Positions 1 through 64,000 of a stretch of 64,000 nucleotides of DNA are shown here, one piece after another. This DNA comes from an uncultured Anaeromyxobacter sp. (lineage in GTDB: Bacteria > Myxococcota > Myxococcia > Myxococcales > Anaeromyxobacteraceae). The DNA is taken from the NCBI GenBank assembly GCA_903874275.1, contig CAIQRS010000253.1, positions 1 through 64,000 of the forward strand. Reading direction: 5' to 3'. The translations under genes and the position numbers were made by a program. Positions within the stretch are counted from its first letter, which is position 1. Every line of letters starts with the position of its first letter. The notes below the pieces were generated by a model, which saw only the letters and a program-made list of their open reading frames with translations, had not been told where the DNA came from and did not search any database.

Positions 1-174
1 CCTGCGCCGGCCGCCGCCGCCCCCGCCGCCGCTGCCCCGGCTGCTGCCCCCGCCGCCAAGCCCGCCGCCCCGGCCGCCAAGCCGGCCGCCGCTGCCCCGG
101 CCAAGAAGGAGCCCAAGAAGAAGGCCAAGAAGGCCCCGCCGGACACCACGACGCAGCCCCAGCCGTCCAAGTAG
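1..174 (+). CDS. 3' end of an Ala/Pro/Lys-rich protein (partial)
   Basis: The frame is open from base 1 to a TAG stop at 172-174 and encodes 57 residues made almost only of Ala, Pro and Lys, ending in a short Thr/Gln/Pro/Ser tail. The first part is Ala-Pro repeats with single Lys; the second has Lys clusters (AKKEPKKKAKKA). Such tails occur at the C-termini of myxobacterial proteins such as histone-H1-like, secretion or translation proteins. The domain that would identify this protein lies upstream of the window, so I assign no function. A strong terminator follows 25 bp downstream, so this is the end of a transcription unit. Confidence 0.7.
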   Translation, partial: PAPAAAAPAAAAPAAAPAAKPAAPAAKPAAAAPAKKEPKKKAKKAPPDTTTQPQPSK

Positions 175-199
175 TCAGCGGCTGATTCTGGTAGCTTGG

Positions 200-236
200 A
201 GGGCCGGTTGCGATCGCAGCCGGCCCTTTCCTTTTC
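200..236 (+). terminator. Rho-independent terminator
   Basis: A perfect 8-bp stem (agggccgg at 200-207 with ccggccct at 220-227) encloses a loop that is itself mostly a palindrome (tgcgatcgca). It is followed by the T-rich tract tttccttttc. It ends the transcript of the upstream partial gene just before the kinase start at 249. Confidence 0.85.
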
Positions 237-248
237 ACCCAGGGTCCC

Positions 249-1775
249 GTGTCCATCCGAGCAAAGATCATCGCCCTCTTCACGGTGATCCTCGTGCTCT
301 CCATGGGGATCTCCGCCGCGCTCGGAGCCGGCGCCGCGTCCCGCGCCGTCGAGTCGGCCGTGCGCGACCGCGCCGTCGAGGTGGCCCGGGCGGTCCGCTC
401 CGACCTCGACCTCTCCCGGGACCTCGACCCGGCCCGCGCCGCCGACCGGCTGGCCGCCGCGCTCCGGCAGCACCGCGGCGTGCGCTCCGCCGAACTCATC
501 ATCCGGAAGCCGGGCAAGGACGACGTGGTCCGGATGCAGTACGGCCCGAACGGACCCGAGACCACGTTCGGCGAGATCGACTACCCCTTCCCCGCCCAGA
601 CCGTGTCCGAGGTGGTCGGCGACGGCGACGACCGCGTGGTCCGGGTCGAGCTCCCCGTGAAGGACTCCTTCTCCCACCCGGTCGCCGCCATCCGGCTCGA
701 GGCCAGCCTCTCCGAGGCCGAGCGGCTGGGGCGCAGCCAGGGGAGGATCTTCGCGGCGTCCACGGCGCTCGCCACCGTCCTGGTCTTCCTGGCCTTCTCG
801 CTGGTTCTCAGCCGGATGCTGGTCCAGCCGCTCTCCGCGCTGGCCGGATCGGTGGAGGGGGTCGAGTCGGGCGCACTCGACGCCGCCGCCATCCCGGGCA
901 CGGCGCGCCGCGACGAGATCGGGACGCTGGCCCGCGGCCTCGACGCCATGCTGGGGCGGGTGCGCGGCTTCAACCGGGAGCTGCAGGACCGGGTCGAGGA
1001 GGCCACCGCCGACCTGGCCCGCAAGAACCGGGAGCTGGCCGAGCTGAACGAATTGCTCATGGAGGCCCGCCGGGAGCGCTCCGCGCAGGAGCGGCTGGCC
1101 GCCCTCGGACAGCTCTCCGGCACCATCGCCCACGAGCTGGGGAATCCGCTCAACGCCATCTCCGGCCACGTGCAGCTCCTGGCCCGGGACGCCGCCTGCC
1201 CGCCCGGCATGCGCGACCAGCTCCAGGTCATCGAGCGCGAGGTCCAGCGCATGACCGCCATCATCCGGCGCTTCCTCGACTCGGCGCGGGCGCTGGTGCC
1301 CCGGCCCGAGCCGGTCCAGCTCGGCGCCCTGGTGGACGAGGCCCTCTCCCTCAACGTCTCGGCGGAGGCCCGCCAGCGCATCGAGGTCCGGCGCGACGTC
1401 CCGGCCGACCTGGGGCCGGCCAGCATCGACCCCTCGCTGGTCCGCCACGTCCTCGGCAACTTCATCTCCAACGCGGTGGACGCCATGGCCGGGACCGGCA
1501 GCCTCACCGTCCGCGCGCGGCGGGCCGGCGACCAGCTCGCACTCTCGGTCACCGACACGGGACACGGCATCGCCCCCGACGCGCGCAAGCACATCTTCGA
1601 GCCGTTCTTCACCACCAAGGAGGCGGGCAAGGGCACCGGGCTCGGCCTCGCCATCTCCCGGGAGATCGCCGGCGCGCTGCGCGGCCGCATCGAGGTGGAG
1701 TCGAGCCCCGGCGCGGGCGCGACCTTCACGCTCCTCCTCCCGGCGCCCCCCTCCTCTCCCCCGGCTCCACGATAG
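249..1775 (+). CDS. HAMP-domain sensor histidine kinase
   Basis: A 508-residue membrane histidine kinase with a GTG start preceded by AGGG four bases upstream. Order: transmembrane segment ~7-29, extracytoplasmic sensor region ~30-165 without Cys pairs or a recognised fold, transmembrane segment ~167-190, HAMP ~191-245, coiled coil ~245-285, HisKA with phospho-His295 in AHELGNP, then HATPase_c with N box near 404, G1 DTGHG at 436-440, F box FEPFFTT near 450 and G2 GTGLGL at 462-467. All catalytic boxes are intact. The NtrC-type regulator starts 9 bp downstream, so the two form a two-component pair that should control sigma-54 promoters. The signal cannot be read from the sequence. Confidence 0.93.
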   Translation: MSIRAKIIALFTVILVLSMGISAALGAGAASRAVESAVRDRAVEVARAVRSDLDLSRDLDPARAADRLAAALRQHRGVRSAELIIRKPGKDDVVRMQYGPNGPETTFGEIDYPFPAQTVSEVVGDGDDRVVRVELPVKDSFSHPVAAIRLEASLSEAERLGRSQGRIFAASTALATVLVFLAFSLVLSRMLVQPLSALAGSVEGVESGALDAAAIPGTARRDEIGTLARGLDAMLGRVRGFNRELQDRVEEATADLARKNRELAELNELLMEARRERSAQERLAALGQLSGTIAHELGNPLNAISGHVQLLARDAACPPGMRDQLQVIEREVQRMTAIIRRFLDSARALVPRPEPVQLGALVDEALSLNVSAEARQRIEVRRDVPADLGPASIDPSLVRHVLGNFISNAVDAMAGTGSLTVRARRAGDQLALSVTDTGHGIAPDARKHIFEPFFTTKEAGKGTGLGLAISREIAGALRGRIEVESSPGAGATFTLLLPAPPSSPPAPR

Positions 1776-1784
1776 GATCCCCCG

Positions 1785-3140
1785 ATGGAACCCGCCCGCA
1801 TCCTGGTGGTGGACGACGACCAGTCGAGCCGCGACCTCCTGGCCCGGATCCTCACCAGCGCCGGGCACCGGGTGACGGCGCTCTCCGACGGCAGGGAGGC
1901 GGTCGCGGCGCTCGACGCCGGAGATCACCCCGACCTGGTGGTGTCCGACATCCGAATGGCCGAGATGGACGGGCTCCAGGTCATCGACGCCTTCCGGGAG
2001 CGCGCGCCCGACACGCCGGTCATCCTGGTGACCGCCTTCGGCAACATCGACGGCGCGGTGGAGGCCATCCGTCGCGGCGCCGCCGACTACCTCTCCAAGC
2101 CCTACGACGTGGACGCCATCCAGATCGTGGTGGCCCGGGCGCTCCAGCACCGCGAGCTCGCCATGGAGAACCGGGCGCTGCGCCGCGGCCTGCGCGACCG
2201 CTACCGGCTCGACAACGTGGTGGGACGCAGCGAGGCCATGCTGCAGGTCTACAAGACAGCCGCCCGGGTGGCCTCCACCGACGCCACCGTCCTCATCCAG
2301 GGGGAGAGCGGAACGGGGAAGGAGCTGGTGGCCCGCGCCATCCACACCGCCTCGCCACGGGCCTCTGGCCCGTTCGTGGCGGTGGACTGCGGCGCCATCG
2401 CCGAGGGGGTCCTCGAGTCGGAGCTGTTCGGCCACGCCCGGGGCGCCTTCACCGGCGCCCAGGTGGCCCGGCGCGGGCTCTTCGAGGAGGCCCATCACGG
2501 GACCCTGTTCCTCGACGAGATCGGCGACATCGGCCCGAACCTCCAGGCCCGCCTGCTGCGCGCGCTGCAGGAGGGGACCATCCGCCGGGTCGGCACCAAC
2601 GAGCCCATCGCGGTGGACGTTCGCATCGTGGCCGCCACCAACCGGGACATGGAGGCGGCGGTGAAGCAGGGCTCCTTCCGCGCCGACCTCTACTACCGGC
2701 TCCACGTGGTGAGCATCCGCATCCCGCCGCTGCGGGAGCGGCGCGAGGACATCCCGTTGCTCGCCGAGCACTTCGCCCAGAAGCACGGCCGGGCCGAGGG
2801 GTCGGCCATCTCCCCCGAGGCGCGCGAGATCCTCGTCGCCCACGACTGGCCGGGGAACGTCCGGGAGCTCGAGAACGTGATCGCGCGGGCGCTGGCGCTG
2901 AACCCGTCGGGCGTGGTCGTGCCCGAGGACCTTCCGGAGGCCATCCGCGCCGCCATCCCCTCCCCCGAGAAGGCGCCGCTGCCCGACGTCTCCGACCGCC
3001 CCTCGCTGGCCGAGCTCGAGCGGCGCTACGCCACCCAGGTGCTCCAGGAGACGAACGGGAACAAGACCCGGGCCGCCGAGATCCTCGGCATCGACCGGAA
3101 GACGCTCTACCGGATCCTGGGCGAGCGCGACGAGCGCTGA
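1785..3140 (+). CDS. NtrC-family sigma-54-dependent response regulator
   Basis: A 451-residue regulator with the classic three domains. The receiver (~5-118) has the acidic pocket near 10-12, phospho-acceptor Asp55 (VVSDIRM) and Lys105. The AAA+ domain (~143-375) has Walker A GESGTGKE at 173-180, an intact sigma-54 contact loop GAFTGA at 220-225 and Walker B LFLDEIGD. The C-terminal Fis-type helix-turn-helix (~410-447, KTRAAEILGIDRKTLYRIL) binds enhancers. It is cotranscribed with the kinase at 249. Its targets are not identifiable here. Confidence 0.95.
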   Translation: MEPARILVVDDDQSSRDLLARILTSAGHRVTALSDGREAVAALDAGDHPDLVVSDIRMAEMDGLQVIDAFRERAPDTPVILVTAFGNIDGAVEAIRRGAADYLSKPYDVDAIQIVVARALQHRELAMENRALRRGLRDRYRLDNVVGRSEAMLQVYKTAARVASTDATVLIQGESGTGKELVARAIHTASPRASGPFVAVDCGAIAEGVLESELFGHARGAFTGAQVARRGLFEEAHHGTLFLDEIGDIGPNLQARLLRALQEGTIRRVGTNEPIAVDVRIVAATNRDMEAAVKQGSFRADLYYRLHVVSIRIPPLRERREDIPLLAEHFAQKHGRAEGSAISPEAREILVAHDWPGNVRELENVIARALALNPSGVVVPEDLPEAIRAAIPSPEKAPLPDVSDRPSLAELERRYATQVLQETNGNKTRAAEILGIDRKTLYRILGERDER

Positions 3141-3158
3141 GCGCCCGGCGCGGCGAGG

Positions 3159-3482
3159 CTATGCGACCGGCGGCGCCTCTGAACCGGGGACCGGCTCCTC
3201 TTCCCCGTTCAGCGCGTTCTTGAGGACCTGGCTGGGGCGAAAGGTCAGGACCCGGCGCGCCGAGATCTCGATCTCCTCGCCCGTCTGCGGATTCCGGCCG
3301 ACGCGCGACTTCTTCTCGCGGACGATGAAGTTCCCGAATCCGCTGATCTTGATCTTCTCTCCGCGCTCGAGCGTCTCCTTGATGGTGTCGAACACCATCT
3401 CCACGACGTCGGCTGCCTCCTTCTTGGAGAAGCCAACCTTTTCGTAGACGCTCTCGATGATGTCGGCCTTGGTCACGCTCAC
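3159..3482 (-). CDS. ihfA: Integration host factor alpha / HU-family DNA-bending protein
   Basis: A 107-residue protein matching the bacterial DNA-binding HU/IHF family over residues 3-95, with the IHF-like arm around GFGNFIVREKKSRVGRNPQTGEEI and the C-terminal helix RPSQVLKNALN. A ~12-residue acidic/Pro tail extends past the usual end. The start is GTG with AAGGGG just upstream. Its place directly after pheT matches the pheS-pheT-ihfA order of Escherichia coli, which favours IhfA over HU. IHF bends DNA between enhancers and sigma-54 promoters, relevant to the many NtrC-type regulators nearby. A separate promoter is proposed in the 91-bp gap upstream. Confidence 0.93.
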   Translation of the reverse strand: MSVTKADIIESVYEKVGFSKKEAADVVEMVFDTIKETLERGEKIKISGFGNFIVREKKSRVGRNPQTGEEIEISARRVLTFRPSQVLKNALNGEEEPVPGSEAPPVA

Positions 3483-3493
3483 CTCACCCCTTC

Positions 3494-3564
3494 GGGCGCC
3501 GCGGCGCCCAAGTGCTCGTGTTCGTTAGCTGAATCGGCGCGCCCTGTCAAACGAACGGTTCGTT
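3494..3564 (-). promoter_or_regulatory. Candidate ihfA promoter with two perfect palindromes
   Basis: On the minus strand TTGACA (3545-3550) is separated by 17 bp from TAACGA (3522-3527); the -35 is perfect, the -10 weak. A perfect inverted repeat AACGAAC-G-GTTCGTT (3550-3564) touches the -35 and could be an operator. A 16-bp palindrome GGGCGCCGCGGCGCCC (3494-3509) lies in the predicted leader, 12 bp before the ihfA GTG, and would fold into a hairpin near the ribosome binding site. Confidence 0.45.
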
Positions 3565-3573
3565 CCGGGCAAC

Positions 3574-5988
3574 TCAGCCCCGGAGTTCGGCCTCGAGCTC
3601 GCCCTTCAGGCGCTCCACGATCCGCCCGTGGGCCGCGTCGGCCTCGGAATCGGTGAGGGTCCGGTCGGCGGCACGGTACCGGATGGCCATGGCGAGATTC
3701 TTCTTCCCCTCGGGGATGGGGGCGCCCTTGTAGACGTCGAAGAGGGTCACGTCCTCGACGAGCGGCTCGGCGCGGACCCCTTCCAGGACGGCCCTGGACT
3801 CGACCTCGTTGGCGACCACGACCGCCAGATCGCGGAGGACGGCCGGGAACCGCGGAACCCCCGCGTGCCCACGCACCAGCCGGGCTGCCTCGACGAGCGC
3901 CGGGAAGGAAAGGTCGAAGGCGAAGACGCCGCGCGGGAGGTCGAACGCCGCCGCGACCCGCGGGTGGACCTCGCCGGCGACGCCCAGGGCCACCGCGCTC
4001 CCTCCGGGCGACGTCCACTCCAGGGTGGCCGCCGAGCGCGGGTGGAGGAAGGTCGCGCCCCCGGCGACGAAGCGGACCCCCTCGATGCCCAGGGACTCGA
4101 GCAGCGCCTCGAGCGCTCCCTTGAGGTCGTGGAAGTCCACCGGCTCGCCGCCGGCCGACCAGCCCACCGGGTGGCGCCGCCCGGTGGCCACGCCCGCCAG
4201 GCGCAGGTCCTCGCGGGCCGGCGCGTCGTCCTGCGCGCCGGCCTCGCGCGGGTGGTAGGTGCTGGCGATCTCGTAGAGCCGGACGTCCTCGACCCGCTGC
4301 CGACGGTTGTAGGCGAGCACCTTCAGCAGCGACGGCACCAGGCTCGAGCGCATCACCGCCAGGTCGGCGCTGATGGGGTTCCGGATGGGGATCCCGGTGG
4401 GCCCTCCTCCGGGAGCGAGCGGCCGGAGGTCCTCGGGGGCGACGAAGCTGAAGTTGACCGCCTCCGAGAAGCCCGCGCCCTCGAGCGCCTGCCGTGCACG
4501 CTCGGTGACGAGCGCCCCGTGCGGCTGCGCCGGGGTGTCGGAGAGGAAGGCCGGGAGCGTCTCGGGGATGGCGTCGTAGCCGCGAAGGCGGACGATCTCC
4601 TCGATCAGGTCCTCCTCGCGGGTCACGTCGAGCCGCCAGCTGGGGACGCGGAACTTCCCGTTCTTCGCCCCGGTGGCCCGCAGCTCGAACCCCAGGGCGA
4701 GGAGCGCGGTACGCGCCTCCTTGCGGGAGACCGGCATGCCCAGCACCTGGCCGGCGCGCGCCCAGGGCAGCTCCACGTCGAGCGGCTTGCGGCGGTGGGG
4801 GTGCACGTCCACGGCCCCGCGACGGACCGTGCCGCCCGAGAGCTCGGCGATCAGGGCCGCGCAGCGGTCGAGCGCCGGGACCACGCCTTCGGGATCGACG
4901 CCACGCTCGAATCGGTGGGAGGCCTCGGTGTGGAAGCCGTGCCGGCGCGCGGTGCGGCGCACGCCGGTGGGCTCGAACCAGGCCGACTCGAGCAGCACCC
5001 GGGTGGTCCCCGCGGAGATCTCCGAGTCGCCGCCGCCCATGACGCCGGCCAGCGCGCTGGCCCGGTCGCGGTCGGCGATGACGAGGTCGTCGGGGGAGAG
5101 CGTCCGCTCGACACCGTCGAGGGTGACCATCTTCTCGCCCACCCGGGCCATGCGGACCACGATCTCGGCGCCGGCCACCTTGTCGAGGTCGAAGGCGTGG
5201 AGCGGCTGTCCGCGCTCGAGGAGCACGAAGTTGGTGGCGTCCACGACGTTGGAGATGGAGCGGACGCCGCAGGCCTCGAGCCTTCCCGCCAGCCAGGCCG
5301 GGGACGGGCCGATGCGGACACCCTCGACGACGCGCGCCGCGTAGCGGAAGCACCGATCCGGCGCCTCGATGGAGACCCGGAGGCAGCTCGAGGCCGCCGG
5401 GGCCTGCTGCTTCAGCCCGGACTCCGGGTAGGCCATCGCCGCGCCGGTGGCGGCGGCAACCTCGCGGGCGATGCCCAGGTGGGAGAGCGCGTCGGCGCGG
5501 TTCGGGGTGACGTTCACCTCGAGGACCACGTCCTCGATGCCGAGCACCCGGGCCAGCGGAGTGCCCGGGACCGCGTCGGCGGGGAGGATGAGCAACCCGG
5601 CCGCGTCCTCGGAGAGCCCGAGTTCCCGGGCGGAGCAGAGCATGCCGTGGGAGTCCACGCCGCGGAGGCTGGCCCGGTCGATGCGGTGCCCGGCCGGCAT
5701 GCGCGTGCCCGGCGTGGCCAGCGGGACCACGTCGCCCACCTTCCAGTTGGTGGCGCCGCAGACCACCTGGACCGCCCCCTGCCCGGCCTCGACCTGGCAG
5801 ACGGAGAGCTTCTCGGCCCCGGGGTGGCGCTCCGACGAGAGGATGCGCGCCGCCACCACGCCGTCGAGGGCAGCGCCCACCCGCTCGACCGCCTCGACCT
5901 CGAGCCCCACGTCGGTGAGGCGCCGCGCCAGCTCCTCGGCGGGCGGCAGCGGGACGTAGGTGGCGAGCCAGGAGAGGGAGATTCGCAT
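3574..5988 (-). CDS. pheT: Phenylalanine-tRNA ligase beta subunit
   Basis: An 804-residue PheT of normal bacterial length. It has the N-terminal tRNA-binding EMAP/OB domain (~40-150), the B3/B4 editing region, B5, the catalytic-like core and a C-terminal anticodon-binding FDX-ACB domain (~710-804, FPAVLRDLAVVV to LKGELEAELRG). With PheS it forms the (alpha-beta)2 enzyme that charges tRNA-Phe. It starts 6 bp after the pheS stop, so the two are cotranscribed. The stop is followed by the candidate ihfA promoter. Confidence 0.97.
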   Translation of the reverse strand: MRISLSWLATYVPLPPAEELARRLTDVGLEVEAVERVGAALDGVVAARILSSERHPGAEKLSVCQVEAGQGAVQVVCGATNWKVGDVVPLATPGTRMPAGHRIDRASLRGVDSHGMLCSARELGLSEDAAGLLILPADAVPGTPLARVLGIEDVVLEVNVTPNRADALSHLGIAREVAAATGAAMAYPESGLKQQAPAASSCLRVSIEAPDRCFRYAARVVEGVRIGPSPAWLAGRLEACGVRSISNVVDATNFVLLERGQPLHAFDLDKVAGAEIVVRMARVGEKMVTLDGVERTLSPDDLVIADRDRASALAGVMGGGDSEISAGTTRVLLESAWFEPTGVRRTARRHGFHTEASHRFERGVDPEGVVPALDRCAALIAELSGGTVRRGAVDVHPHRRKPLDVELPWARAGQVLGMPVSRKEARTALLALGFELRATGAKNGKFRVPSWRLDVTREEDLIEEIVRLRGYDAIPETLPAFLSDTPAQPHGALVTERARQALEGAGFSEAVNFSFVAPEDLRPLAPGGGPTGIPIRNPISADLAVMRSSLVPSLLKVLAYNRRQRVEDVRLYEIASTYHPREAGAQDDAPAREDLRLAGVATGRRHPVGWSAGGEPVDFHDLKGALEALLESLGIEGVRFVAGGATFLHPRSAATLEWTSPGGSAVALGVAGEVHPRVAAAFDLPRGVFAFDLSFPALVEAARLVRGHAGVPRFPAVLRDLAVVVANEVESRAVLEGVRAEPLVEDVTLFDVYKGAPIPEGKKNLAMAIRYRAADRTLTDSEADAAHGRIVERLKGELEAELRG

Positions 5989-5994
5989 GTCGGT

Positions 5995-7071
5995 TCAGAA
6001 CTGCTCGAGGAAGCGGAGGTCGTTCTCGTAGAAGAGGCGGAGGTCGGCGATGCCGTACTTGAGCATCGCCATGCGCTCGACGCCCATGCCGAAGGCGAAG
6101 CCGGTGACGGCCGAGGGGTCGAACCCCACGTTCTCGAGGACCTTGGGGTGAACCATGCCGGAGCCAAGCACCTCGAGCCAGCCGGTGCCCTTGCAGGTTC
6201 CGCAGCGGGCGCCGGCGCGGTTGCCCACTCCTGCGCAGATGGTGCAGGAGACGTCCACCTCCGCCCCCGGCTCGACGAAGGGGAAGTAGCTGGGTCGGAC
6301 GCGGGTGCGGGTCCCGGCACCGAAGAAGGCACGGGCGAAGGCGGCCAGGGTGCCCTTCAGGTCTGCGAAGGTGATGCCCGGCCCCACGCAGATCCCCTCC
6401 ACCTGGTGGAACATGGGGGTGTGGGTCTGGTCGTAGTCGCTGCGGTAGACCCGGCCCGGCGCCACCACGCGCACCGGCGGTGCACCGGCCCGCTTCATGG
6501 CCCGGATCTGGATGGGCGAGGTGTGGGTGCGCAGCAGCACCGCCCCCTCCCCGCCGACGCGCCCCAGCGCCGCCTCGTCCACGTAGAAGGTGTCCTGCAT
6601 GTCGCGGGCCGGGTGGTCGGCCGGGATGTTCAGGGCCTCGAAGTTGTACCAGTCGAGCTCGATCTCCGTGCCGCTCGCCACCTCGTACCCGAGCCGGGCG
6701 AAGATGGCGACGATCTCCTCGGTGGTCCGGGTGACCGGGTGGCGGTGTCCGCGGGGGAGCAGCCGCCGCCCCGGCAGGGTCACGTCGATGCGCGAGCCCT
6801 GCAGCTCCTTCTCGAGCCGGTCGTCGGCGATGCGCTGCCGGGCCCGGACCAGGAGCGACTCGACCTCGTCGCGCACCCGGTTGGCGACCTCGCCGACGCG
6901 CGGACGCTCCTCGGGCGTGAGCTGCCCCATGCCGCGAAGCACGGCCGAGAGCTCGCCCTTCTTGCCCAGGAAGCGGACCCGCAACTCCTCGAGCGCCCGG
7001 TCGTCGGGCGCCGAGGCGATGGACTGCCGGGCCCCTTCCGCCAGGGCCTCCAGGTCACGGACCAGGTCCAC
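5995..7071 (-). CDS. pheS: Phenylalanine-tRNA ligase alpha subunit
   Basis: A 358-residue class II synthetase subunit with a GTG start preceded by GAGGG. An N-terminal coiled coil (~1-90) is followed by the catalytic core with HPVTRTTEEI, THTSPIQIRAM, GRVYRSDYDQTHTPMFHQVEG and motif 3 FGMGVERMAMLKYGI near the end. An insert with CxxC-x9-CxxC (CTICAGVGNRAGARCGTC) precedes GWLEVLGSGMVHP; such Cys-rich inserts occur in some bacterial PheS and could bind zinc. It lies in the infC-rpmI-rplT-pheS-pheT-ihfA order, 12 bp after rplT. Confidence 0.97.
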   Translation of the reverse strand: MDLVRDLEALAEGARQSIASAPDDRALEELRVRFLGKKGELSAVLRGMGQLTPEERPRVGEVANRVRDEVESLLVRARQRIADDRLEKELQGSRIDVTLPGRRLLPRGHRHPVTRTTEEIVAIFARLGYEVASGTEIELDWYNFEALNIPADHPARDMQDTFYVDEAALGRVGGEGAVLLRTHTSPIQIRAMKRAGAPPVRVVAPGRVYRSDYDQTHTPMFHQVEGICVGPGITFADLKGTLAAFARAFFGAGTRTRVRPSYFPFVEPGAEVDVSCTICAGVGNRAGARCGTCKGTGWLEVLGSGMVHPKVLENVGFDPSAVTGFAFGMGVERMAMLKYGIADLRLFYENDLRFLEQF

Positions 7072-7083
7072 GTTCCCTCGGCT

Positions 7084-7428
7084 CTAGGCCTGGGAGGCGC
7101 GAACCACGGCCGCGAAGTCGGACGGCAGGGAGAGCGCGATCTCGGCCAGCACCTTGCGGTCGAGGAGCACGCCGGCCTTGCGCATCGCCCCGGCCAGGCG
7201 CGAGTAGGTCGTGCCGTTCAGGCGGGCGGCGGCGTTGATGCGCACGATCCACAGCGCGCGGAACTCGCGGCGGCGGCGGCGGCGGTCGCGGGTGCTGTAG
7301 TCCAGCGCCCTCTCGACCGCCTGGTTGGCGCGGCGGTATGCGTTCTTGCGGCGTCCCCGGAAGCCCTTGGCGAGCTTGAGGACACGGTTGCGACGACGGC
7401 GAGCCTTCACACCCTTCTTGACGCGCAT
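7084..7428 (-). CDS. rplT: 50S ribosomal protein L20
   Basis: A 114-residue, strongly basic protein with the L20 signature [33 protein letters not shown] and the C-terminal globular part ending near LPSDFAAVV. The start is ATG with AGGAGAG nine bases upstream. It belongs to the infC-rpmI-rplT operon; in enteric bacteria L20 represses this operon by binding its mRNA. The 89-bp gap to rpmI contains a compact hairpin (7459-7474), but I cannot claim it is the L20 site. Confidence 0.97.
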
Positions 7429-7458
7429 GGTTCTCTCCTGCTGTGCCGGCGGGGGGCC

Positions 7459-7474
7459 GGGAGGACTTCCTCCC
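7459..7474 (-). other. Hairpin between rpmI and rplT
   Basis: GGGAGGA (7459-7465) pairs with TCCTCCC (7468-7474) around a tight loop in the unusually long 89-bp rpmI-rplT gap. It lacks a T tract, so it is not a standard terminator. It could be an mRNA processing or translational control element. Confidence 0.4.
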
Positions 7475-7517
7475 GAGCACTTCGAGAGCCCCGCTTGGGC
7501 GTTGCTTCCCGTTCACC

Positions 7518-7721
7518 CTACCGGGCGTACGGGAAGTTCTCCTTGATCTTCTTGGCGTCGCTGTCCGACAGGTGGTCGGTCCCGCGAAGCCCACGCTTCT
7601 GCTTGGGGGTCTTCCCGAACGTCGCCAGGTGGCGGCTCCCGGCGCGGCGGAACTTCACCGCGCCGCTCTTCTTCACCTGGAAGCGCTTCTTGGCGGCGCT
7701 CTTGGTCTTGAGCTTCGGCAT
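7518..7721 (-). CDS. rpmI: 50S ribosomal protein L35
   Basis: A 67-residue basic protein with the L35 start MPKLKTKSAAKKRFQVKKSG and the family KQKRGLRGTDHLSDSDAKKIKENFPYA end. The length is normal. It sits 26 bp after infC and before rplT in the conserved order, so it is cotranscribed with both. Confidence 0.97.
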   Translation of the reverse strand: MPKLKTKSAAKKRFQVKKSGAVKFRRAGSRHLATFGKTPKQKRGLRGTDHLSDSDAKKIKENFPYAR

Positions 7722-7747
7722 CTTCTTCCTTCTCCTGTGATGCGGCG

Positions 7748-8431
7748 CTAGGCGGCGCCGTCGGTTTCGTTGTCGCCGGCGGCCGGGGCGGGGGCCGGGG
7801 CGGGGGCCGCGGCGGCGGGTGCGGGTGCGGCGGCCGGAACTGCGGTGGCTGCAGCAGCGGCGGCGGCCTTGGCCTTGTCGCGCTGCGACTGCATCATGCG
7901 CGGGTTGGGCGCGAGGATCATGAACATCTGGCGCCCTTCCATGCGGGCGGAGGCCTCGATGACGGCCACCTCCTTGAGCTCGCTCACGATGCGTTCGAGG
8001 ACCTTGGTGCCGAGCTCGCGGTGGGAGAGCTCGCGGCCGCGGAACATCACGGTGACGCGGGCCTTGTTCGACTCCTCGAGGAACTCCCGGATCTTCCGGA
8101 TCTTCGTCTCGAAGTCGTGTTCCTCGGTGCGAGGCCGGAACTTGACCTCCTTCACCACCACCACCACCTGGGTCTTCTTGGCCTCGCTCTGCTTCTTCTT
8201 CTCCGTGTACTTGAACTTCCCGTAGTCCATGATCTTGCAGACGGGTGGCTTGGCGAGCGGGCTGACCTCGACGAGGTCGAACCCGTTCTCCTGGGCCATC
8301 CGCAGCGCCTGCTCGATCGTCAGGATGCCGAGCTGCTCACCGGCGGGCCCGATGCAACGCACTTCCCGGGCCTTGATCCGGCGGTTGGTGCGTGCGTCGC
8401 GGCTCGTCGCTCTCTGGTCTTTTCCGTTGAT
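7748..8431 (-). CDS. infC: Translation initiation factor IF-3, predicted AUC start
   Basis: The IF-3 frame encodes 227 residues if it starts at the ATC codon 8429-8431. The first ATG/GTG-type codon is a GTG at 8360-8362, but that would remove the conserved N-terminal RDARTNRRIKAREVR segment shared by all IF-3. ATC is preceded by GGAGA with six bases of spacing. Myxococcus xanthus infC (dsg) is known to start at AUC, and E. coli infC at AUU, allowing autoregulation through IF-3 start-codon proofreading. N domain ~15-90, C domain ~95-185, then a ~40-residue Ala/Pro tail ending DNETDGAA, as in Dsg. It has its own promoter over the ilvC stop. Confidence 0.92.
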   Translation of the reverse strand: MNGKDQRATSRDARTNRRIKAREVRCIGPAGEQLGILTIEQALRMAQENGFDLVEVSPLAKPPVCKIMDYGKFKYTEKKKQSEAKKTQVVVVVKEVKFRPRTEEHDFETKIRKIREFLEESNKARVTVMFRGRELSHRELGTKVLERIVSELKEVAVIEASARMEGRQMFMILAPNPRMMQSQRDKAKAAAAAAATAVPAAAPAPAAAAPAPAPAPAAGDNETDGAA

Positions 8432-8479
8432 GGGCGGTCTCCGTTCGTCCCCAGATCGGGGCCGGGAAAAAGCGGCGTG

Positions 8480-9532
<1,053 letters not shown>

Positions 9533-9540
9533 CTATCCGA

Positions 9541-10074
9541 TCACTTGAGGTTGGGGGGTGCGAGGGTCTTGAAGCCACGCTCGAGGGCGATGCGCCCGGA
9601 GCGGCAGATCTCCTGGATTCCGTAGGTCGCCAGCCGGTCCTCGAGCGCGTCGAGCTTGCCGGCGTTGCCGCTGGCCTCGATGATCAGCGCGTCCGGGGAG
9701 ACGTCCACGATCTTGGCCTCGTAGGTCTCGGCCAGGGCCCGCAGCTCGGCGTGGTTCTTCTCCGGGGTGCGGATCTTCACGAGCAGGAGCTCCCGCTCGA
9801 TGAGGTCCACCGGGGAGAGCTCCCGCACCTCGACCACCGGCACCAGCTTCTGGACCTGCCGGACCACCTGCTCCACGGTCTTCGAGGAGAGCAGGACCAC
9901 GATGGTCATGCGCGAGTACTCGGGGCGCTCGGTGGGCCCCACGGTGAGGCTGGCGATGTTGTAGCCGCGCCGGGAGAAGAGGCCGGCGATGCGGTGAAGC
10001 ACGCCCGGCTTGTTCTCCACGAGCAGGCTGACGGTGTGGCTGCTGCCGGTGGGCAGCTTTTCGTCGCGTTCCAT
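9541..10074 (-). CDS. ilvN: Acetolactate synthase small (regulatory) subunit
   Basis: A 177-residue protein with an N-terminal ACT domain (SLLVENKPGVLHRIAGLFSRRGYNIASLTVG) and the C-terminal ALS small-subunit domain (AELRALAETYEAKIVDVSPDALIIEASG). It binds valine and feedback-regulates IlvB. Length suits the short IlvH/IlvN form. It lies between ilvB and ilvC with 9- and 11-bp gaps. Confidence 0.96.
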   Translation of the reverse strand: MERDEKLPTGSSHTVSLLVENKPGVLHRIAGLFSRRGYNIASLTVGPTERPEYSRMTIVVLLSSKTVEQVVRQVQKLVPVVEVRELSPVDLIERELLLVKIRTPEKNHAELRALAETYEAKIVDVSPDALIIEASGNAGKLDALEDRLATYGIQEICRSGRIALERGFKTLAPPNLK

Positions 10075-10083
10075 GTCGTTCCT

Positions 10084-11790
10084 CTATTCGCCGTCGATCA
10101 TGTCGTTGAGGGGCGCGCCGGCGGGCACCATGGGATACACGTGCGCGTCGGGCCGGGTGCGGATGTCCACGATGACCGGACCGCCCTTGTGGGCCAGCGC
10201 CCGGTCGAGGACGTCCTCCAGTTCGGAAGGCTTGCGGGCCCGCAGCCCCAGGCAGCTGTAGGCGTCGGCCAGCTTGACCAGGTCGGGGAGGTCGCTCAGC
10301 GGGGTCTCGGCGAGCCGCTTCTCGTAGAAGAGGTCCTGCCACTGGTGGACCATGCCCAGGAACAGGTTGTTGAGGATGAAGATCTTGATGTTCAATTTCA
10401 GATCTACCGCGGTGGCCAGGTCCTGGAGCGTCATCTGGAACGACCCGTCGCCGTCGATCCCGATGACCAGCGCGTCGGGCTTTCCGAGCTGCACGCCGAT
10501 GGCGGCGGGCAGGCAGAAGCCCATGGTGCCGAGGCCGCCCGAGGTGATGAACTGGCGGGGCTGGGTGGTCGTCCAGTACTGGGCCGCGAACATCTGGTGC
10601 TTGCCCACGCCGGTGGTGACGAGCGCCTTGCCCTGGGTCTTCTCCCAGATCCGCCGGATGACGTGCTGGGGCTCGATGAACTCGTCCCCCTGGACGGCGT
10701 AGTGGAGCGGGTGCTTCTCCCGCCAGTCGGCCACCTTCTTCACCCAGGGTGCGAGATCGGCCCTCCCCGAGGCGGCGAAGGCCTTGCGGACCTCGGCGGT
10801 GAGCTGCGGGAGGAGCAGCTTGAGGTCCCCCACCAGCGGGACCGTGGCGGTGACCAGCTTGGAGATCTCGGCGGGGTCCACGTCGAGGTGGACGACCTTC
10901 GCCTCGGGGGCGAAGGTGGACAGCTTGCCGGTGACCCGGTCGTCGAAGCGGGCGCCGAGCGCGATGATCAGGTCGGAGTCCTGCACCGCGTAGTTGGCGA
11001 ACCTGGCCCCGTGCATGCCGAACATGCCCAGGCACTGGGGGTGGGTCTCGGGGAGCGCGCCCTTGCCGTGCACGGTGGTCACCACCGGCGCCCCGACCAG
11101 CTCGGCGAACTGCGCCACCTCCTCGTAGGCGCTGGCCGTCCGCACGCCACCGCCCAGGTAGATGATGGGGCGGCTGGAGGCGCGGATGAGCGCCGCGGCG
11201 TCCTTGAGGCGCGGCTCCTCCCGGACCGGCGGGTGGTAGCCGGGGATGTTGACGGTCTCCGGGTACTCGAACTCGAGCTCGGCGTTCTGGATGTCCTTGG
11301 GGATGTCCACCAGCACCGGGCCGGGCCGCCCGGTGCGGGCGATGTAGAAGGCCTCTTTGAGGATGCGCGGGAGGTCCTTCACGTCGGTCACCAGCCAGTT
11401 GTGCTTGGTGATGGGCATGGTGATGCCGGTGATGTCCGCCTCCTGGAAGGCATCGCTCCCGATGAGGGCGGACGACACGTTCCCGGTGATGGCCACCATG
11501 GGAACCGAGTCCAGGTAGGCGTCGGCGATCCCGGTGACCAGGTTGGTGGCCCCCGGGCCCGAGGTCCCGAAGCACACGCCCACCTTGCCGGTGGCGTGGG
11601 CGTACCCCTCGGCGGCATGGGCACCGGTCTGCTCGTGGCGCACCAGCACGTGCTTCAGCTTCTTCGAGTCGAAGAGCGCGTCGTAGATGGGCAGGATGGC
11701 CCCGCCCGGCACGCCGAAGAGCCAATCGACGCCCTCGGCCTCCAGCGCCCTCACCACCGCCTGCGCTCCCGTCATCTTTTCCCTTGCCAT
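10084..11790 (-). CDS. ilvB: Acetolactate synthase large (catalytic) subunit
   Basis: A 568-residue ThDP enzyme. The N-terminal PYR domain has the catalytic Glu in RHEQTGAHAAEGYA and GTSGPGATN; the central domain binds FAD; the C-terminal PP domain has the ThDP/Mg motif GDGSFQMTLQDLATA to ILNN. It condenses pyruvate with pyruvate or 2-oxobutyrate. A start at MTGAQ, five codons later, is also possible, but the ATG at 11790 has AGGG upstream. It is 40 bp downstream of leuA. Confidence 0.97.
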   Translation of the reverse strand: MAREKMTGAQAVVRALEAEGVDWLFGVPGGAILPIYDALFDSKKLKHVLVRHEQTGAHAAEGYAHATGKVGVCFGTSGPGATNLVTGIADAYLDSVPMVAITGNVSSALIGSDAFQEADITGITMPITKHNWLVTDVKDLPRILKEAFYIARTGRPGPVLVDIPKDIQNAELEFEYPETVNIPGYHPPVREEPRLKDAAALIRASSRPIIYLGGGVRTASAYEEVAQFAELVGAPVVTTVHGKGALPETHPQCLGMFGMHGARFANYAVQDSDLIIALGARFDDRVTGKLSTFAPEAKVVHLDVDPAEISKLVTATVPLVGDLKLLLPQLTAEVRKAFAASGRADLAPWVKKVADWREKHPLHYAVQGDEFIEPQHVIRRIWEKTQGKALVTTGVGKHQMFAAQYWTTTQPRQFITSGGLGTMGFCLPAAIGVQLGKPDALVIGIDGDGSFQMTLQDLATAVDLKLNIKIFILNNLFLGMVHQWQDLFYEKRLAETPLSDLPDLVKLADAYSCLGLRARKPSELEDVLDRALAHKGGPVIVDIRTRPDAHVYPMVPAGAPLNDMIDGE

Positions 11791-11830
11791 GGTCCCTCTC
11801 GCCGTTCCGGCCTGTCCTTCGCCTGCGTCC

Positions 11831-13432
11831 CTAGACGGTTCCCAGCGCGCTCTTCGCCTCTTGCTCCTGCTCCTCGGGCTTGATGCGCAGCGCGATGCGG
11901 TTCACCACGTCGAGGAAGGCGCGGGCGCTCCCCTCGATGACGTCGGTGGAGAGCGCTCGGCCGCGGTAGACGCCGGTCTCGTGCTCCACCTCCAGGCTCA
12001 CCTCGCCCTGCGCGTCCTCGCCCACCGTGACCGACTGGATCCGGTAGTCGCGCAGCTTGGCCTCGATGCCGGTGATCTTCTCGATGGCCTTGAAGACCGC
12101 GTCCACCGGGCCGTCGCCGGCCGCCGCGTCCTGGAAGCGCTCCCCGCCCGATTTGACGAGGGAGATGGAGGCCGCCGGCAGCGTGCCCGTCCCGGAGGTG
12201 GTGGAGAGCGCCGCGAGCTCCCACATGGCCTGCCCCTTGAGGAGCTGTCCGTGGATCACCAGCGCCTCCAGGTCGGCGTCGTAGATCTCCTTCTTCTTGT
12301 CGGCCAGCAGCTTGAAGTCGACGAAGACCTTGTCGAGCTGCTCGTCGGTGAGCCGGTAGCCCAGCTCGACGAGACGCGACTGGAGGGCGTGGCGGCCGGA
12401 GTGCTTGCCCAGCACCAGCTGCGACTTGGTGAAGCCGACCTCCTCCGGGCGCATGATCTCGTAGGTCTCCCGGTGGGTGAGCATGCCGTGCTGGTGGATG
12501 CCGGCCTCATGGGCGAAGGCGTTCTGCCCGACGATGGCCTTGTTGCGCTGCACCGAGTTGCCGGTGACCTGCTGCACCATCTTGCTGGCCGGGTAGAGCT
12601 TCTCGGTGCGGATGCCGGTGGTGACCCCGAGGACGTCGTGGCGGGTCTTGATGGCCATGACCACCTCCTCCAGGGAGGCGTTGCCGGCCCGCTCGCCGAT
12701 GCCGTTCAGGGTGCACTCCACCTGGCGCGCGCCCACCTGCACGCCGGCCAGGCTGTTGGCCACCGCCAGCCCGAGGTCGTTGTGGCAGTGGACCGAGATC
12801 ACCACCCGGTCGATGCCCCGCACGTGCTTGCCCAGGTACGAGAGGGTCTCGGCGTAGGTGGAGGGGAGCGCGTAGCCGACGGTGTCGGGGATGTTGAGGG
12901 TGGTGGCGCCGGCTCCGATGGCCGCCTCGACCACCTGGGCCAGGAACTCGAGCTCGGTGCGGGCGGCGTCCTCGGTGGAGAACTCCACGTCCTCGAACCT
13001 CTCTCGGGCCATCTTCACGCCCTCGACGGCGCGGCGGATGATCTCCTCCTTGGCCATCTTGAGCTTGAAGTCGCGGTGGATGGGGCTCGTCGCCAGGAAG
13101 ACGTGGCAGCGCCTGCGGGGCGCGTCCTGCAGCGCCTTCCAGGAGGCCTCGATGTCGCCGCGGGTGCAGCGGGAGAGGCTGCAGATGATGGGCCCCTCGA
13201 TCTGGCGCGAGACGCCCTGGATGGCCTCCAGGTCGCCCGGCGAGGCGGCGGCGAAACCGGCCTCGATGACGTCCACGCCCAGTTCCTGGAGGGCGCGCGC
13301 CACCCGGAGCTTCTGCCCGAGGTTCATGGAGAAGCCGGGGCTCTGCTCGCCGTCGCGGAGGGTCGTGTCGAACACGATCACGCGATCGGGGGTACGGCCG
13401 GGGGCGGCGGGCATCTTGCTGTCACTCGACAT
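11831..13432 (-). CDS. leuA: 2-isopropylmalate synthase
   Basis: A 533-residue LeuA. The HMG-CoA-lyase-like TIM barrel begins at [20 protein letters not shown] and carries the metal site HCHNDLG; the C-terminal LeuA allosteric domain (~400-515) gives leucine feedback. It makes 2-isopropylmalate from 2-oxoisovalerate and acetyl-CoA, the first committed step to leucine. It is the first gene of leuA-ilvBNC behind a strong promoter and a ~165-nt leader. leuB, leuC and leuD are not in the window. Confidence 0.96.
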
Positions 13433-13531
13433 GGCGGGTTCTCGGGCTCCGGTTCGGGGCCGCAGGAGCGATTCTCGCCATCGAGATCGACCCCTCCGGC
13501 CGTTCAGGCGGAAGAGGTCGCGGCAGAGGGT

Positions 13532-13597
13532 TCAGCCTCGCCGGGAGTCCTCTCCCGCCGGGCGAAGAAGTCGATGCGCTCTGCGTACGAAAGACAA
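13532..13597 (-). CDS. Possible leader peptide upstream of leuA
   Basis: Inside the predicted leuA leader is a 21-codon reading frame that would begin at TTG (13595-13597) and end at TGA (13532-13534). It contains two adjacent CTT leucine codons, which are rare in this GC-rich sequence. A hairpin (cgggag-tcct-ctcccg, 13542-13557) lies over its 3' half. This recalls leucine attenuators, but there is no good ribosome binding site at the TTG and no clear U-tract terminator before leuA. Treat it as a hypothesis. Confidence 0.2.
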   Translation of the reverse strand: MSFVRRAHRLLRPAGEDSRRG

Positions 13598-13606
13598 GGG
13601 AGGGAG

Positions 13607-13635
13607 AGAATACGGATCCGACACCACCGTGTCAA
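13607..13635 (-). promoter_or_regulatory. Sigma-70-type promoter of leuA-ilvBNC
   Basis: On the minus strand, a perfect TTGACA (13630-13635), a 17-bp spacer and TATTCT (13607-13612). The predicted start near 13600 gives a leader of about 165 nt. It lies 28 bp past the thrS stop, so leuA need not depend on thrS transcription. Confidence 0.72.
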
Positions 13636-13662
13636 CGACCCCGCCCACACGGCGCGCCCCGG

Positions 13663-15615
13663 TCAGTACGGCGCGGCCCCTTCCTTGCGGAGCAGCTCCA
13701 CGAAGGCGTCGAGGGGCATGGTCTTGAGATCTTCGCCGCCGCGGCGGCGCGGGGAGACCCCCTTCGACTCGACCTCCTTCTCGCCAACCACGACGGTGAA
13801 CGGGATCTTCTGCAGCTGGGCGTCGCGGATCTTGGCGCCGAGCTTCTCGCTGGTGTGGTCGAGCTCGACGCGGAACCCCTCGGCCTCGAGGCGTGCCGCC
13901 ACCTCGGCGGCCCAGTCGTTGAAGCGGTCGGACACGGTCACCACCCGGGCCTGCACCGGCGCGAGCCATGCGGGGAAGGCGCCGGCGAAGTGCTCGATGA
14001 GGATGGCCAGGAAGCGCTCGAAGGAGCCGTAGATGGCCCGGTGGATCACCACCGGCCGGTGCTCGGCGTTGTCGTCCCCCACGTAGGCGAGGTCGAAGCG
14101 ATCGGGCGCCAGGTAGTCGAGCTGGATGGTGGCGAGCTGCCACTTGCGGCCGATGGAGTCGGTCACGTCGAAGTCGATCTTGGGGCCGTAGAAGGCCCCC
14201 TCCCCCGGCTTCACCTCGAAGGGCAGGCCGACCGCCTCGAGCGCGCCCCGGAGGGCCGCCTCGGCCCGGTCCCAGGTGGCGTCGTCGCCCAGCTTCACCG
14301 CGGGTCGGGTGGAGAACTTGGCGGTGTAGGAGAGCCCCATGGCCTTGTAGACCACGTCGATCTGCCGGACCAGCGCGCGGACCTCGTCGACGATCTGCGA
14401 CTCGGCCAGGTAGATGTGGGCGTCGTCCTGCTGGAACTGCCGGACCCGGGTGAGCCCGGAGAGCGTGCCCGAGGCCTCGTTGCGGTGGAGCACGTCCTGG
14501 GTGTGGTAGCGGATGGGCAGCTCCCGGTAGCTGCGCTTCTGCATGGCGTAGAGCAGGTGGTGCGACGGGCAGTTCATGGGCTTGAGCGACTGGGTGCAGC
14601 GGTCCTCGAGCGGCAGCTTCTCGTCGGTCTCGCTGTCCACCACGAGGAACATGTTCTCGCGGTACTTGCCCCAGTGGCCCGAGGTCTCCCAGAGCTTCTT
14701 GTTGAAGAGCAGCGGCGTCTTCACCTCGACGTAGCCGTTCTTCCGGGTGAGTCGCCGCATGGCGTCGCCGAGCAGGTGGTAGAGGGTGGTGCCGTTCTGC
14801 AGCCAGAAGGCGGCGCCGGGCGCGTAGGGGTGGAACATGAAGAGCCCCAGCGCCGGCCCGAGCTTGCGGTGGTCGCGCTTGCGCGCCTCCTCCATCCGCG
14901 TGGTCCACTCGTCGAGATCCTTCTTGCTGAAGAAGCTGGTCCCGTAGATGCGCTGGAGCATGGGGTTCTTCGGATCGCCGCGCCAGTAGGCCCCGGCCAC
15001 CGAGAGGAGCTTCACCACCCCGATGCGGGCGGTGGTCGGCCCGTGGGGCCCGAGGCAGAAATCGACCCAGTCGCCGTGCCGGTAGAGGGTGAGCGTCTTC
15101 GCCCCCCGGGCGGCGATGTCCTTCACGATCTCGACCTTGTACCCCTCCCCCAGCTTCTCGAAGAGCGCCAGCGCGTCGGCCATCGACACCTCCTCGCGGA
15201 GGAAGGGGTGGTCGGCGGCGATGGCCTCGTTGGTGGCCTTCTCGATCCTCTCGAGGTCCTCGGGGGTGAAGGGGGTCTCGCGGGCGAAGTCGTAGTAGAA
15301 GCCCTCCTCGATGGACGGGCCGATGGTGACCTGCGTCCCCGGGTAGAGCTTCTGGACGACGCTGGCCATGACGTGGGCGGCGTCGTGGCGCGCCACCTCG
15401 AGCGCCTCCGGGTTCCGGGTGGTCACCACCTCGAGCCGGACGTCCCGGTCGAGCGGGCGGGAGAGGTCGACCGGTTCGCCGTCGAGCCGGGCCACGTAGG
15501 CGGCCTTGGCCAGGCCCTGGCCGATCTTCTCGCGCACGAAGTCCCCCACCGGGGTTCCGCGGGCGGTTTCCTTCTGCGTCCCGTCGGGGAGCGTCACCTT
15601 CACGATTTCGGACAT
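13663..15615 (-). CDS. thrS: Threonine-tRNA ligase
   Basis: A 650-residue enzyme from the ATG at 15613-15615 ([13 protein letters not shown]); an in-frame GTG six codons upstream is less likely because it adds residues before the TGS domain. Order: TGS (~1-65), editing domain with [17 protein letters not shown], class II core with [34 protein letters not shown] and QDDAHIY, then the anticodon domain. In enteric bacteria thrS directly precedes infC; here leuA-ilvBNC intervenes. Confidence 0.97.
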
Positions 15616-15666
15616 GGCGTGGGTTCGTAGCACGCGTGGATGGGGGTCGCAACCTCGCCCGTTAAT

Positions 15667-16314
15667 TCACTCCGAGTAACCGTAGCCCCCGGTCCGGACC
15701 CCGGTGACCCGGCCGTCGCGGACCTGGACGAAGCGCACCAGCGCGCGGGGGCCGAAGTCGTAGGTCCAGGTCTCCATCAGCACCACGGTGGCGGCCCCGG
15801 CGACCCACTGCCCGTCCCCCTCGGCCACCGCGATCTGCACCTCGCGCACGTCGCGGAAGACCGGCTCGCCGCAGAGGGAGAGCAGCTCGTAGGTGGAGTC
15901 GCCGGCCTGGATGGAGGTGGACTTGCAGGGCGCCCGGGGGATGGCGCCGCCGCTCCGCCGGCCGTCGACGGCATGGCCGTACCCGCCGGTCCGGACGTTC
16001 ACCACCTTGCCGGCCTCGAGCCTCACGTACTGGAGGAGGCGCGAGGAGCCGAGGTCGTAGGTCCAGGTCTCGACCGTGATGGTGACGGTCCGCGACGCTC
16101 CCTGGACCCGGTCCCCCACCCACTCGGTGACCTGGGCGGGCCTGGCCTCGACCAGCGTCGGCTGTCCGCACTTTCCGAGTACGTCGAGGCGCGAGTCGCC
16201 GACCGAGATGACCCCGCCCGGGCAACTCATCCCGTCGGCGGCGGCGGGCACGGACGGGACCAGCCCGGCGAGGATCGCCGATGCGGCGGCGAGGGCGAGC
16301 AGGGTCCTGGACAC
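15667..16314 (-). CDS. Secreted protein with two DUF2845-like repeats
   Basis: A 215-residue exported protein. Residues 1-26 are a signal peptide (LLALAAASAILAGLVPSVPAAA). The mature part has two copies of an ~80-residue unit: CPGGVISVGDSRLDVLGKCG...TWTYDLGSSRLLQYVRLEAGKV then CKSTSIQAGDSTYELLSLCG...TWTYDFGPRALVRFVQVRDGRV, each closing with VRTGGYG and each with one Cys pair. This matches the pattern of DUF2845, of unknown function, found mostly once per protein. It ends 51 bp before thrS on the same strand. Confidence 0.7.
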   Translation of the reverse strand: MSRTLLALAAASAILAGLVPSVPAAADGMSCPGGVISVGDSRLDVLGKCGQPTLVEARPAQVTEWVGDRVQGASRTVTITVETWTYDLGSSRLLQYVRLEAGKVVNVRTGGYGHAVDGRRSGGAIPRAPCKSTSIQAGDSTYELLSLCGEPVFRDVREVQIAVAEGDGQWVAGAATVVLMETWTYDFGPRALVRFVQVRDGRVTGVRTGGYGYSE

Positions 16315-16410
16315 GCCATCATCCTACGCGGATGCGGTGAAACGCGCCCTCGATACCTGAACGGAATGTCAGACCCCCGTGCTCTTCTCTCCTCGTCGGA
16401 GGCAACGCAC

Positions 16411-16584
16411 ATGAAGGACCTGAAAGAGCGCGAAGTGGAGGCCCGGGCCCGGCTGGCGGAGCGGCTCAAGAGGTTGCGCGCCGAGATGTCCCGGCGCCCT
16501 TCCCCCGGCTCCCCCGTTCCCCGCAGCCAGCTCACCCGCCCCCGGGTCGAGCCCGAGCAGCCCAACTGGTGGTGGCAGCGGTAG
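16411..16584 (+). CDS. Small basic protein of unknown function
   Basis: 57 residues from the ATG at 16411, chosen because GGAGG (398-402 of this kilobase) sits eight bases upstream. An in-frame ATG at 16366 would give 72 residues but has no such site. The N-terminal half is a charged helix (LKEREVEARARLAERLKRLRAEM), the middle is Pro/Ser-rich and the end is NWWWQR. No family recognised. It is isolated between two minus-strand genes. Confidence 0.5.
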   Translation: MKDLKEREVEARARLAERLKRLRAEMSRRPSPGSPVPRSQLTRPRVEPEQPNWWWQR

Positions 16585-16596
16585 GGGCGCGGGCCG

Positions 16597-17103
16597 TCAG
16601 CCTCCCGTGGCGGCGAACCACGCCCCGCCCGGGCTGGTGATGAACACGATCGGCGCGATGCACGGGCTCGGGAGGTCGAGCGCCGCCTCGATCTCGGAGT
16701 CGCCGCCGGTCGTCGCCGGGAAGTCGCCGGTGGTCACGTTCACCGTGACCGCCTCGGCCGCCGCGTCCACCGTCAGGCAGCTCACCACGGCCCGGAACGT
16801 CGGGACGGGGTTCACGAGCCTCCGGGCGGGCGGGACCGCCGGGTCGTCGGCCAGCACCAGCCCCCGCACCTTCACCTCGACCCGCCCGTCGGCCTTCACC
16901 TCGCCCTTGCCCACGCGGATCACCCACGGGAGGCCGCCCCCGTTCACGCCGCGGATCGCGTGCGTGGAACCGGTGAACGGGCGCATCACCCCCGCCATCG
17001 ACTCGAATTCCATCACCTTGTCGCCGGCCATCGCCGCCGGCGCGAGAACCACCAGGGCGGCCAGGCCCGTCGCCACGTTCACTGCGAGACGCATCGGACT
17101 CAT
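16597..17103 (-). CDS. Secreted protein of unknown function
   Basis: 168 residues from the ATG at 17101-17103, supported by GGAGG six bases upstream. A signal peptide (MRLAVNVATGLAALVVLAPAAMA) is followed by a beta-rich domain with a possible Cys pair (VVSCLTVDA and LPSPCIAPIVFI). The frame can be extended upstream by 10 codons but without a ribosome binding site. No family recognised. Ends 13 bp from the convergent small gene at 16411. Confidence 0.6.
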   Translation of the reverse strand: MSPMRLAVNVATGLAALVVLAPAAMAGDKVMEFESMAGVMRPFTGSTHAIRGVNGGGLPWVIRVGKGEVKADGRVEVKVRGLVLADDPAVPPARRLVNPVPTFRAVVSCLTVDAAAEAVTVNVTTGDFPATTGGDSEIEAALDLPSPCIAPIVFITSPGGAWFAATGG

Positions 17104-17246
17104 CGTGTACCTCCGGTTCCGGTTCGGGAACATGGGCGCGCCCGCCAGTTCGGGAGCGCCGGTGGTTCAACCCCCGGGAGGTGGGCGATGCGCCAGGGTA
17201 AGTGAGGATTGTCGGGCCGGTTCCGTCGCTTCCTTCCGGCGCAGGT

Positions 17247-17675
17247 TCAGGAGGGCGTCGGCTCTCGCCGCCGCTGCGCTTCCGCGAGACCGGCCTCTTC
17301 CACCACCCGCTCCATCAACACCGCTGGATCGGCGCGCGTCCCCGCGATGCCCACCGCGCGCCAGCCATCCCGCCCCAGCTCGTCCAGCCGCTCCTCCAGC
17401 TTCTCCACGCCGAACCTCCCCCCGAACCAGGGGTCGTCCGACGTGACCAGCCGGTAGATCCGGTCGCCGACCTGGGGAAGCGCCGGAATCGCGGCCGCGA
17501 CCTGAAGTGCCGGGACGAAGTTCCCCGATGCCCCGTAGGCCCCCTCGGCGACCCACTTCACGTCCTCGCCCTCCGTGAAGGGGGGGCAGGGTGCGCCGAG
17601 CCGTCCCTTGGCGTCGAGGGCGTTTGGCTGCTCGATCAACCGCCACGCGCCCTTCCAGAAGGTCTTGTTTGCCAT
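17247..17675 (-). CDS. Hypothetical cytoplasmic protein
   Basis: 142 residues if it begins at MANKTFWKGAWRLIEQ (17673-17675). No start in this frame has a clear ribosome binding site, and MDCR four codons earlier is an alternative. The C-terminal part (VEKLEERLDELGRDGWRAVGIAGT) resembles the helix-strand segment of DUF4177-type proteins (LNELGxxGWELVAV), which is only suggestive. No signal peptide or membrane segment. Function unknown. Confidence 0.45.
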   Translation of the reverse strand: MANKTFWKGAWRLIEQPNALDAKGRLGAPCPPFTEGEDVKWVAEGAYGASGNFVPALQVAAAIPALPQVGDRIYRLVTSDDPWFGGRFGVEKLEERLDELGRDGWRAVGIAGTRADPAVLMERVVEEAGLAEAQRRREPTPS

Positions 17676-18097
17676 GCGACAGTCCATACCGGCAGGAAGG
17701 GCGCCCGTCCCATTCTGTTCCTCCGAACCGGTCCAGCGATCACGCCCCAAGAGGGGCGTCCTGGTCTCCTCCCTTCGAATCCTGTCCGCCAACACGCCTC
17801 GGACCTCACACCTGGTGGATACCCCGGGATCGTGAACGTTCCCTTTTCGGCATCCGCGGCAACGCTTTCCGTGATCGGCTCCCAAGGGAGGCAAGCGTAC
17901 GCGAACATCCTTTTTCGTTTACTTCCATGATTTTAAGTATTTGTTTCGCAGTCACGTACCCCAATGGCGGTACACGCGGCGCCGAGCGACAGCTAGATAA
18001 TTGGAGTATTCCAATGTCTACTTGAGCCGTCCATCTTCGACCCGCCAGGAATGCCAGTGACCCGATCGATTGTCGTCGCTCCCTGTGAGGCTCTCGA
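17676..18097. other. Gene-free, partly AT-rich intergenic region
   Basis: 422 bp without a supported gene. From about 17900 to 18020 the base composition drops well below the surroundings in GC. It contains a hairpin GTACC-N8-GGTAC (17955-17972) and a clean inverted repeat ATTGGA-GTAT-TCCAAT (18000-18015), about 80 bp before the ECF sigma factor start. These look like operator or promoter structures of the sigma gene. No consensus -35/-10 pair stands out. Confidence 0.5.
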
Positions 18098-18691
18098 ATG
18101 AGCGGACCGACGGTCACGGCGAGCGAGGCCCAGCGAAGCCACGTCACGCGGCTCTACCGGGAGTTTGGCCCCGTCGTCTACCGGCGATGCCTTCGCCTGC
18201 TCGGAGACCGCACGACCGCGCACGATGCCACCCAGGATGTCTTCGTGAAGCTCCTCGGGAACATGGAGCAACTCTCCTCCCGGGAAACGGTCCTCCCCTG
18301 GATCTACAGGGTCGCGACCAACCACTGCCTGAACCTCCTCCGGGATGCCCGGAGGCGCGGCGAGGAGGCAGCCACGGAGGATCAGGATGCCCTCCCCGCC
18401 TCGAACGGCGCTTCCCGTCCGGACGCCCTCGTGGAGTGGGAGCTCGCACGCACCGTCCTGGCCAGGTTCGATGGTGTGACCCAGCTGGTCGCCGTCGGTG
18501 TCTTCGTCGACGGCATGAACCACGACGAGGTCGCGGACGCGCTCGGGATCTCCCGGCGAACCGTCTCGAGGAGGCTGGAACGATTCGTGGAGGGGGCCCG
18601 ACGGTTTCTCGGGGCGACAGGCGCGCGCCCGCCCGCCGCCGGAACGCGTTCAGCCTTTCCTGCCCGATCCAGCCCGGCCGGAACGGGCTAG
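18098..18691 (+). CDS. ECF-type RNA polymerase sigma factor
   Basis: 197 residues with sigma region 2 (~18-85: FGPVVYRRCLRLLG, DATQDVFVKLL, LPWIYRVATNHCLNLLRD) and region 4 (~112-165: VAVGVFVDGMNHDEVADALGISRRTVSRRLERF). The ATG is preceded by GAGG. A short Ala/Pro/Ser-rich tail follows. No anti-sigma gene is adjacent; the next gene is convergent and overlaps its stop by four bases. The AT-rich inverted repeat upstream may be its autoregulatory site. Confidence 0.85.
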   Translation: MSGPTVTASEAQRSHVTRLYREFGPVVYRRCLRLLGDRTTAHDATQDVFVKLLGNMEQLSSRETVLPWIYRVATNHCLNLLRDARRRGEEAATEDQDALPASNGASRPDALVEWELARTVLARFDGVTQLVAVGVFVDGMNHDEVADALGISRRTVSRRLERFVEGARRFLGATGARPPAAGTRSAFPARSSPAGTG

Positions 18692-18876
18692 CCCTTCTCC
18701 CTGCCGACGACCTGGATCTGGCTCACGAGCCTCGGCAGGAGTTTCCCGCTCCCGTCGAGTTCCACCGAGGCGAAGAGCCGTCCCTCCTTCTGGTACGTGG
18801 CGCGAATGGTCCCGGTCCCGGTTCGCCGCCAGAGGAACCCGTGCCGGACGGTCACTCTCTCCCCGACCTTCAGCAT
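18688..18876 (-). CDS. Small beta-rich protein of unknown function
   Basis: 62 residues from the ATG at 18874-18876, chosen because GGAGAGG lies just upstream; a longer frame (83 residues) exists. Alternating strands (KVGERVTVRHGFLWRRTGTGTI, FASVELDGSGKLLPRLV, IQVVG) suggest a small SH3-like barrel. Its stop overlaps that of the ECF sigma factor (shared CTAG). Family and function not recognised. Confidence 0.45.
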   Translation of the reverse strand: MLKVGERVTVRHGFLWRRTGTGTIRATYQKEGRLFASVELDGSGKLLPRLVSQIQVVGREKG

Positions 18877-19011
18877 GCCCGCCACCTCTCCTGACCCTGA
18901 CATCAAGACGCGCTTTTCCATTGATCCAGGTCTAGACACGCCGCGCCGCCGCTACCGTCGGATCGTTGCGACGCGTGGCGTCTTGAATGTCCACTCCCAG
19001 TACTTCAGCGT

Positions 19012-19043
19012 AGGCACACCTCATCTCACATGAGGTGCTGCCT
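19012..19043. other. Long stem-loop upstream of the collagen-like gene
   Basis: CACCTCAT (19017-19024) pairs perfectly with ATGAGGTG (19030-19037) around CTCAC. AGGCA (19012-19016) extends the stem with TGCCT (19039-19043) past one bulged base. There is no T tract. It lies 90 bp before the lipoprotein start and may be a leader or regulatory structure. Confidence 0.5.
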
Positions 19044-19133
19044 GTCGAACCGATCGAGAAGTTCACCCAGCGTCACCCCCTCGACGGCGGCCTCGCGAAG
19101 TGGTGACTCGACTTCGTCGTATTGGGGGAATCA

Positions 19134-19955
19134 ATGACTTCTCGTGTCGTGCTCGTGGCGCTCGTGTCGTTGGTGCTTTCTGCTTGCGGATCCAGCGGCA
19201 ACTCTTCCTCCCCCCCACCCGGAGGGACACCCGATCTCACTTCCCTGTCCAAGGTTGTGCTGCCGGTTGGCGACAGTCATTGCCCGACAGGCGGCGTCCA
19301 GTTGACGCTGAATGGGGGAACCGTCGAATACGTTTGCAACGGGGCCAACGGTGCCAAGGGTGATCCTGGTGCGACGGGAGCAGCGGGCCCGGCCGGCGCT
19401 CAGGGCCCGACGGGAGCAGCAGGAATTGCAGGGTCACCAGGTGTCCAGGGTCCCACAGGCCCCTTGGGCCCGGCGGGGGCTCAGGGACCAGCGGGAGCAG
19501 CAGGAATTGCAGGGTCACCGGGTGTCCAGGGACCGGCGGGCGCTCAGGGACCAGCGGGCCCTCCGGGCCCGTCCGGTGTCAAGGCCGTCAGAGTCGTGCA
19601 GACTTCCTTCCCCTTCGTGCCGGGGACCAACGTCTACTGTCCGACTCCGACCTACACCGCCGGCGCGAACGAGGGCGCAATCATCAGCGTACAGGTCGAT
19701 TGCACCGGCGTCCCCCCCAATGGAGGTGTGGTCGCGGTCAAGCCGGTCGTCCAGATCGGCACCGGTGTGGACACTGCGCTCGGACATTGGATCGCGAACC
19801 GCAACAACGGCGCTACCGCGATGGAGATGGGTGCCTGGTCCACCTACTACACGGCGCTGGTGTCGGGGGAGGTCCACACGTTCAAACTCCAGCTATACGG
19901 GAGTCCTAGCGGGAACTGCTATTGCAACATCGTGGCGCAGATCTTCAGCATGTGA
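19134..19955 (+). CDS. Collagen-like lipoprotein
   Basis: 273 residues from the ATG at 19134 with GGGGGA upstream. A lipoprotein signal ([13 protein letters not shown]) is followed by a Ser/Pro linker, an ~35-residue region, about 25 Gly-X-Y triplets ([19 protein letters not shown] and so on) and a ~125-residue C-terminal domain with two Cys pairs ([26 protein letters not shown]). The layout suggests a surface-anchored trimer with a collagen stalk and a globular head, like bacterial collagen-like (Bcl/C1q-type) proteins. The coding DNA has an internal 81-bp repeat period. Codon use is less GC-biased than its neighbours, a sign of a fast-evolving or acquired gene. Confidence 0.8.
19398..19559 (+). 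repeat. Tandem repeat encoding Gly-X-Y stalk
   Basis: A near-identical block starting gctcaggg recurs at 19398 and 19479 (81 bp = nine Gly-X-Y triplets), with a third, shortened copy from 19542. The repeated protein unit begins [20 protein letters not shown]. Such in-frame repeats can change copy number without breaking the reading frame. Confidence 0.8.
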
Positions 19956-19996
19956 ACCGCACGCAAGCGTGCCGGGGTGGGGTACCGTTCTTGGCG

Positions 19997-20034
19997 CCGC
20001 CGCGTCATCGCCTTCATCGCCGATGACGCGGCGG
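19997..20034. other. Perfect 14-bp stem-loop in intergenic DNA
   Basis: CCGCCGCGTCATCG (19997-20010) is exactly complementary to CGATGACGCGGCGG (20021-20034) with a 10-nt loop. It lies 42 bp after the collagen-like gene. No T tract follows on either strand, so it may be a transcript-end stabiliser or a REP-like element rather than a simple terminator. Confidence 0.6.
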
Positions 20035-20165
20035 TCCAGAGCGCATCGGCCGCCCGCGTTGCATCTCGGGCACGCGCCGCCAGCCTGGCCGGGCTTGCAC
20101 CGGCTCGAACGCCTGCCGCTGTGCCTGCCGCAGGAGTGCCTACGTGTCCCAGGAGATTTCGAGGC

Positions 20166-20200
20166 AAGAAAAAAGGGGCCAGCCATGAGGCTAACCCCTT
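20166..20200 (-). terminator. Terminator of the tRNA-Val transcript
   Basis: On the minus strand a 12-bp stem (aaggggttagcc with ggctggcccctt, two G-U pairs) with a TCAT loop is followed by a run of six T. It starts 8 bp after the CCA end of tRNA-Val. Confidence 0.9.
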
Positions 20201-20207
20201 CTTTTCT

Positions 20208-20282
<75 letters not shown>

Positions 20283-20304
20283 GGAACCATCGTGAAGCCG
20301 GCCG

Positions 20305-20333
20305 TTTCTACCCGCTGGGGGCGAGGGTGTCAA
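20305..20333 (-). promoter_or_regulatory. Sigma-70-type promoter of tRNA-Val
   Basis: TTGACA (20328-20333), a 17-bp spacer and TAGAAA (20305-20310) on the minus strand, giving a start about 16 bp before the tRNA. The -35 overlaps the stop codon of the upstream phosphatidyltransferase gene (CGT TGA CA), as in the infC promoter. Confidence 0.75.
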
Positions 20334-20911
20334 CGTCCGGCGGCGTCGTGCGCTCGCCGCCCCAGCCGCACGCTGGACGAGAAGGACGACGCGTACTGGA
20401 CGGCGCTGCCCACCACCAGCGCGACGGCCAGGCCCCCCAGCGCGACGACCCAGGGGGAACTCCGCGCCGGCGGGGTGTCGTGGTAGTTGGCGGCGAGAAC
20501 CACCACCACGATCAGGAACACCAGCGCGGTGGCGTACTTGCCGACGCGCGTGGGCCGGACCGGCACCGGCGCGTGGTGCAAGGACAGGAAGAGCGACCCG
20601 GCCGCCAGCAGGACGTCGCGTCCCACCACCACCCCGGTCAGCCACCAGGGCACCTGACCCTTCACCGAAAGTGCAATGAGTGCGCAGGCCACCAGGAGCT
20701 TGTCGGCGGCCGCGTCGAGGAAGGCGCCCAGCCTGGTCTGCTGACGGAGCAGGCGGGCGGCCAGGCCGTCGAGCGCGTCGGTGGCGGCGGCCACCGCGAA
20801 GGCGATGAGCGCACCGTCCTCGTCCCCCTCGAGGTACAGCCAGAGGAAGGCCGGCGCGAGGACGAGCCTCACCGACGTCAGCACGTTGGGGACGTTGAAG
20901 GATCCGTGCAC
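20330..20911 (-). CDS. CDP-alcohol phosphatidyltransferase (PgsA-like)
   Basis: 193 residues, GTG start with GGAGG eight bases upstream. It has the family catalytic motif D-x2-D-G-x2-A-R-x8-G-x3-D-x3-D as DALDGLAARLLRQQTRLGAF then LDAAADK (~45-71) and about six membrane helices. The likely reaction is transfer of a phosphatidyl group from CDP-diacylglycerol to glycerol-3-phosphate or a similar alcohol. Length and N-terminus (NVPNVLTSVRLVLAPAF) fit PgsA best, but the substrate is not certain. It is 48 bp downstream of the MBL-fold gene. Confidence 0.85.
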   Translation of the reverse strand: MHGSFNVPNVLTSVRLVLAPAFLWLYLEGDEDGALIAFAVAAATDALDGLAARLLRQQTRLGAFLDAAADKLLVACALIALSVKGQVPWWLTGVVVGRDVLLAAGSLFLSLHHAPVPVRPTRVGKYATALVFLIVVVVLAANYHDTPPARSSPWVVALGGLAVALVVGSAVQYASSFSSSVRLGRRAHDAAGR

Positions 20912-20959
20912 CGACCTGGCCTCCGGGGCGATCCTAGCAGGCCCGGCGGAGGCTCCGCA

Positions 20960-21670
20960 TCAAGTGCGATCGCGCCGACCGCGAAGGTCGATGAACGGCC
21001 CGTCCCCTCCGGCCCGCAGGAAGGGGTTCACGAGAGCCTCCTCCCCGAGCTCGGTCGCCTCCGGCTCCAGCCCGGCCGCGCGCGACGCCCGCACCGCCGA
21101 CAGCCGCCCCGCCGCGGCCTGGTTGCCCGGCTCGAGCCCCAGCACGAAGGCGAGGTTCGCCTCGGCGTAGTCGTGGCCGGGGTGGACCTCGAGGCGCGGG
21201 TCGAGCCCCGGGAAGACCGTCCGGAAGGTGGCCGCGAGCCGGACCGGGTCGCCCCCGTGCCGGCAGTTCCCGCACCCGGACCAGAAGAGAGTGTCCCCGG
21301 TGAGGAGCCTCCCCCGCCACTCCAGCAGCACCGACCCCGGGGTGTGCCCGGGGGCCTCGTGGACCCGGATGCGCAACGCCCCCAGCTCGAGGAACTCCGC
21401 TCCGGCGAGGTCCCTGTCGGGGCGGAACCACCCCGCGTCGGCGCCGTGGCCGATCACCTCGGCCGAGAACTCCTCCCGGAGGCGGGCGCTCCCCCCCGAG
21501 TGGTCGGCGTGTCCGTGGGTGTGCACGATCCACCGTGGGTGAATCCCGATCCTCCGGACCAGGGCGAGCGCCGTCTCCGGGTCGGCCGGGTCCACCAGCG
21601 CCGCGTCGCCCCCCTCGGCGAGCAGGTAGAGGTAGTTGTCCTTCCCGAAGCGGCGCCGCTCGAAGATCAC
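20960..21670 (-). CDS. MBL-fold hydrolase, glyoxalase II-like
   Basis: 236 residues from a GTG (21668-21670) with GGAGGA directly upstream. Zinc motif H52-x-H54-x-D56-H57 (THGHADH), then GHTPGS, the bridging Asp region GDTLFWSGCG and HPGHDY, all as in hydroxyacylglutathione hydrolases. The start overlaps the VOC gene stop by four bases (GTGA), so the two are translationally coupled. Together they suggest glyoxalase I/II detoxification of methylglyoxal or similar adducts. Thiol specificity is not visible. Confidence 0.85.
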   Translation of the reverse strand: MIFERRRFGKDNYLYLLAEGGDAALVDPADPETALALVRRIGIHPRWIVHTHGHADHSGGSARLREEFSAEVIGHGADAGWFRPDRDLAGAEFLELGALRIRVHEAPGHTPGSVLLEWRGRLLTGDTLFWSGCGNCRHGGDPVRLAATFRTVFPGLDPRLEVHPGHDYAEANLAFVLGLEPGNQAAAGRLSAVRASRAAGLEPEATELGEEALVNPFLRAGGDGPFIDLRGRRDRT

Positions 21671-22056
21671 GCCTCCTCCGGCCAGTGGGTCAGGGCCACC
21701 CGGTTGCCCTCCGGATCCCGGAAGAAGAGGGAGAACGGGGTGCGGCGGGCCAGGCGCACCCCGGCGGCGAGGAGCCTCCCCTCCCAGGCCCCCCGGTCGG
21801 CCCTCCCGATGGTGAGCGCGACGACCTGCCACCCCGCCGGGGCGTCCTCGAACGGCTCCTCCTCGACCGGCCTGGTGGCGCGCTCCAGCGCCAGGAACCC
21901 CTGCCCCGTGGAGAGCCAGACGCTGCGGTCCCCGCCCCCCTCCGAAGGCCAGCGCCGGAGCACGGGGAGCCCCAGCACGTCCCCGTAGAACGCCTCGAGG
22001 CGCCCCAGGTCCGAGCAGCGAAGCGCGACGTGGTTCAACCCCTGCACCTGCTCCAT
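21667..22056 (-). CDS. VOC (glyoxalase/bleomycin resistance) family protein
   Basis: 129 residues from the ATG at 22054-22056, with GGAGG five bases upstream. Two beta-alpha-beta-beta-beta units: [24 protein letters not shown] and [25 protein letters not shown]...[15 protein letters not shown]. Candidate metal ligands are His9 and Glu in the DPEGN strand. Typical length for a stand-alone VOC domain. Coupled to the glyoxalase II-like gene; divergent from typA. Confidence 0.85.
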
Positions 22057-22143
22057 CCCGACCTCCGATGTCGTCCTGGGGCGCTTTCCCCTTGCCGGTT
22101 CGACGCAGCGCGTATATGAACCCGCCCGCCTCCCCCCCCTCCC

Positions 22144-24018
<1,875 letters not shown>

Positions 24019-24050
24019 ATCGTCCCGAACACCGGGAACCAGATGCAAAG

Positions 24051-24083
24051 AAGGGCTGGCGATCTCTCGCCAGCCCTTTCGCG
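24051..24083. terminator. Bidirectional terminator between typA and rplC
   Basis: A perfect 12-bp stem aagggctggcga (24051-24062) / tcgccagccctt (24067-24078) with a TCTC loop. It is followed by T-rich sequence on the plus strand and by CTTCTTTG on the minus strand, so it can serve both convergent genes. Confidence 0.85.
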
Positions 24084-24138
24084 TTCCGGGGTCTCGCCCG
24101 GGGTCCGGTTCCTCGGAACCGTTCCGTGAGTGGCTCTT

Positions 24139-24158
24139 GCGGAGCCTGAAGGCTCCGC
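24139..24158 (-). other. Hairpin just after the rplC stop
   Basis: GCGGAGCC (24139-24146), loop TGAA, GGCTCCGC (24151-24158), starting 2 bp past the rplC stop codon. No T tract; likely a 3'-end stem rather than a full terminator. Confidence 0.5.
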
Positions 24159-24160
24159 CG

Positions 24161-24871
24161 TTACACCTTCGGCTTGGCCCGCTCGCGGACTTCCTGCTTC
24201 TTCTTGACCCTGGGCTGCCCCTTGGATGCCGTGTCCACGAAGACCAGCCCGTCGGCGTGCCCGGGGACGGCGCCCTTCACGAGCAGCAGATTCCCCTCGG
24301 CCTCGATGCCGGCGACGACCAGGTTCTGGGTGGTGATGTTGTCCACGCCGTAGTGGCCGGGCAGGTGCTTGCCCTTCCAGACCTTGCCGGGCGTCTTGCG
24401 CTGTCCGATGGCGCCCGGGTGCCTGTGGTGCTCGTGGGCCGTGGAGGAGTCACGGGCCGCGCCCTTCATTCCCCAGCGCTTGAAGACGCCGGCGAACCCG
24501 CGACCCTTCGACACGCCTGTGACGTCCACCCGCTGGTCGAGCTTGAAGACCTGATCGACCTTGAGGACGTCCCCCGTCTTGAGCTCGCCGAGGAGCTTGG
24601 CGTCACGGGGGCGAACTTCCTTGAGGTGGCGGAAGACCGCGGTTCCGGCCTTCTTGAAGACGCCGACCTCCGCCTTGGTCAGCCGCTTCTCCTTCTTCTC
24701 CTCGACCTCGACGAAGCCCAGCACGACGGCGTCGTAGCCGTCCTTCTCCGCGGTCTTGCGGCGGATGACGGTGCAGGGGCCCATCTGGAGAACGGTGACG
24801 GGGATGCTGTCGCCGTCGGCGGTGAAGATGTGGGTCATGCCGACCTTGCGACCCAGGAGACCAGTAGCCAT
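24161..24871 (-). CDS. rplC: 50S ribosomal protein L3
   Basis: 236 residues with the L3 signature MATGLLGRKVGMTHIF at the start, KGRGFAGVFKRWGMKG and the loop HEHHRHPGAIGQRKTPGKVWKGK, then VVAGIEAEGNLLLVKGAVPG. A ~20-residue basic tail is longer than in E. coli L3. It is unusual that it stands alone, flanked by typA and a kinase-like gene, with no rpsJ, rplD or rplW next to it. Either the S10 operon is broken in this lineage or this is a second copy. Confidence 0.95.
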   Translation of the reverse strand: MATGLLGRKVGMTHIFTADGDSIPVTVLQMGPCTVIRRKTAEKDGYDAVVLGFVEVEEKKEKRLTKAEVGVFKKAGTAVFRHLKEVRPRDAKLLGELKTGDVLKVDQVFKLDQRVDVTGVSKGRGFAGVFKRWGMKGAARDSSTAHEHHRHPGAIGQRKTPGKVWKGKHLPGHYGVDNITTQNLVVAGIEAEGNLLLVKGAVPGHADGLVFVDTASKGQPRVKKKQEVRERAKPKV

Positions 24872-24945
24872 GTTCGACCTCGCATTGGTCCGACCCGCGA
24901 CGACCGGCCGGGGAGGACTTGCAGAAAACGGTTGGAGAGCGCGGA

Positions 24946-24974
24946 CTTGTAGCGGAGGGGCTGCGCCCTGTCAA
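24946..24974 (-). promoter_or_regulatory. Sigma-70-type promoter of rplC
   Basis: TTGACA (24969-24974), 17-bp spacer, TACAAG (24946-24951) on the minus strand. Predicted leader about 68 nt. It lies 6 bp beyond the stop of the upstream kinase-like gene and shows that this rplC has its own transcript. Confidence 0.7.
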
Positions 24975-24980
24975 GCGCCC

Positions 24981-25664
24981 CTAGCTCTGCCGGCGGGGTG
25001 TCTCCGGCGCCGGCAACTCCAGCACCCAGACCCCGTCCTCGGCGCGGATCGCCCCGCCGAGCAGCAGGCAGGCCCGGCGCGCGACAGGCATCGCCAGCGC
25101 GGCGCCGCGGGTGTCGCCCGGATCGCCTCTCCTGGGGTCGGCGAGGTCCTCCTCGGTGGCCGGAGCCCCCTCCACGCGGAAGCGGGCCAGCCTCCCCTTG
25201 CGCGACCCGGTGACGCGAACCTCGGCGCCCCCGCGGGCCGCAGCGAGCAGCACCCCCTCCACGACCCTTCGGGCGAGCGAGGGGTCGGCCACCACGGAGA
25301 GCCCCGACTCCAGCTCCAGCTCGAGGGAGCCCGCGCCGACGGCGCCGGCCCCCGGGAACATCTCGCGGGCCGGGATCTCCTCCACGTCGAGCGGGATCCC
25401 CCCCACGTCGAGACGTGCGGTGAGGAGGTGGTCCTCGACGAGCCGCCTGAGACGGGTCAGGGCGCGGAGCGACATGCGGGAAAGCTTCTCCCCACGCGGT
25501 CCCCCGCGCTCCTCGGGTGTCATGCGGGCGAGCAACTCCGCGCTCCAGAGTGCGGTGGAGAGCGGGTTGCGGATCTCATGCGCCACGAAGGCGAGCTGGC
25601 TCGCCTTCTCTTCGGGTTCGGCGCTTGACTCGGCGGATGGGGAGGTCGGGCGGAGTTCGCTCAT
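24981..25664 (-). CDS. Soluble histidine-kinase-like protein with degenerate ATP site
   Basis: 227 residues from ATG 25662-25664 (MSELRPTSP); no membrane segment or sensor domain. A HisKA-like dimerisation helix has the phospho-acceptor motif in FVAHEIRNPLSTALWSAELL (~30-50). The following domain resembles HATPase_c in layout but the N box is RRVVEGVLLAAARGG, with no Asn, and no DxG or GxGLG motif is seen. It may therefore act as a histidine phosphotransferase or pseudokinase, like Caulobacter ChpT, rather than an active kinase. No receiver gene is adjacent. It is divergent from the RpoH-like gene. Confidence 0.6.
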   Translation of the reverse strand: MSELRPTSPSAESSAEPEEKASQLAFVAHEIRNPLSTALWSAELLARMTPEERGGPRGEKLSRMSLRALTRLRRLVEDHLLTARLDVGGIPLDVEEIPAREMFPGAGAVGAGSLELELESGLSVVADPSLARRVVEGVLLAAARGGAEVRVTGSRKGRLARFRVEGAPATEEDLADPRRGDPGDTRGAALAMPVARRACLLLGGAIRAEDGVWVLELPAPETPRRQS

Positions 25665-25930
25665 GGCCGATGCATTTCTTTCACGATGCTTCGCCGGGAC
25701 GATCTGCGCAAGGGGCTGCGGCGACCCAGATGGGTCAGAACCCAGACCGCCGTCCGATAGGGTCAATTTGGTGGGCGAGATGACCCATCAGGGGAGTTTC
25801 GCCTTCCAGGATCGGTAAAAAGGTAATACCCAGCATCGAAGTCGTGTCCCTCGTTTTCGGTATGTAAGCGTACATGCACGTCAATTTTGGGTCCATTTTT
25901 CTGGCATCGCTCATGCTCTTGAGTGGACTC
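25665..25930. promoter_or_regulatory. Divergent intergenic region before the RpoH-like gene
   Basis: 266 bp, clearly AT-richer from about 25800. It holds a 9-bp inverted repeat GATGGGTCA (25729-25737) ... TGACCCATC (25781-25789) and several shorter GGGTCA-like copies between. These could be binding sites for a regulator of the divergent pair. I could not assign a firm -35/-10 pair. Confidence 0.35.
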
Positions 25931-26761
25931 ATGCGCGAGTCCCTGGCCGCTTATCTCTCCGAAGTGGGTCGCCATCCGCTCCTCACCGCGGACGAGGAGC
26001 AGGCGCTCGCACGCGCCTACCGGGTGACCGGAGACAAGCGGGCCGCCCACAAGCTCGTGACCGCCAACCTTCGCTTCGTGGTGAAGGTCGCCTCCGGTTA
26101 CCGCGGGTACGGGCTCCGGCTCCCCGACCTCATCCAGGAGGGCAACCTCGGGCTCATGAAGGCGGTGCAGAAGTTCGACCCCGACCTGGGCATCCGCCTC
26201 GTCTCCTACGCGGCCTGGTGGATCCGCGCCTACATCCAGGCCCACGTCCTCCAGTCCTGGTCGGTGGTGAAGCTCGGCACCACCCAGACCCAGCGGCGCC
26301 TCTTCTTCGCGCTCGGACGCACGCGCAGGGAACTCTCCCGCGCCGGGGCCGGCGCCGACGACGACCTCGACGACCGCGTGGCCCGGCGTCTCCGGGTCAG
26401 CACCGACGACGTCCGCGAGGCCGCCCGCCGCATGGAGCAGCGCGACCAGTCACTCGACGCTCCCGCCCCGGGTGGCGACCTCTCGCCGGTGGACCGCATC
26501 GCCTCGGGCGACGATCTTCAGGACGAGCGGCTCTCCTGCGCGCGCGAATCGGACCGCGTCCGCCGCGGCGTGACCGACGCCCTCGCGACCCTCGACGACC
26601 GCGAACGCACCATCATCGAGCAGCGTTTCATGGCCGACGACCCGGCCTCGCTCCAGGAACTGGGTACCCGCCTCGGCTTCTCGCGCGAGCGGGCCCGCCA
26701 GCTCGAGATGAGGGCCCGCCGGAAGCTGCGGACCGCGCTGGAGCCGCTGGCCGCCGGGTAG
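25931..26761 (+). CDS. rpoH: RpoH-like (sigma-32 family) RNA polymerase sigma factor
   Basis: 276 residues from the ATG at 25931 (MRESLAAYLSEVGRHPLLT); in-frame ATGs at 25913 and 25874 would add 6 or 19 residues. Region 2 LIQEGNLGLMKAVQKFDPDLGIRLVSYAAWWIRAYI is followed by the RpoH-box-like WSVVKLGTTQTQRRLFFALGRTRREL, which separates RpoH from RpoD and RpoS. Region 4 ends with SLQELGTRLGFSRERARQLEMRARRKLRTAL. It directs heat-shock or related stress transcription. Ends 10 bp from the convergent regulator gene. Confidence 0.85.
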   Translation: MRESLAAYLSEVGRHPLLTADEEQALARAYRVTGDKRAAHKLVTANLRFVVKVASGYRGYGLRLPDLIQEGNLGLMKAVQKFDPDLGIRLVSYAAWWIRAYIQAHVLQSWSVVKLGTTQTQRRLFFALGRTRRELSRAGAGADDDLDDRVARRLRVSTDDVREAARRMEQRDQSLDAPAPGGDLSPVDRIASGDDLQDERLSCARESDRVRRGVTDALATLDDRERTIIEQRFMADDPASLQELGTRLGFSRERARQLEMRARRKLRTALEPLAAG

Positions 26762-26771
26762 AGCCCTTCGA

Positions 26772-28160
26772 TCAACCCATGTTGTGCTTCTTGAGCCGGT
26801 AGCGGAGCGTGTCGCGGCTGATGCCGAGCAGCCGCGCCGCCCGGGACTGGTTGCCGCTGGACCGCTCGAGCGCCTCCTGGATCAGCTTGCGCTCCGCGTC
26901 CTCGAGGACCAGACCGTCCTGCGGGACCGCCACCGGCTTCTCGGGGCGCCGCGCGGCCGCGGCCATGGCGGCGCCGCGCAGCTCCGGGGAGAGGTGCTCG
27001 GGGCGGAGTTCCTCGGCCCCGGCGTGCAGGATGAAGGCGCGCTCGATGACGTTTCGCAGCTCCCGCACGTTGCCCGGCCAGCGGTAGGCCTGGAGCATCT
27101 GCAACGCACCGGCGTTCACGCCCTTCAGCTGCTGCTTCATCTCGTGGTTGAACCGGGCGATGAAGTAGGCGCAGAGCGTGGGCACGTCCTCGGGGTGCTC
27201 CCGCAGGGGCGGCATGACGATCCGCACGACGTTCAGGCGGAAGAAGAGGTCGGCCCGGAACCGCCCCTCGGCGACCCGCTCCTCCAGGTTCACGTTGGTG
27301 GCGGCGAGGACCCGGACGTCGGCCCGCAGCTCGGTGACGCCGCCCACCCGACGGAACGTCTTGTTCTCGAGGAGGCGCAGGAGCTTGGCCTGGCCGCCCG
27401 GGTGCAGGTCGCCGATCTCGTCGAGCATCACCGTCCCGCCCTCGGCGCTCTCGAAGAGTCCGCGCTTCTGGGTGTGGGCGTCGGTGAAGGAGCCGCGCTC
27501 GTGGCCGAAGAGCTCGCTCTCCAGCAGGTGCTCGGGCAGCGCCGCGCAGTTCACCTGGAGGAAGGGTCGCTCGGCGCGGCCGCTGGAGAAGTGGACGGCC
27601 CGGGCCACCACCTCCTTGCCCGCACCGCTCTCCCCCTCGACGAGGATGGTGGTGGAGTCGCTCCCGGAGAGGCGCGAGACCATGCTGCGCACCTGCTCCA
27701 TGGCGGCCGATCGCCCCACCAGCCCGGCCAGCGCCTCCCCCCCGCCCCGCCGCTCCTCGGTGAGCGCCTGGATCTGCCTCCGGGTCCGCGCCGTGGTGAG
27801 GGCCCGCTCCACGGCCGCGTCGAGAGCCTGGAAGGGAAAGGGCTTCACCAGGAAGTCGATGGCGCCGTGCTTCATGGCCTCGACGGCGATGTCCACCGTG
27901 CTGTGCGCGGACATCATGAGCACCGCCAGCTCCGGGTACTGGCCCAGCGCCCGCTGCAGGGTGACCAGGCCGTCGATGCCGGGCAGCCGGACGTCGAGCA
28001 GCACGAGATCGGGCGCCTGGGCGGCCATGACCTCCAGGGCCTCCTCGCCCGACTCGGCCGAGAGCACCTCGTAGCCGCCGCGCTGGAGCCGCTCCCCCAC
28101 CGACCAGCGGATGAGCTTCTCGTCGTCGACGACCAGGATGCGGGCGGGCGAGTTGGTCAT
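26772..28160 (-). CDS. NtrC-family response regulator with GSFTDA loop
   Basis: 462 residues from ATG 28158-28160, GGAG eight bases upstream. Receiver with Asp56 (LVLLDVRLPG), AAA+ domain with Walker A GESGAGKE and Walker B VMLDEIGDLHPGG, and C-terminal Fis helix-turn-helix (NQSRAARLLGISRDTLRYRLKK). The sigma-54 contact loop reads GSFTDA instead of GAFTGA; Asp at the fifth position occurs in some activators but may alter sigma-54 engagement. Its ATG overlaps the heme kinase stop (ATGA). The pair sits behind a strong sigma-54-like promoter with an upstream palindrome, suggesting autoregulation. Confidence 0.93.
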   Translation of the reverse strand: MTNSPARILVVDDEKLIRWSVGERLQRGGYEVLSAESGEEALEVMAAQAPDLVLLDVRLPGIDGLVTLQRALGQYPELAVLMMSAHSTVDIAVEAMKHGAIDFLVKPFPFQALDAAVERALTTARTRRQIQALTEERRGGGEALAGLVGRSAAMEQVRSMVSRLSGSDSTTILVEGESGAGKEVVARAVHFSSGRAERPFLQVNCAALPEHLLESELFGHERGSFTDAHTQKRGLFESAEGGTVMLDEIGDLHPGGQAKLLRLLENKTFRRVGGVTELRADVRVLAATNVNLEERVAEGRFRADLFFRLNVVRIVMPPLREHPEDVPTLCAYFIARFNHEMKQQLKGVNAGALQMLQAYRWPGNVRELRNVIERAFILHAGAEELRPEHLSPELRGAAMAAAARRPEKPVAVPQDGLVLEDAERKLIQEALERSSGNQSRAARLLGISRDTLRYRLKKHNMG

Positions 28161-29668
28161 GCGGACATCTCCAGGGAGCGCTCCGGCGCCGACTTGACCG
28201 GCTGGAGGGCGATCGTGAAGACGGTCCCCCCCCCGGACGGGCAGCGGTAGCCGATGTTCCCGCCGTGCTCGGCGACGATGCGCGCCGAGATGGCCAGGCC
28301 GAGCCCGTTGCCCTCGCGCTTCGTGGTGAAGAAGGGCTTGAAGAGGTTGGGGCGGACGTGCTCCGGGATGCCCGGGCCGGTGTCCTCGACGTCCACGGCG
28401 ACCCGGCCCTCGACGAGCCGGGACCGGACGGTGAGCCGGCCCCCGGCCGCGCCCATGGCCTGGCAGGCGTTCAGGCAGATGTTGAGGAAGACCTGCTCGA
28501 GCTGGTTGGGGTCGGCGAGCACGTGCGGGACCTGGTCCAGGTCGGACTCGACGTGAACCGCGGCCAGCCGCCGCTGCTGCCGCACCAGGAAGAGGACGTT
28601 CTCCAGCGCGGCGTTGAGATCGGTGTCCCGGAGGCGCGCCTTGGGCGGCCGGGCGAACGACAGCAGGCTCTCCATGGTGTGGGTGAGCCGCGACACTTGA
28701 TGCCGCATCTCGCCGACCACGTCGGCCTGCCGCGGGTTCCCGCTCAGGTCCTCGGCCAGCAGCTCGAGCGCCCCGGACAACCCGGCCAGCGGGTTCTTGA
28801 TCTCGTGGGCCAGGCCGGTGGCCATCTCGCCCACCGTCGCGAACCGGTCGGCCCGGACCATGCGCTCCCGGTAGAAGGCCTCGAGCTCGGCCTGGCTGCG
28901 CCGGAGGGCGGCCAGCGTGGCGTCGAAGCCGCGGGCAGCCGTTCCCAGCTCGTCGGGGCGCCCCTCGTCGGCGCGGACCGTTAGGTCGCCCGCCTCGGCC
29001 CGGGACATGGCGGCAACCAGCCGCTGGATCGGCGCGACCGCCTCGCGCCCCACCAGCCACCAGGCGATGGCGAGCAGGAGGAGCAGGGCGACGCCGGTGC
29101 TGGCCCCCAGCGTCCGGGCCAGTTCCCCTCGCGCCTCGAGCACGGGAGTGCGGGTGAAGCGGAGATCGACCCACCCGTTGATGCGGGACTCGCGACCGTG
29201 GCAGGAGGCGCACTTCTCTACGTTGGCGATGGGGCGCACCACTGCGTACTGGGACTTCAGCCCCCCCGGCTCCGAGACGACCTTTGGCTGGGAGAACGAG
29301 TCCATCCCGCCCCAGGGAGTGCTGCCGATGAGGCGGCGGTCGGTGGAGTAGGCCACCTGCCCGTCCGGACGCAGGAGGCTGATGGAGTCGAGGTCCGCCC
29401 GGTGGCTTCGCGCCAGCTCGAGCAGGTCGGGCACCTGGTTCGGCTGCCCTTCCATCATGGTCTGGGTGACACCGGACGCGACGTTGGCCGCGAAGATCTC
29501 GGCCCGCTCCCGCTGCACCTTCTCGATGTCCGAGCCGTACGCGCTCACCGCCACGTAGACCATGGCGCCGAGAACGGCGGCGAAGAGCACCGCCGTGGGC
29601 AGGATGATCCGGGCGCGGACGCTGCGGTCCAGGCGGCTCCAGACTCCTCTGAGCGTTTCGATGGCCAA
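28157..29668 (-). CDS. Sensor histidine kinase with a c-type heme motif (kinase A)
   Basis: 503 residues, TTG start with GGAG six bases upstream. Transmembrane ~20-44, extracytoplasmic domain ~45-187 with one heme-c attachment motif CASCH at 153-157, transmembrane ~188-208, HAMP ~209-261, HisKA with His288 (GLAHEIKNPLAGL), and a complete HATPase_c (NICLNACQAM, DTGPGIP, FKPFFTT, GNGLGLAIS). A covalent heme in the periplasmic sensor suggests redox, NO/CO or heme-state sensing, as for known heme-PAS sensors of Geobacter. Its partner is the NtrC-type regulator that overlaps its stop by four bases. Confidence 0.93.
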   Translation of the reverse strand: MAIETLRGVWSRLDRSVRARIILPTAVLFAAVLGAMVYVAVSAYGSDIEKVQRERAEIFAANVASGVTQTMMEGQPNQVPDLLELARSHRADLDSISLLRPDGQVAYSTDRRLIGSTPWGGMDSFSQPKVVSEPGGLKSQYAVVRPIANVEKCASCHGRESRINGWVDLRFTRTPVLEARGELARTLGASTGVALLLLLAIAWWLVGREAVAPIQRLVAAMSRAEAGDLTVRADEGRPDELGTAARGFDATLAALRRSQAELEAFYRERMVRADRFATVGEMATGLAHEIKNPLAGLSGALELLAEDLSGNPRQADVVGEMRHQVSRLTHTMESLLSFARPPKARLRDTDLNAALENVLFLVRQQRRLAAVHVESDLDQVPHVLADPNQLEQVFLNICLNACQAMGAAGGRLTVRSRLVEGRVAVDVEDTGPGIPEHVRPNLFKPFFTTKREGNGLGLAISARIVAEHGGNIGYRCPSGGGTVFTIALQPVKSAPERSLEMSA

Positions 29669-29696
29669 GGTTGGCTCCGGTCAGCACGTTCGGGGT

Positions 29697-29712
29697 CGCA
29701 AGGACCGCGCCA
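29697..29712 (-). promoter_or_regulatory. Sigma-54 (-24/-12) promoter of the heme kinase A operon
   Basis: TGGCGCGGTCCTTGCG on the minus strand fits the consensus TGGCACG-N4-TTGCW at all but one core position (G for A) with exact GG-GC spacing. The predicted start, about 29685, lies 17 bp before the TTG start. The product includes an NtrC-type sigma-54 activator, so autoactivation is likely. Confidence 0.72.
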
Positions 29713-29760
29713 TTTCACCCAAACCGTCCCAGATCTGAGACGAGTGGGTGAATCCACCCA
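29713..29760 (-). promoter_or_regulatory. Putative enhancer (UAS) for the sigma-54 promoter
   Basis: A 16-bp inverted repeat TGGGTG-AATC-CACCCA (29745-29760) is centred about 67 bp upstream of the predicted start. A further half-site TTTCACCCA (29713-29721) lies next to the promoter. NtrC-type dimers bind such palindromes. Confidence 0.55.
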
Positions 29761-29872
29761 GTATTCGCGCTGGCCTGTACCGCGTTCGTCCAGTACCGAC
29801 CGGCTCCGGTCGCGCGTTCTGCGCCCCGCAGGGGCAGCGGCGCAACCTTTGCCGTGAGGGCACGGGGCATCG

Positions 29873-31144
29873 TCAGGCCATCGGGGCCGAACCAGCCGCC
29901 GGCTGGACGTCGAAGATCCGGGCGGCCGCGGCCATCAACTGCTCGCCCCCTTCCACGTCCTGCCCCGCCAGGCGAAGGCGGACGCTGGGCTGGTGGAGCA
30001 GCTTCGACACGATGGCTCCCGCCAGGGCGTCGAGCCGCTTCTCGACCTCGGGGTCGCCACCCAGGCGGCGCACGGTGCGCTCCACCTCCTCGCGTGCAAT
30101 GGCGGAGGCTCGGTTGCGAACCGCGGCGATGATGGGGGCGGCCCGGCGCTCGGCCAGTTCGCGGGCGAAGCGCTCGACCTCCGCGTCGATGATCCTCTCC
30201 GCGTCGAGGATGGCGCCCGCGCGGGCCTCCTGGGCCTGGCGCTGGATCCGGGCCAGGTCGTCCACGTCGCACACGTAGATGCCGTCCACCTCTCCGAGGG
30301 CAGGGGGAACGGCCCGGGGCACCGCCAGGTCGATGAAGAGCAGCCTCCGGTGGCGGCGCTGCTTCATGAGGGCCGGTGCGCCGCCGGGCTCGAGCGCCTG
30401 GTGCGAGACCGGCGCAGCGACCACGGCCACGTCGGCCCGGACGAGTTCCTCGCCGAGGGCCTCGATCGGGCGCGCCTCGCCGTCGATCTCCCGCGCCAGC
30501 GCCTCGGCGTTGGCCAGGGTGCGGTTGACGACCACGACCTTCATGCCCTGGTCGTGGAGGTGCTGGGCGGAGAGACGGGCCATCTCGCCGGCGCCGACCA
30601 CCACCGCCCGGCGATCCGTGAGCGAGCCGAGCACCTTCTCCGCAAGGTCGGCCGATGCGTGTCCCCACGACACCCCGGAACGGCCGATCGCAGTCTCGGT
30701 GCGGACCCTCTTGGCGACCTGGAGGACGCGGGCGATGATGGTGGAGAGCTCCTTGCCCACCGTCCCCGCATCGTTCGAGTGGCCGAACGCCTCCTTGACC
30801 TGCCCGAGAACCTGAGGCTCGCCGATGACGCCCGACTCCAGGCTGGCGGCGACACGGGAGAGATGCCGGAAGGCCTCGGCGCCGCGGAGGTCGAAGAGCG
30901 GAAGCCCGGGGTCGCCGGAGCGCTGCCGGAGCGCCTCGGCCAGGCTCCCGGCCGCCGAGGACGGACAGGCCGACGCCGCGTACAGCTCGACGCGGTAGCA
31001 GGTGGAGAGGACGAAGACCTCGTCCACCCCGTCGAGCGCGCCGTAGGAACGCACCAGCGCCGCGAGATCCTCGCCGACGGCCGCCAGCCTCTCGCGGGAC
31101 GCGACCGAGGCCCTCTTCCTGTCGACTCCGATGGCGACGAGCAT
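29873..31144 (-). CDS. hemA: Glutamyl-tRNA reductase
   Basis: 423 residues from ATG 31142-31144 with GGAGGGG upstream. The N-terminal domain has the catalytic Cys in LSTCYRVELYA, then GEPQVLGQVKEAF; a Rossmann domain with VVVGAGEMARLSAQHL binds NADPH; a C-terminal dimerisation helix ends near 415. It makes glutamate-1-semialdehyde, the first step of C5-pathway tetrapyrrole synthesis. Its place inside the cytochrome and heme-sensor block fits a demand for heme. hemF lies 15 kb further on the other strand. Confidence 0.95.
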   Translation of the reverse strand: MLVAIGVDRKRASVASRERLAAVGEDLAALVRSYGALDGVDEVFVLSTCYRVELYAASACPSSAAGSLAEALRQRSGDPGLPLFDLRGAEAFRHLSRVAASLESGVIGEPQVLGQVKEAFGHSNDAGTVGKELSTIIARVLQVAKRVRTETAIGRSGVSWGHASADLAEKVLGSLTDRRAVVVGAGEMARLSAQHLHDQGMKVVVVNRTLANAEALAREIDGEARPIEALGEELVRADVAVVAAPVSHQALEPGGAPALMKQRRHRRLLFIDLAVPRAVPPALGEVDGIYVCDVDDLARIQRQAQEARAGAILDAERIIDAEVERFARELAERRAAPIIAAVRNRASAIAREEVERTVRRLGGDPEVEKRLDALAGAIVSKLLHQPSVRLRLAGQDVEGGEQLMAAAARIFDVQPAAGSAPMA

Positions 31145-31307
31145 CGACCCCTCCGGGCCAACCCAATGAGCAACCTCCGTGCCGAGCGAAGACCATGGAT
31201 TTCCTTGGACTTGTCTTATCTCGCGGGTGCAGACGTTGCGCGACATCCACCCACAAAGGTTCCCCCGCGAAAGGGATGCGGCCCCCTGGATTCCCCCGCA
31301 GCCGCGC

Positions 31308-32762
31308 CTAGTTGCGGCGTCCGGGTGGAGAGGCGAGGTCCCCTTCCCGTCCGTCGCCGGCCAGGCGTTCCTGAGCGGGCACCGAAGGCTCCGGCTCCCC
31401 CGGATGCACGAGCCAGGGTCCAGCGCGCCGCCCGTTACCGGGGGCATTCCGCGTCGGGCGCTCGGCGATGAACTGGCGGCGGCACCGCTCGGCGGCCTCC
31501 ACCACCTCCTGGAGGTCCATTTCCCGTGGCTTCACCACCGGATCCCTCTGGTTGTACCGGCGGTAGTCGCGGGTGATCACGTGGGCTCCGTAGGTCCGCC
31601 ACGCCGGCGTGTACGGCAGGGGGGTGAGGAGCGGGAAGTGGGCGACGTCGGGATCCCAGGCGCGGGCCCGCGCCGACGCCTCTTCCACGGTGGCCTGCGT
31701 CTCGTCTGGAAATCCGATCCAGAATGAGGTCTCGCAGGTGATGCCGGCCCGGCGCAGCGCCCGGACCGCCCGGCGTCCGTCGGCGACCGAACGCTCCTTC
31801 GCTGCCCCTTCGAGCCGATCCTCCGACGGCTCGCGGCAGATCCCGACGTGGATCACCCCTGCCGAGCGCCAGCGCGGGAGCACGGCCTCGTCGCGGAGGA
31901 CGTCGGCGACGCTGCTCCAGATCACGAGCTCGAGCCCCAGGTCGAGCTCGACGAGCCGCTCGGTCAGCTCGGAGAAGCGGCTTGCGTCGGCGGCGGGCGC
32001 GGGGTCGTGGAAGCACACCAGCTCGATCTCGTGCTCCCGCCGGAGCTGCACCAGCTCGTAGGCCACCGAGTCCACCGAGCGCATGCGCCAGGTTCCCTCG
32101 TACTGGGTCGCCTGGCAGCAGTATCCGCAGCGGCGGGGGCATCCGCGCGAGGTGGTGATGGCCCCCATGCGCGCCCCGGGACGGCCGGCCCAGCGGTAGC
32201 GGGACAGGGGCAGGAGGTCCCAGGCCTTGGGCAGCGGGTCGAGCGCGGCCAGGCGAGGGCGCGGGGCCGTCCGGATGACCCGGCCGCCCAGCCCGAAGGC
32301 GATCCCGGCGACCCGGGCCGGGTCGTCGCCAGCCGCCAGGCAGCGCAGCAGCTCGGGGAGGGTCTCCTCCCCCTCCCCGACCACGGCGAAGTCCACCGCG
32401 CCCGACGGCAGGAACTCGGGGTACATGAACGACGCGTGAACTCCGCCCACCACGGTGATCCGGCCCGCGCTCCGGACCCGCCGGCAGAGATCCATGGCGG
32501 CAGGGAATCCGGGCGTCGCGGCCGAGACGCAGACCGCGTCCGATCCGGTCTGGCGGGCGATGGCCTCGACGTCCGCGGCGCCGAGGCCGAGGGAGAGCGC
32601 GTCCACGATCTCGCACTCGTGGCCGGCGGCCCGGACCGCTCCGGCGAGATGAACCAGGGCAAGGGGGAGCCAGGCTTCGGCGGACTCGACGACCGAGTCC
32701 GGCTCAGGCGCGCTCGTGAACAGGACCCGCACGCTCTCCCCCCCGCCCCAGACGCTGATCAC
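31308..32762 (-). CDS. B12-binding radical SAM protein (BchE-like superfamily)
   Basis: 484 residues, GTG start with GGGAGGGGA upstream. N-terminal cobalamin-binding-type domain (~10-150: VRVLFTSAPEP, VVGGVHASFMYPEFL, DFAVVGEGEETLPEL) followed by a radical SAM domain with the cluster motif SRGCPRRCGYCC (CxxxCxxC) and the TIM-barrel remainder (WIGFPDETQATVEEA). The architecture is that of BchE/HpnJ/P-methyltransferase-type enzymes; no bacteriochlorophyll genes are present, so a tetrapyrrole cyclase role is not implied. It precedes hemA by 163 bp on the same strand. The substrate is unknown. Confidence 0.85.
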   Translation of the reverse strand: MISVWGGGESVRVLFTSAPEPDSVVESAEAWLPLALVHLAGAVRAAGHECEIVDALSLGLGAADVEAIARQTGSDAVCVSAATPGFPAAMDLCRRVRSAGRITVVGGVHASFMYPEFLPSGAVDFAVVGEGEETLPELLRCLAAGDDPARVAGIAFGLGGRVIRTAPRPRLAALDPLPKAWDLLPLSRYRWAGRPGARMGAITTSRGCPRRCGYCCQATQYEGTWRMRSVDSVAYELVQLRREHEIELVCFHDPAPAADASRFSELTERLVELDLGLELVIWSSVADVLRDEAVLPRWRSAGVIHVGICREPSEDRLEGAAKERSVADGRRAVRALRRAGITCETSFWIGFPDETQATVEEASARARAWDPDVAHFPLLTPLPYTPAWRTYGAHVITRDYRRYNQRDPVVKPREMDLQEVVEAAERCRRQFIAERPTRNAPGNGRRAGPWLVHPGEPEPSVPAQERLAGDGREGDLASPPGRRN

Positions 32763-32935
32763 TCCCCTCCCGGAGCGACCAACGCGAGGGAGGAATTAGC
32801 AAGGACCGGGCCGAGCACGGGAACCGGGGAGCCGCGTGAATTCGAGAGGTTGCCTGGAGGACGGGGCCCGCCGCTGGGGCCCTTGCCCCATGTCATGCGG
32901 GAAAGGGGGGATTTCGCGCACCGCCCCGGGCGCCG

Positions 32936-33589
32936 TCAGGGATCGACGCGGATCACGCCGCGCCGGAGCGCGAAGCGCACCAGCTCGGTGCGGTTGTGCA
33001 GGCCGAGCTTTTCCATGACCTTCTCGCGGTGGGACATCGCCGTCTTCACGCTGATGCCCAGCACGTCGGCGACCTCCTTGTTGGCCAGCCCCTCGGCCAC
33101 CAGCTTCAGCACCTGCTTCTCCCGGTCGGTCAGGCTCTCGTAGAGGTCCTCGCCACCCGGGGCCGCCGGCCCGGCGTCCTCCATCGCGGTCCGCGCCACC
33201 TCGGGGTCGAGCACCAGCCCGCCCTTGTGAACCGCCCGGATCGCGTTGGGGAGCTCCGAGCCCGCCGACTTCTTGAGCAGGTAGCCGGAGACGCCGGCCT
33301 TGAGCAGCCTCCTCACGTACTCCCGGTCCTCGTACTGGGAAAGGATGAGGATCCGGGCGCGGAGCCCGGCCTTCTTGATCTCGAGGGTGGCCTCCAGCCC
33401 GCCCAGACCGGGCATGGCGATGTCCATGAGCACCACGTCGGGGTCGAGCGTCCGGGTGGCCTCGATGGCCCCCTGCCCGTCCACCGCCTCCCCGACCACC
33501 TCGATGTCGTCGCACAGGGAGAGCAGCGCCCGCACCCCCTCGCGCAGGATGGCGTGGTCATCGGCGAGAAGAACCCGGATCCTGGACAT
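32936..33589 (-). CDS. NarL/LuxR-family response regulator
   Basis: 217 residues. Receiver ~4-120 with phospho-acceptor Asp56 (VVLMDIAMPGLGG) and Lys in LLKKSAGSEL; C-terminal LuxR-type helix-turn-helix ~150-212 (SLTDREKQVLKLVAEGLANKEVADVLGISVKT). It starts 3 bp after the heme kinase stop, so the two form a NarX/NarL-like pair, last in the nine-heme-cytochrome transcription unit. Confidence 0.95.
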   Translation of the reverse strand: MSRIRVLLADDHAILREGVRALLSLCDDIEVVGEAVDGQGAIEATRTLDPDVVLMDIAMPGLGGLEATLEIKKAGLRARILILSQYEDREYVRRLLKAGVSGYLLKKSAGSELPNAIRAVHKGGLVLDPEVARTAMEDAGPAAPGGEDLYESLTDREKQVLKLVAEGLANKEVADVLGISVKTAMSHREKVMEKLGLHNRTELVRFALRRGVIRVDP

Positions 33590-33592
33590 CGC

Positions 33593-35443
33593 CTATCCCC
33601 CCCTGGGAAGTGGAACCTCGAGGCGGACGCGCGTTCCCTGCCCCGGCGCCGAGTCGATCATCACCTTGCCGCCCAGGATCTCCACCCGCTCCTCGATCCC
33701 CATGAGCCCGAAGTGGCGCCGCTCGGCATGGGACACGTTCTTCGGCTCGAAGCCGCGGCCATCATCCTCGATCTCGATGCGAATCACACCCTCGCCCTCG
33801 GAGAGCTGGATGAGCACCGACTCGGCATGGGCGTGGCGCGCGATGTTGCTCATCGCCTCCTGGCAGACGCGGAAGAGCGCCGTCTCGTAGGGCGCCGGGA
33901 AGCGCCGGTCCGGGGCGTCGAACTCGCAGCGCACCGAGATGCCCCGGGCGGTCAGGTGGCGATCGGCGTACCAACGGATGGCCGACTGCAGCCCGAGGTC
34001 GTCGAGGACCGACGGGCGCAGGTCGAGGATCATCCGGTGGACCTCCTCGATGGTGTGGACCGCCAGCGCCTTGGCCTCCTCGAGGCGGGGCGTCAGTCCC
34101 GCCTTCATGGCCGCGAGCGACCCGTCGATGGCCATCACCACCGCGGCCAGGCTCTGGCTGGTGTCGTCGTGAAGTTCCCGGGCGATGCGCTTGCGTTCGT
34201 CCTCCTGGGCCGACACCACCTTCTCGTAGAGCCGCTCCAGGGCGAGCTCGCGATCGCGCAACTGGTCGTTCGCCCGGCCCAGCTGGACCGTCCGCTCGAC
34301 CACCCGCTCCTCGAGCTGCGCGTTGGCCGCCGCCACCGCGCCGATGAGACCGGCGAGAGCGAGTCGCATCTTCTCGAGGGCCAGCGAGAGCCTCCCCACC
34401 TCGTCGTTTCCGAGGATCGGGATCTTCCCGGAGAGGTTGCCGGCGGCGATGCTCTCGGCGGCGCGGGTGAGGGCCGCCACCGGCTTCGCCACGCTGCGCG
34501 CCGCGCCCCAGGCCAGCATGGCGCCCGCACCCAGCGACACCAGGATCATCCCGACGAGCCAGGCCGGGAAGGCGCCCGACGCGCCCAGGACCTCGGCCGT
34601 CGGGGCCCGGGCCACCAGCACCCAGGGAGCGTTCCTGACCACGGCCGTGGTCACCACCGACCGCCCCCGCGCGTCCTGCGCCCTGCCGGTGTGACACTCG
34701 CTGCAGCGCCGGGACATCCCCTTGCCCTGCGCGATCACCTCCCGGACGCCCGAGCAGGCGCTGGTGACGGCGGGACGCCCCGGCTCCGTGGTGGCCACGA
34801 TGCGGCCGGCGCGGTCCACGACCTCCGCCGATCCCTCCGCCCCCTGGCGGAGGTAGCGGAGCATGACGTGCAGGTTGTGCTGGCCGGCGTCCACGATCCC
34901 GCCGGCGATCCCGGTGACCCTCCCCTCCCAGTTCCGGACCGGGACGAGCTCGTAGACGTGCTCCCCCGAGAACCCGGCCACGAAGGGGGAGACCACGGGC
35001 CGCCCGCTCTCGATGGCCGTGCGCACCACCGCGAGGTCCGCGAGGGGCGCGATGGATCGGGAGCCGCGGTCGGGCTCCTCGGCGACCACGCGCCCGGTCG
35101 CGTCGAGGAAGAAGGCCCCTCCGGGGAAGTGCAGCCCCACGCGCGGGTCCCGGAGCGCCGCCCGCTCCGGGCCGGTATCCTGGTCCTCCAGGTTCACGTG
35201 GGAGGCGGTGGCGGCCCGTTGCAGGATCTCGAACCCCTTGTTGAGCTCCTCCTCGACCTGCCCCGCCACGGTCTTGGCCGACCACTCGCGGGCCTCGACC
35301 AGCTGCTCGTCGAGACGCGACACGCGGACGCCGAAGGCCCAGGCCAGCATCACCACCGGGACCACCGAGCTGACCGCGAGCAGCATGTAGACGCGGGTCT
35401 GCAGCGAACCGCGCAGGCGGGCGCGGAGCGACGCCCGCCTCAC
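33593..35443 (-). CDS. NarX-like sensor kinase with a c-type heme motif (kinase B)
   Basis: 616 residues from a GTG (35441-35443) that overlaps the stop of the upstream gene (GTGA). Transmembrane ~18-38, a large extracytoplasmic domain ~40-290 of double-Cache size with one heme motif CSECH at 247-251, transmembrane ~292-315, HAMP, coiled coil, HisKA_3 with His425 (RIARELHDDTSQSLAA) and HATPase_c. It pairs with the NarL-type regulator. The heme lies on the periplasmic side near the second membrane helix. Confidence 0.93.
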   Translation of the reverse strand: MRRASLRARLRGSLQTRVYMLLAVSSVVPVVMLAWAFGVRVSRLDEQLVEAREWSAKTVAGQVEEELNKGFEILQRAATASHVNLEDQDTGPERAALRDPRVGLHFPGGAFFLDATGRVVAEEPDRGSRSIAPLADLAVVRTAIESGRPVVSPFVAGFSGEHVYELVPVRNWEGRVTGIAGGIVDAGQHNLHVMLRYLRQGAEGSAEVVDRAGRIVATTEPGRPAVTSACSGVREVIAQGKGMSRRCSECHTGRAQDARGRSVVTTAVVRNAPWVLVARAPTAEVLGASGAFPAWLVGMILVSLGAGAMLAWGAARSVAKPVAALTRAAESIAAGNLSGKIPILGNDEVGRLSLALEKMRLALAGLIGAVAAANAQLEERVVERTVQLGRANDQLRDRELALERLYEKVVSAQEDERKRIARELHDDTSQSLAAVVMAIDGSLAAMKAGLTPRLEEAKALAVHTIEEVHRMILDLRPSVLDDLGLQSAIRWYADRHLTARGISVRCEFDAPDRRFPAPYETALFRVCQEAMSNIARHAHAESVLIQLSEGEGVIRIEIEDDGRGFEPKNVSHAERRHFGLMGIEERVEILGGKVMIDSAPGQGTRVRLEVPLPRGG

Positions 35444-36015
35444 CGGCGCTCCCCGTGGATGCTGCGGGCCATCCGGATCAGGTTCTCGAGCGACCCACGG
35501 CCGCGCAGGAGAAAGCGCCGTCCCCCGCGGGTCCACTCCAGCTGGCTCCAGAGCGTCCCGTCCTCGGCCACCACCCGGGACAGGACCGCGTCGTCTCCGA
35601 GAGGGGCGCTCTGCTGCTGGATCACCGCCAGGCGTCCGTGCAGCCCGTCCGGGATCGGCCCGGCGCCCGCCACGGTCTGCGCCAGGACCAGGTCCGGAGC
35701 CCCGTCCGTGCCCAGGAAGGTGAGCGCCACCGAGCCGCCCCCGTCGCGCGTGAAGCGCACCTCGGCGGGCGGCCAGCGCAGGGTGTCGGGGAAGTAGGAC
35801 GGCAGGAGGACGCGCGACTGGATCCGTCGCTCGGCGTCCTCGACGGTGGCGGCCCGCCGGACCCCGCGCGGCTGGCCGTGCAGCCAGGTCGGCATCGCGT
35901 CGAGCGCCACGAGCGCCACGGTCGTTCCCCCCAGCACGAGGGCCAGGGTCCAGAGGGCACGCGCGCCCTCGCTCACCGTGCTTCCCGTCGCCCCTGCCAC
36001 CGTGGCGGCGGTCAT
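35440..36015 (-). CDS. Membrane-anchored protein of unknown function
   Basis: 191 residues from ATG 36013-36015, overlapping the M56 peptidase stop (ATGA). One transmembrane helix ~20-42 (LWTLALVLGGTTVALVALDAM), then an extracytoplasmic domain with LLPSYFPDTLRWPPAEVRF and VLSRVVAEDGTLWSQLEWTRGGRRFLLRG, reminiscent of the DUF4367/outer-membrane-sorting type domain found beside anti-sigma and BlaR-type systems. It lies between the peptidase and heme kinase B with overlaps on both sides, so it is probably a substrate or partner of one of them. Confidence 0.65.
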   Translation of the reverse strand: MTAATVAGATGSTVSEGARALWTLALVLGGTTVALVALDAMPTWLHGQPRGVRRAATVEDAERRIQSRVLLPSYFPDTLRWPPAEVRFTRDGGGSVALTFLGTDGAPDLVLAQTVAGAGPIPDGLHGRLAVIQQQSAPLGDDAVLSRVVAEDGTLWSQLEWTRGGRRFLLRGRGSLENLIRMARSIHGERR

Positions 36016-37004
36016 ACCACGAAGAAGAGCAGGAGACCGAGCCCGGCCGCGGCCGCGGCGAGCCGCAACCGGGCCAGCGGCACCGGCGCCGGAGGGGGGC
36101 CGAGCAGCGCGCGGCAGCGCAGCTCGATGTCGTGGGCGCGGGCCCGGGCGATGGGCTCGGCGAGCGCCGCCGAGAGCGGCCGGCTCCCCGCCCCGGCTCC
36201 CCGGCCTCGCCCCTCGGTGGCGCGGTAGAGCTTGAGAAGTCCGCTGGCCAGCGCCAGCCGATCCCCGCAGGCCTGGCCGGCCCGTTCGTCGGCGGTGCGC
36301 TCGGCGTCGCGGGCGATGGCGCGCACCAGCACCTGGACGCCGGGGTTGAACCACATGAGGGCGCGCGCCCCCATGAGAGCCCAGGAGAGCGTGGGGTCCC
36401 GTCGCTCGAGGTGGGCCAGCTCGTGGGCCAGGGCGGCGGCCAGCTCGTCCCGGTCGAGCAGCTCGACGGCGGAGCTGGAGGTGACCACCCGGGGATTGCG
36501 CGTGCCGGTGCAGAAGAGCACCGGTGGACCGCCCTCGACCCAGGCCAGCCCCGGGGGCGCGATGCCCAGCGCGGCCGCGGCCCGCGAGAGCGCTTCCTCG
36601 GCCGGACGGGACCCGGGCGCCCCGGGGATCCAGGGCGGGGGCCGCACGTTCCGGGCCCGCAGCCAGGGGACCAGGTCGAGGAGGAAGAGGCCGAGGCCGG
36701 CGGCGGACATGATGCCGATCCACCATCCGTAAAGTCCGATCCCCAGGAAGGCCAGGTCGTCCCAGTGCCGGCCGGCGAAGATGGCGCGGGCGTCGCGGAA
36801 GCTCTCCTCCTCCCGGCCCGGGAAGGCCAGGAAGAGCGCCGGGACCACGAGCAGCGGCCATCCCAGGGCCAGCAGCCGGAACCCGGTCCGCTGCTCGGGC
36901 TGCCGTACCCCCCAGAGGCGGACCAGCGCCTCCACCACCAGCGCGGCGACCAGCGTGTGGAAGATCGCCTGCCCGGCGAAGTCGATCCACCTCTGGCCGT
37001 TCAT
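36012..37004 (-). CDS. M56-family (BlaR1-like) membrane metallopeptidase
   Basis: 330 residues, several membrane helices (~10-30, 43-62, 88-112 and one at the C-terminus ~308-329). The zinc motif HELAH is at 194-198, with the third-ligand region DAERTADERAG downstream. M56 enzymes of the BlaR1/MecR1 group cleave repressors or membrane regulators after a signal. Here there is no BlaI-type repressor and no C-terminal penicillin-sensor domain. It is embedded between the cytochrome genes and heme kinase B, which suggests signal-dependent proteolysis in this redox locus. Confidence 0.8.
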   Translation of the reverse strand: MNGQRWIDFAGQAIFHTLVAALVVEALVRLWGVRQPEQRTGFRLLALGWPLLVVPALFLAFPGREEESFRDARAIFAGRHWDDLAFLGIGLYGWWIGIMSAAGLGLFLLDLVPWLRARNVRPPPWIPGAPGSRPAEEALSRAAAALGIAPPGLAWVEGGPPVLFCTGTRNPRVVTSSSAVELLDRDELAAALAHELAHLERRDPTLSWALMGARALMWFNPGVQVLVRAIARDAERTADERAGQACGDRLALASGLLKLYRATEGRGRGAGAGSRPLSAALAEPIARARAHDIELRCRALLGPPPAPVPLARLRLAAAAAGLGLLLFFVV

Positions 37005-37023
37005 CTCAGAGCGCCGCCCGGCG

Positions 37024-37086
37024 ACCCGCCCCGGTCACCCGCCCCGGTCACCCGTGCCCGTGCCCGTGCCCGTGCCCGTGCCCGTC
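37024..37086. repeat. Tandem repeats at the cytochrome b / M56 junction
   Basis: Two copies of the 13-mer acccgccccggtc (37024-37049) are followed by five perfect and one imperfect copies of the hexamer cccgtg (37051-37086). The hexamers encode the C-terminal His-Gly tail of the cytochrome b. Both arrays can slip during replication. Confidence 0.85.
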
Positions 37087-37782
37087 CGGCTCGCGACCCT
37101 CGACCCGGGCCAGTTCGAGCGGGTGCTCGTGCTCCATGCGCTCCCGGCTGATCTTCCCGGTGAAGATGGAGGCGTCGAAGGGGAAGACGTCGGGGTGCAG
37201 GTGGGCGTTGAAGATGTGCCAGATGGTGATGACGAGGAAGGCCATGAGCCCCTCGTTCGAGTGCGCCACCTTGGCGGCCGGGATGATCTCGCCGGGGCCG
37301 ATCCGGGCCACCACGGCCGGGTACATGAGCGTGAGCCCGGAGAGGATCATGATCACGTTGCCGATCATGAGGCTCCAGTACTCCCACTTCTGCTTGTAGT
37401 CGTAGCGATCGAAGGCGGCCGGGTGGTCCTCGAGCCCCAGGTAGTAGCGGAGCGTCTTCACCGCGTCGGTGAAGTCGCGCTTGTTCACCGCCATGCTGAA
37501 GCCCACCCGCCGGGAGAGGATGGCCTTGAGGGCGCCCGCGGCGTGCCACAGCACCGCCACGATGAGCACGATCCCGAAGAAGCGGTGGACCCAGCGGACG
37601 CTGTCGATCCCGCCCATGGCTCCGATCATCCACCGGGCCCAGCCGGTGGTGTAGAACTTCTGCGGCAAGCCCGTCGCCACCAGGCCGACGAAGTCGATCA
37701 TGGTGATGAAGTGCTCCACCCGCTGCGCCGCCGAGAACCGGACCAGGAAGCCCGCCTCGGACCGCACCGCCGCCTCGCTCAT
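37048..37782 (-). CDS. Di-heme cytochrome b (b561/FdnI-like) subunit with His-Gly tail
   Basis: 244 residues from ATG 37780-37782, chosen for GAGGAG upstream; an ATG at 37833 overlapping the previous stop is also possible. Four membrane helices with His candidates for b hemes: RVEHFITMIDF, RWVHRFFGIVL with VLWHAAGA, and VITIWHIFNAHLHP. It ends in five His-Gly repeats encoded by a hexamer tandem. With the nine-heme protein it resembles a split form of Geobacter CbcL or CbcBA, which pass electrons from menaquinol to the periplasm. Confidence 0.85.
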   Translation of the reverse strand: MSEAAVRSEAGFLVRFSAAQRVEHFITMIDFVGLVATGLPQKFYTTGWARWMIGAMGGIDSVRWVHRFFGIVLIVAVLWHAAGALKAILSRRVGFSMAVNKRDFTDAVKTLRYYLGLEDHPAAFDRYDYKQKWEYWSLMIGNVIMILSGLTLMYPAVVARIGPGEIIPAAKVAHSNEGLMAFLVITIWHIFNAHLHPDVFPFDASIFTGKISRERMEHEHPLELARVEGREPDGHGHGHGHGHG

Positions 37783-37829
37783 CGCGTCGCTCCTCGCTCC
37801 TGAATCACGGACTCCCGCCGTCTCGCCGC

Positions 37830-38879
37830 TCATCGGTTCACAACCACGCGCCAGAGGTGAAGCGCGATCTGGAGCACCAGGCTGATGAGGATGAAGGGGA
37901 TGAGCACGTAATAGAAGACCTGCACGCTCCAGACCAGCGGGGACTTCTTCAGGCTGGGCTCGTAGTGGGACATCCATGCCTTGGGAAAGTCGGCGGAGGC
38001 CCCCTCGTGGCACTTGCCGCAGGTCTTGACCAGGTTGCCCTGCATCACCGACGACCTGGGGTCGTTGGGACGCTGGATGTCGTGCACGCCGTGGCAGTCG
38101 GTGCAGCCCGCCGCCAGCCGATCGCCCTTGTCCTTCTTCCCCTTCTGCAGCGACGCCGCCATCCCGTGGAAGTCGGCCAGGTAGGTCTCGACCACGTTGG
38201 TGGAGAGGCCGTAGCGCTTCATCAGCTTGGGGTCGGTGTGGCAGCGGCCGCAGATCTCGGCGGTGCGGAGCGAGAGGGCCCCGGCGCGCGGGTCGGCCAC
38301 GTCGTGGGCGCGGTGGCAGTCGGTGCAGACCGGCACGTCGGCGTTCCCCTGGGTGACCGCCTTCCCGTGGACGCTGCCGCTGTAGACATCGAAGACCTTC
38401 TTGTGGCAGTTCGAGCAGGTCGCGGAGACGCGGGTGCGCGGCTCGCCTGGCCGGCCGATGGCGTGGGAACCGTGGCAGTCCACGCAGAGTGCGGCCTGGC
38501 GGTTGCCCTTCTCGGCCAGCTGGAAATGCACGCCGTCCAGGGTCTTGGTGTAGTTGGAGAAGTGGCACTTCTTGCACTGCTCGTAGTAGGCCACCGTCAC
38601 GTCGCGCCGGGTCTTGAACGGCTTCGACTCGTGCGGGTAGTCGCCCTTGTCGGTGTGGCAGTCGGTGCAGCGGAGCATGTCGCCGTGGACCGATTTCGCG
38701 AAGGACGCCTGGTCCACGTGGAGGGGGAGCTTCTCGCCGCCCGGGAGATCCATGGACATGGACGGGTCGCTGCCGTGGCAGCCCAGGCAACCGTCCTGCT
38801 CGGCGGGTATCTCGGCGCGTGCCGCCGGGGCGAGCAGCGCCACCGCCAGCGCCAGCAAGAGCCTCTTCGTCATGTTCAT
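37830..38879 (-). CDS. Nine-heme c-type cytochrome, membrane anchored
   Basis: 349 residues with a signal peptide (1-22, LLLALAVALLAPAARA) and nine CXXCH motifs: CLGCH, CTDCH, CKKCH, CVDCH, CSNCH, CTDCH, CGRCH, CTDCH, CGKCH. A transmembrane helix near the C-terminus (~318-340, VFYYVLIPFILISLVLQIAL) holds it in the inner membrane with hemes in the periplasm. Directly followed by a di-heme cytochrome b. Geobacter CbcL is a fusion of a nine-heme c domain and a b domain, so this looks like the unfused counterpart: a menaquinol oxidase feeding periplasmic carriers. Confidence 0.92.
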   Translation of the reverse strand: MNMTKRLLLALAVALLAPAARAEIPAEQDGCLGCHGSDPSMSMDLPGGEKLPLHVDQASFAKSVHGDMLRCTDCHTDKGDYPHESKPFKTRRDVTVAYYEQCKKCHFSNYTKTLDGVHFQLAEKGNRQAALCVDCHGSHAIGRPGEPRTRVSATCSNCHKKVFDVYSGSVHGKAVTQGNADVPVCTDCHRAHDVADPRAGALSLRTAEICGRCHTDPKLMKRYGLSTNVVETYLADFHGMAASLQKGKKDKGDRLAAGCTDCHGVHDIQRPNDPRSSVMQGNLVKTCGKCHEGASADFPKAWMSHYEPSLKKSPLVWSVQVFYYVLIPFILISLVLQIALHLWRVVVNR

Positions 38880-39066
38880 CCCCGGTCCAGGTGGGAGGCC
38901 CGCCCGTGTTGACTGCGGGTCCTCGAATTCGACCCGACGCGTTTAGCAGATCGATCGGGGACGCGCCAGCCCAACCATGGTTAAGATCCATGTATTTCCC
39001 GGGGAAATTTCGTTTTATTCATGGACAGATTCGCACGATTTAGGCGACCTGCCCCACAACGCAGGA
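38880..39066 (-). promoter_or_regulatory. Upstream region of the nine-heme cytochrome operon
   Basis: An intergenic stretch with an AT-rich part (38970-39050) that probably holds the promoter. It contains the palindromes AACCATGGTT (38982-38991 region) and ATTTCCC-G-GGGAAAT (38994-39008 region), candidate operators. I found no convincing -24/-12 or -35/-10 pair. Confidence 0.4.
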
Positions 39067-39067
39067 T

Positions 39068-39105
39068 GCGCGCGCAACGGCCCCGTCCGGGCCGTCTGCG
39101 CGCGC
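39068..39105. terminator. Very strong hairpin after the triheme cytochrome gene
   Basis: GCGCGCGCAACGGCCC (39068-39083) pairs with GGGCCGT-c-TGCGCGCGC (39089-39105) in a 16-bp stem with one bulge and a 5-nt loop. It starts 26 bp after the gene stop on the minus strand. No T tract, so it may end the transcript with Rho or protect its 3' end. Confidence 0.5.
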
Positions 39106-39130
39106 AAGGGTTTCGCTCCGTTCTTCGCGA

Positions 39131-39475
39131 TCAGCGGTGGCAGCTGTCGCAGGAGTCGAACCCGAAGGCCCCCTTCCCGTGGCAGGCGCCGCACTGGCCG
39201 CCCTTCTCCATGATGGCGTGGCGGATGGGAGAGCCGTCCGCGGTGGCGCCTTTCTCCAGCGTCTTGAAGAGCCGCGGGTGGCAGTTCGTGCACCCCGGCT
39301 TGGCCGGGTCCAGGTGGTTCTGGTGGCTGAAGGTCACCTTCCCCGGGCTCCCATCACCCGGAGTGAACACGTGATCGGGGGGCAGCCTGTCGAGCCCGCC
39401 GGCGACGGCGGCGGTAGCCAGCAGGGCTGCGGCGAGGACGACGACGCGACGGAGGTTCCTGGCGGTCCGGTTCAT
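39131..39475 (-). CDS. Periplasmic triheme c7-type cytochrome
   Basis: 114 residues with a signal peptide (~1-25) and three CXXCH motifs (CTNCH, CGACH, CDSCH). The spacing with an extra His in VTFSHQNHL and IRHAIM fits bis-His ligated c7/c3-type cytochromes such as Geobacter PpcA, soluble carriers that take electrons from inner-membrane quinol oxidases. It begins 10 bp after the HybB-like gene and is the last gene of that operon. Confidence 0.9.
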   Translation of the reverse strand: MNRTARNLRRVVVLAAALLATAAVAGGLDRLPPDHVFTPGDGSPGKVTFSHQNHLDPAKPGCTNCHPRLFKTLEKGATADGSPIRHAIMEKGGQCGACHGKGAFGFDSCDSCHR

Positions 39476-39485
39476 GGCGGGCTCC

Positions 39486-40709
39486 TCAGTGCTCCCCGGC
39501 GTGGCCCTTCATGGGGCGAAGCACGGGCATGCGGTTGACGATCCATCGGAAGGCCAGGATGCCGGCGACCACCAGCGCGAGCGACACCGAGATCTCCATC
39601 CAGCTCGGCCAGTACCGCACGGACTGGTTGTAGTTGTAGGCCACCACCGAGACGTTGAGCCGGTTGACGACGATCCCGACCACCCCGAGGACCGCGGCCA
39701 CGCGAACCACCGTCACGTGCCGGTTGCGGGCTCCCCAGGCGAACATGAGCGAGGGCAGGAGGACGAACCCGAGCATCTCCAGGAGCCACCACTTGCCGTA
39801 GAACCCCACCCCGATGAGGCCGAGGGCGTGGTTGTCGATGACCCCCTGCAGCTTGAGGAAGAAGTAGGCGAACATCACCACCGCACCGGCCTTGGCCAGC
39901 CCGAGCGTCAGCTTGTCCACGTCCACGTGCTGCCCCTCGAACTGCTCGGAGAAGATCCGGTGGGAGAGCGTGCTCTCCACGATGACCATGCAGATGCCGG
40001 CGATGACCGCGCTGATGAAGAAGAAGAGGAAGATCTGCCCGGAGTACCAGAGCGGGTGGAGCTTGCCCGGGGCGATGATGAAGAGCGATCCCAGCGCCGA
40101 CTGGTGCATGGTCGAGAACATCACCGAGAGCACGGTGAGGCCGAGCAGCGCCTTCTTGAGCGGGCGGTAGAAGCGCTCCCACCCCAGCCACTCGAAGAAG
40201 GGGACCGAGAACTCGAGGAGGAGGACGGTGGAATAGCAGGCGACGCACCAGGCGACCTCGAAGAGGACCGACTGGGTGCCGTTGTTGGAGAAGATTCCGA
40301 TCATGTTCCACGGCTTGCCCAGGTCGGCGACGAGCCCGATGACCGCCAGCATGTAGCCGAGGAAGCCGGTCAGGATGGCCGGGCGCTCGATGGGGTGGTA
40401 CTCGTCGAGCCCGAAGATCTCCACCGTCGCACCGATGGTGAACCCGCCGGCGGCCAGCGCGATGCCGGTCATCATGTCGAAGCCGATCCACAGCCCCCAG
40501 GGCTGGGTCTGCGACAGGTTGGTGGTGGCGCCCAGGCCTGCGGCGAAGCGGTAGACCAGCAGCGGCAGGCCGACGGCCAGGATGGCCGTGCAGACCACGT
40601 TGAAGGGGGTCCAGAGGGATCTGAGGTACACCGGGAAGGTCATGCCGAGGAGGATGCGGTCCTGCACCCAGGAGCCGTTGCGGCCCGGGACGGTGGCGAG
40701 GCTATCCAT
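39486..40709 (-). CDS. HybB/NrfD-family membrane quinone-interacting subunit
   Basis: 407 residues with about ten membrane helices. The sequence (RSLWTPFNVVCTAILAVGLP, GLWIGFDMMTGIALAAGGFTIGATVEIFGLDEYHPIERPAI) is typical of HybB/PsrC/NrfD proteins, which exchange electrons between quinone and a partner Fe-S protein without cofactors of their own. Its ATG overlaps the HybA-like gene by 8 bp. No hydrogenase subunits are nearby, so a quinol:cytochrome oxidoreductase, as in the Cbc-type complexes of Geobacter, fits better than hydrogen uptake. Confidence 0.92.
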   Translation of the reverse strand: MDSLATVPGRNGSWVQDRILLGMTFPVYLRSLWTPFNVVCTAILAVGLPLLVYRFAAGLGATTNLSQTQPWGLWIGFDMMTGIALAAGGFTIGATVEIFGLDEYHPIERPAILTGFLGYMLAVIGLVADLGKPWNMIGIFSNNGTQSVLFEVAWCVACYSTVLLLEFSVPFFEWLGWERFYRPLKKALLGLTVLSVMFSTMHQSALGSLFIIAPGKLHPLWYSGQIFLFFFISAVIAGICMVIVESTLSHRIFSEQFEGQHVDVDKLTLGLAKAGAVVMFAYFFLKLQGVIDNHALGLIGVGFYGKWWLLEMLGFVLLPSLMFAWGARNRHVTVVRVAAVLGVVGIVVNRLNVSVVAYNYNQSVRYWPSWMEISVSLALVVAGILAFRWIVNRMPVLRPMKGHAGEH

Positions 40710-41589
40710 GATTTCCTCCGTTGCCGTTGTCCTTGCCGTTGCGGTGCGAGAAGGCCCAGAGCCCCATCAGGAGCGGCGGCCAGAGGGTCATGACGACCGG
40801 GGGCACCCCCAGCGCGCCCCGGACCAGCTTGGGGTACGAGTTGTCGTTGACCGCCACCTCGAACCCGAGCTTCTCGAAGGAGACGTCGGTGATGTACATC
40901 CAGTTCGTCCCCCCGGCCTCGTGCTCGCCGTAGATGTGCTGGGTGTACTTGTCGGGGTTCCCGAACACGCGGCGCCGGGCCTCCTCGACGAGCTTTCCGC
41001 GCGTCCCGTAGGCGAGCGCACCGCTCGGGCAGACGCCGATGCAGGCCGGCTCCTTCCCTTCGGCCTGGCGTCCCGAGCAGAAGGTGCACTTGCGGACCAG
41101 CGGGATGGCCTTGTCGTACTGGTACTTCGGGACGCTGAACGGGCAGGCCACCATGCAGTAGCGGCAGCCCATGCACTTGCTGCCGTCGTAGGCCACCGGG
41201 CCGGTGGACAGCTTGTCGAGCGCCCGCACCGGACACGCCGACGCGCAGGCCGGCTCCACGCAGTGCATGCACTGGCGCTTCACGAACCTGGGACCGCCGT
41301 CCGCCTTCTCGCCCCGGTTGACCACCGTGAAGCATTCCGGACCGGTGGTCCGCTGCGCCGCGAAGGCCTTCTCGTCGGAGGGCGGGTCGGGGAGCTTGTT
41401 GGCCTCGGCGCAGGCGGCCTCGCAGCCCCGGCAGCCGACGCACAGCGTGGTGTCCACGAGGACCGAGCGCTCCTCCTCGCCGGCGACCGGGACGCGGCCC
41501 CTGGCCTGGGAAGGCGACGGGAGGGAGACGAGGGCCGCCGTGCCGCTGGCCCCGGCGACCTTCAGGAACGTCCGTCTTCCGAGCTTCAT
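40702..41589 (-). CDS. HybA-like Tat-exported four-cluster ferredoxin subunit
   Basis: 295 residues from ATG 41587-41589, overlapping the upstream gene (ATGA). A Tat signal RRTFLKVAG is followed by four [4Fe-4S] Cys sets: CVGCRGCEAAC, CMHCVEPACASACP, CMGCRYCMVACP and CTFCSGRQAEGKEPACIGVCP. A C-terminal membrane helix (PPVVMTLWPPLLMGLWAF) matches HybA. It should wire the HybB-like quinone subunit to the periplasmic triheme cytochrome. Confidence 0.92.
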   Translation of the reverse strand: MKLGRRTFLKVAGASGTAALVSLPSPSQARGRVPVAGEEERSVLVDTTLCVGCRGCEAACAEANKLPDPPSDEKAFAAQRTTGPECFTVVNRGEKADGGPRFVKRQCMHCVEPACASACPVRALDKLSTGPVAYDGSKCMGCRYCMVACPFSVPKYQYDKAIPLVRKCTFCSGRQAEGKEPACIGVCPSGALAYGTRGKLVEEARRRVFGNPDKYTQHIYGEHEAGGTNWMYITDVSFEKLGFEVAVNDNSYPKLVRGALGVPPVVMTLWPPLLMGLWAFSHRNGKDNGNGGNHG

Positions 41590-41810
41590 GGCTGCGACCC
41601 TTTCTTCGCGTTGGCGTCCTGGAGCTCGGTCTCGAGCTCCTCGATCGTGTGGAGAGCGCGGGCCAGGGCATCGCGGTAGAGGGCGCAGGCGCTGAACCCG
41701 TCCCCCTCGCAGGCCGAGGCGGTGCTGATGCGATCGCTCGGGATGAGCTTCTTCTGGGGTGATGCCTGGCAGAAGACCATCGTCACTTCGGTCAGGTATG
41801 GGCAGGTCAT
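41586..41810 (-). CDS. Small four-cysteine protein heading the hybAB-like operon
   Basis: 74 residues from ATG 41808-41810 (MTCPYLTEVTMVFCQA), GAGG upstream. Four Cys: C3, C14, C34 and C42, in CPYL...FC...SACEGDGFSACALY, followed by a helix rich in Glu/Asp (ALHTIEELETELQDA). The Cys pattern suggests a small metal or Fe-S binding protein. No export signal. It is translationally coupled to the HybA-like gene and would be the first product of the sigma-54-type transcript. I do not know a function. Confidence 0.65.
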   Translation of the reverse strand: MTCPYLTEVTMVFCQASPQKKLIPSDRISTASACEGDGFSACALYRDALARALHTIEELETELQDANAKKGSQP

Positions 41811-41838
41811 GACGTTCGCGTCCTCTGTCCGTCCCTCT

Positions 41839-41854
41839 TTCAAGGGGTGGGCCA
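41839..41854 (-). promoter_or_regulatory. Candidate sigma-54 promoter of the hybAB-like operon
   Basis: TGGCCCACCCCTTGAA on the minus strand matches TGGC-N7-TTG of the -24/-12 element, but the -12 dinucleotide is GA rather than GC. The predicted start (~41828) leaves an 18-nt leader containing the ribosome binding site. The gene encoding an NtrC-type activator ends 230 bp upstream. Confidence 0.45.
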
Positions 41855-41875
41855 GGGTGGGCCTTTCGGCACTTT

Positions 41876-41899
41876 TGGTGAAACTTCCTGTATTCACCA
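41876..41899 (-). promoter_or_regulatory. Inverted repeat, putative NtrC-type enhancer
   Basis: TGGTGAA (41876-41882) and TTCACCA (41893-41899) form a 7-bp inverted repeat with a 10-bp spacer, centred about 60 bp upstream of the predicted sigma-54 start. The half-site resembles that of the palindrome before heme kinase A (TGGGTGAA). Confidence 0.5.
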
Positions 41900-42084
41900 G
41901 GAGTTGCACCGCGATCCCGGCAGGGACGCCGGGACGACCTGGAACGCAGCGATGATTTCCTCAACGGGGGGCCGGCGGCGACACAGGCGCAACGTGTCGG
42001 AATCCTGCGGGTTTGCGCGGACCGCGGCGCACCGTCGAGAATATCACCAGCCGTCAAGATTCTCGGCACCCGCCCGGGACGGAA

Positions 42085-43466
<1,382 letters not shown>

Positions 43467-43470
<4 letters not shown>

Positions 43471-44000
43471 CTCGCCTCCCCCCCGGCCCGCTTCAAGCGG
43501 TCACGGCACTTCGAGCAGAACTCACCGCGCTTCCGGTCCACGTCCCGCGCGGAGGGCGATCGTCCCATCACGCACGCCGGGCTGTCGCAGTGGACCAGCC
43601 CGAAGCAGTGGCCGAGTTCGTGGACGCCCTCCTTGGCCAGCCGCTCCATGGCCACGCGCGGGTCGGGCAGCCCCGGCTCCCCGAGCCGCGCCGTGGAGAC
43701 CACCGCCGACCGGCCGTCCAGCTGGGCCTCGCCGAAGACGAAGGTCAGGATGGGGATGAAGAGGTCCTGGTCGGTCACGGCGAGCACCTTCCCGGGCGGC
43801 CCGACCCGGCCCATCCAGGCCAGGATCCGGGAGGTGGCCCACTGCTTGCGCCGCTCGTCGTAGGCGTCGGGAGGGCGCGCCTCGTCCTCCCAGATGCGCA
43901 CCGGTGCGCCCAGGGCGCGCCCCAGGTGGAGCCGCAGGTGCTCGAGCGTCCGGGGTCCGGGATCCTTCTCGCCGATCCACCACAGGTGTATGGCCTCCAC
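43467..44000 (-). CDS. Archaemetzincin-family zinc metalloprotease
   Basis: 177 residues, GTG start one base after the heme kinase C stop. The signature HELGHCFGLVHC at 127-138, then C143-V-M145 and C162-x2-C165, matches the archaemetzincin motif HExxHxxGxxHC-x4-CVM-x17-CxxC almost exactly: a catalytic zinc plus a structural four-Cys zinc. Length is normal for prokaryotic AmzA. No signal peptide, so it is cytoplasmic. Archaemetzincins have no well-defined bacterial role; finding one translationally coupled between a sensor kinase and its response regulator is unusual. Confidence 0.9.
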
Positions 44001-44001
44001 G

Positions 44002-45699
44002 TCACGTCCCGCGCGAGGCGGGCAGCCGGATGGTGAAACGCGTACCCTTGCCCGGCTCGCTGTCCACCGTCACGCGCCCCTTGTGCCGCTCGACGATTCC
44101 GTAGACGACCGAGAGCCCCAGCCCGGTGCCCTTCTCCTTGGTGGTGAAGAACGGGTCGAAGATCTTCTGCATGAGCTCGGGGGGAATGCCCGGCCCGTCG
44201 TCCTGGAAGACGATCTCGAGGCCGTCCTCCTCGGGGAGGGGCCGGGTGGTCACGCGAAGGGTTCCTCCCTTCCCCATGGCCTCGATGCCGTTGATCACGA
44301 TGTTGATGAAGGCCTGCCGGAGCTGCCCGAAATCGGCCTCCACCATGGGAACCCGGGCCAGGTCCTTGGTGACCTCGACGCCCAGGATGGCCGTCTGGTT
44401 GGACACCAGCGAGAAGACCTCCTCCACGACGTGGTTCACGTCCACGTCCTTCAGCTGGAGCGGCCGCTCGCGCGCGAAGTCGAGCAGGTTCCGGACGATG
44501 GCCGAGCAGCGCTCCGACTCCCGCTGGACCAGCGCCAGCTGCTTCACCAGCGTCTTCCGCTCCGCCTCCCCGACCGGCCCGTGCTCGATGGTGCGGATCA
44601 TGAGCTTGGCGAAGGTGAGGATGCCGGCCAGCGGGTTGTTGATCTCGTGGGCGATGGAGGCGGAGAGCTTCCCCAGGGAGGAGAGCTTCTCGGTGCGCAC
44701 CAGGGTGTCCTGGGCGGCGCGCAGCTCGCCGGTTCGCTCCACGACCTTCTCCTCGAGCTGCTCGTTGAGCGACTGGAGCTCTCCCTCCACCCGCCGCAGG
44801 GACCGGAGCATCTCGTTGAAGGATGCCGCGAGCAGCCCCAGTTCGCCCCGGGAGTCCACGTGGATCTCGGTCTCCAGCTCGTCCTGGGCGACGCGGCGCG
44901 TGCCCTGGACCAGCGCCTCCACCGGCCGCACCACCCGGTGCTTTGCCACGTACCAGAAGACCGCGCCGAGCAGGAGCGCCAGCAGCGCGGTGACGAGGAG
45001 GCTGACGCGGCGGAATGCGGAGAGGTCGCGGTCCACCGGCTCGAGGGAGACCCCCACGTCGAGCACCCCGACCACGGCCCGTTCGCGCGGGTGGGCGTGG
45101 CAGGCGCTGGTGGTGCAGTCGGGACCGGAGCGGAAGGGCGTGATCATCGCGAGCACGCGGCCGCGCCGCCCCTCGTAGATACGCGAGCGGAGCGCGTCCA
45201 CCGGCACGGTCAGGCTCTCGTTCTCCTCGTGGCAGGAGCGGCAGCCCTCGGCCCGCTTGTCCACGAGCTTGCCCCGCTCGCCCGGCACCGTGGAGAAGGT
45301 GATGCGCCCTTCCTTGTTGAAGATGCGGACGTGGTCGATCTGCCCCTGCCGCCCGATGTTGTCGATGATGGCGTAGGCCTCGGCCCGCTCGTCCTTCATC
45401 ATGGAGTGGCGGATCGACGCCGAGATGGTCTCGCTGAGCAGGGAGGTGGAGGCCTCGACGCCGGAGAGCCGCTGCCGTCCGATGGCCATCTCCACCACCA
45501 GGAAGGCCGCCACCGCGCAGAGCACGAGCACCGCCGCCACGCCGAGCAGCTGGGTGGAGAGCCGGTCGCGCCACGGGATGGAGTCGAGCGCCGCGCGATC
45601 GGGCCTCTGGCGCCGGCGCGGCGCCGCGCGGGAGGCCGGCGCGTCCGGACCTCCGGGCTCCTGGCCGGCCCCCTGCTCTTTCGGCTGCTCGTCCTGCAC
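44002..45699 (-). CDS. Sensor histidine kinase with two heme-binding motifs (kinase C)
   Basis: 565 residues from a GTG at 45697-45699 with GAGG six bases upstream; a GTG four codons earlier is possible. N-terminal Pro/Gln/Arg-rich cytoplasmic segment, transmembrane ~49-73, extracytoplasmic domain with a canonical heme motif CRSCH (~153-157) and a non-canonical CTTSACH (C-x4-C-H, ~195-201), transmembrane ~234-253, HAMP, coiled coil, HisKA (SIAHEINNPLAGIL) and intact HATPase_c (DDGPGIP, FDPFFTTKEKGTGLGL). A di-heme periplasmic sensor is possible. It heads the operon with the archaemetzincin and NtrC-type regulator. Confidence 0.92.
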   Translation of the reverse strand: MQDEQPKEQGAGQEPGGPDAPASRAAPRRRQRPDRAALDSIPWRDRLSTQLLGVAAVLVLCAVAAFLVVEMAIGRQRLSGVEASTSLLSETISASIRHSMMKDERAEAYAIIDNIGRQGQIDHVRIFNKEGRITFSTVPGERGKLVDKRAEGCRSCHEENESLTVPVDALRSRIYEGRRGRVLAMITPFRSGPDCTTSACHAHPRERAVVGVLDVGVSLEPVDRDLSAFRRVSLLVTALLALLLGAVFWYVAKHRVVRPVEALVQGTRRVAQDELETEIHVDSRGELGLLAASFNEMLRSLRRVEGELQSLNEQLEEKVVERTGELRAAQDTLVRTEKLSSLGKLSASIAHEINNPLAGILTFAKLMIRTIEHGPVGEAERKTLVKQLALVQRESERCSAIVRNLLDFARERPLQLKDVDVNHVVEEVFSLVSNQTAILGVEVTKDLARVPMVEADFGQLRQAFINIVINGIEAMGKGGTLRVTTRPLPEEDGLEIVFQDDGPGIPPELMQKIFDPFFTTKEKGTGLGLSVVYGIVERHKGRVTVDSEPGKGTRFTIRLPASRGT

Positions 45700-45831
45700 C
45701 TGAATCCTCACCCCCGTGGGAGACCTCGAGCCACCCTACTCCGCCGTCGGCAATCGTCCATTGAGGAGTGTCAAGCCGACCCAGGAGACCCAGGTTCCCC
45801 ACCGGGACCACGTCGGGGTACACAGTTCGCC

Positions 45832-46683
45832 ATGCACGCCGTCCTCCTCATCCGCTGCGCCGACCGCCCGGGCATCGTCGCCGCGGTGTCCACCTTCCTC
45901 TTCCACCACGGCGCCAACGTGGTGGACCTCGACCAGCACTCCACCGAGGAGTCGCCCGGGACCTACTTCATGCGTCTCGAGTTCCAGACCGGGGGGCTCG
46001 ACGTGCCGCTCCCCCGCCTCGGGGAGCTCTTCGGGGCGGAGGTGGGGCGCCCCATGGCCATGGAGTGGCGCCTCTCCAGCCACGCCGAGCGGAGCAGGGT
46101 GGCGGTGCTGGTCTCGCGCCACGACCATGCGCTCGTCGATCTCCTCTGGAACTGGAGGCGCGGGGAGCTGCGCGCCGAGATCCCCGTCGTCCTCTCCAAC
46201 CACCCCGACCTGCGCTCCGCCGTGGAGCCGTTCGGGGTCCAGTTCCTTCACGTTCCGAACGACCGGGAGACCCGGGCAGGGGCCGAGGCCCGCATGCTCG
46301 AGGTGCTGGAGGGGAGCGCCGACCTCCTGGTCCTCGCCCGCTACATGCAGGTGCTCTCTCCCGACTTCGTGGCCCGCTTCCCGGGCCGGATCATCAACAT
46401 CCACCACTCCTTCCTTCCGGCCTTCGCGGGAGCGGACCCGTACCGGCAGGCCTACGACCGGGGGGTGAAGATCGTGGGGGCCACCGCCCACTACGTCACC
46501 GCCGAGCTCGACGCCGGCCCCATCATCGACCAGGACGTGGCCCGGGTGAGCCACCGCGACTCGGTGGACGACCTGCGCGCCCTGGGGCGCGATCTGGAAA
46601 GGCGCGTCCTCTTCCGCGCCGTGCGCTGGCACTGCGAGGACCGCATCCTCATCCACGGCAACAAGACCATCGTCTTCGCCTGA
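45832..46683 (+). CDS. purU: Formyltetrahydrofolate deformylase
   Basis: 283 residues from ATG 45832. N-terminal ACT domain (~1-80, LLIRCADRPGIVAAVSTFLFHHGANVVDLDQH) and a C-terminal formyltransferase-fold domain (VLSNHPDL, LARYMQVLSPDFVARFPGRI, INIHHSFLPAFAGADPY, GATAHYVTAELDAGPIIDQ). It releases formate from 10-formyl-THF, balancing one-carbon pools. Divergent from heme kinase C and 30 bp before hemF. Confidence 0.95.
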   Translation: MHAVLLIRCADRPGIVAAVSTFLFHHGANVVDLDQHSTEESPGTYFMRLEFQTGGLDVPLPRLGELFGAEVGRPMAMEWRLSSHAERSRVAVLVSRHDHALVDLLWNWRRGELRAEIPVVLSNHPDLRSAVEPFGVQFLHVPNDRETRAGAEARMLEVLEGSADLLVLARYMQVLSPDFVARFPGRIINIHHSFLPAFAGADPYRQAYDRGVKIVGATAHYVTAELDAGPIIDQDVARVSHRDSVDDLRALGRDLERRVLFRAVRWHCEDRILIHGNKTIVFA

Positions 46684-46713
46684 CGCCCGCCAGGGACGAC
46701 GCCCGGAGGAACG

Positions 46714-47601
46714 ATGGAGCACGCACGGCTGGTGGATGCGATGGAGGCCCTGGTCCTGGACCTCCAGGGGGCGATCGTGGCCGCGATCGAGGCGGCCGAC
46801 GGCGCCGGGCGCTTCGCCCGGGACGCCTGGCAGCGCCCCGGCGGCGGGGGCGGCGTGACCCGCGTCCTCGCCGGGGGCGCCCTGGTCGAGAAGGGCGGCG
46901 TCAACGTGTCCCGGGTGCACGGCCCGGTACCGCCCCGGATGGCGGCGCGCCTGCCCGGGGACGGCGACACCTTCGCTGCGGTGGGGCTCTCTCTCGTCCT
47001 CCACCCGCGCAGCCCGTGGGTCCCCACCACGCACATGAACGTCCGGCTGCTGGCCCGGGGGGCGAAGGCCTGGTTCGGCGGAGGGGCCGACCTGACGCCG
47101 TACTACCTCTTCGAGGAGGACGCCGCCTGGTTCCACGGGGAGCTCCGCGGGGCCTGCGAGCGCCACCGCCCGGGCAGCTACGCGGAGTGGAAGCGGACCT
47201 GCGACTCCTACTTCTTCCTCCCGCACCGGGGCGAGCACCGGGGCGTGGGCGGGATCTTCTTCGAGGACCTGGGCGGCGATCCGTGGAAGGAGCTCTCGCT
47301 CGTGGAGGACGTGGGGCGCTCCTTCCTCCGGGCCTGGCTGCCCATCGCCGAGCGGCGCCGGGCGCTCGCCTGGGGCGATCGGGAGCGGGAGTGGCAGGAG
47401 ATCCGCCGGGGGCGCTACGTGGAGTTCAACCTGCTCCACGACCGCGGGACGGTCTTCGGCCTGGAGACGGGCGGGCGCACCGAGTCGATCCTCATGTCCC
47501 TCCCGCCGCGGGTGCAGTGGCGCTACGACCACCACCCGGAGCCGGGCAGCGAGGAGGAGCGGCTCCTCCAGGTGATCCGGACCCCTCGCGACTGGGCGTG
47601 A
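46714..47601 (+). CDS. hemF: Oxygen-dependent coproporphyrinogen III oxidase
   Basis: 295 residues with the HemF signatures WQRPGGGGGVTRVL, GGVNVSRVHG, PTTHMNVRLL, FGGGADLTPYYLFEEDA and WEIRRG-type C-terminus (RYVEFNLLHDRGTVFGLETGGRTESILMSLPP). It makes protoporphyrinogen IX using O2. With hemA on the opposite strand it fits the heme demand of this region, and it implies the organism meets oxygen. Confidence 0.96.
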   Translation: MEHARLVDAMEALVLDLQGAIVAAIEAADGAGRFARDAWQRPGGGGGVTRVLAGGALVEKGGVNVSRVHGPVPPRMAARLPGDGDTFAAVGLSLVLHPRSPWVPTTHMNVRLLARGAKAWFGGGADLTPYYLFEEDAAWFHGELRGACERHRPGSYAEWKRTCDSYFFLPHRGEHRGVGGIFFEDLGGDPWKELSLVEDVGRSFLRAWLPIAERRRALAWGDREREWQEIRRGRYVEFNLLHDRGTVFGLETGGRTESILMSLPPRVQWRYDHHPEPGSEEERLLQVIRTPRDWA

Positions 47602-47623
47602 TGGCGCCGCCCGGCTGGACCGG

Positions 47624-48259
47624 TCAGGCGGCGGCCGTCCTCGGTCCGAAGGCGCGGAGGAAACGGGCCACGTGCTCGTCGAGGAAGGATTCCACGTCGA
47701 GGTGCCGGACCGACGACCCGCCCAGCGCGCGCTGGTGGAGCAGCACGATCACCACCGGCGCGACCAGCTCGACGGCCGCGACCCGGACGTCGCACGGCCC
47801 GACCTCCCCGCGCGCCATGTGCAGAGCGATGCGGGCTTCCGCCGAGTGGATCGTGGGCTCGAGGAGCGTGCGCAGGTAGGCGGGGCCGAGCGCGCCGTCC
47901 CCGATGCCTTCGGTCAGCCCCAGCTCGTGGGCCCGGCCCACTCCGCGCCCCCAGCCCTCCACCAGGAACCCGAGGAACCAGCGCAGCGACTCCGGCGCCG
48001 CACCGTGCTCGGCGGTGGCTCCCTCCGCGACGTAGCGGAGCCCGAGGTCGTGGACCTGGTCCATCACGGCGACCAGCACCGCCTCCCGGTCCTCGAAGTA
48101 GTGGCGCAGCGTGGAGGGGGCCACTCCGGCGGCCAGGGCGAGCTCGCGAAAGCTCAGGCTGTGCCGACCGGACGACAATATCGTGGCGGTCAGGCGACCG
48201 ACGATTTCGGCCCTTGTCCGGCCGTAGTCCAGGTTCTTCGAGCCTGCCCTGCGTCCCAT
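47624..48259 (-). CDS. TetR-family transcriptional regulator
   Basis: 211 residues from ATG 48257-48259. N-terminal TetR helix-turn-helix (~15-62: IVGRLTATILSSGRHSLSFRELALAAGVAPSTLRHYFEDREAVLVAV) and an all-helical ligand domain. The family start here is TLRHYF instead of the usual LYxHF. It is divergent from the exbB operon and an inverted repeat lies between the two, so it probably represses that import operon and perhaps itself. Ligand unknown. Confidence 0.9.
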   Translation of the reverse strand: MGRRAGSKNLDYGRTRAEIVGRLTATILSSGRHSLSFRELALAAGVAPSTLRHYFEDREAVLVAVMDQVHDLGLRYVAEGATAEHGAAPESLRWFLGFLVEGWGRGVGRAHELGLTEGIGDGALGPAYLRTLLEPTIHSAEARIALHMARGEVGPCDVRVAAVELVAPVVIVLLHQRALGGSSVRHLDVESFLDEHVARFLRAFGPRTAAA

Positions 48260-48288
48260 TTCCCTGACCCTTCGTTTCGCTTGCCTGG

Positions 48289-48314
48289 CGACCCGCGTCA
48301 AATTAGATGGGTCG
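48289..48314. promoter_or_regulatory. Candidate TetR operator in the exbB divergent region
   Basis: CGACCC (48289-48294), 14-bp spacer, GGGTCG (48309-48314). It lies 30 bp from the TetR start and 40 bp from exbB, in an AT-richer stretch (AAATTAGAT and TTCATTATATTCAA) that probably holds both promoters. Confidence 0.4.
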
Positions 48315-48353
48315 CTCGGTTCATTATATTCAACGGATGTTCCAGGTGCACGC

Positions 48354-49007
48354 ATGCTGACGAAGCGATTCCTCGAGCTGAACCTCCTCGGCGCCGAATG
48401 GGTCAACTGGGTCCTGGTGATCGCCTCCTTCATCGGGCTGGCCATCACCATCGACCGTCTCCTGCTCTACTGGCGCACCCGGGAGCGCTTCGCCGCCCTC
48501 CAGTCCGGCCTCCAGGACGCGCTGCGCGGCCAGGATCTGGCTGCGGCCCGGTCGCTCGTCGCCGGCGACTCGCTCATCCGGAACGTGCTGCGCGCCGGCC
48601 TCGACGCCGTCGGCCGGGGCGAGCACGACCCCAAGTCGGTCGAGGAGGAGATGCTCGCCGCCCTTGCCGCCGAGCGTACCCGCTACGACGCACGCGTCGC
48701 CTGGCTCACCACCATCGCCAACATCGCGCCGCTGGTCGGATTGCTCGGCACCATCATCGGGATCGTCGGGGCCTTCTACGGCCTGGGGCAGGCCGGCACC
48801 ACACAGTCGGCCGGCAACCCCCAGGTGATGTCCTCCATCGCCGAGGCGCTGGCGTCGACCGCCTTCGGCATCTTCGTCGCCGTTCCCGGGGTGGTGGCCT
48901 ACAACCTGCTCAAGGCCCACATGGGCGTCCGGCTCCGCGAGGCCGAGTCGCTCATGCGGGAGATCCTGGCCAACCTTGCGCGGTTCGAGTCGGAGGACGT
49001 GCAGTGA
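48354..49007 (+). CDS. exbB: ExbB/TolQ-type proton channel subunit
   Basis: 217 residues, MotA/TolQ/ExbB family. First membrane helix ~17-38 (WVLVIASFIGLAITIDRLLLYW), then a cytoplasmic region and two helices in APLVGLLGTIIGIVGAFYGL and STAFGIFVAVPGVVAYNLL. With ExbD it uses proton motive force to energise TonB. First gene of the import operon; its stop overlaps the ExbD GTG. Confidence 0.93.
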   Translation: MLTKRFLELNLLGAEWVNWVLVIASFIGLAITIDRLLLYWRTRERFAALQSGLQDALRGQDLAAARSLVAGDSLIRNVLRAGLDAVGRGEHDPKSVEEEMLAALAAERTRYDARVAWLTTIANIAPLVGLLGTIIGIVGAFYGLGQAGTTQSAGNPQVMSSIAEALASTAFGIFVAVPGVVAYNLLKAHMGVRLREAESLMREILANLARFESEDVQ

Positions 49008-49441
49008 ACACCGGCGGCTTCGGCACCGACCCGGCCGACGAGCTGGTCACCGGCGTGAACATCACCCCCGTCGTCGACGTGATGCTCGTCCTGCTCATCG
49101 TCTTCCTGGTCACCTCGTCGCTCATCGTCTCGAGGAGCATCGAGGTCGAGGTCCCTCGCGCCGCCACCGGCTCCGAGACCGCGGTGGGGCTGCTCGCGCT
49201 GGTGGTGGCCTCGACCGGAGAGCTCTACGTGAACGGCCAGCGGGGCAGTGTGGACGACATCCCCCGCGCCGTGGCCGAGGCCCGCAAGCGGCTCGACGCC
49301 GGGCAGAAGCTCACCGGCTTCGTCTCGGCCGACGTGTCGGCGCCCTACGGCCGGTTCGCCGAGGTGGTGGACCGGTTGCGGCAGGAGGGCGTCACCGACA
49401 TCGCGCTCGACACCAAGCCCATCGAGGCCTCCGGGAAGTGA
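49004..49441 (+). CDS. exbD: ExbD/TolR-type proton channel subunit
   Basis: 145 residues from GTG 49004-49006, GGAGG seven bases upstream, overlapping the exbB stop. Single membrane helix with the proton-carrying Asp in NITPVVDVMLVLLIVFLVTS, then a periplasmic domain (ELYVNGQRGSVDDIPRAV, RFAEVVDRLRQEGVTDIAL). Standard length. Confidence 0.93.
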   Translation: MNTGGFGTDPADELVTGVNITPVVDVMLVLLIVFLVTSSLIVSRSIEVEVPRAATGSETAVGLLALVVASTGELYVNGQRGSVDDIPRAVAEARKRLDAGQKLTGFVSADVSAPYGRFAEVVDRLRQEGVTDIALDTKPIEASGK

Positions 49442-50172
49442 CCCGCGTCGGCAACACCTCCGTCCACGGCTGGGCGATCGCGCTCGTCGTCTACGCGGCG
49501 TTCTTCGCCTGGGTGTTCCTGGCGCCCGCGCCACGGCGCGACGCGGGGCCCCGGCGGGCCCCCACCCGCGTGACCCTGGTGGACGTCCGGCCGAAGGCGC
49601 CCGAACCCCCCCCTGCCCCACCTCCAGAGCCTCCGCGCAAGATGGAGGTGGCGAAGGGGACGGTTTCGAAGACGCCGCCCGCGCCGGCCCCCCTCCTCGC
49701 GACGCCCCCCAGCGCCACCCCGCCTCCGCCTGCGGCGCCTCGCCGCTTCGCCGTCTCGCTCGAGGCCACGATCCCCGGTGGCGGGATCGCCGTCCCCACC
49801 GCCCCGGCCGGCTCCGCACCCGCGCTCCGCGCCACGCCGGGCGGCACCAGCGACCGCGCCGACGCGCCGGCCTATTACACCGAGCCCGATTCCGCCCCCT
49901 CGCTGATCGCCCAGCCCGGCCCGGCCGAGATGCGCGCCCTCTACCCGGATGCGGCGCGCCGCTCCGGGCTCGAGGGGGACGTCCGGCTGGAGCTCGAGGT
50001 CGCGGCCAGCGGAGAGGTCACCGGATCGCGCGTGGTACGCTCCGCCGGCAATGGCTTCGACGAGGTGGCGCAGCGGCTCGTCAGGCGGTTCCGCTTCCGA
50101 CCAGCCACGCGGGCCGGCAAGGCGGTCCCGGCCACCGTGGCCTGGACGTACAAGTTCCGTCTCGAGGGGTGA
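49438..50172 (+). CDS. tonB: TonB-family energy transducer
   Basis: 244 residues from GTG 49438-49440, overlapping the exbD stop (GTGA). N-terminal membrane helix (WAIALVVYAAFFAWVFLAPAP), a long Pro/Ala-rich periplasmic spacer (~45-150) and a C-terminal TonB domain (~155-244: YPDAARRSGLEGDVRLELEVAASGEV, FDEVAQRLVRRFRFRPATRAGKAVPATVAWTYKFRL). Ends 4 bp before the receptor. Confidence 0.93.
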   Translation: MTRVGNTSVHGWAIALVVYAAFFAWVFLAPAPRRDAGPRRAPTRVTLVDVRPKAPEPPPAPPPEPPRKMEVAKGTVSKTPPAPAPLLATPPSATPPPPAAPRRFAVSLEATIPGGGIAVPTAPAGSAPALRATPGGTSDRADAPAYYTEPDSAPSLIAQPGPAEMRALYPDAARRSGLEGDVRLELEVAASGEVTGSRVVRSAGNGFDEVAQRLVRRFRFRPATRAGKAVPATVAWTYKFRLEG

Positions 50173-50176
50173 ACCG

Positions 50177-52768
50177 ATGCACCGTCCCGGCCGTACCGTG
50201 CCGCTCCTGTCGATCCTCTGGCTCCTCGCCAGCCCCGCCCACGCGGCCGCCCAGGGAGCCCAGGTCACCAAGACGGTCGAGGCTCCACCTCCACCCGCGC
50301 CCGAGCCGACGCTCGCCACCTCTCCGCGCCTGAAGGAGATCGTGCCGGCCGACGTCCCACCCGGCACGAAGTTCCCGTCGCCCGAGGTGGTGGTGGTGCT
50401 CTCCCTCGACGTCTCCGCCGAGGGCAAGGTGGAGAAGGCGTCGGTGGAGAGCGGCGCCGGCGAGCCCTTCGACTCCGCGGCCCTGTCGGCCGCGCGCCGC
50501 TTCGACTTCGAGCCCGGCCGCCTCACCACCGGTGAGCCGGTCCCGGTCACCGTGACCTTCCGGCTGCGCATCCAGGAGCCCACCGCGCCGCCTCCCGCGC
50601 CGGTGAAGCTCACCGGCTACCTCCTCGAGCGGGGCTCCCGCCTTCCCATCCCCAACGTCCCGGTCTCGGCGGTGGTGGGGCAGGAGATCGTGGCCCGCGC
50701 CACGACCGACGGCTCGGGGCGCTTCCAGATCGAGGGGCCCGCGGGGGAGTTCCGGCTGGTGGCCTCCCCTCCCGACCGGCAGAAGCTCGACCTGCTCGTG
50801 AAGGGGCAGGCCGGCGAGATCCGGGAGGAGAACTTCCTCCTCGAGGGCCTGGGAGGCCCCAACGAGACGGTGGTGAGCGCCTCGGCCATCCAGCGCGAGG
50901 TCATGAAGGACGTCCTCACCGCCGAGCAGGTCTTCACCGTCCCTGGCTCGGCCGGAGACACGCTCAAGGCGGTCCTGAACCTGCCCGGCGCGGCCCGCGC
51001 CCCCTTCGGCGCCGGGCTCCTCGTGCTGCGCGGCTCGGCCCCCGGCGACAGCAAGGTCTTCCTCGAGTCCCAGCAGATTCCGCAGCTCTACCATTTCGGA
51101 GGGATCCGCAGCACCTACGCACCGGCCTTCCTCCAGTCGGTCGAGTTCGTGCCCGGCAACTTCTCGGTGGACTACGGGCGTGCCCAGGGCGGCATCATCG
51201 ACGTGCGGGTCCGCGACCCCCGCCAGGACGGCTTCCACGGACAGGCCGACGTGAACCTGTACGACGTGGGCGTGGAGATGGAGGGCGGGCTGGGCGGCGG
51301 CTGGTCCGTGGGCGGCGCCGCCCGGCGCTCCTGGATCGACACCATCCTCCCCATCTTCCTCCCCAAGGACTCCAACCTCTCCTTCAGCACGGCCCCGCGC
51401 TTCTACGACTTCCAGTTCATCGCCAGCTGGAGCCCGGACGCCAGCCAGAAGCTCCGCCTGATCTTCTACGGGTCGATGGACCGTCTGGTGGCGCTCTTCG
51501 ACAAGCCCATGCGCGATCCGACCATCACCGGCCAGCTCGACGCGCGGGTCTCCTTCTACAACCTGCAGGCCGAGTACTCGAAGATCTTCTCCGAGCGGCT
51601 CCGCCAGGACACCTCGGTGGTGATCGGACTCCAGGAGATCAGCACCCAGATCGGTCCCCAGTACTTCTTCGATCTGAACGTGCGCCGCCTCTCCCTGCGC
51701 AGCACCTGGGCCTACGACTTCTCCTCGCAGTGGAACCTGCGGGCCGGCATCGACGCCGAGATGGGGCGGGCCGCCATCGGCGTCAACTTGCCCAACTCCA
51801 CCGGGGCGAACCCTCTGCCCCCCTCGTCGCTGCCCCAGATCGGCGCCCAGCTCACCACCATGTACTACTCGCCGGCGCTCTTCGCCGAGCTTCGCTGGGC
51901 CCCCATTCCCAACCTCTCCATCCTCCCGGGTGTCCGGGCCAACTGGTTCTCGGACATCAACCAGTGGGCCGTGGACCCGCGCCTGCTGGCCCGCTGGGAG
52001 GTCGTCCCCGGCACCGTGGTGCGCGGGGCGGTGGGCATGTACCAGCAGGCTCCCAATCCGCAGAAGACCAACTCGGCCACGGGCAACCCCTGGCTCGATC
52101 CCGAGCGCAGCCTGCAGACCAGCATCGGGGTGGGGCAGAAGTTCATGGAGGGGATCTCCCTCGACGTGACCGGCTTCTACAAGGCACTCACCCAGCAGGC
52201 CATCCCCAACTCGGCGTCGAATTACAATCCCAGCGCCCCGCGCTACACCAGCACCGGCACCGGGACGATCTACGGCGTGGAGACCCTGCTCAAGGTGGCC
52301 ATCGGCGACAGCTTCGCGGGCTGGCTGGCCTACTCCTTCCAGCGGTCGCTGCGCACCGACCCGCCCGACCTGCAGCGCCCCTACGACTTCGACCAGCCGA
52401 ACAACCTGACCGTGCTCGGCACCTACCAGCTCGGGCGCGGCTGGTCGGCCGGCGCCCGCTTCCGGCTCGTCTCGGGCAACCCCTACACCCCGGTGGTGGG
52501 GTCGGTCTTCGACTCCGCGTCGGGGGTCTTCGTGCCCGTCTACGGGGAGACCAACAGCGACCGGCTGGCCAGCTTCTGGGCCCTCGACCTGCGCGTCGAC
52601 AAGGTCTGGACCTTCAAGGACTGGACGCTGACCCTGTACCTCGACACCCAGAACGTGACCAACCGGAAGAACCAGGAGGGCTGGACCTACAACTTCGACT
52701 ACACGGAGAAGACGCCCACGACCGGACTTCCCATCCTGCCCATCCTCGGGCTGAAGGGAGAGTGGTGA
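50177..52768 (+). CDS. TonB-dependent receptor with an N-terminal TonB-like domain
   Basis: 863 residues from ATG 50177. Signal peptide (1-25); a TonB C-terminal-like domain (~50-130: VVVVLSLDVSAEGKVEKASVESG, FDSAALSAARRFDFEPGRL, VTVTFRLRI); a carboxypeptidase-regulatory-like fold (~135-210: LTGYLLERGSRLPIPNVPVSA); plug (~215-345) and outer membrane barrel to the end (last strand PTTGLPILPILGLKGEW). The N-terminal TonB-like domain is unusual and known mainly in deltaproteobacterial receptors. Substrate unknown; the operon has TetR control and an own lipoprotein. Confidence 0.9.
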   Translation: MHRPGRTVPLLSILWLLASPAHAAAQGAQVTKTVEAPPPPAPEPTLATSPRLKEIVPADVPPGTKFPSPEVVVVLSLDVSAEGKVEKASVESGAGEPFDSAALSAARRFDFEPGRLTTGEPVPVTVTFRLRIQEPTAPPPAPVKLTGYLLERGSRLPIPNVPVSAVVGQEIVARATTDGSGRFQIEGPAGEFRLVASPPDRQKLDLLVKGQAGEIREENFLLEGLGGPNETVVSASAIQREVMKDVLTAEQVFTVPGSAGDTLKAVLNLPGAARAPFGAGLLVLRGSAPGDSKVFLESQQIPQLYHFGGIRSTYAPAFLQSVEFVPGNFSVDYGRAQGGIIDVRVRDPRQDGFHGQADVNLYDVGVEMEGGLGGGWSVGGAARRSWIDTILPIFLPKDSNLSFSTAPRFYDFQFIASWSPDASQKLRLIFYGSMDRLVALFDKPMRDPTITGQLDARVSFYNLQAEYSKIFSERLRQDTSVVIGLQEISTQIGPQYFFDLNVRRLSLRSTWAYDFSSQWNLRAGIDAEMGRAAIGVNLPNSTGANPLPPSSLPQIGAQLTTMYYSPALFAELRWAPIPNLSILPGVRANWFSDINQWAVDPRLLARWEVVPGTVVRGAVGMYQQAPNPQKTNSATGNPWLDPERSLQTSIGVGQKFMEGISLDVTGFYKALTQQAIPNSASNYNPSAPRYTSTGTGTIYGVETLLKVAIGDSFAGWLAYSFQRSLRTDPPDLQRPYDFDQPNNLTVLGTYQLGRGWSAGARFRLVSGNPYTPVVGSVFDSASGVFVPVYGETNSDRLASFWALDLRVDKVWTFKDWTLTLYLDTQNVTNRKNQEGWTYNFDYTEKTPTTGLPILPILGLKGEW

Positions 52769-53625
52769 TGAACCGCTCCCTCGCCGCCTCGCTCCTCGCC
52801 GCCTCGCTCCTCACGGCCGGCTGCACCAACGACTTCGCCCCCCAGGGCGACCTTCTCGGACTCCGGGTGCTGGCGCTCGTGGCCAACCCGCTCGAGCTCG
52901 CCCCCGGGCAGCCGGTGACCATCCAGCCCAGGAACTACCTGCCGCCCGGCTCCACCGTCGTGGAGCAGCGCTGGACCTTCTGCCCCATCAGCGCGGGGGC
53001 GGTGGCCGCCTACGCCTGCGCGGTCCCGCAGTGCGAGGTGGACGTCCCCGCATCCCCGGACGGATCGATCACCACGAACCCGACCACGAAACTCCTGGAG
53101 TGCCTGAAGGTCATCAACCCCGACCTCCCGCCGGGCGTCCTCCCTCCCAGCGTCCCCGACCAGTTGCAGACCGTCTTCCGCTACCGGGTCGCCACCGACG
53201 ACGCGGTGTCGCGCGAGGCGGTGCTCCAGATCCCGCAGTGGACCCGGCGCGCCCCGTCCGATCCCAACCTCCCGCCGGTGATCCTCGGGGTCGAGATCGG
53301 CGGCCAGCCCGCGCGGGTGGGCGTGCCCACCCCTCCGCTGCCGGTGGACGGGCTGCTGCCCGTTCGCCTCCTCATCGATCCACTCAGCGTCCAGACCTAC
53401 GTGGACGCGGCCGGGGTCACCCAGACCGAGACCATGACCGGCTACTTCTACACGACCGCCGGGACCTTCAGCGCGGGCATCACCACGGGCACGGACACCA
53501 CCACCGACCTGGAGGGCACCGGCCTTCTGCCCGGCCAGACCACGGCCGAGGTCTGGGTGGTCGCGCTCGACCTGCGCGGCGGCCAGGCGGTCGCCGGCCC
53601 CTTCACCGTTCCGATCGGCCCGTAG
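52768..53625 (+). CDS. Lipoprotein of the TonB import operon
   Basis: 285 residues, ATG sharing one base with the receptor stop. Lipobox LLTAGC at ~14-19, then two Ig-like or beta-sandwich parts: FAPQGDLLGLRVLALVANPLELAPGQPVTIQP and VILGVEIGGQ, ending with WVVALDLRGGQAVAGPFTVPIG. Probably an outer membrane partner of the receptor, or a surface binding protein. No family recognised. Confidence 0.75.
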   Translation: MNRSLAASLLAASLLTAGCTNDFAPQGDLLGLRVLALVANPLELAPGQPVTIQPRNYLPPGSTVVEQRWTFCPISAGAVAAYACAVPQCEVDVPASPDGSITTNPTTKLLECLKVINPDLPPGVLPPSVPDQLQTVFRYRVATDDAVSREAVLQIPQWTRRAPSDPNLPPVILGVEIGGQPARVGVPTPPLPVDGLLPVRLLIDPLSVQTYVDAAGVTQTETMTGYFYTTAGTFSAGITTGTDTTTDLEGTGLLPGQTTAEVWVVALDLRGGQAVAGPFTVPIGP

Positions 53626-53645
53626 CCCCCCCCCGGGAGTCCCGC

Positions 53646-53906
53646 ATGCCCAGCGTGAGGATCTACTCGAAGAAGCAGTGCCCCTTCTGCGTGAGGGCCA
53701 AGGCGCTGCTCGACCGCAAGGGGATCGCCTACGAGGAGATCGACGCCGAGCACGACGACGCGCTGCGCGCCTGGCTCGTCGAGGCCACCGGCCAGCGCAC
53801 CGTGCCCCAGATCTTCGTGGGCGATCGGTCGCTCGGAGGATTCTCCGACATCGACGCCCTCGACCGGCAGGGAAAGCTCGACGCCATCCTGCGCGGCGAG
53901 GGCTAG
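53646..53906 (+). CDS. grxC: Glutaredoxin
   Basis: 86 residues with the dithiol site CPFC near 12-15, the cis-Pro TVPQIFVGD and GGFSDIDALDRQGKL. Typical GrxC length. It reduces disulfides with glutathione or a similar thiol. Its stop overlaps the convergent MFS gene stop (shared CTAG). Confidence 0.93.
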   Translation: MPSVRIYSKKQCPFCVRAKALLDRKGIAYEEIDAEHDDALRAWLVEATGQRTVPQIFVGDRSLGGFSDIDALDRQGKLDAILRGEG

Positions 53907-55135
53907 GAAACCGCCCGGGCCTCCGCGCCCCGCTCCTCGGCCTCGCGCCGCAGGACCCGGGGCTGCACCGCGGCGAGCAGGAGCGGCAGCGCCACCGCCA
54001 TCGCCCCGGAGAAGGCCGCCACCTTCCACATCCCCAGGAGGGCGCCTCCCTCCCCGGTCGAGAGCAGCGCCGAGGAGAGCAGGGCCCCGCCGGCGGAGGC
54101 CAGGTGCTGTACGGCCGACTGGGTGGACTGGAAGCGCGCCCGCTCCGAGGCCCGCGGCACCCGCGAGGCCAGCGTCGAGAGGGATGGATTCCGGACCGAG
54201 TTGGCCAGGATGAAGAGGATGAAGATCGCCCAGGCCGGGAGGAGCGGCGCCGGCGGCGCGAAGTCGAGCGCCAGGTTGAGCAGCAGGACCACCGTCCCCG
54301 CCGCCGCCGTCCGCGGGGCGCCGAAGCGATCGACGGCTCGCCCCACCACCCGGAGAACCGCGAAGGAGAGCACCCCCCCGGCCATGTAGAGGAAGCCGAG
54401 CCGGTCGCGGGGGAGTCCGGCGTTGAACTGGAGGAAGGCTGCCAGGTTCGGGACCAGGGCGAAGGTTCCGGCCATGGCCGTGGCCGTCGCCGAGAGGCTG
54501 AGCAGCGCCGCCGGCTCCCGAAGGAAGGCGTAGCCCCGCGCCGCGGCGGCCCGGGCGTGCACGAGATGGCCGCGCATGGGCGGCATGAGGAAGAGCGCAC
54601 CGGCGGCGACGACCACTCCCATGCCGGCCACCGCCAGGAACGGAGTGCGCCACCCGCCGGCCTGGGCCATCCAGAGTCCGGCCGGCACCCCGACCACGGT
54701 GGCCACCGAGAACGCCCCCATGACCAGCCCCATGGCGCGGCCGCGCCGCTCCGGGGGCACGGTGTCGGCGACGATGGCGAAGGCGAGCGAGGTCGCCGGC
54801 CCCCCGAAGAGCCCGGCCACCACACGCGCGGCGAGCAGCGTCCACAGCCCCGTGGCCAGCCCCGCCGCGGCCGTCGCAGCCACCAGCCCCGCCATGGCCA
54901 CGGCGAGCGCCGAGCGCCGGTCGAACCGGTCGAGGAACCCGGAGCCGGCCGCCCCCGCCGCGGCCGCCGCCAGCGTGTAGCTGCCGGTGACGAGGCCGAG
55001 GCTGGACATGGGGATCCCCAGCGCGGCGGCGAAATCCGGCCCCAGCGGGACGACCATGACGAAGTCGAGGACGTTGACGAACTGGACCGCCGCCACCAGC
55101 AGCAGCACGTTCCGCTCCCGGCGAGGGGGCGTCAC
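53903..55135 (-). CDS. MFS transporter (drug-efflux type)
   Basis: 410 residues from GTG 55133-55135, overlapping the upstream regulator stop (GTGA). Twelve membrane helices. The start VLLLVAAVQFVNVLDFVMVVPLGPDFAAALG and the segments GFLDRFDRRSALA and PPERRGRAMGLVMGAFSVATVVGVPAGLWMA are typical of the DHA1 arabinose/chloramphenicol-efflux group. Translational coupling to a B12-type MerR-like regulator suggests its expression is tied to that regulator. Confidence 0.88.
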   Translation of the reverse strand: MTPPRRERNVLLLVAAVQFVNVLDFVMVVPLGPDFAAALGIPMSSLGLVTGSYTLAAAAAGAAGSGFLDRFDRRSALAVAMAGLVAATAAAGLATGLWTLLAARVVAGLFGGPATSLAFAIVADTVPPERRGRAMGLVMGAFSVATVVGVPAGLWMAQAGGWRTPFLAVAGMGVVVAAGALFLMPPMRGHLVHARAAAARGYAFLREPAALLSLSATATAMAGTFALVPNLAAFLQFNAGLPRDRLGFLYMAGGVLSFAVLRVVGRAVDRFGAPRTAAAGTVVLLLNLALDFAPPAPLLPAWAIFILFILANSVRNPSLSTLASRVPRASERARFQSTQSAVQHLASAGGALLSSALLSTGEGGALLGMWKVAAFSGAMAVALPLLLAAVQPRVLRREAEERGAEARAVS

Positions 55136-55959
55136 GCCGGGTCCGGCCTGGATCCGGCCTCGACGAGCTTGAGCCACCCACGGAGCTCCTGGAAGGTGAC
55201 CACCCGGGCTCCGTAGGGGATCCACTCCGGCCAGGGGCCGGAGCCTCCCAGGAGCAGCTGGACCTCGCCGGCCCGGCAGATGGCGCCGAGCCGCTCGGTC
55301 TGGGCCAGGAGGTCGCCCGGGTCGGCCACGGAGCTGGCCGAGACGGCCACCGCATCGACGCTCCCGCTCGCCACGTGGGCCACGATCTCGGAGAGCGGCA
55401 CGCGCCGCCCGGCCCAGAGAACCGGCCAGCCGTGCTCGCGGATGACGATCTCGGCGAGCAGGAGGCCGAGGGTGTGCTCCTCCCCCTCCGCTGTGGTGAG
55501 GAGGAGCCGCGGGGCTCCGGGGCGCGCCGGCAGGTGGTCCGAGACCTGGGCCAGGCAGCGGGAGAGCCGCTCGGTGGCGACGTGCTCCTCGAGGATGGAG
55601 AGCGTCCCCTCCGCCCAGCGCTCCCCGATCTCCTCGAGGACGGCGGCCAGGGACTCGGCGACCTTCCACCAGGCGCCGAGCCGCGCCCGTTCCGCGTAGA
55701 GGGTGGCGAGCAGCTGGTGGGTGTCGCAGTCGGAGAGGAGGATCTCCATCCAGCCCTCGACGTCCGGGCCGTGCTCCGGCTGGACCGCACCCGTCTGGTC
55801 CTTCAGGAAGCGCTCCACCTCCACCGGGTCGAACCGGCGGTGGCGCCCCACGGTGCGGGCGCAGCGGAGAAGCCCCATGTCCGCCCAGCGCTTCACCGAA
55901 CCCGCGGTGACCCCGAGGATCCTGGCCACCTCGGCGCTGGTGAGGAGCTTGTCGGTCAT
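55132..55959 (-). CDS. CarH/LitR-like B12-binding transcriptional regulator
   Basis: 275 residues from ATG 55957-55959. MerR-type helix-turn-helix (~5-55: LTSAEVARILGVTAGSVKRWADMGLL), then a four-helix bundle and a Rossmann B12-binding domain. It has the CarH signature W-x9-E-H as W115...E125-H126 and the cobalamin lower-ligand motif E161-H162-T-L-G in place of DxHxxG, spaced as in CarH. CarH proteins bind adenosylcobalamin in the dark as repressor tetramers and dissociate in light. The residue after W115 is Ala, where CarH has the His that ligates cobalt after photolysis, so the light response may differ. Confidence 0.82.
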   Translation of the reverse strand: MTDKLLTSAEVARILGVTAGSVKRWADMGLLRCARTVGRHRRFDPVEVERFLKDQTGAVQPEHGPDVEGWMEILLSDCDTHQLLATLYAERARLGAWWKVAESLAAVLEEIGERWAEGTLSILEEHVATERLSRCLAQVSDHLPARPGAPRLLLTTAEGEEHTLGLLLAEIVIREHGWPVLWAGRRVPLSEIVAHVASGSVDAVAVSASSVADPGDLLAQTERLGAICRAGEVQLLLGGSGPWPEWIPYGARVVTFQELRGWLKLVEAGSRPDPA

Positions 55960-56107
55960 CGTCCCCTTCGCCTTGTCGGATTTGCCGATTCGTTTCAATC
56001 GATTCGACCGGGGAATCCCCCTCTGGGGGGCACCGCCCCTCCCCTCCTTGCTCCTGTGGGGCGTCCATCGAGTAGACTGCGCCGCCTTGTTCGCCCCCCT
56101 CGACAAG
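55960..56107. promoter_or_regulatory. Divergent promoter region of the CarH-like and PAP2 genes
   Basis: 148 bp with direct repeats CGATTCG and AATCGATTCG (about 55984-56010) next to the CarH-like gene and a G/C hairpin (GGGGAATCCCCCTCTGGGGGG, arms around 56010-56030). CarA/CarH operators are repeated AT-containing sites close to the promoter, so these repeats are candidates. Confidence 0.4.
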
Positions 56108-56968
56108 ATGATGCTCGCCTTCATCGCCTTCCTGGCGCTGGTGGCGGCGACGGTCCACCCGGAGCCGACCCACTTCCTGGTGCTCCTCGCCATCCTCGCG
56201 CTGGCGTTCGTGGTGGTCGCGTTCCTGGGGCGCCGCTCCGAGCTGGGGCGCGTGGCCCACGCCTTCCTGCCGCTTCCCATCGTGGTGACGCTCTTCAACG
56301 TCGCCGGGCCGCTCATCGGCGTGCTGAACCCCATGCGCTTCGACTCCACCATGGCGGCGCTCGACACGAGCTGGTTCGGGCCCTTCGTGCCGGCCTGGTT
56401 CCACCTGCTCGGCCGGCCGAACTGGCTCACCGACGGAGCGTCCCTCTTCTACGTGAGCTACTACTTCATCCCCTTCGGCATGTGCATCGCGCTCTGGGTG
56501 CAGGGGCGCTGGAAGGACTTCGACGACCTGGGATTCGGGCTCATCACCACCCTGCTCCTCACCTACGTCGGCTACTTCATCTTCCCCACCACCGGCCCCC
56601 GCATCCCGCACGAGCTCGAGCTCCAGATCCTCGGCGGCGGCACCTTCAGCGCACGCGTCCGGGATTTCCTCCGGGCCGCCGAGGTGAACCAGCTCGACGC
56701 CTTCCCGAGCGGCCACACCGCGCTCTCGCTCGTCTACCTGGGGTACGGCTGGCGGCTCTACCCGAGCTGGAGGATCCGCATCCCGCTCGCCATCTCCGTC
56801 GTCGGGATCATCTTCGCCACGGTCTACCTGTCGCTCCACTACGCGGTTGACCTCCTGGCCGGCGCCCTGCTGGCGCTCGCCGTGCCGATGGCGGTCCGGG
56901 GGCTCCACCGGGTCTTCGGCGAGGGCGGCGCCGCGCAGAGCCTTCCAGTCCGCCCCGATCCGGGCTAG
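56108..56968 (+). CDS. PAP2-superfamily membrane phosphatase
   Basis: 286 residues from ATG 56108 (an ATG follows at once; no clear ribosome binding site). Six membrane helices. The three phosphatase motifs are altered but recognisable: FPTTGPR (C1), FPSGHTA (C2) and SLHYAVDLLAGA (C3, catalytic His/Asp). This form is typical of inositol phosphorylceramide synthase-like or lipid phosphatases. Divergent from the CarH-like regulator; convergent overlap (CTAG) with the epimerase. Confidence 0.85.
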   Translation: MMLAFIAFLALVAATVHPEPTHFLVLLAILALAFVVVAFLGRRSELGRVAHAFLPLPIVVTLFNVAGPLIGVLNPMRFDSTMAALDTSWFGPFVPAWFHLLGRPNWLTDGASLFYVSYYFIPFGMCIALWVQGRWKDFDDLGFGLITTLLLTYVGYFIFPTTGPRIPHELELQILGGGTFSARVRDFLRAAEVNQLDAFPSGHTALSLVYLGYGWRLYPSWRIRIPLAISVVGIIFATVYLSLHYAVDLLAGALLALAVPMAVRGLHRVFGEGGAAQSLPVRPDPG

Positions 56969-57831
56969 GTCCCAGGAAGCACGATCGTGAGCCCTTCCCG
57001 GAAGCTCGGGTGGGCCAGCTCGAGCCCCAGCTCGGCGCGGGTCCGCTCGCCGTGGATTCGCCGGTCGGGGAGAGCAGGCGCACGGGCGCCGTCCGGAAGG
57101 CGCGGAGGAGGGATCCGAAGCCTCCCCGCCACCCAGGCGGCGAGGTCGCGTCGCCGGACCGGCTCCGCGTCGGTGGCGTGGTAGACGCGCCCGCCAGCGC
57201 CGCGGTCGATCGCCGCCACCACCGCGGCCACCGCGTCGTCGAGGTGGCAGAGGTTGAGCCAGGCTCCGTCGCCCGGCCCGATGGCGATGTGGCCGCTCCG
57301 GACCCGATCGACCGGCCAGTTCCGGCCTGGTCCGTAGAGCCCCGAGAGGCGCAGCACCATGGCGCGGAGCCCCGGCACGCCGGCCCCGGCGCCGGTGACG
57401 AACCGCTCCGCCTCGACCAGCACCTCCGCGGTCGGACCCACCGGCGCGGGAGGGGTCTCCTCGTCCACGTCGCTCCCGTCCCTCTGGCCGAAGACGCCGG
57501 TGGACCCGGTGTAGACGAGGGCGGCTGGGCGGCCGGCGCTCCGCAGCCCCTCGACCAGGGCGGCCGTGGCGTCCAGGTAGGCCCGCCGGTAGGCCTCCGG
57601 GCCGTCGGCGCCGGCGGACTGGCAAGCCACCACCGCATCCAGGTCCCGCGGGAGCCGCTCCGCCGCCCCCGTCGTGCAGAGATCGAGCGCCAGCGGCGTC
57701 ACGCCTGGTGAAGCGAGCGCGGCGGCCCGGGCCGGGTCGCGCCGCAGGGCGGTCACCCGGTGACCTCCCGCGGCCAGCGCCCGGGAGAGCGCCGAGCCGA
57801 GCCAGCCCGCGCCGGCGACGAGGACGTGCAC
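56965..57831 (-). CDS. NAD(P)-dependent epimerase/dehydratase-like protein (YeeZ type)
   Basis: 288 residues, GTG start with GGAGGAGG upstream. The fingerprint VLVAGAGWLGSALSRALAAGGHRVTALRR is GxGxxG. The tail VYTGSTGVFGQRDGSDVDEETPP and LRLSGLYGPGRN with the absent classical YxxxK triad fits extended-SDR proteins of the YeeZ group with atypical active sites. Substrate unknown. 17 bp downstream of ribA. Confidence 0.8.
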   Translation of the reverse strand: MHVLVAGAGWLGSALSRALAAGGHRVTALRRDPARAAALASPGVTPLALDLCTTGAAERLPRDLDAVVACQSAGADGPEAYRRAYLDATAALVEGLRSAGRPAALVYTGSTGVFGQRDGSDVDEETPPAPVGPTAEVLVEAERFVTGAGAGVPGLRAMVLRLSGLYGPGRNWPVDRVRSGHIAIGPGDGAWLNLCHLDDAVAAVVAAIDRGAGGRVYHATDAEPVRRRDLAAWVAGRLRIPPPRLPDGARAPALPDRRIHGERTRAELGLELAHPSFREGLTIVLPGT

Positions 57832-57848
57832 GTGGGCCTCCTCCCCGC

Positions 57849-58577
57849 CTACCGCTGCATGCCCTCGACCAGCACCGGGTCGCTCTGCTCGGGCAGGCGC
57901 TCCTCGGCGAGGTCCATCATGTGGCCGGAGCGGCGCGCCTTGGTCTCCAGGTAGAAGCGGTTGAACTCGTTGGGCGGGATGACGTGGGGGATGCGCCCCG
58001 AGATCTCGACCCCGTGCTGGGACAGCTGCCGGATCTTGTCGGGGTTGTTGGTCACCACCCGGACCGATTTCACTCCCAGGCTGCGCAGCATGTGGGCGGC
58101 GACGGCGTAGTCCCGTTCGTCGTCCCGGAACCCCAGGGCCTGGTTGGCCTCCACCGTGTCGAGCCCCTGCTCCTGCAGCGCGTAGGCCCGGATCTTGTTG
58201 AGGAGCCCGATGCCCCGCCCCTCCTGGCGCAGGTAGAGCAGGATGCCCCTCCCCTCACGCTGGATGGCCCGCAACCCCTCGGTGAGCTGGTCGCGGCAGT
58301 CGCAGCGCAGGGACCCCATGACGTCGCCCGTCAGGCACTCCGAGTGGAGCCGGACCGCGACCTCGGCCTCGCCGACCACGTCGCCGTGCACCATGGCCAC
58401 GTGCTCCTTGCCGTCCCGGTTGTTCCAGAACCCGACCAGGCGGAAGTGGCCGAAGCGGGTGGGGAGCTCGGCCACCGCCACCACCCGGACGCACACCCGC
58501 GCCGGGCCGAACCCGTCGCACTCGTGATCCCGGTCTCGCGCCACCAGGGCGCGCAGCGCATCCTTCCCCTGGCTCAT
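57849..58577 (-). CDS. ribA: GTP cyclohydrolase II
   Basis: 242 residues. Zinc Cys C81, C92 and C94 (HSECLTGDVMGSLRCDC), then catalytic ILLYLRQEGRGIGLLNKIRAY and VEANQALGFRDDERDY. It opens GTP to start riboflavin synthesis. A ~45-residue N-terminal extension (DALRALVARDRDHEC...) precedes the RVVAVAELPTRFGHFRL core. It overlaps the FAD oxidoreductase gene by four bases. Confidence 0.95.
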   Translation of the reverse strand: MSQGKDALRALVARDRDHECDGFGPARVCVRVVAVAELPTRFGHFRLVGFWNNRDGKEHVAMVHGDVVGEAEVAVRLHSECLTGDVMGSLRCDCRDQLTEGLRAIQREGRGILLYLRQEGRGIGLLNKIRAYALQEQGLDTVEANQALGFRDDERDYAVAAHMLRSLGVKSVRVVTNNPDKIRQLSQHGVEISGRIPHVIPPNEFNRFYLETKARRSGHMMDLAEERLPEQSDPVLVEGMQR

Positions 58578-59599
58578 GCCACCTCCGGGGCGGCGAGGCG
58601 CCGCCCGAGCTCCCTACCGGATATCCAGGCCGCCTCCACGCCGCCACCCGGCGCGAACCGATCCCCGCAGATCCCCACCGATCCCCCGGCCGGGAGCCGG
58701 ACCAGGACCGGGCCGGCCAGCTCGGAGGCGAGGTCGGAGCGGGCGAACTCCCACCGGTGGGCGTGGGTGGAGGACGGCCGACCGGCCCAGTCCCCGGCGA
58801 CGCGCGCCGCCTCGGCGAGCAGGGCGGCGGGCCAGTCGGGATCGTCGAGGCGCCGGCGCGCCCAGGCGGGCTGCGCCTGGATCACCAGCCCGACGAACGG
58901 CGCGTCCTCCCGCTTGCCCGACTCGTTCCCGAGGTACTGCAGCGCGCGGGAGTCCTCGGGGTACCAGGCGTCCCACTCCGGAGCCGGCGTTCCCTCCGGG
59001 TAGGCGGCGCAGAGGGACAGCGAGGGCTCGCTCGCCGAGTTCTCGAGGAGCGCCCGGATGGCCGAGAGCGGACGGGGCAGGTCGGGCGTCCCGTCGAGCA
59101 GCCGGAGCACCTGCTCCGGGGCGAGCGCGAGGACGAGGTGCCTGGCCCGGACAGCCTCGCCCCCCTCGAGGAGCGCCGCCGGCAGCGGTCCCGAGAGGTC
59201 GAGCGCCTCAACCCGGGCGCCGGTGCGTATCTGGAGTCCCGACGCCAGCTGTCGGGGAAAGGTCGTCACCCCGTCGACCACGGCGAAGCGCTCTTCCCCG
59301 GCACGGAAGGCCTCCGGCTGGCACGGCCTTCCCGTACCCCGGACGCGGCGCGGCCAGCCCTCGATCCGCCGCGGACAGGCGGCGCGGATGGCCGCCAGGT
59401 AGTCCGGATCCCGGCCGTGGAGGAAGGAGACCCCGTGGTCGAAGGGCATCCCGAGGAGCCGGTGCGTGGCGCAGCGCCCTCCCACGCCGCGCGCCCGGTC
59501 GAGCACCTGGACGCCTCGCCCCCCGGCGGCGACCGCGCGGGCGCAGGAGACTCCGGAGACCCCGGCGCCGACCACCAGCACGTCGTGAGCCGCGACCAT
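58574..59599 (-). CDS. FAD-dependent amine oxidase / renalase-like oxidoreductase
   Basis: 341 residues. N-terminal dinucleotide fold VLVVGAGVSGVSCARAVAAGGRGVQVLDRARGVGGRC is the renalase-type FAD motif, with FDHGVSFLHGRD next and a C-terminal GICGDRFAPGGGVEAAWISGRELGRRL closing the FAD site. Stop overlaps the ribA start, so it may share transcription with flavin synthesis. Substrate unknown. Confidence 0.85.
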   Translation of the reverse strand: MVAAHDVLVVGAGVSGVSCARAVAAGGRGVQVLDRARGVGGRCATHRLLGMPFDHGVSFLHGRDPDYLAAIRAACPRRIEGWPRRVRGTGRPCQPEAFRAGEERFAVVDGVTTFPRQLASGLQIRTGARVEALDLSGPLPAALLEGGEAVRARHLVLALAPEQVLRLLDGTPDLPRPLSAIRALLENSASEPSLSLCAAYPEGTPAPEWDAWYPEDSRALQYLGNESGKREDAPFVGLVIQAQPAWARRRLDDPDWPAALLAEAARVAGDWAGRPSSTHAHRWEFARSDLASELAGPVLVRLPAGGSVGICGDRFAPGGGVEAAWISGRELGRRLAAPEVA

Positions 59600-59717
59600 G
59601 TCCGCCTCCGATCCCCCAACGGGTGGGGCGTCATGCTACCCCGCGCCCCATCCGTTCCGACACATCCCTTCCGAGCCGTGCAACACTTGGCGCGAACGTT
59701 CCCTCACCGGAGGCCCC

Positions 59718-61130
59718 GTGAAGCACTCGCCCGGTATCCCCACCACCACCATCGGCATCCTCGGCGCCGCCCTCACCACGGTCTCCGGCGTGCTCATCGT
59801 CGGGCTGGCCGCGGCGGCCATCCAGGGGTTCGTGGGGAGCCCGTACATCGGCATCGCCGCCTTCCTGGTGCTGCCCGGCTTCTTCGTCCTGGGGCTCTTG
59901 CTCATCCCCTTCGGCGGGTGGCTGGCGAGGCGGCGGGCCCGGCTCGCCGCGGAGAGGGGCGAGGAGATCCCGCACCTCCCGATCGTGGACTTCAACGACG
60001 ATCTGACGCGAAGGCGCGTCCTGGTCTTCGCGGTGCTCACCGCGCTGAACGTCCTCATCCTGGGAGTGGCCGGCTACAAGGGGCTCCAGGTGATGGACTC
60101 GGTGGGGTTCTGCGGCTCCTGCCACTCGGTGATGGATCCCGAGGTCACCGCCTACCAGCGCTCGCCCCATGCACGCGTCGGCTGCGTGCAGTGCCACATC
60201 GGCGAGGGGGCCAGCTGGTTCGTGAAGTCGAAGCTCTCCGGGGCCTGGCAGCTCATCTCGGTCACCTTCGACCTCTACCAGCGCCCCATCCCGGTCCCCA
60301 TCCACAACCTCCGCCCGGCCCAGGAGACCTGCGAGGAGTGTCACTGGCCGTCCAAGTTCACCGGCGACCGGCTTCGCATCGCCACACGCTACGCGGACGA
60401 CGAGGCCAACACCGAGAAGAAGACCGTGGCCCTCCTCCACGTGGGCGGCGGGCAATCGGCCACCGGCCCCATCAAGGGCATCCACGCCCACGTCGCCCAG
60501 GGCGTCCACATCCGTTACCTGTCCGACGCGAACCGGAACGCCATCTCCACCGTCGAGGCCACCTGGGCCGACGGGAAGACCGTGCTCTTCCGGACCAAGG
60601 ACTCCCCTGCCACCCTTCCGCCCGCCGGGGCCTGGCGCACCATGGACTGCGTGGACTGCCACAACCGCCCCACCCACCGCTTCCGCGAGCCGGGACCCGA
60701 GATCGACGAGGCCATCCAGGCCCACCGGATCGACGGCGCGCTCCCCTGGATCAAGCGCGAGGGGCTCTCGGCCATCCAGGCGACCTACCCCGACCACGCG
60801 GCGGCACGGGCCGGGATCGAGAAGCAGATCACCAGCTTCTACCGGAAGCTCGACCCGGCCGCCTTCCCCGCCCGGGAGGGCGCCGTGAGCGCGGCTGCCA
60901 GGGCGCTCGGCGACATCTACGCCTGGAACGTCTGGCCCTCGATGAAGATCGCCTGGGGCACCTACCCGAGCTTCCTCGGCCACGACCAGGCGCCCGGATG
61001 CTTCCGCTGCCACGACGGCGACCACGTGGACCCGGCCGGCAAGGGGATCTCGCAGGACTGCGGCCTCTGCCACTCGCTGCTCGCGGTGGACGAGAAGGAC
61101 CCGAAGATCCTCTCCCAGCTCTCGCCCTGA
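59718..61130 (+). CDS. Six-heme inner-membrane cytochrome, ImcH/NapC-like
   Basis: 470 residues from GTG 59718-59720 with GGAGG four bases upstream. Three membrane helices (~14-38, ~45-65, ~102-122), then a periplasmic part with six CXXCH motifs: CGSCH, CVQCH, CEECH, CVDCH, CFRCH, CGLCH. The first motif within GFCGSCHSVMDPEVTAYQRSPHARVGCVQCH is typical of NapC/NirT quinol dehydrogenases. Geobacter ImcH, a seven-heme NapC-type protein with three N-terminal helices, has the same layout and serves high-potential electron acceptors. It is divergent from the FAD oxidoreductase. Confidence 0.9.
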   Translation: MKHSPGIPTTTIGILGAALTTVSGVLIVGLAAAAIQGFVGSPYIGIAAFLVLPGFFVLGLLLIPFGGWLARRRARLAAERGEEIPHLPIVDFNDDLTRRRVLVFAVLTALNVLILGVAGYKGLQVMDSVGFCGSCHSVMDPEVTAYQRSPHARVGCVQCHIGEGASWFVKSKLSGAWQLISVTFDLYQRPIPVPIHNLRPAQETCEECHWPSKFTGDRLRIATRYADDEANTEKKTVALLHVGGGQSATGPIKGIHAHVAQGVHIRYLSDANRNAISTVEATWADGKTVLFRTKDSPATLPPAGAWRTMDCVDCHNRPTHRFREPGPEIDEAIQAHRIDGALPWIKREGLSAIQATYPDHAAARAGIEKQITSFYRKLDPAAFPAREGAVSAAARALGDIYAWNVWPSMKIAWGTYPSFLGHDQAPGCFRCHDGDHVDPAGKGISQDCGLCHSLLAVDEKDPKILSQLSP

Positions 61131-61145
61131 GAACGGGGCCGCGCC

Positions 61146-63068
61146 CTACCTGGCGACGGCGCGGCGCAGCGCCGTGAGCCCCGCCTTCACGTCGGCCCCG
61201 AGGTGCACGCGAAGGATGCGCCGCCCCCGCGCGGCCAGGACCTCCTGGTCGCCGCGGGCCTGGGCCCGGCACAGCTCGCCGAAGCCGAAGCGCCGCCCCG
61301 GGATGGGCAGCGGCTCGGCGTCGTCGGCGGTGAGCTGGAGGAAGAGCCCGCTGGCCGGCCCGCCCTTGTGGAGCTGACCGGTGGAGTGGAGGAAGCGGGG
61401 GCCGAATCCCAGCGTGGTGGCCACGCGGGACGTGGCCCGCACCGACTCGCGGATCTCCTGGAGCGCCGCCGTCACCGGCGCGCTCTGCTCCAGGAAGGCG
61501 TTCAACGCCAGGTAGTCCCCCTTGGCGAGGCGGGCCAGGTGGGCCCGGATCCAGCCGGCCGGCGAGGAATCGCGCGCAGCCCCGGCGAGGACGCGGGCGT
61601 TCTCCGGGTCGGCGAAGAGGCGGAGCCCGTTCCCCTGCAGGACCGGCGTCTCGGGCGGGAGCGTCCCCGTCTCCTCGACCGCCGCCGTCACCTTGCGCGC
61701 CGCCACCTTGGCGGCCTCCACGTCGGGCTGGTCGAAGGGGTTCACTCCCAGGATGGAGCCGGCGACGGCGGTGGCGATCTCCCAGCGGAAGAACTCCTGG
61801 CCGATGTCGGAGGGGTCGGAGAGGTCGATGCGGACCACCGGAGCCCCGCCCCTCTCCAGCGCAGCGACGGCCCGGTCCTGCTCCTCCGACGGCGCGGAGG
61901 AGAGGCGCACGTACACGAAGAGGCGATCCTCCCCGCCGGCCCGCGGTGGTCCGACCGGCTCGCCGACCACCGGCACGACACCCTTCCCGTGCTTCCCCAG
62001 CGACTCGGCCACCAGTTGCTCGATCCAGTCGGCCAGGCCGGCGATCCCCGGCGAGGCCACCAGGGTGAGCTTGTCCATGCCGTCGCGGGCCGCCGCGCCC
62101 AGCACGACCCCCAGGACGAGCCCGGGGTTGTCGTCGCCGGGACGGTCGGCCGCGCAGGCGTCGGCCATGACGAGCGCCCGGTCGAGCAGGCGCGGCACGC
62201 TCACCCCCATCGCAGCGGCCGGGACCATGCCGAAGTGGGAGAGCGCGGAGAAGCGGCCGCCCACGTTGGGGAGCCCGTGGAAGACCTTGCGAAAGCCCTC
62301 GCGCTGGGCCTGCCTTTCCAGTTCCGTCCCCGGGTCGGTGATGGCCACGAAGCGGCTTTCGGCCTGGCCTCCCAGGAGGCTCCGGGTCCGGTCGAGGAAG
62401 TGGGCGAGGAGTACCGCTGGCTCGATGGTCGTCCCCGACTTGGACGCCACGATGAAGAGCGTCCGGCGCAGGTCGATCTCCCGCTCGAGGGAGCGGATCT
62501 GCGCGGGCACGGTGGAGTCGAGGACGTGGAGCACCGGGTGGCCAGCCACGCGGCCGAAGGTGCGGGCGAAGACGTCGGGGCAGAGGCTCGAGCCGCCCAT
62601 GCCCAGCACGACCGCGTGGGCGAAGCCGGCCAGGCGCACGTCCTCGGAGACCCTGCCGAACTCCTCGCGACGGGCGCGCTGCTGCTCGACGAGCCGCAGC
62701 CAGCCTACCCAGCGGTCCTCGTCCCTGCCGGTCCAGAGGGTCGAGTCCCCTCGCCAGAGGCGGGACATCTTCTCGCCCGCCACCCATTCGGCGACGGTGC
62801 CCTTCACCTCCCGCGCCAGCGACGGGGGGAGCGCCAGCCTCTGGGGCCCGACCGGGGGATGCTGGGGGCGCGGCTTGGGCGCCAGATGGGGGGGGCCGGA
62901 GGGGATCCCGGGGCGCTGCGAGGGGGCCTTCAGCGCCGCTTTCGGCTTCAGCTTCGGCGCCAGTTTCGACTTCGGCTTCGGAGCGGGTTTCGACGGGGGC
63001 CTGGCCCGCGGCTTCGCCTTCGCCGACGGCTTGCCCTTCTTCGGCTTCGACCTGCCCGTCGTGGCCAT
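61146..63068 (-). CDS. pgi: Glucose-6-phosphate isomerase with a basic N-terminal tail
   Basis: 640 residues. Residues 1-75 are a Lys/Pro/Ala-rich tail (SKPKKGKPSAKAKPRARPPSKP and further) like histone-H1-type sequences. From ~76 on it is a phosphoglucose isomerase with two SIS domains: VVLGMGGSSLCPDVF, VASKSGTTIEP, GGRFSALSHFG and the sequence to HSTGQLHKGG. The catalytic part is closest to the isomerase half of transaldolase-glucose-6-phosphate isomerase fusions, without the transaldolase half. The basic tail is not normal for the family. Confidence 0.88.
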   Translation of the reverse strand: MATTGRSKPKKGKPSAKAKPRARPPSKPAPKPKSKLAPKLKPKAALKAPSQRPGIPSGPPHLAPKPRPQHPPVGPQRLALPPSLAREVKGTVAEWVAGEKMSRLWRGDSTLWTGRDEDRWVGWLRLVEQQRARREEFGRVSEDVRLAGFAHAVVLGMGGSSLCPDVFARTFGRVAGHPVLHVLDSTVPAQIRSLEREIDLRRTLFIVASKSGTTIEPAVLLAHFLDRTRSLLGGQAESRFVAITDPGTELERQAQREGFRKVFHGLPNVGGRFSALSHFGMVPAAAMGVSVPRLLDRALVMADACAADRPGDDNPGLVLGVVLGAAARDGMDKLTLVASPGIAGLADWIEQLVAESLGKHGKGVVPVVGEPVGPPRAGGEDRLFVYVRLSSAPSEEQDRAVAALERGGAPVVRIDLSDPSDIGQEFFRWEIATAVAGSILGVNPFDQPDVEAAKVAARKVTAAVEETGTLPPETPVLQGNGLRLFADPENARVLAGAARDSSPAGWIRAHLARLAKGDYLALNAFLEQSAPVTAALQEIRESVRATSRVATTLGFGPRFLHSTGQLHKGGPASGLFLQLTADDAEPLPIPGRRFGFGELCRAQARGDQEVLAARGRRILRVHLGADVKAGLTALRRAVAR

Positions 63069-63167
63069 CTCCCGCCTTCCTCGGCCCGATCCCGCTTTCG
63101 GGTCCCCTGCGACGTCGAACCGTGGAGAATGAGGGAGGACGCTCCCCGGTGCAAGGGGGGGACGGAG

Positions 63168-63965
63168 CTACCGATCCACCCAGGAGGTCCGGAGCCGCGC
63201 CAGCTCCTTCTGGTCATCGTCCCGCACCACCGAGTGGACGAAGACGCCGTCCCCCGCGACCGACGAGCGGGAGAGGATGCGACTGCCGTGCAGGCACTCG
63301 GCGATGAAGAAGGCCTCGAAGGAACGGAGCCGCCGGGAGCGCCAGACCGCCTCCGGGATGGTCTCGCAGGCCCACTCGACGTAGCTGGCGTTGGTGACGT
63401 GGAGGTTCCGGTCGATATCGCGGTACCGGGTGGTGAAGGGGCGCTCCACCTCCACCGGATCGGGGATGGCCGGACGACCGCCAGGGAGCGGCACCACGTG
63501 ATCCATCGTCGCGACCAGCTCGAGCGGCAGGACCGAGCCTGGGCGCACCGGCTTCCGGGTGGCGAGGTCGAGGACGATCCACTGGGTCACCGCCCGCACG
63601 CGCGTCTCGCCCTCGACCCGGACCTCGAAGTCCCGGAGCGCGGAGAGCCGGTCGGCTCCGCTCGGCCAGGTGACGACCTCGGCCCGCTCCCCGAGCGCGA
63701 CCGGCCGATCGACCACCACCGCCTGGCGGGCCAGCACCCAGGTGAGGCCACGGGCCTGGAGCGGCTCGACCCCGACTCCCAGCCGGTCCGCGTGGCGCCC
63801 TGCCGCCTCCTGGAGCCAGCCGGAGAGCGCCGGGGCGGTGAGCAGGCCGAAGGCGTCCACCGCGTAGCTGTGGGCCTCGAAAGGCTCGGTGAGCCGGGGT
63901 ACCTCCACCGCCCGAATGAACCACGGGCCGGCCCCCCCTGTCGACCCGGCGTCGATCGGGCGCAC
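63168..63965 (-). CDS. Acyl-ACP thioesterase (double hotdog)
   Basis: 265 residues from GTG 63963-63965; GGAG is very close to this start, and a GTG at 63906-63908 (VEVPRLTEPFEAHSYAVD) is an alternative. Two hotdog folds: FEAHSYAVDAFGLLTAPALSGWLQEAAGRHADRLG and FTTRYRDIDRNLHVTNASYVEWACE with the catalytic Asn/His pattern DIDRNLHVTN. This is the FatA/FatB-type bacterial thioesterase that releases fatty acids from acyl carrier protein. Ends 99 bp from pgi. Confidence 0.88.
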   Translation of the reverse strand: MRPIDAGSTGGAGPWFIRAVEVPRLTEPFEAHSYAVDAFGLLTAPALSGWLQEAAGRHADRLGVGVEPLQARGLTWVLARQAVVVDRPVALGERAEVVTWPSGADRLSALRDFEVRVEGETRVRAVTQWIVLDLATRKPVRPGSVLPLELVATMDHVVPLPGGRPAIPDPVEVERPFTTRYRDIDRNLHVTNASYVEWACETIPEAVWRSRRLRSFEAFFIAECLHGSRILSRSSVAGDGVFVHSVVRDDDQKELARLRTSWVDR

Positions 63966-64000
63966 ATCTCCGTTAGATCGTAGAGTATTGCCTCCATGGA

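Follow-up and report, generated by a model that had tools for sequence, protein, structure and literature searches.

A predicted B12-dependent light switch of the CtMerR kind coupled to an MFS exporter gene in an uncultured Anaeromyxobacter

The regulator-exporter locus

The window, i.e. the whole stretch of DNA analyzed here, comprises 64,000 nucleotides from the genome of an uncultured Anaeromyxobacter sp. (5.07 Mb, 98.9% complete). It encodes a real and well-delimited regulator, P0001, whose 275 amino acids begin at an ATG and form an N-terminal winged helix-turn-helix (wHTH) of the BldC type and a C-terminal cobalamin-binding domain (CBD; Table 1). An MFS exporter gene begins with a GTG at 55135 and overlaps the TGA of the regulator by 4 bp (GTGA), in agreement with the coupling that an earlier note on this DNA had described; the PAP2 gene which the note placed divergent from P0001 is indeed there, and is possibly a co-target. 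The note had further stated that the regulator controls neither carotenoid nor cobalamin genes here, and none is found beside P0001. Genome-wide, no match to phytoene synthase or photolyase was detected at E<=0.001; a cobalamin adenosyltransferase was found.

Table 1. Features of the P0001 locus. Positions are those of the window unless given as residues of P0001.
Feature	Position	Strand	Evidence
P0001, BldC-type wHTH and cobalamin-binding domain	55132..55959	-	ORF, Pfam, AlphaFold, Foldseek
BldC-type winged HTH, residues 5-55	55795..55947	-	HTH_17 1e-11, HTH_BldC 2e-12, alignment to 6ama
Four-helix cobalamin cap, B12-binding_2, residues 102-138	55546..55656	-	Pfam; helices in model
G112-ER-W115, GxxW motif	residues 112-115	-	alignment
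W115 (adenosyl-stacking Trp) and A116 (place of TtCarH His132)	55612..55617	-	alignment
E125-H126, EH motif	55582..55587	-	alignment
B12-binding Rossmann domain, residues 151-241	55237..55509	-	Pfam
G159-E-E-H162, GxxH motif; H162, predicted lower axial cobalt ligand	55474..55485	-	alignment
G184-RRV-P188, GxxxP motif	55396..55410	-	alignment
MFS exporter, ~410 aa	53903..55135	-	nearest NCBIfam model MxcK, 237.9 bits vs. cut-off 525
Candidate operator	55978..56009	.	GATT at 55979, 55987 and 56001; block conserved in three genomes
PAP2-family membrane protein, divergent from P0001	56087..56968	+	start TTG 56087 or ATG 56108; PAP2_3 3.8e-20
ExbB-ExbD-TonB-TonB-dependent receptor-lipoprotein operon	48354..53625	+	
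GTP cyclohydrolase II and renalase-like FAD oxidoreductase	57849..59599	-	

The 4-bp overlap between regulator and exporter genes occurs in three genomes of the genus, i.e. the present one and two whose P0001 orthologs are 90% (G016) and 83% (G015) identical. The relatives named here are uncultured Anaeromyxobacter metagenome bins, presumably of lake origin to judge from the bin names. Among 193 genomes of the phylum, 100 contain a homolog of the exporter; its surroundings vary among the six cases inspected, and only in this genus does it adjoin a regulator. Hence, capture of the exporter by the regulator looks recent, and the idea that it serves as a dedicated photoreceptor partner throughout the phylum was rejected.

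Two further units lie near P0001. The TonB operon is convergent to the P0001 operon, and pairs of receptor and lipoprotein genes also adjoin BldC-type cobalamin regulators in G163 (L068), where the regulator concerned is one of a tail-to-tail pair, and in G187 (L072). A TonB-dependent receptor adjoins the regulator in three of the five lineages that hold both genes; many genomes also have the receptor-lipoprotein unit with no regulator close to it. For this reason, and because no cobalamin riboswitch was found anywhere in the window, a role of the receptor in B12 uptake was rejected. By eye, the region upstream of the receptor contains no obvious copy of the repeats described below, and we treat its proximity to BldC-type regulators as a lead outside our main claim. 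The other unit encodes GTP cyclohydrolase II; ribA is also divergent from a P0001 homolog in another genome (G036, L067).

Light signature and class of the regulator

All four motifs that define light-responsive cobalamin domains (GxxW, EH, GxxH and GxxxP; Yu et al., PMC11796333), used here as the SignatureFinder signature, occur in P0001 at places equivalent to those of CarH. The residues on which the earlier note relied (W115, A116, E125, H126, H162) were all recovered. Their W-x9-E-H spacing is exactly that of W131, E141 and H142 in CarH of Thermus thermophilus (TtCarH); the CarH spacing also claimed for H162 is off by one, the step from the Trp to the lower ligand being 47 residues in P0001 vs. 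46 in TtCarH. Both orthologs keep W115, E125, H126, H162 and P188, and their GxxH motif reads NEEH vs. GEEH in P0001. According to Pfam, HTH_17 (1e-11) and B12-binding_2 (5e-6) match above the cut-off, and B12-binding (1.3e-6, 28.7 bits) falls just below its cut-off of 32.1. A Foldseek search of the PDB with the AlphaFold model (mean pLDDT 87) returned full-length TtCarH as the top match, followed by a photocobilin and CtMerR.

The designation as a CarH-like B12 photoreceptor needs to be divided. The light signature, the kin located by light-protection genes and the structural match are best explained by a B12-dependent photoreceptor regulator, but P0001 is not CarH proper. It shares with TtCarH (5C8A-F) the CBD fold, W-x9-EH, the lower axial His and the full-length Foldseek match; CarH proper was rejected on four features, namely the score on the NCBIfam CarH equivalog NF052513 (67.6 bits vs. 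a cut-off of 400) and the MerR-type DNA-binding domain, His132 and carotenoid target that distinguish CarH. In P0001, the nearest models for the HTH are HTH_17 and HTH_BldC, the latter at 46.8 bits (2e-12), below the curated BldC cut-off of 77; a match to MerR_1 also exceeds its Pfam cut-off, since the MerR and BldC kinds of wHTH are related.

P0001 is of the CtMerR kind, which has already been described. When a profile of the close family was compared with solved structures, CtMerR of Chloracidobacterium thermophilum was the best sequence match (8JBS, 1.4e-45; TtCarH, 1.8e-24). CtMerR (8JBS dark, 8JBT light) likewise consists of a BldC/MerR-like wHTH followed by a CBD, with the GxxW-EH-GxxH-GxxxP signature and no His after the Trp. 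The residue after the Trp is Ala in P0001 and Arg in CtMerR; P0001 further differs by a shorter linker, and the identity in the structural alignment is ~25%.

Because of its signature and its kin, a light function of P0001 is likely. With a probability of roughly two in three, we take P0001 to be a transcriptional repressor that depends on AdoCbl and responds to light in the manner of CtMerR; the binding and photolysis of AdoCbl, the change of oligomer, the use of the operator and the sign of regulation are all predicted. The adenosyltransferase gene, the conserved 4-bp overlap and the position of P0001 among ufa-linked regulators in the tree (see below) also speak for this reading. Against it speak the NEEH of both orthologs, the altered wing of the G015 ortholog, the wide occurrence of the exporter apart from regulators, the failure to find a sigma-70-like promoter near the repeats, the weakly supported place of CtMerR in the tree and the behavior of TtCarH-H132A.

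The position of His132

In P0001, an Ala (A116) follows the Trp where TtCarH has His132, as the earlier note had read, and the note took this for a missing light-state ligand. As a singular anomaly this does not hold, because the His is absent in 22 out of 22 BldC-type relatives and also in CtMerR, SasPcob and AbDPcob. In the same alignment, it is present in five of the six MerR-type proteins from the phylum, the sixth having Tyr. The P0001 orthologs contain Ala or Thr at this place, and across the whole clade Ala, Thr, Ser, Arg, Glu and Lys are observed; most BldC-type relatives nevertheless retain the rest of the signature. Functional data exist for proteins of this sort: in CtMerR, with Arg, green light causes photolysis and converts the tetramer to a monomer, and SasPcob (Gln) and AbDPcob (Tyr) are both photolysed (PMC11796333). 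Lack of the His is characteristic of the BldC-type group, is already familiar from experiment and is by itself no defect. Hence, an aquo- or hydroxo-cobalamin light state is predicted, and not a loss of light sensing.

What is more delicate is the strength of the switch. TtCarH-H132A keeps photolysis, but is mostly tetrameric in the light (PMC10442372), so that a protein with Ala could be a weak switch. Under this variant of our reading, the P0001 tetramer would stay largely assembled in the light and its DNA affinity would change in a graded manner. The Ala of P0001 speaks for it, but CtMerR monomerises in spite of its Arg, and all BldC-type relatives do without the His while most keep the remaining signature; we regard the variant as rather unlikely, although it deserves serious consideration.

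The genome encodes two more proteins with the EH motif and the lower His, i.e. a MerR-type CarH-like regulator with Gln at the His132 place (L094 4656-5582) and a CBD protein without a recognized HTH that has Met (L096 6069-7106). With P0001 and its paralog, four proteins of this sort were found in the genome, and none of them keeps His132. Sister genera of the same family possess MerR-type CarH-like proteins with His132 retained (L015, L016, L017, L021); judged by eye from their names, the neighboring genes are hydrogenase/nickel maturation-like (HypA/HypB-like) or LarA-like, not carotenoid genes.

Relatives, candidate DNA sites and proposed light response

The same genome has a paralog of P0001 (G000:C204:12398-13195), and divergent from it lies an operon of seven genes (L026 12398-19607). 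These encode two CMAS methylases, an FAD oxidase in the UfaD position, a DUF1365 protein, a DUF1295 protein and two proteins without assignment. DUF1365 is the domain of UfaO, a protein of furan-fatty-acid synthesis; when R. sphaeroides loses ChrR, the level of the pathway product increases (PMC7380195). UfaM belongs to a light-induced LitR cluster of Pseudomonas (PMC9758184). By its gene content, the operon appears to be of the furan-fatty-acid/photo-oxidative-stress type. A parallel is offered by class II LitR of Pseudomonas (PplR/PmlR), with ufaM in its regulon and a light-stress regulon without carotenoid genes; of the cobalamin domain, these proteins retain the four-helix part alone, and they act together with a LOV protein (PMC9758184). 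The arrangement of paralog and ufa-type operon is found in four genomes of two genera (the present one, G015, G016 and G017). Among family genomes with a completeness of 90% or more, four have both DUF1365 and a BldC-type regulator with intact motifs, and 12 have neither; the four belong to two genera, so that independent events are few.

In G036, a homolog with 46% identity to P0001 adjoins CrtI (493 bits vs. a cut-off of 238) and CrtB (197 bits vs. 26), and is divergent from ribA; the homolog in G106 has a DCC1-like gene divergent from it, together with acyltransferase and DUF1295 genes. The ufa-type operon of the paralog and the carotenoid cluster in G036 support a role in light. They also bear on a second reading, according to which P0001 is a sensor of B12 (corrinoid) level, with AdoCbl binding setting DNA binding and light playing no biological part. 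The same domain could report the supply of AdoCbl, and the adjacent TonB operon recurs by BldC-type regulators in G163 and G187; but close relatives that sit with genes of light and singlet-oxygen responses, a window in which no cobalamin riboswitch was found and an operon free of cobalamin genes make this reading improbable.

In the phylogenetic tree, P0001 groups with the ufa-linked regulators and with one of the two tail-to-tail regulators of G163 (88/91), within a BldC-type clade of 19 members (100/98). CtMerR branches next to this clade with weak support (88/34), and the BldC-type sequences as a whole are not recovered as a single clade. The histidines of EH and GxxH are lost in the relatives of G187, G034, G021b and G012b. 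Such degenerate members speak for a further reading, in which the cobalamin domain of P0001 is vestigial and the protein, as CarA in Myxococcus, is light-blind and works independently of B12; but W115, E125, H126, H162 and P188 are intact in P0001 and both orthologs, which renders this very unlikely. The degenerate relatives themselves (L072, L073, L014, L032), without the EH and lower-ligand histidines, are probably light-blind and CarA-like.

The DNA-binding head resembles BldC of Streptomyces (6AMA/6AMK), a protein of 68 residues that differs from P0001 in having no ligand domain. Its DNA contacts R30, W31, H46, R47 and R48 (PMC5859096) align to R24, W25, H40, R41 and R42 of P0001, and its sites are 9-bp direct repeats, AATTNNNN(C) (PMC5859096). 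The block with GATT elements between P0001 and the PAP2 gene, a candidate direct-repeat site, is kept in three genomes; CGATTCG-N7-CGATTCG (55986-56006) is exact in two of them and, in the 5.07 Mb genome, the only perfect match. At the ufa promoters of the paralog, tandem GATT/GACT elements with a 9-bp period directly precede the first gene in three out of four genomes, the fourth copy being imperfect. With regard to head-to-tail binding on 9-bp AATTNNNNC direct repeats as in BldC, the pattern GAYT-N5-GAYT was found in four of seven promoters and in ~2% of the shuffles of each, which is only suggestive since the motif was picked after inspection. At exactly 9-bp spacing, no GAYT pair was found in the promoter of P0001 itself, and a scan for sigma-70-like promoters and terminators near the repeats found none. 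In the G015 ortholog (L030 12968-13795), the wing GRHRRF has become GRQPRF with loss of the wing His/Arg, and its promoter repeats are the least conserved; possibly, this copy is drifting.

According to the light-responsive repressor model, AdoCbl would keep P0001 tetrameric in the dark, with His162 below the cobalt and Trp115 and Glu125 around the adenosyl group. Through its BldC-type wHTHs, the tetramer would occupy the direct repeats (55978-56009) and keep the regulator-MFS operon, possibly also the PAP2 gene, repressed. In green light, the Co-C bond would break, the adenosyl group would leave and aquo- or hydroxo-cobalamin would form with no bis-His switch; the oligomer would then loosen and the exporter be expressed.

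Here, a predicted light switch of the CtMerR kind is wired to an exporter in a genome without detectable phytoene synthase or photolyase. On a broader scale, we propose tentatively, at somewhat less than even odds, that the Myxococcota possess a separate clade of B12 photoreceptors with a BldC-type, direct-repeat-binding head and no bis-His state. Its members may have been put to use for an exporter, as here, and elsewhere for carotenoids, furan-fatty-acid synthesis and a TonB-dependent uptake operon, which would give a B12 light response in bacteria without carotenoids or photolyase. If this is true, B12 light sensing in non-phototrophic bacteria would be tied neither to carotenoids nor to the His132 ligand switch. 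Natural candidates without His132 (Ala, Thr, Ser, Arg, Glu, Lys) would make the disputed need for a bis-His state directly testable, and the clade would yield candidate green-light switches with another DNA-binding head.
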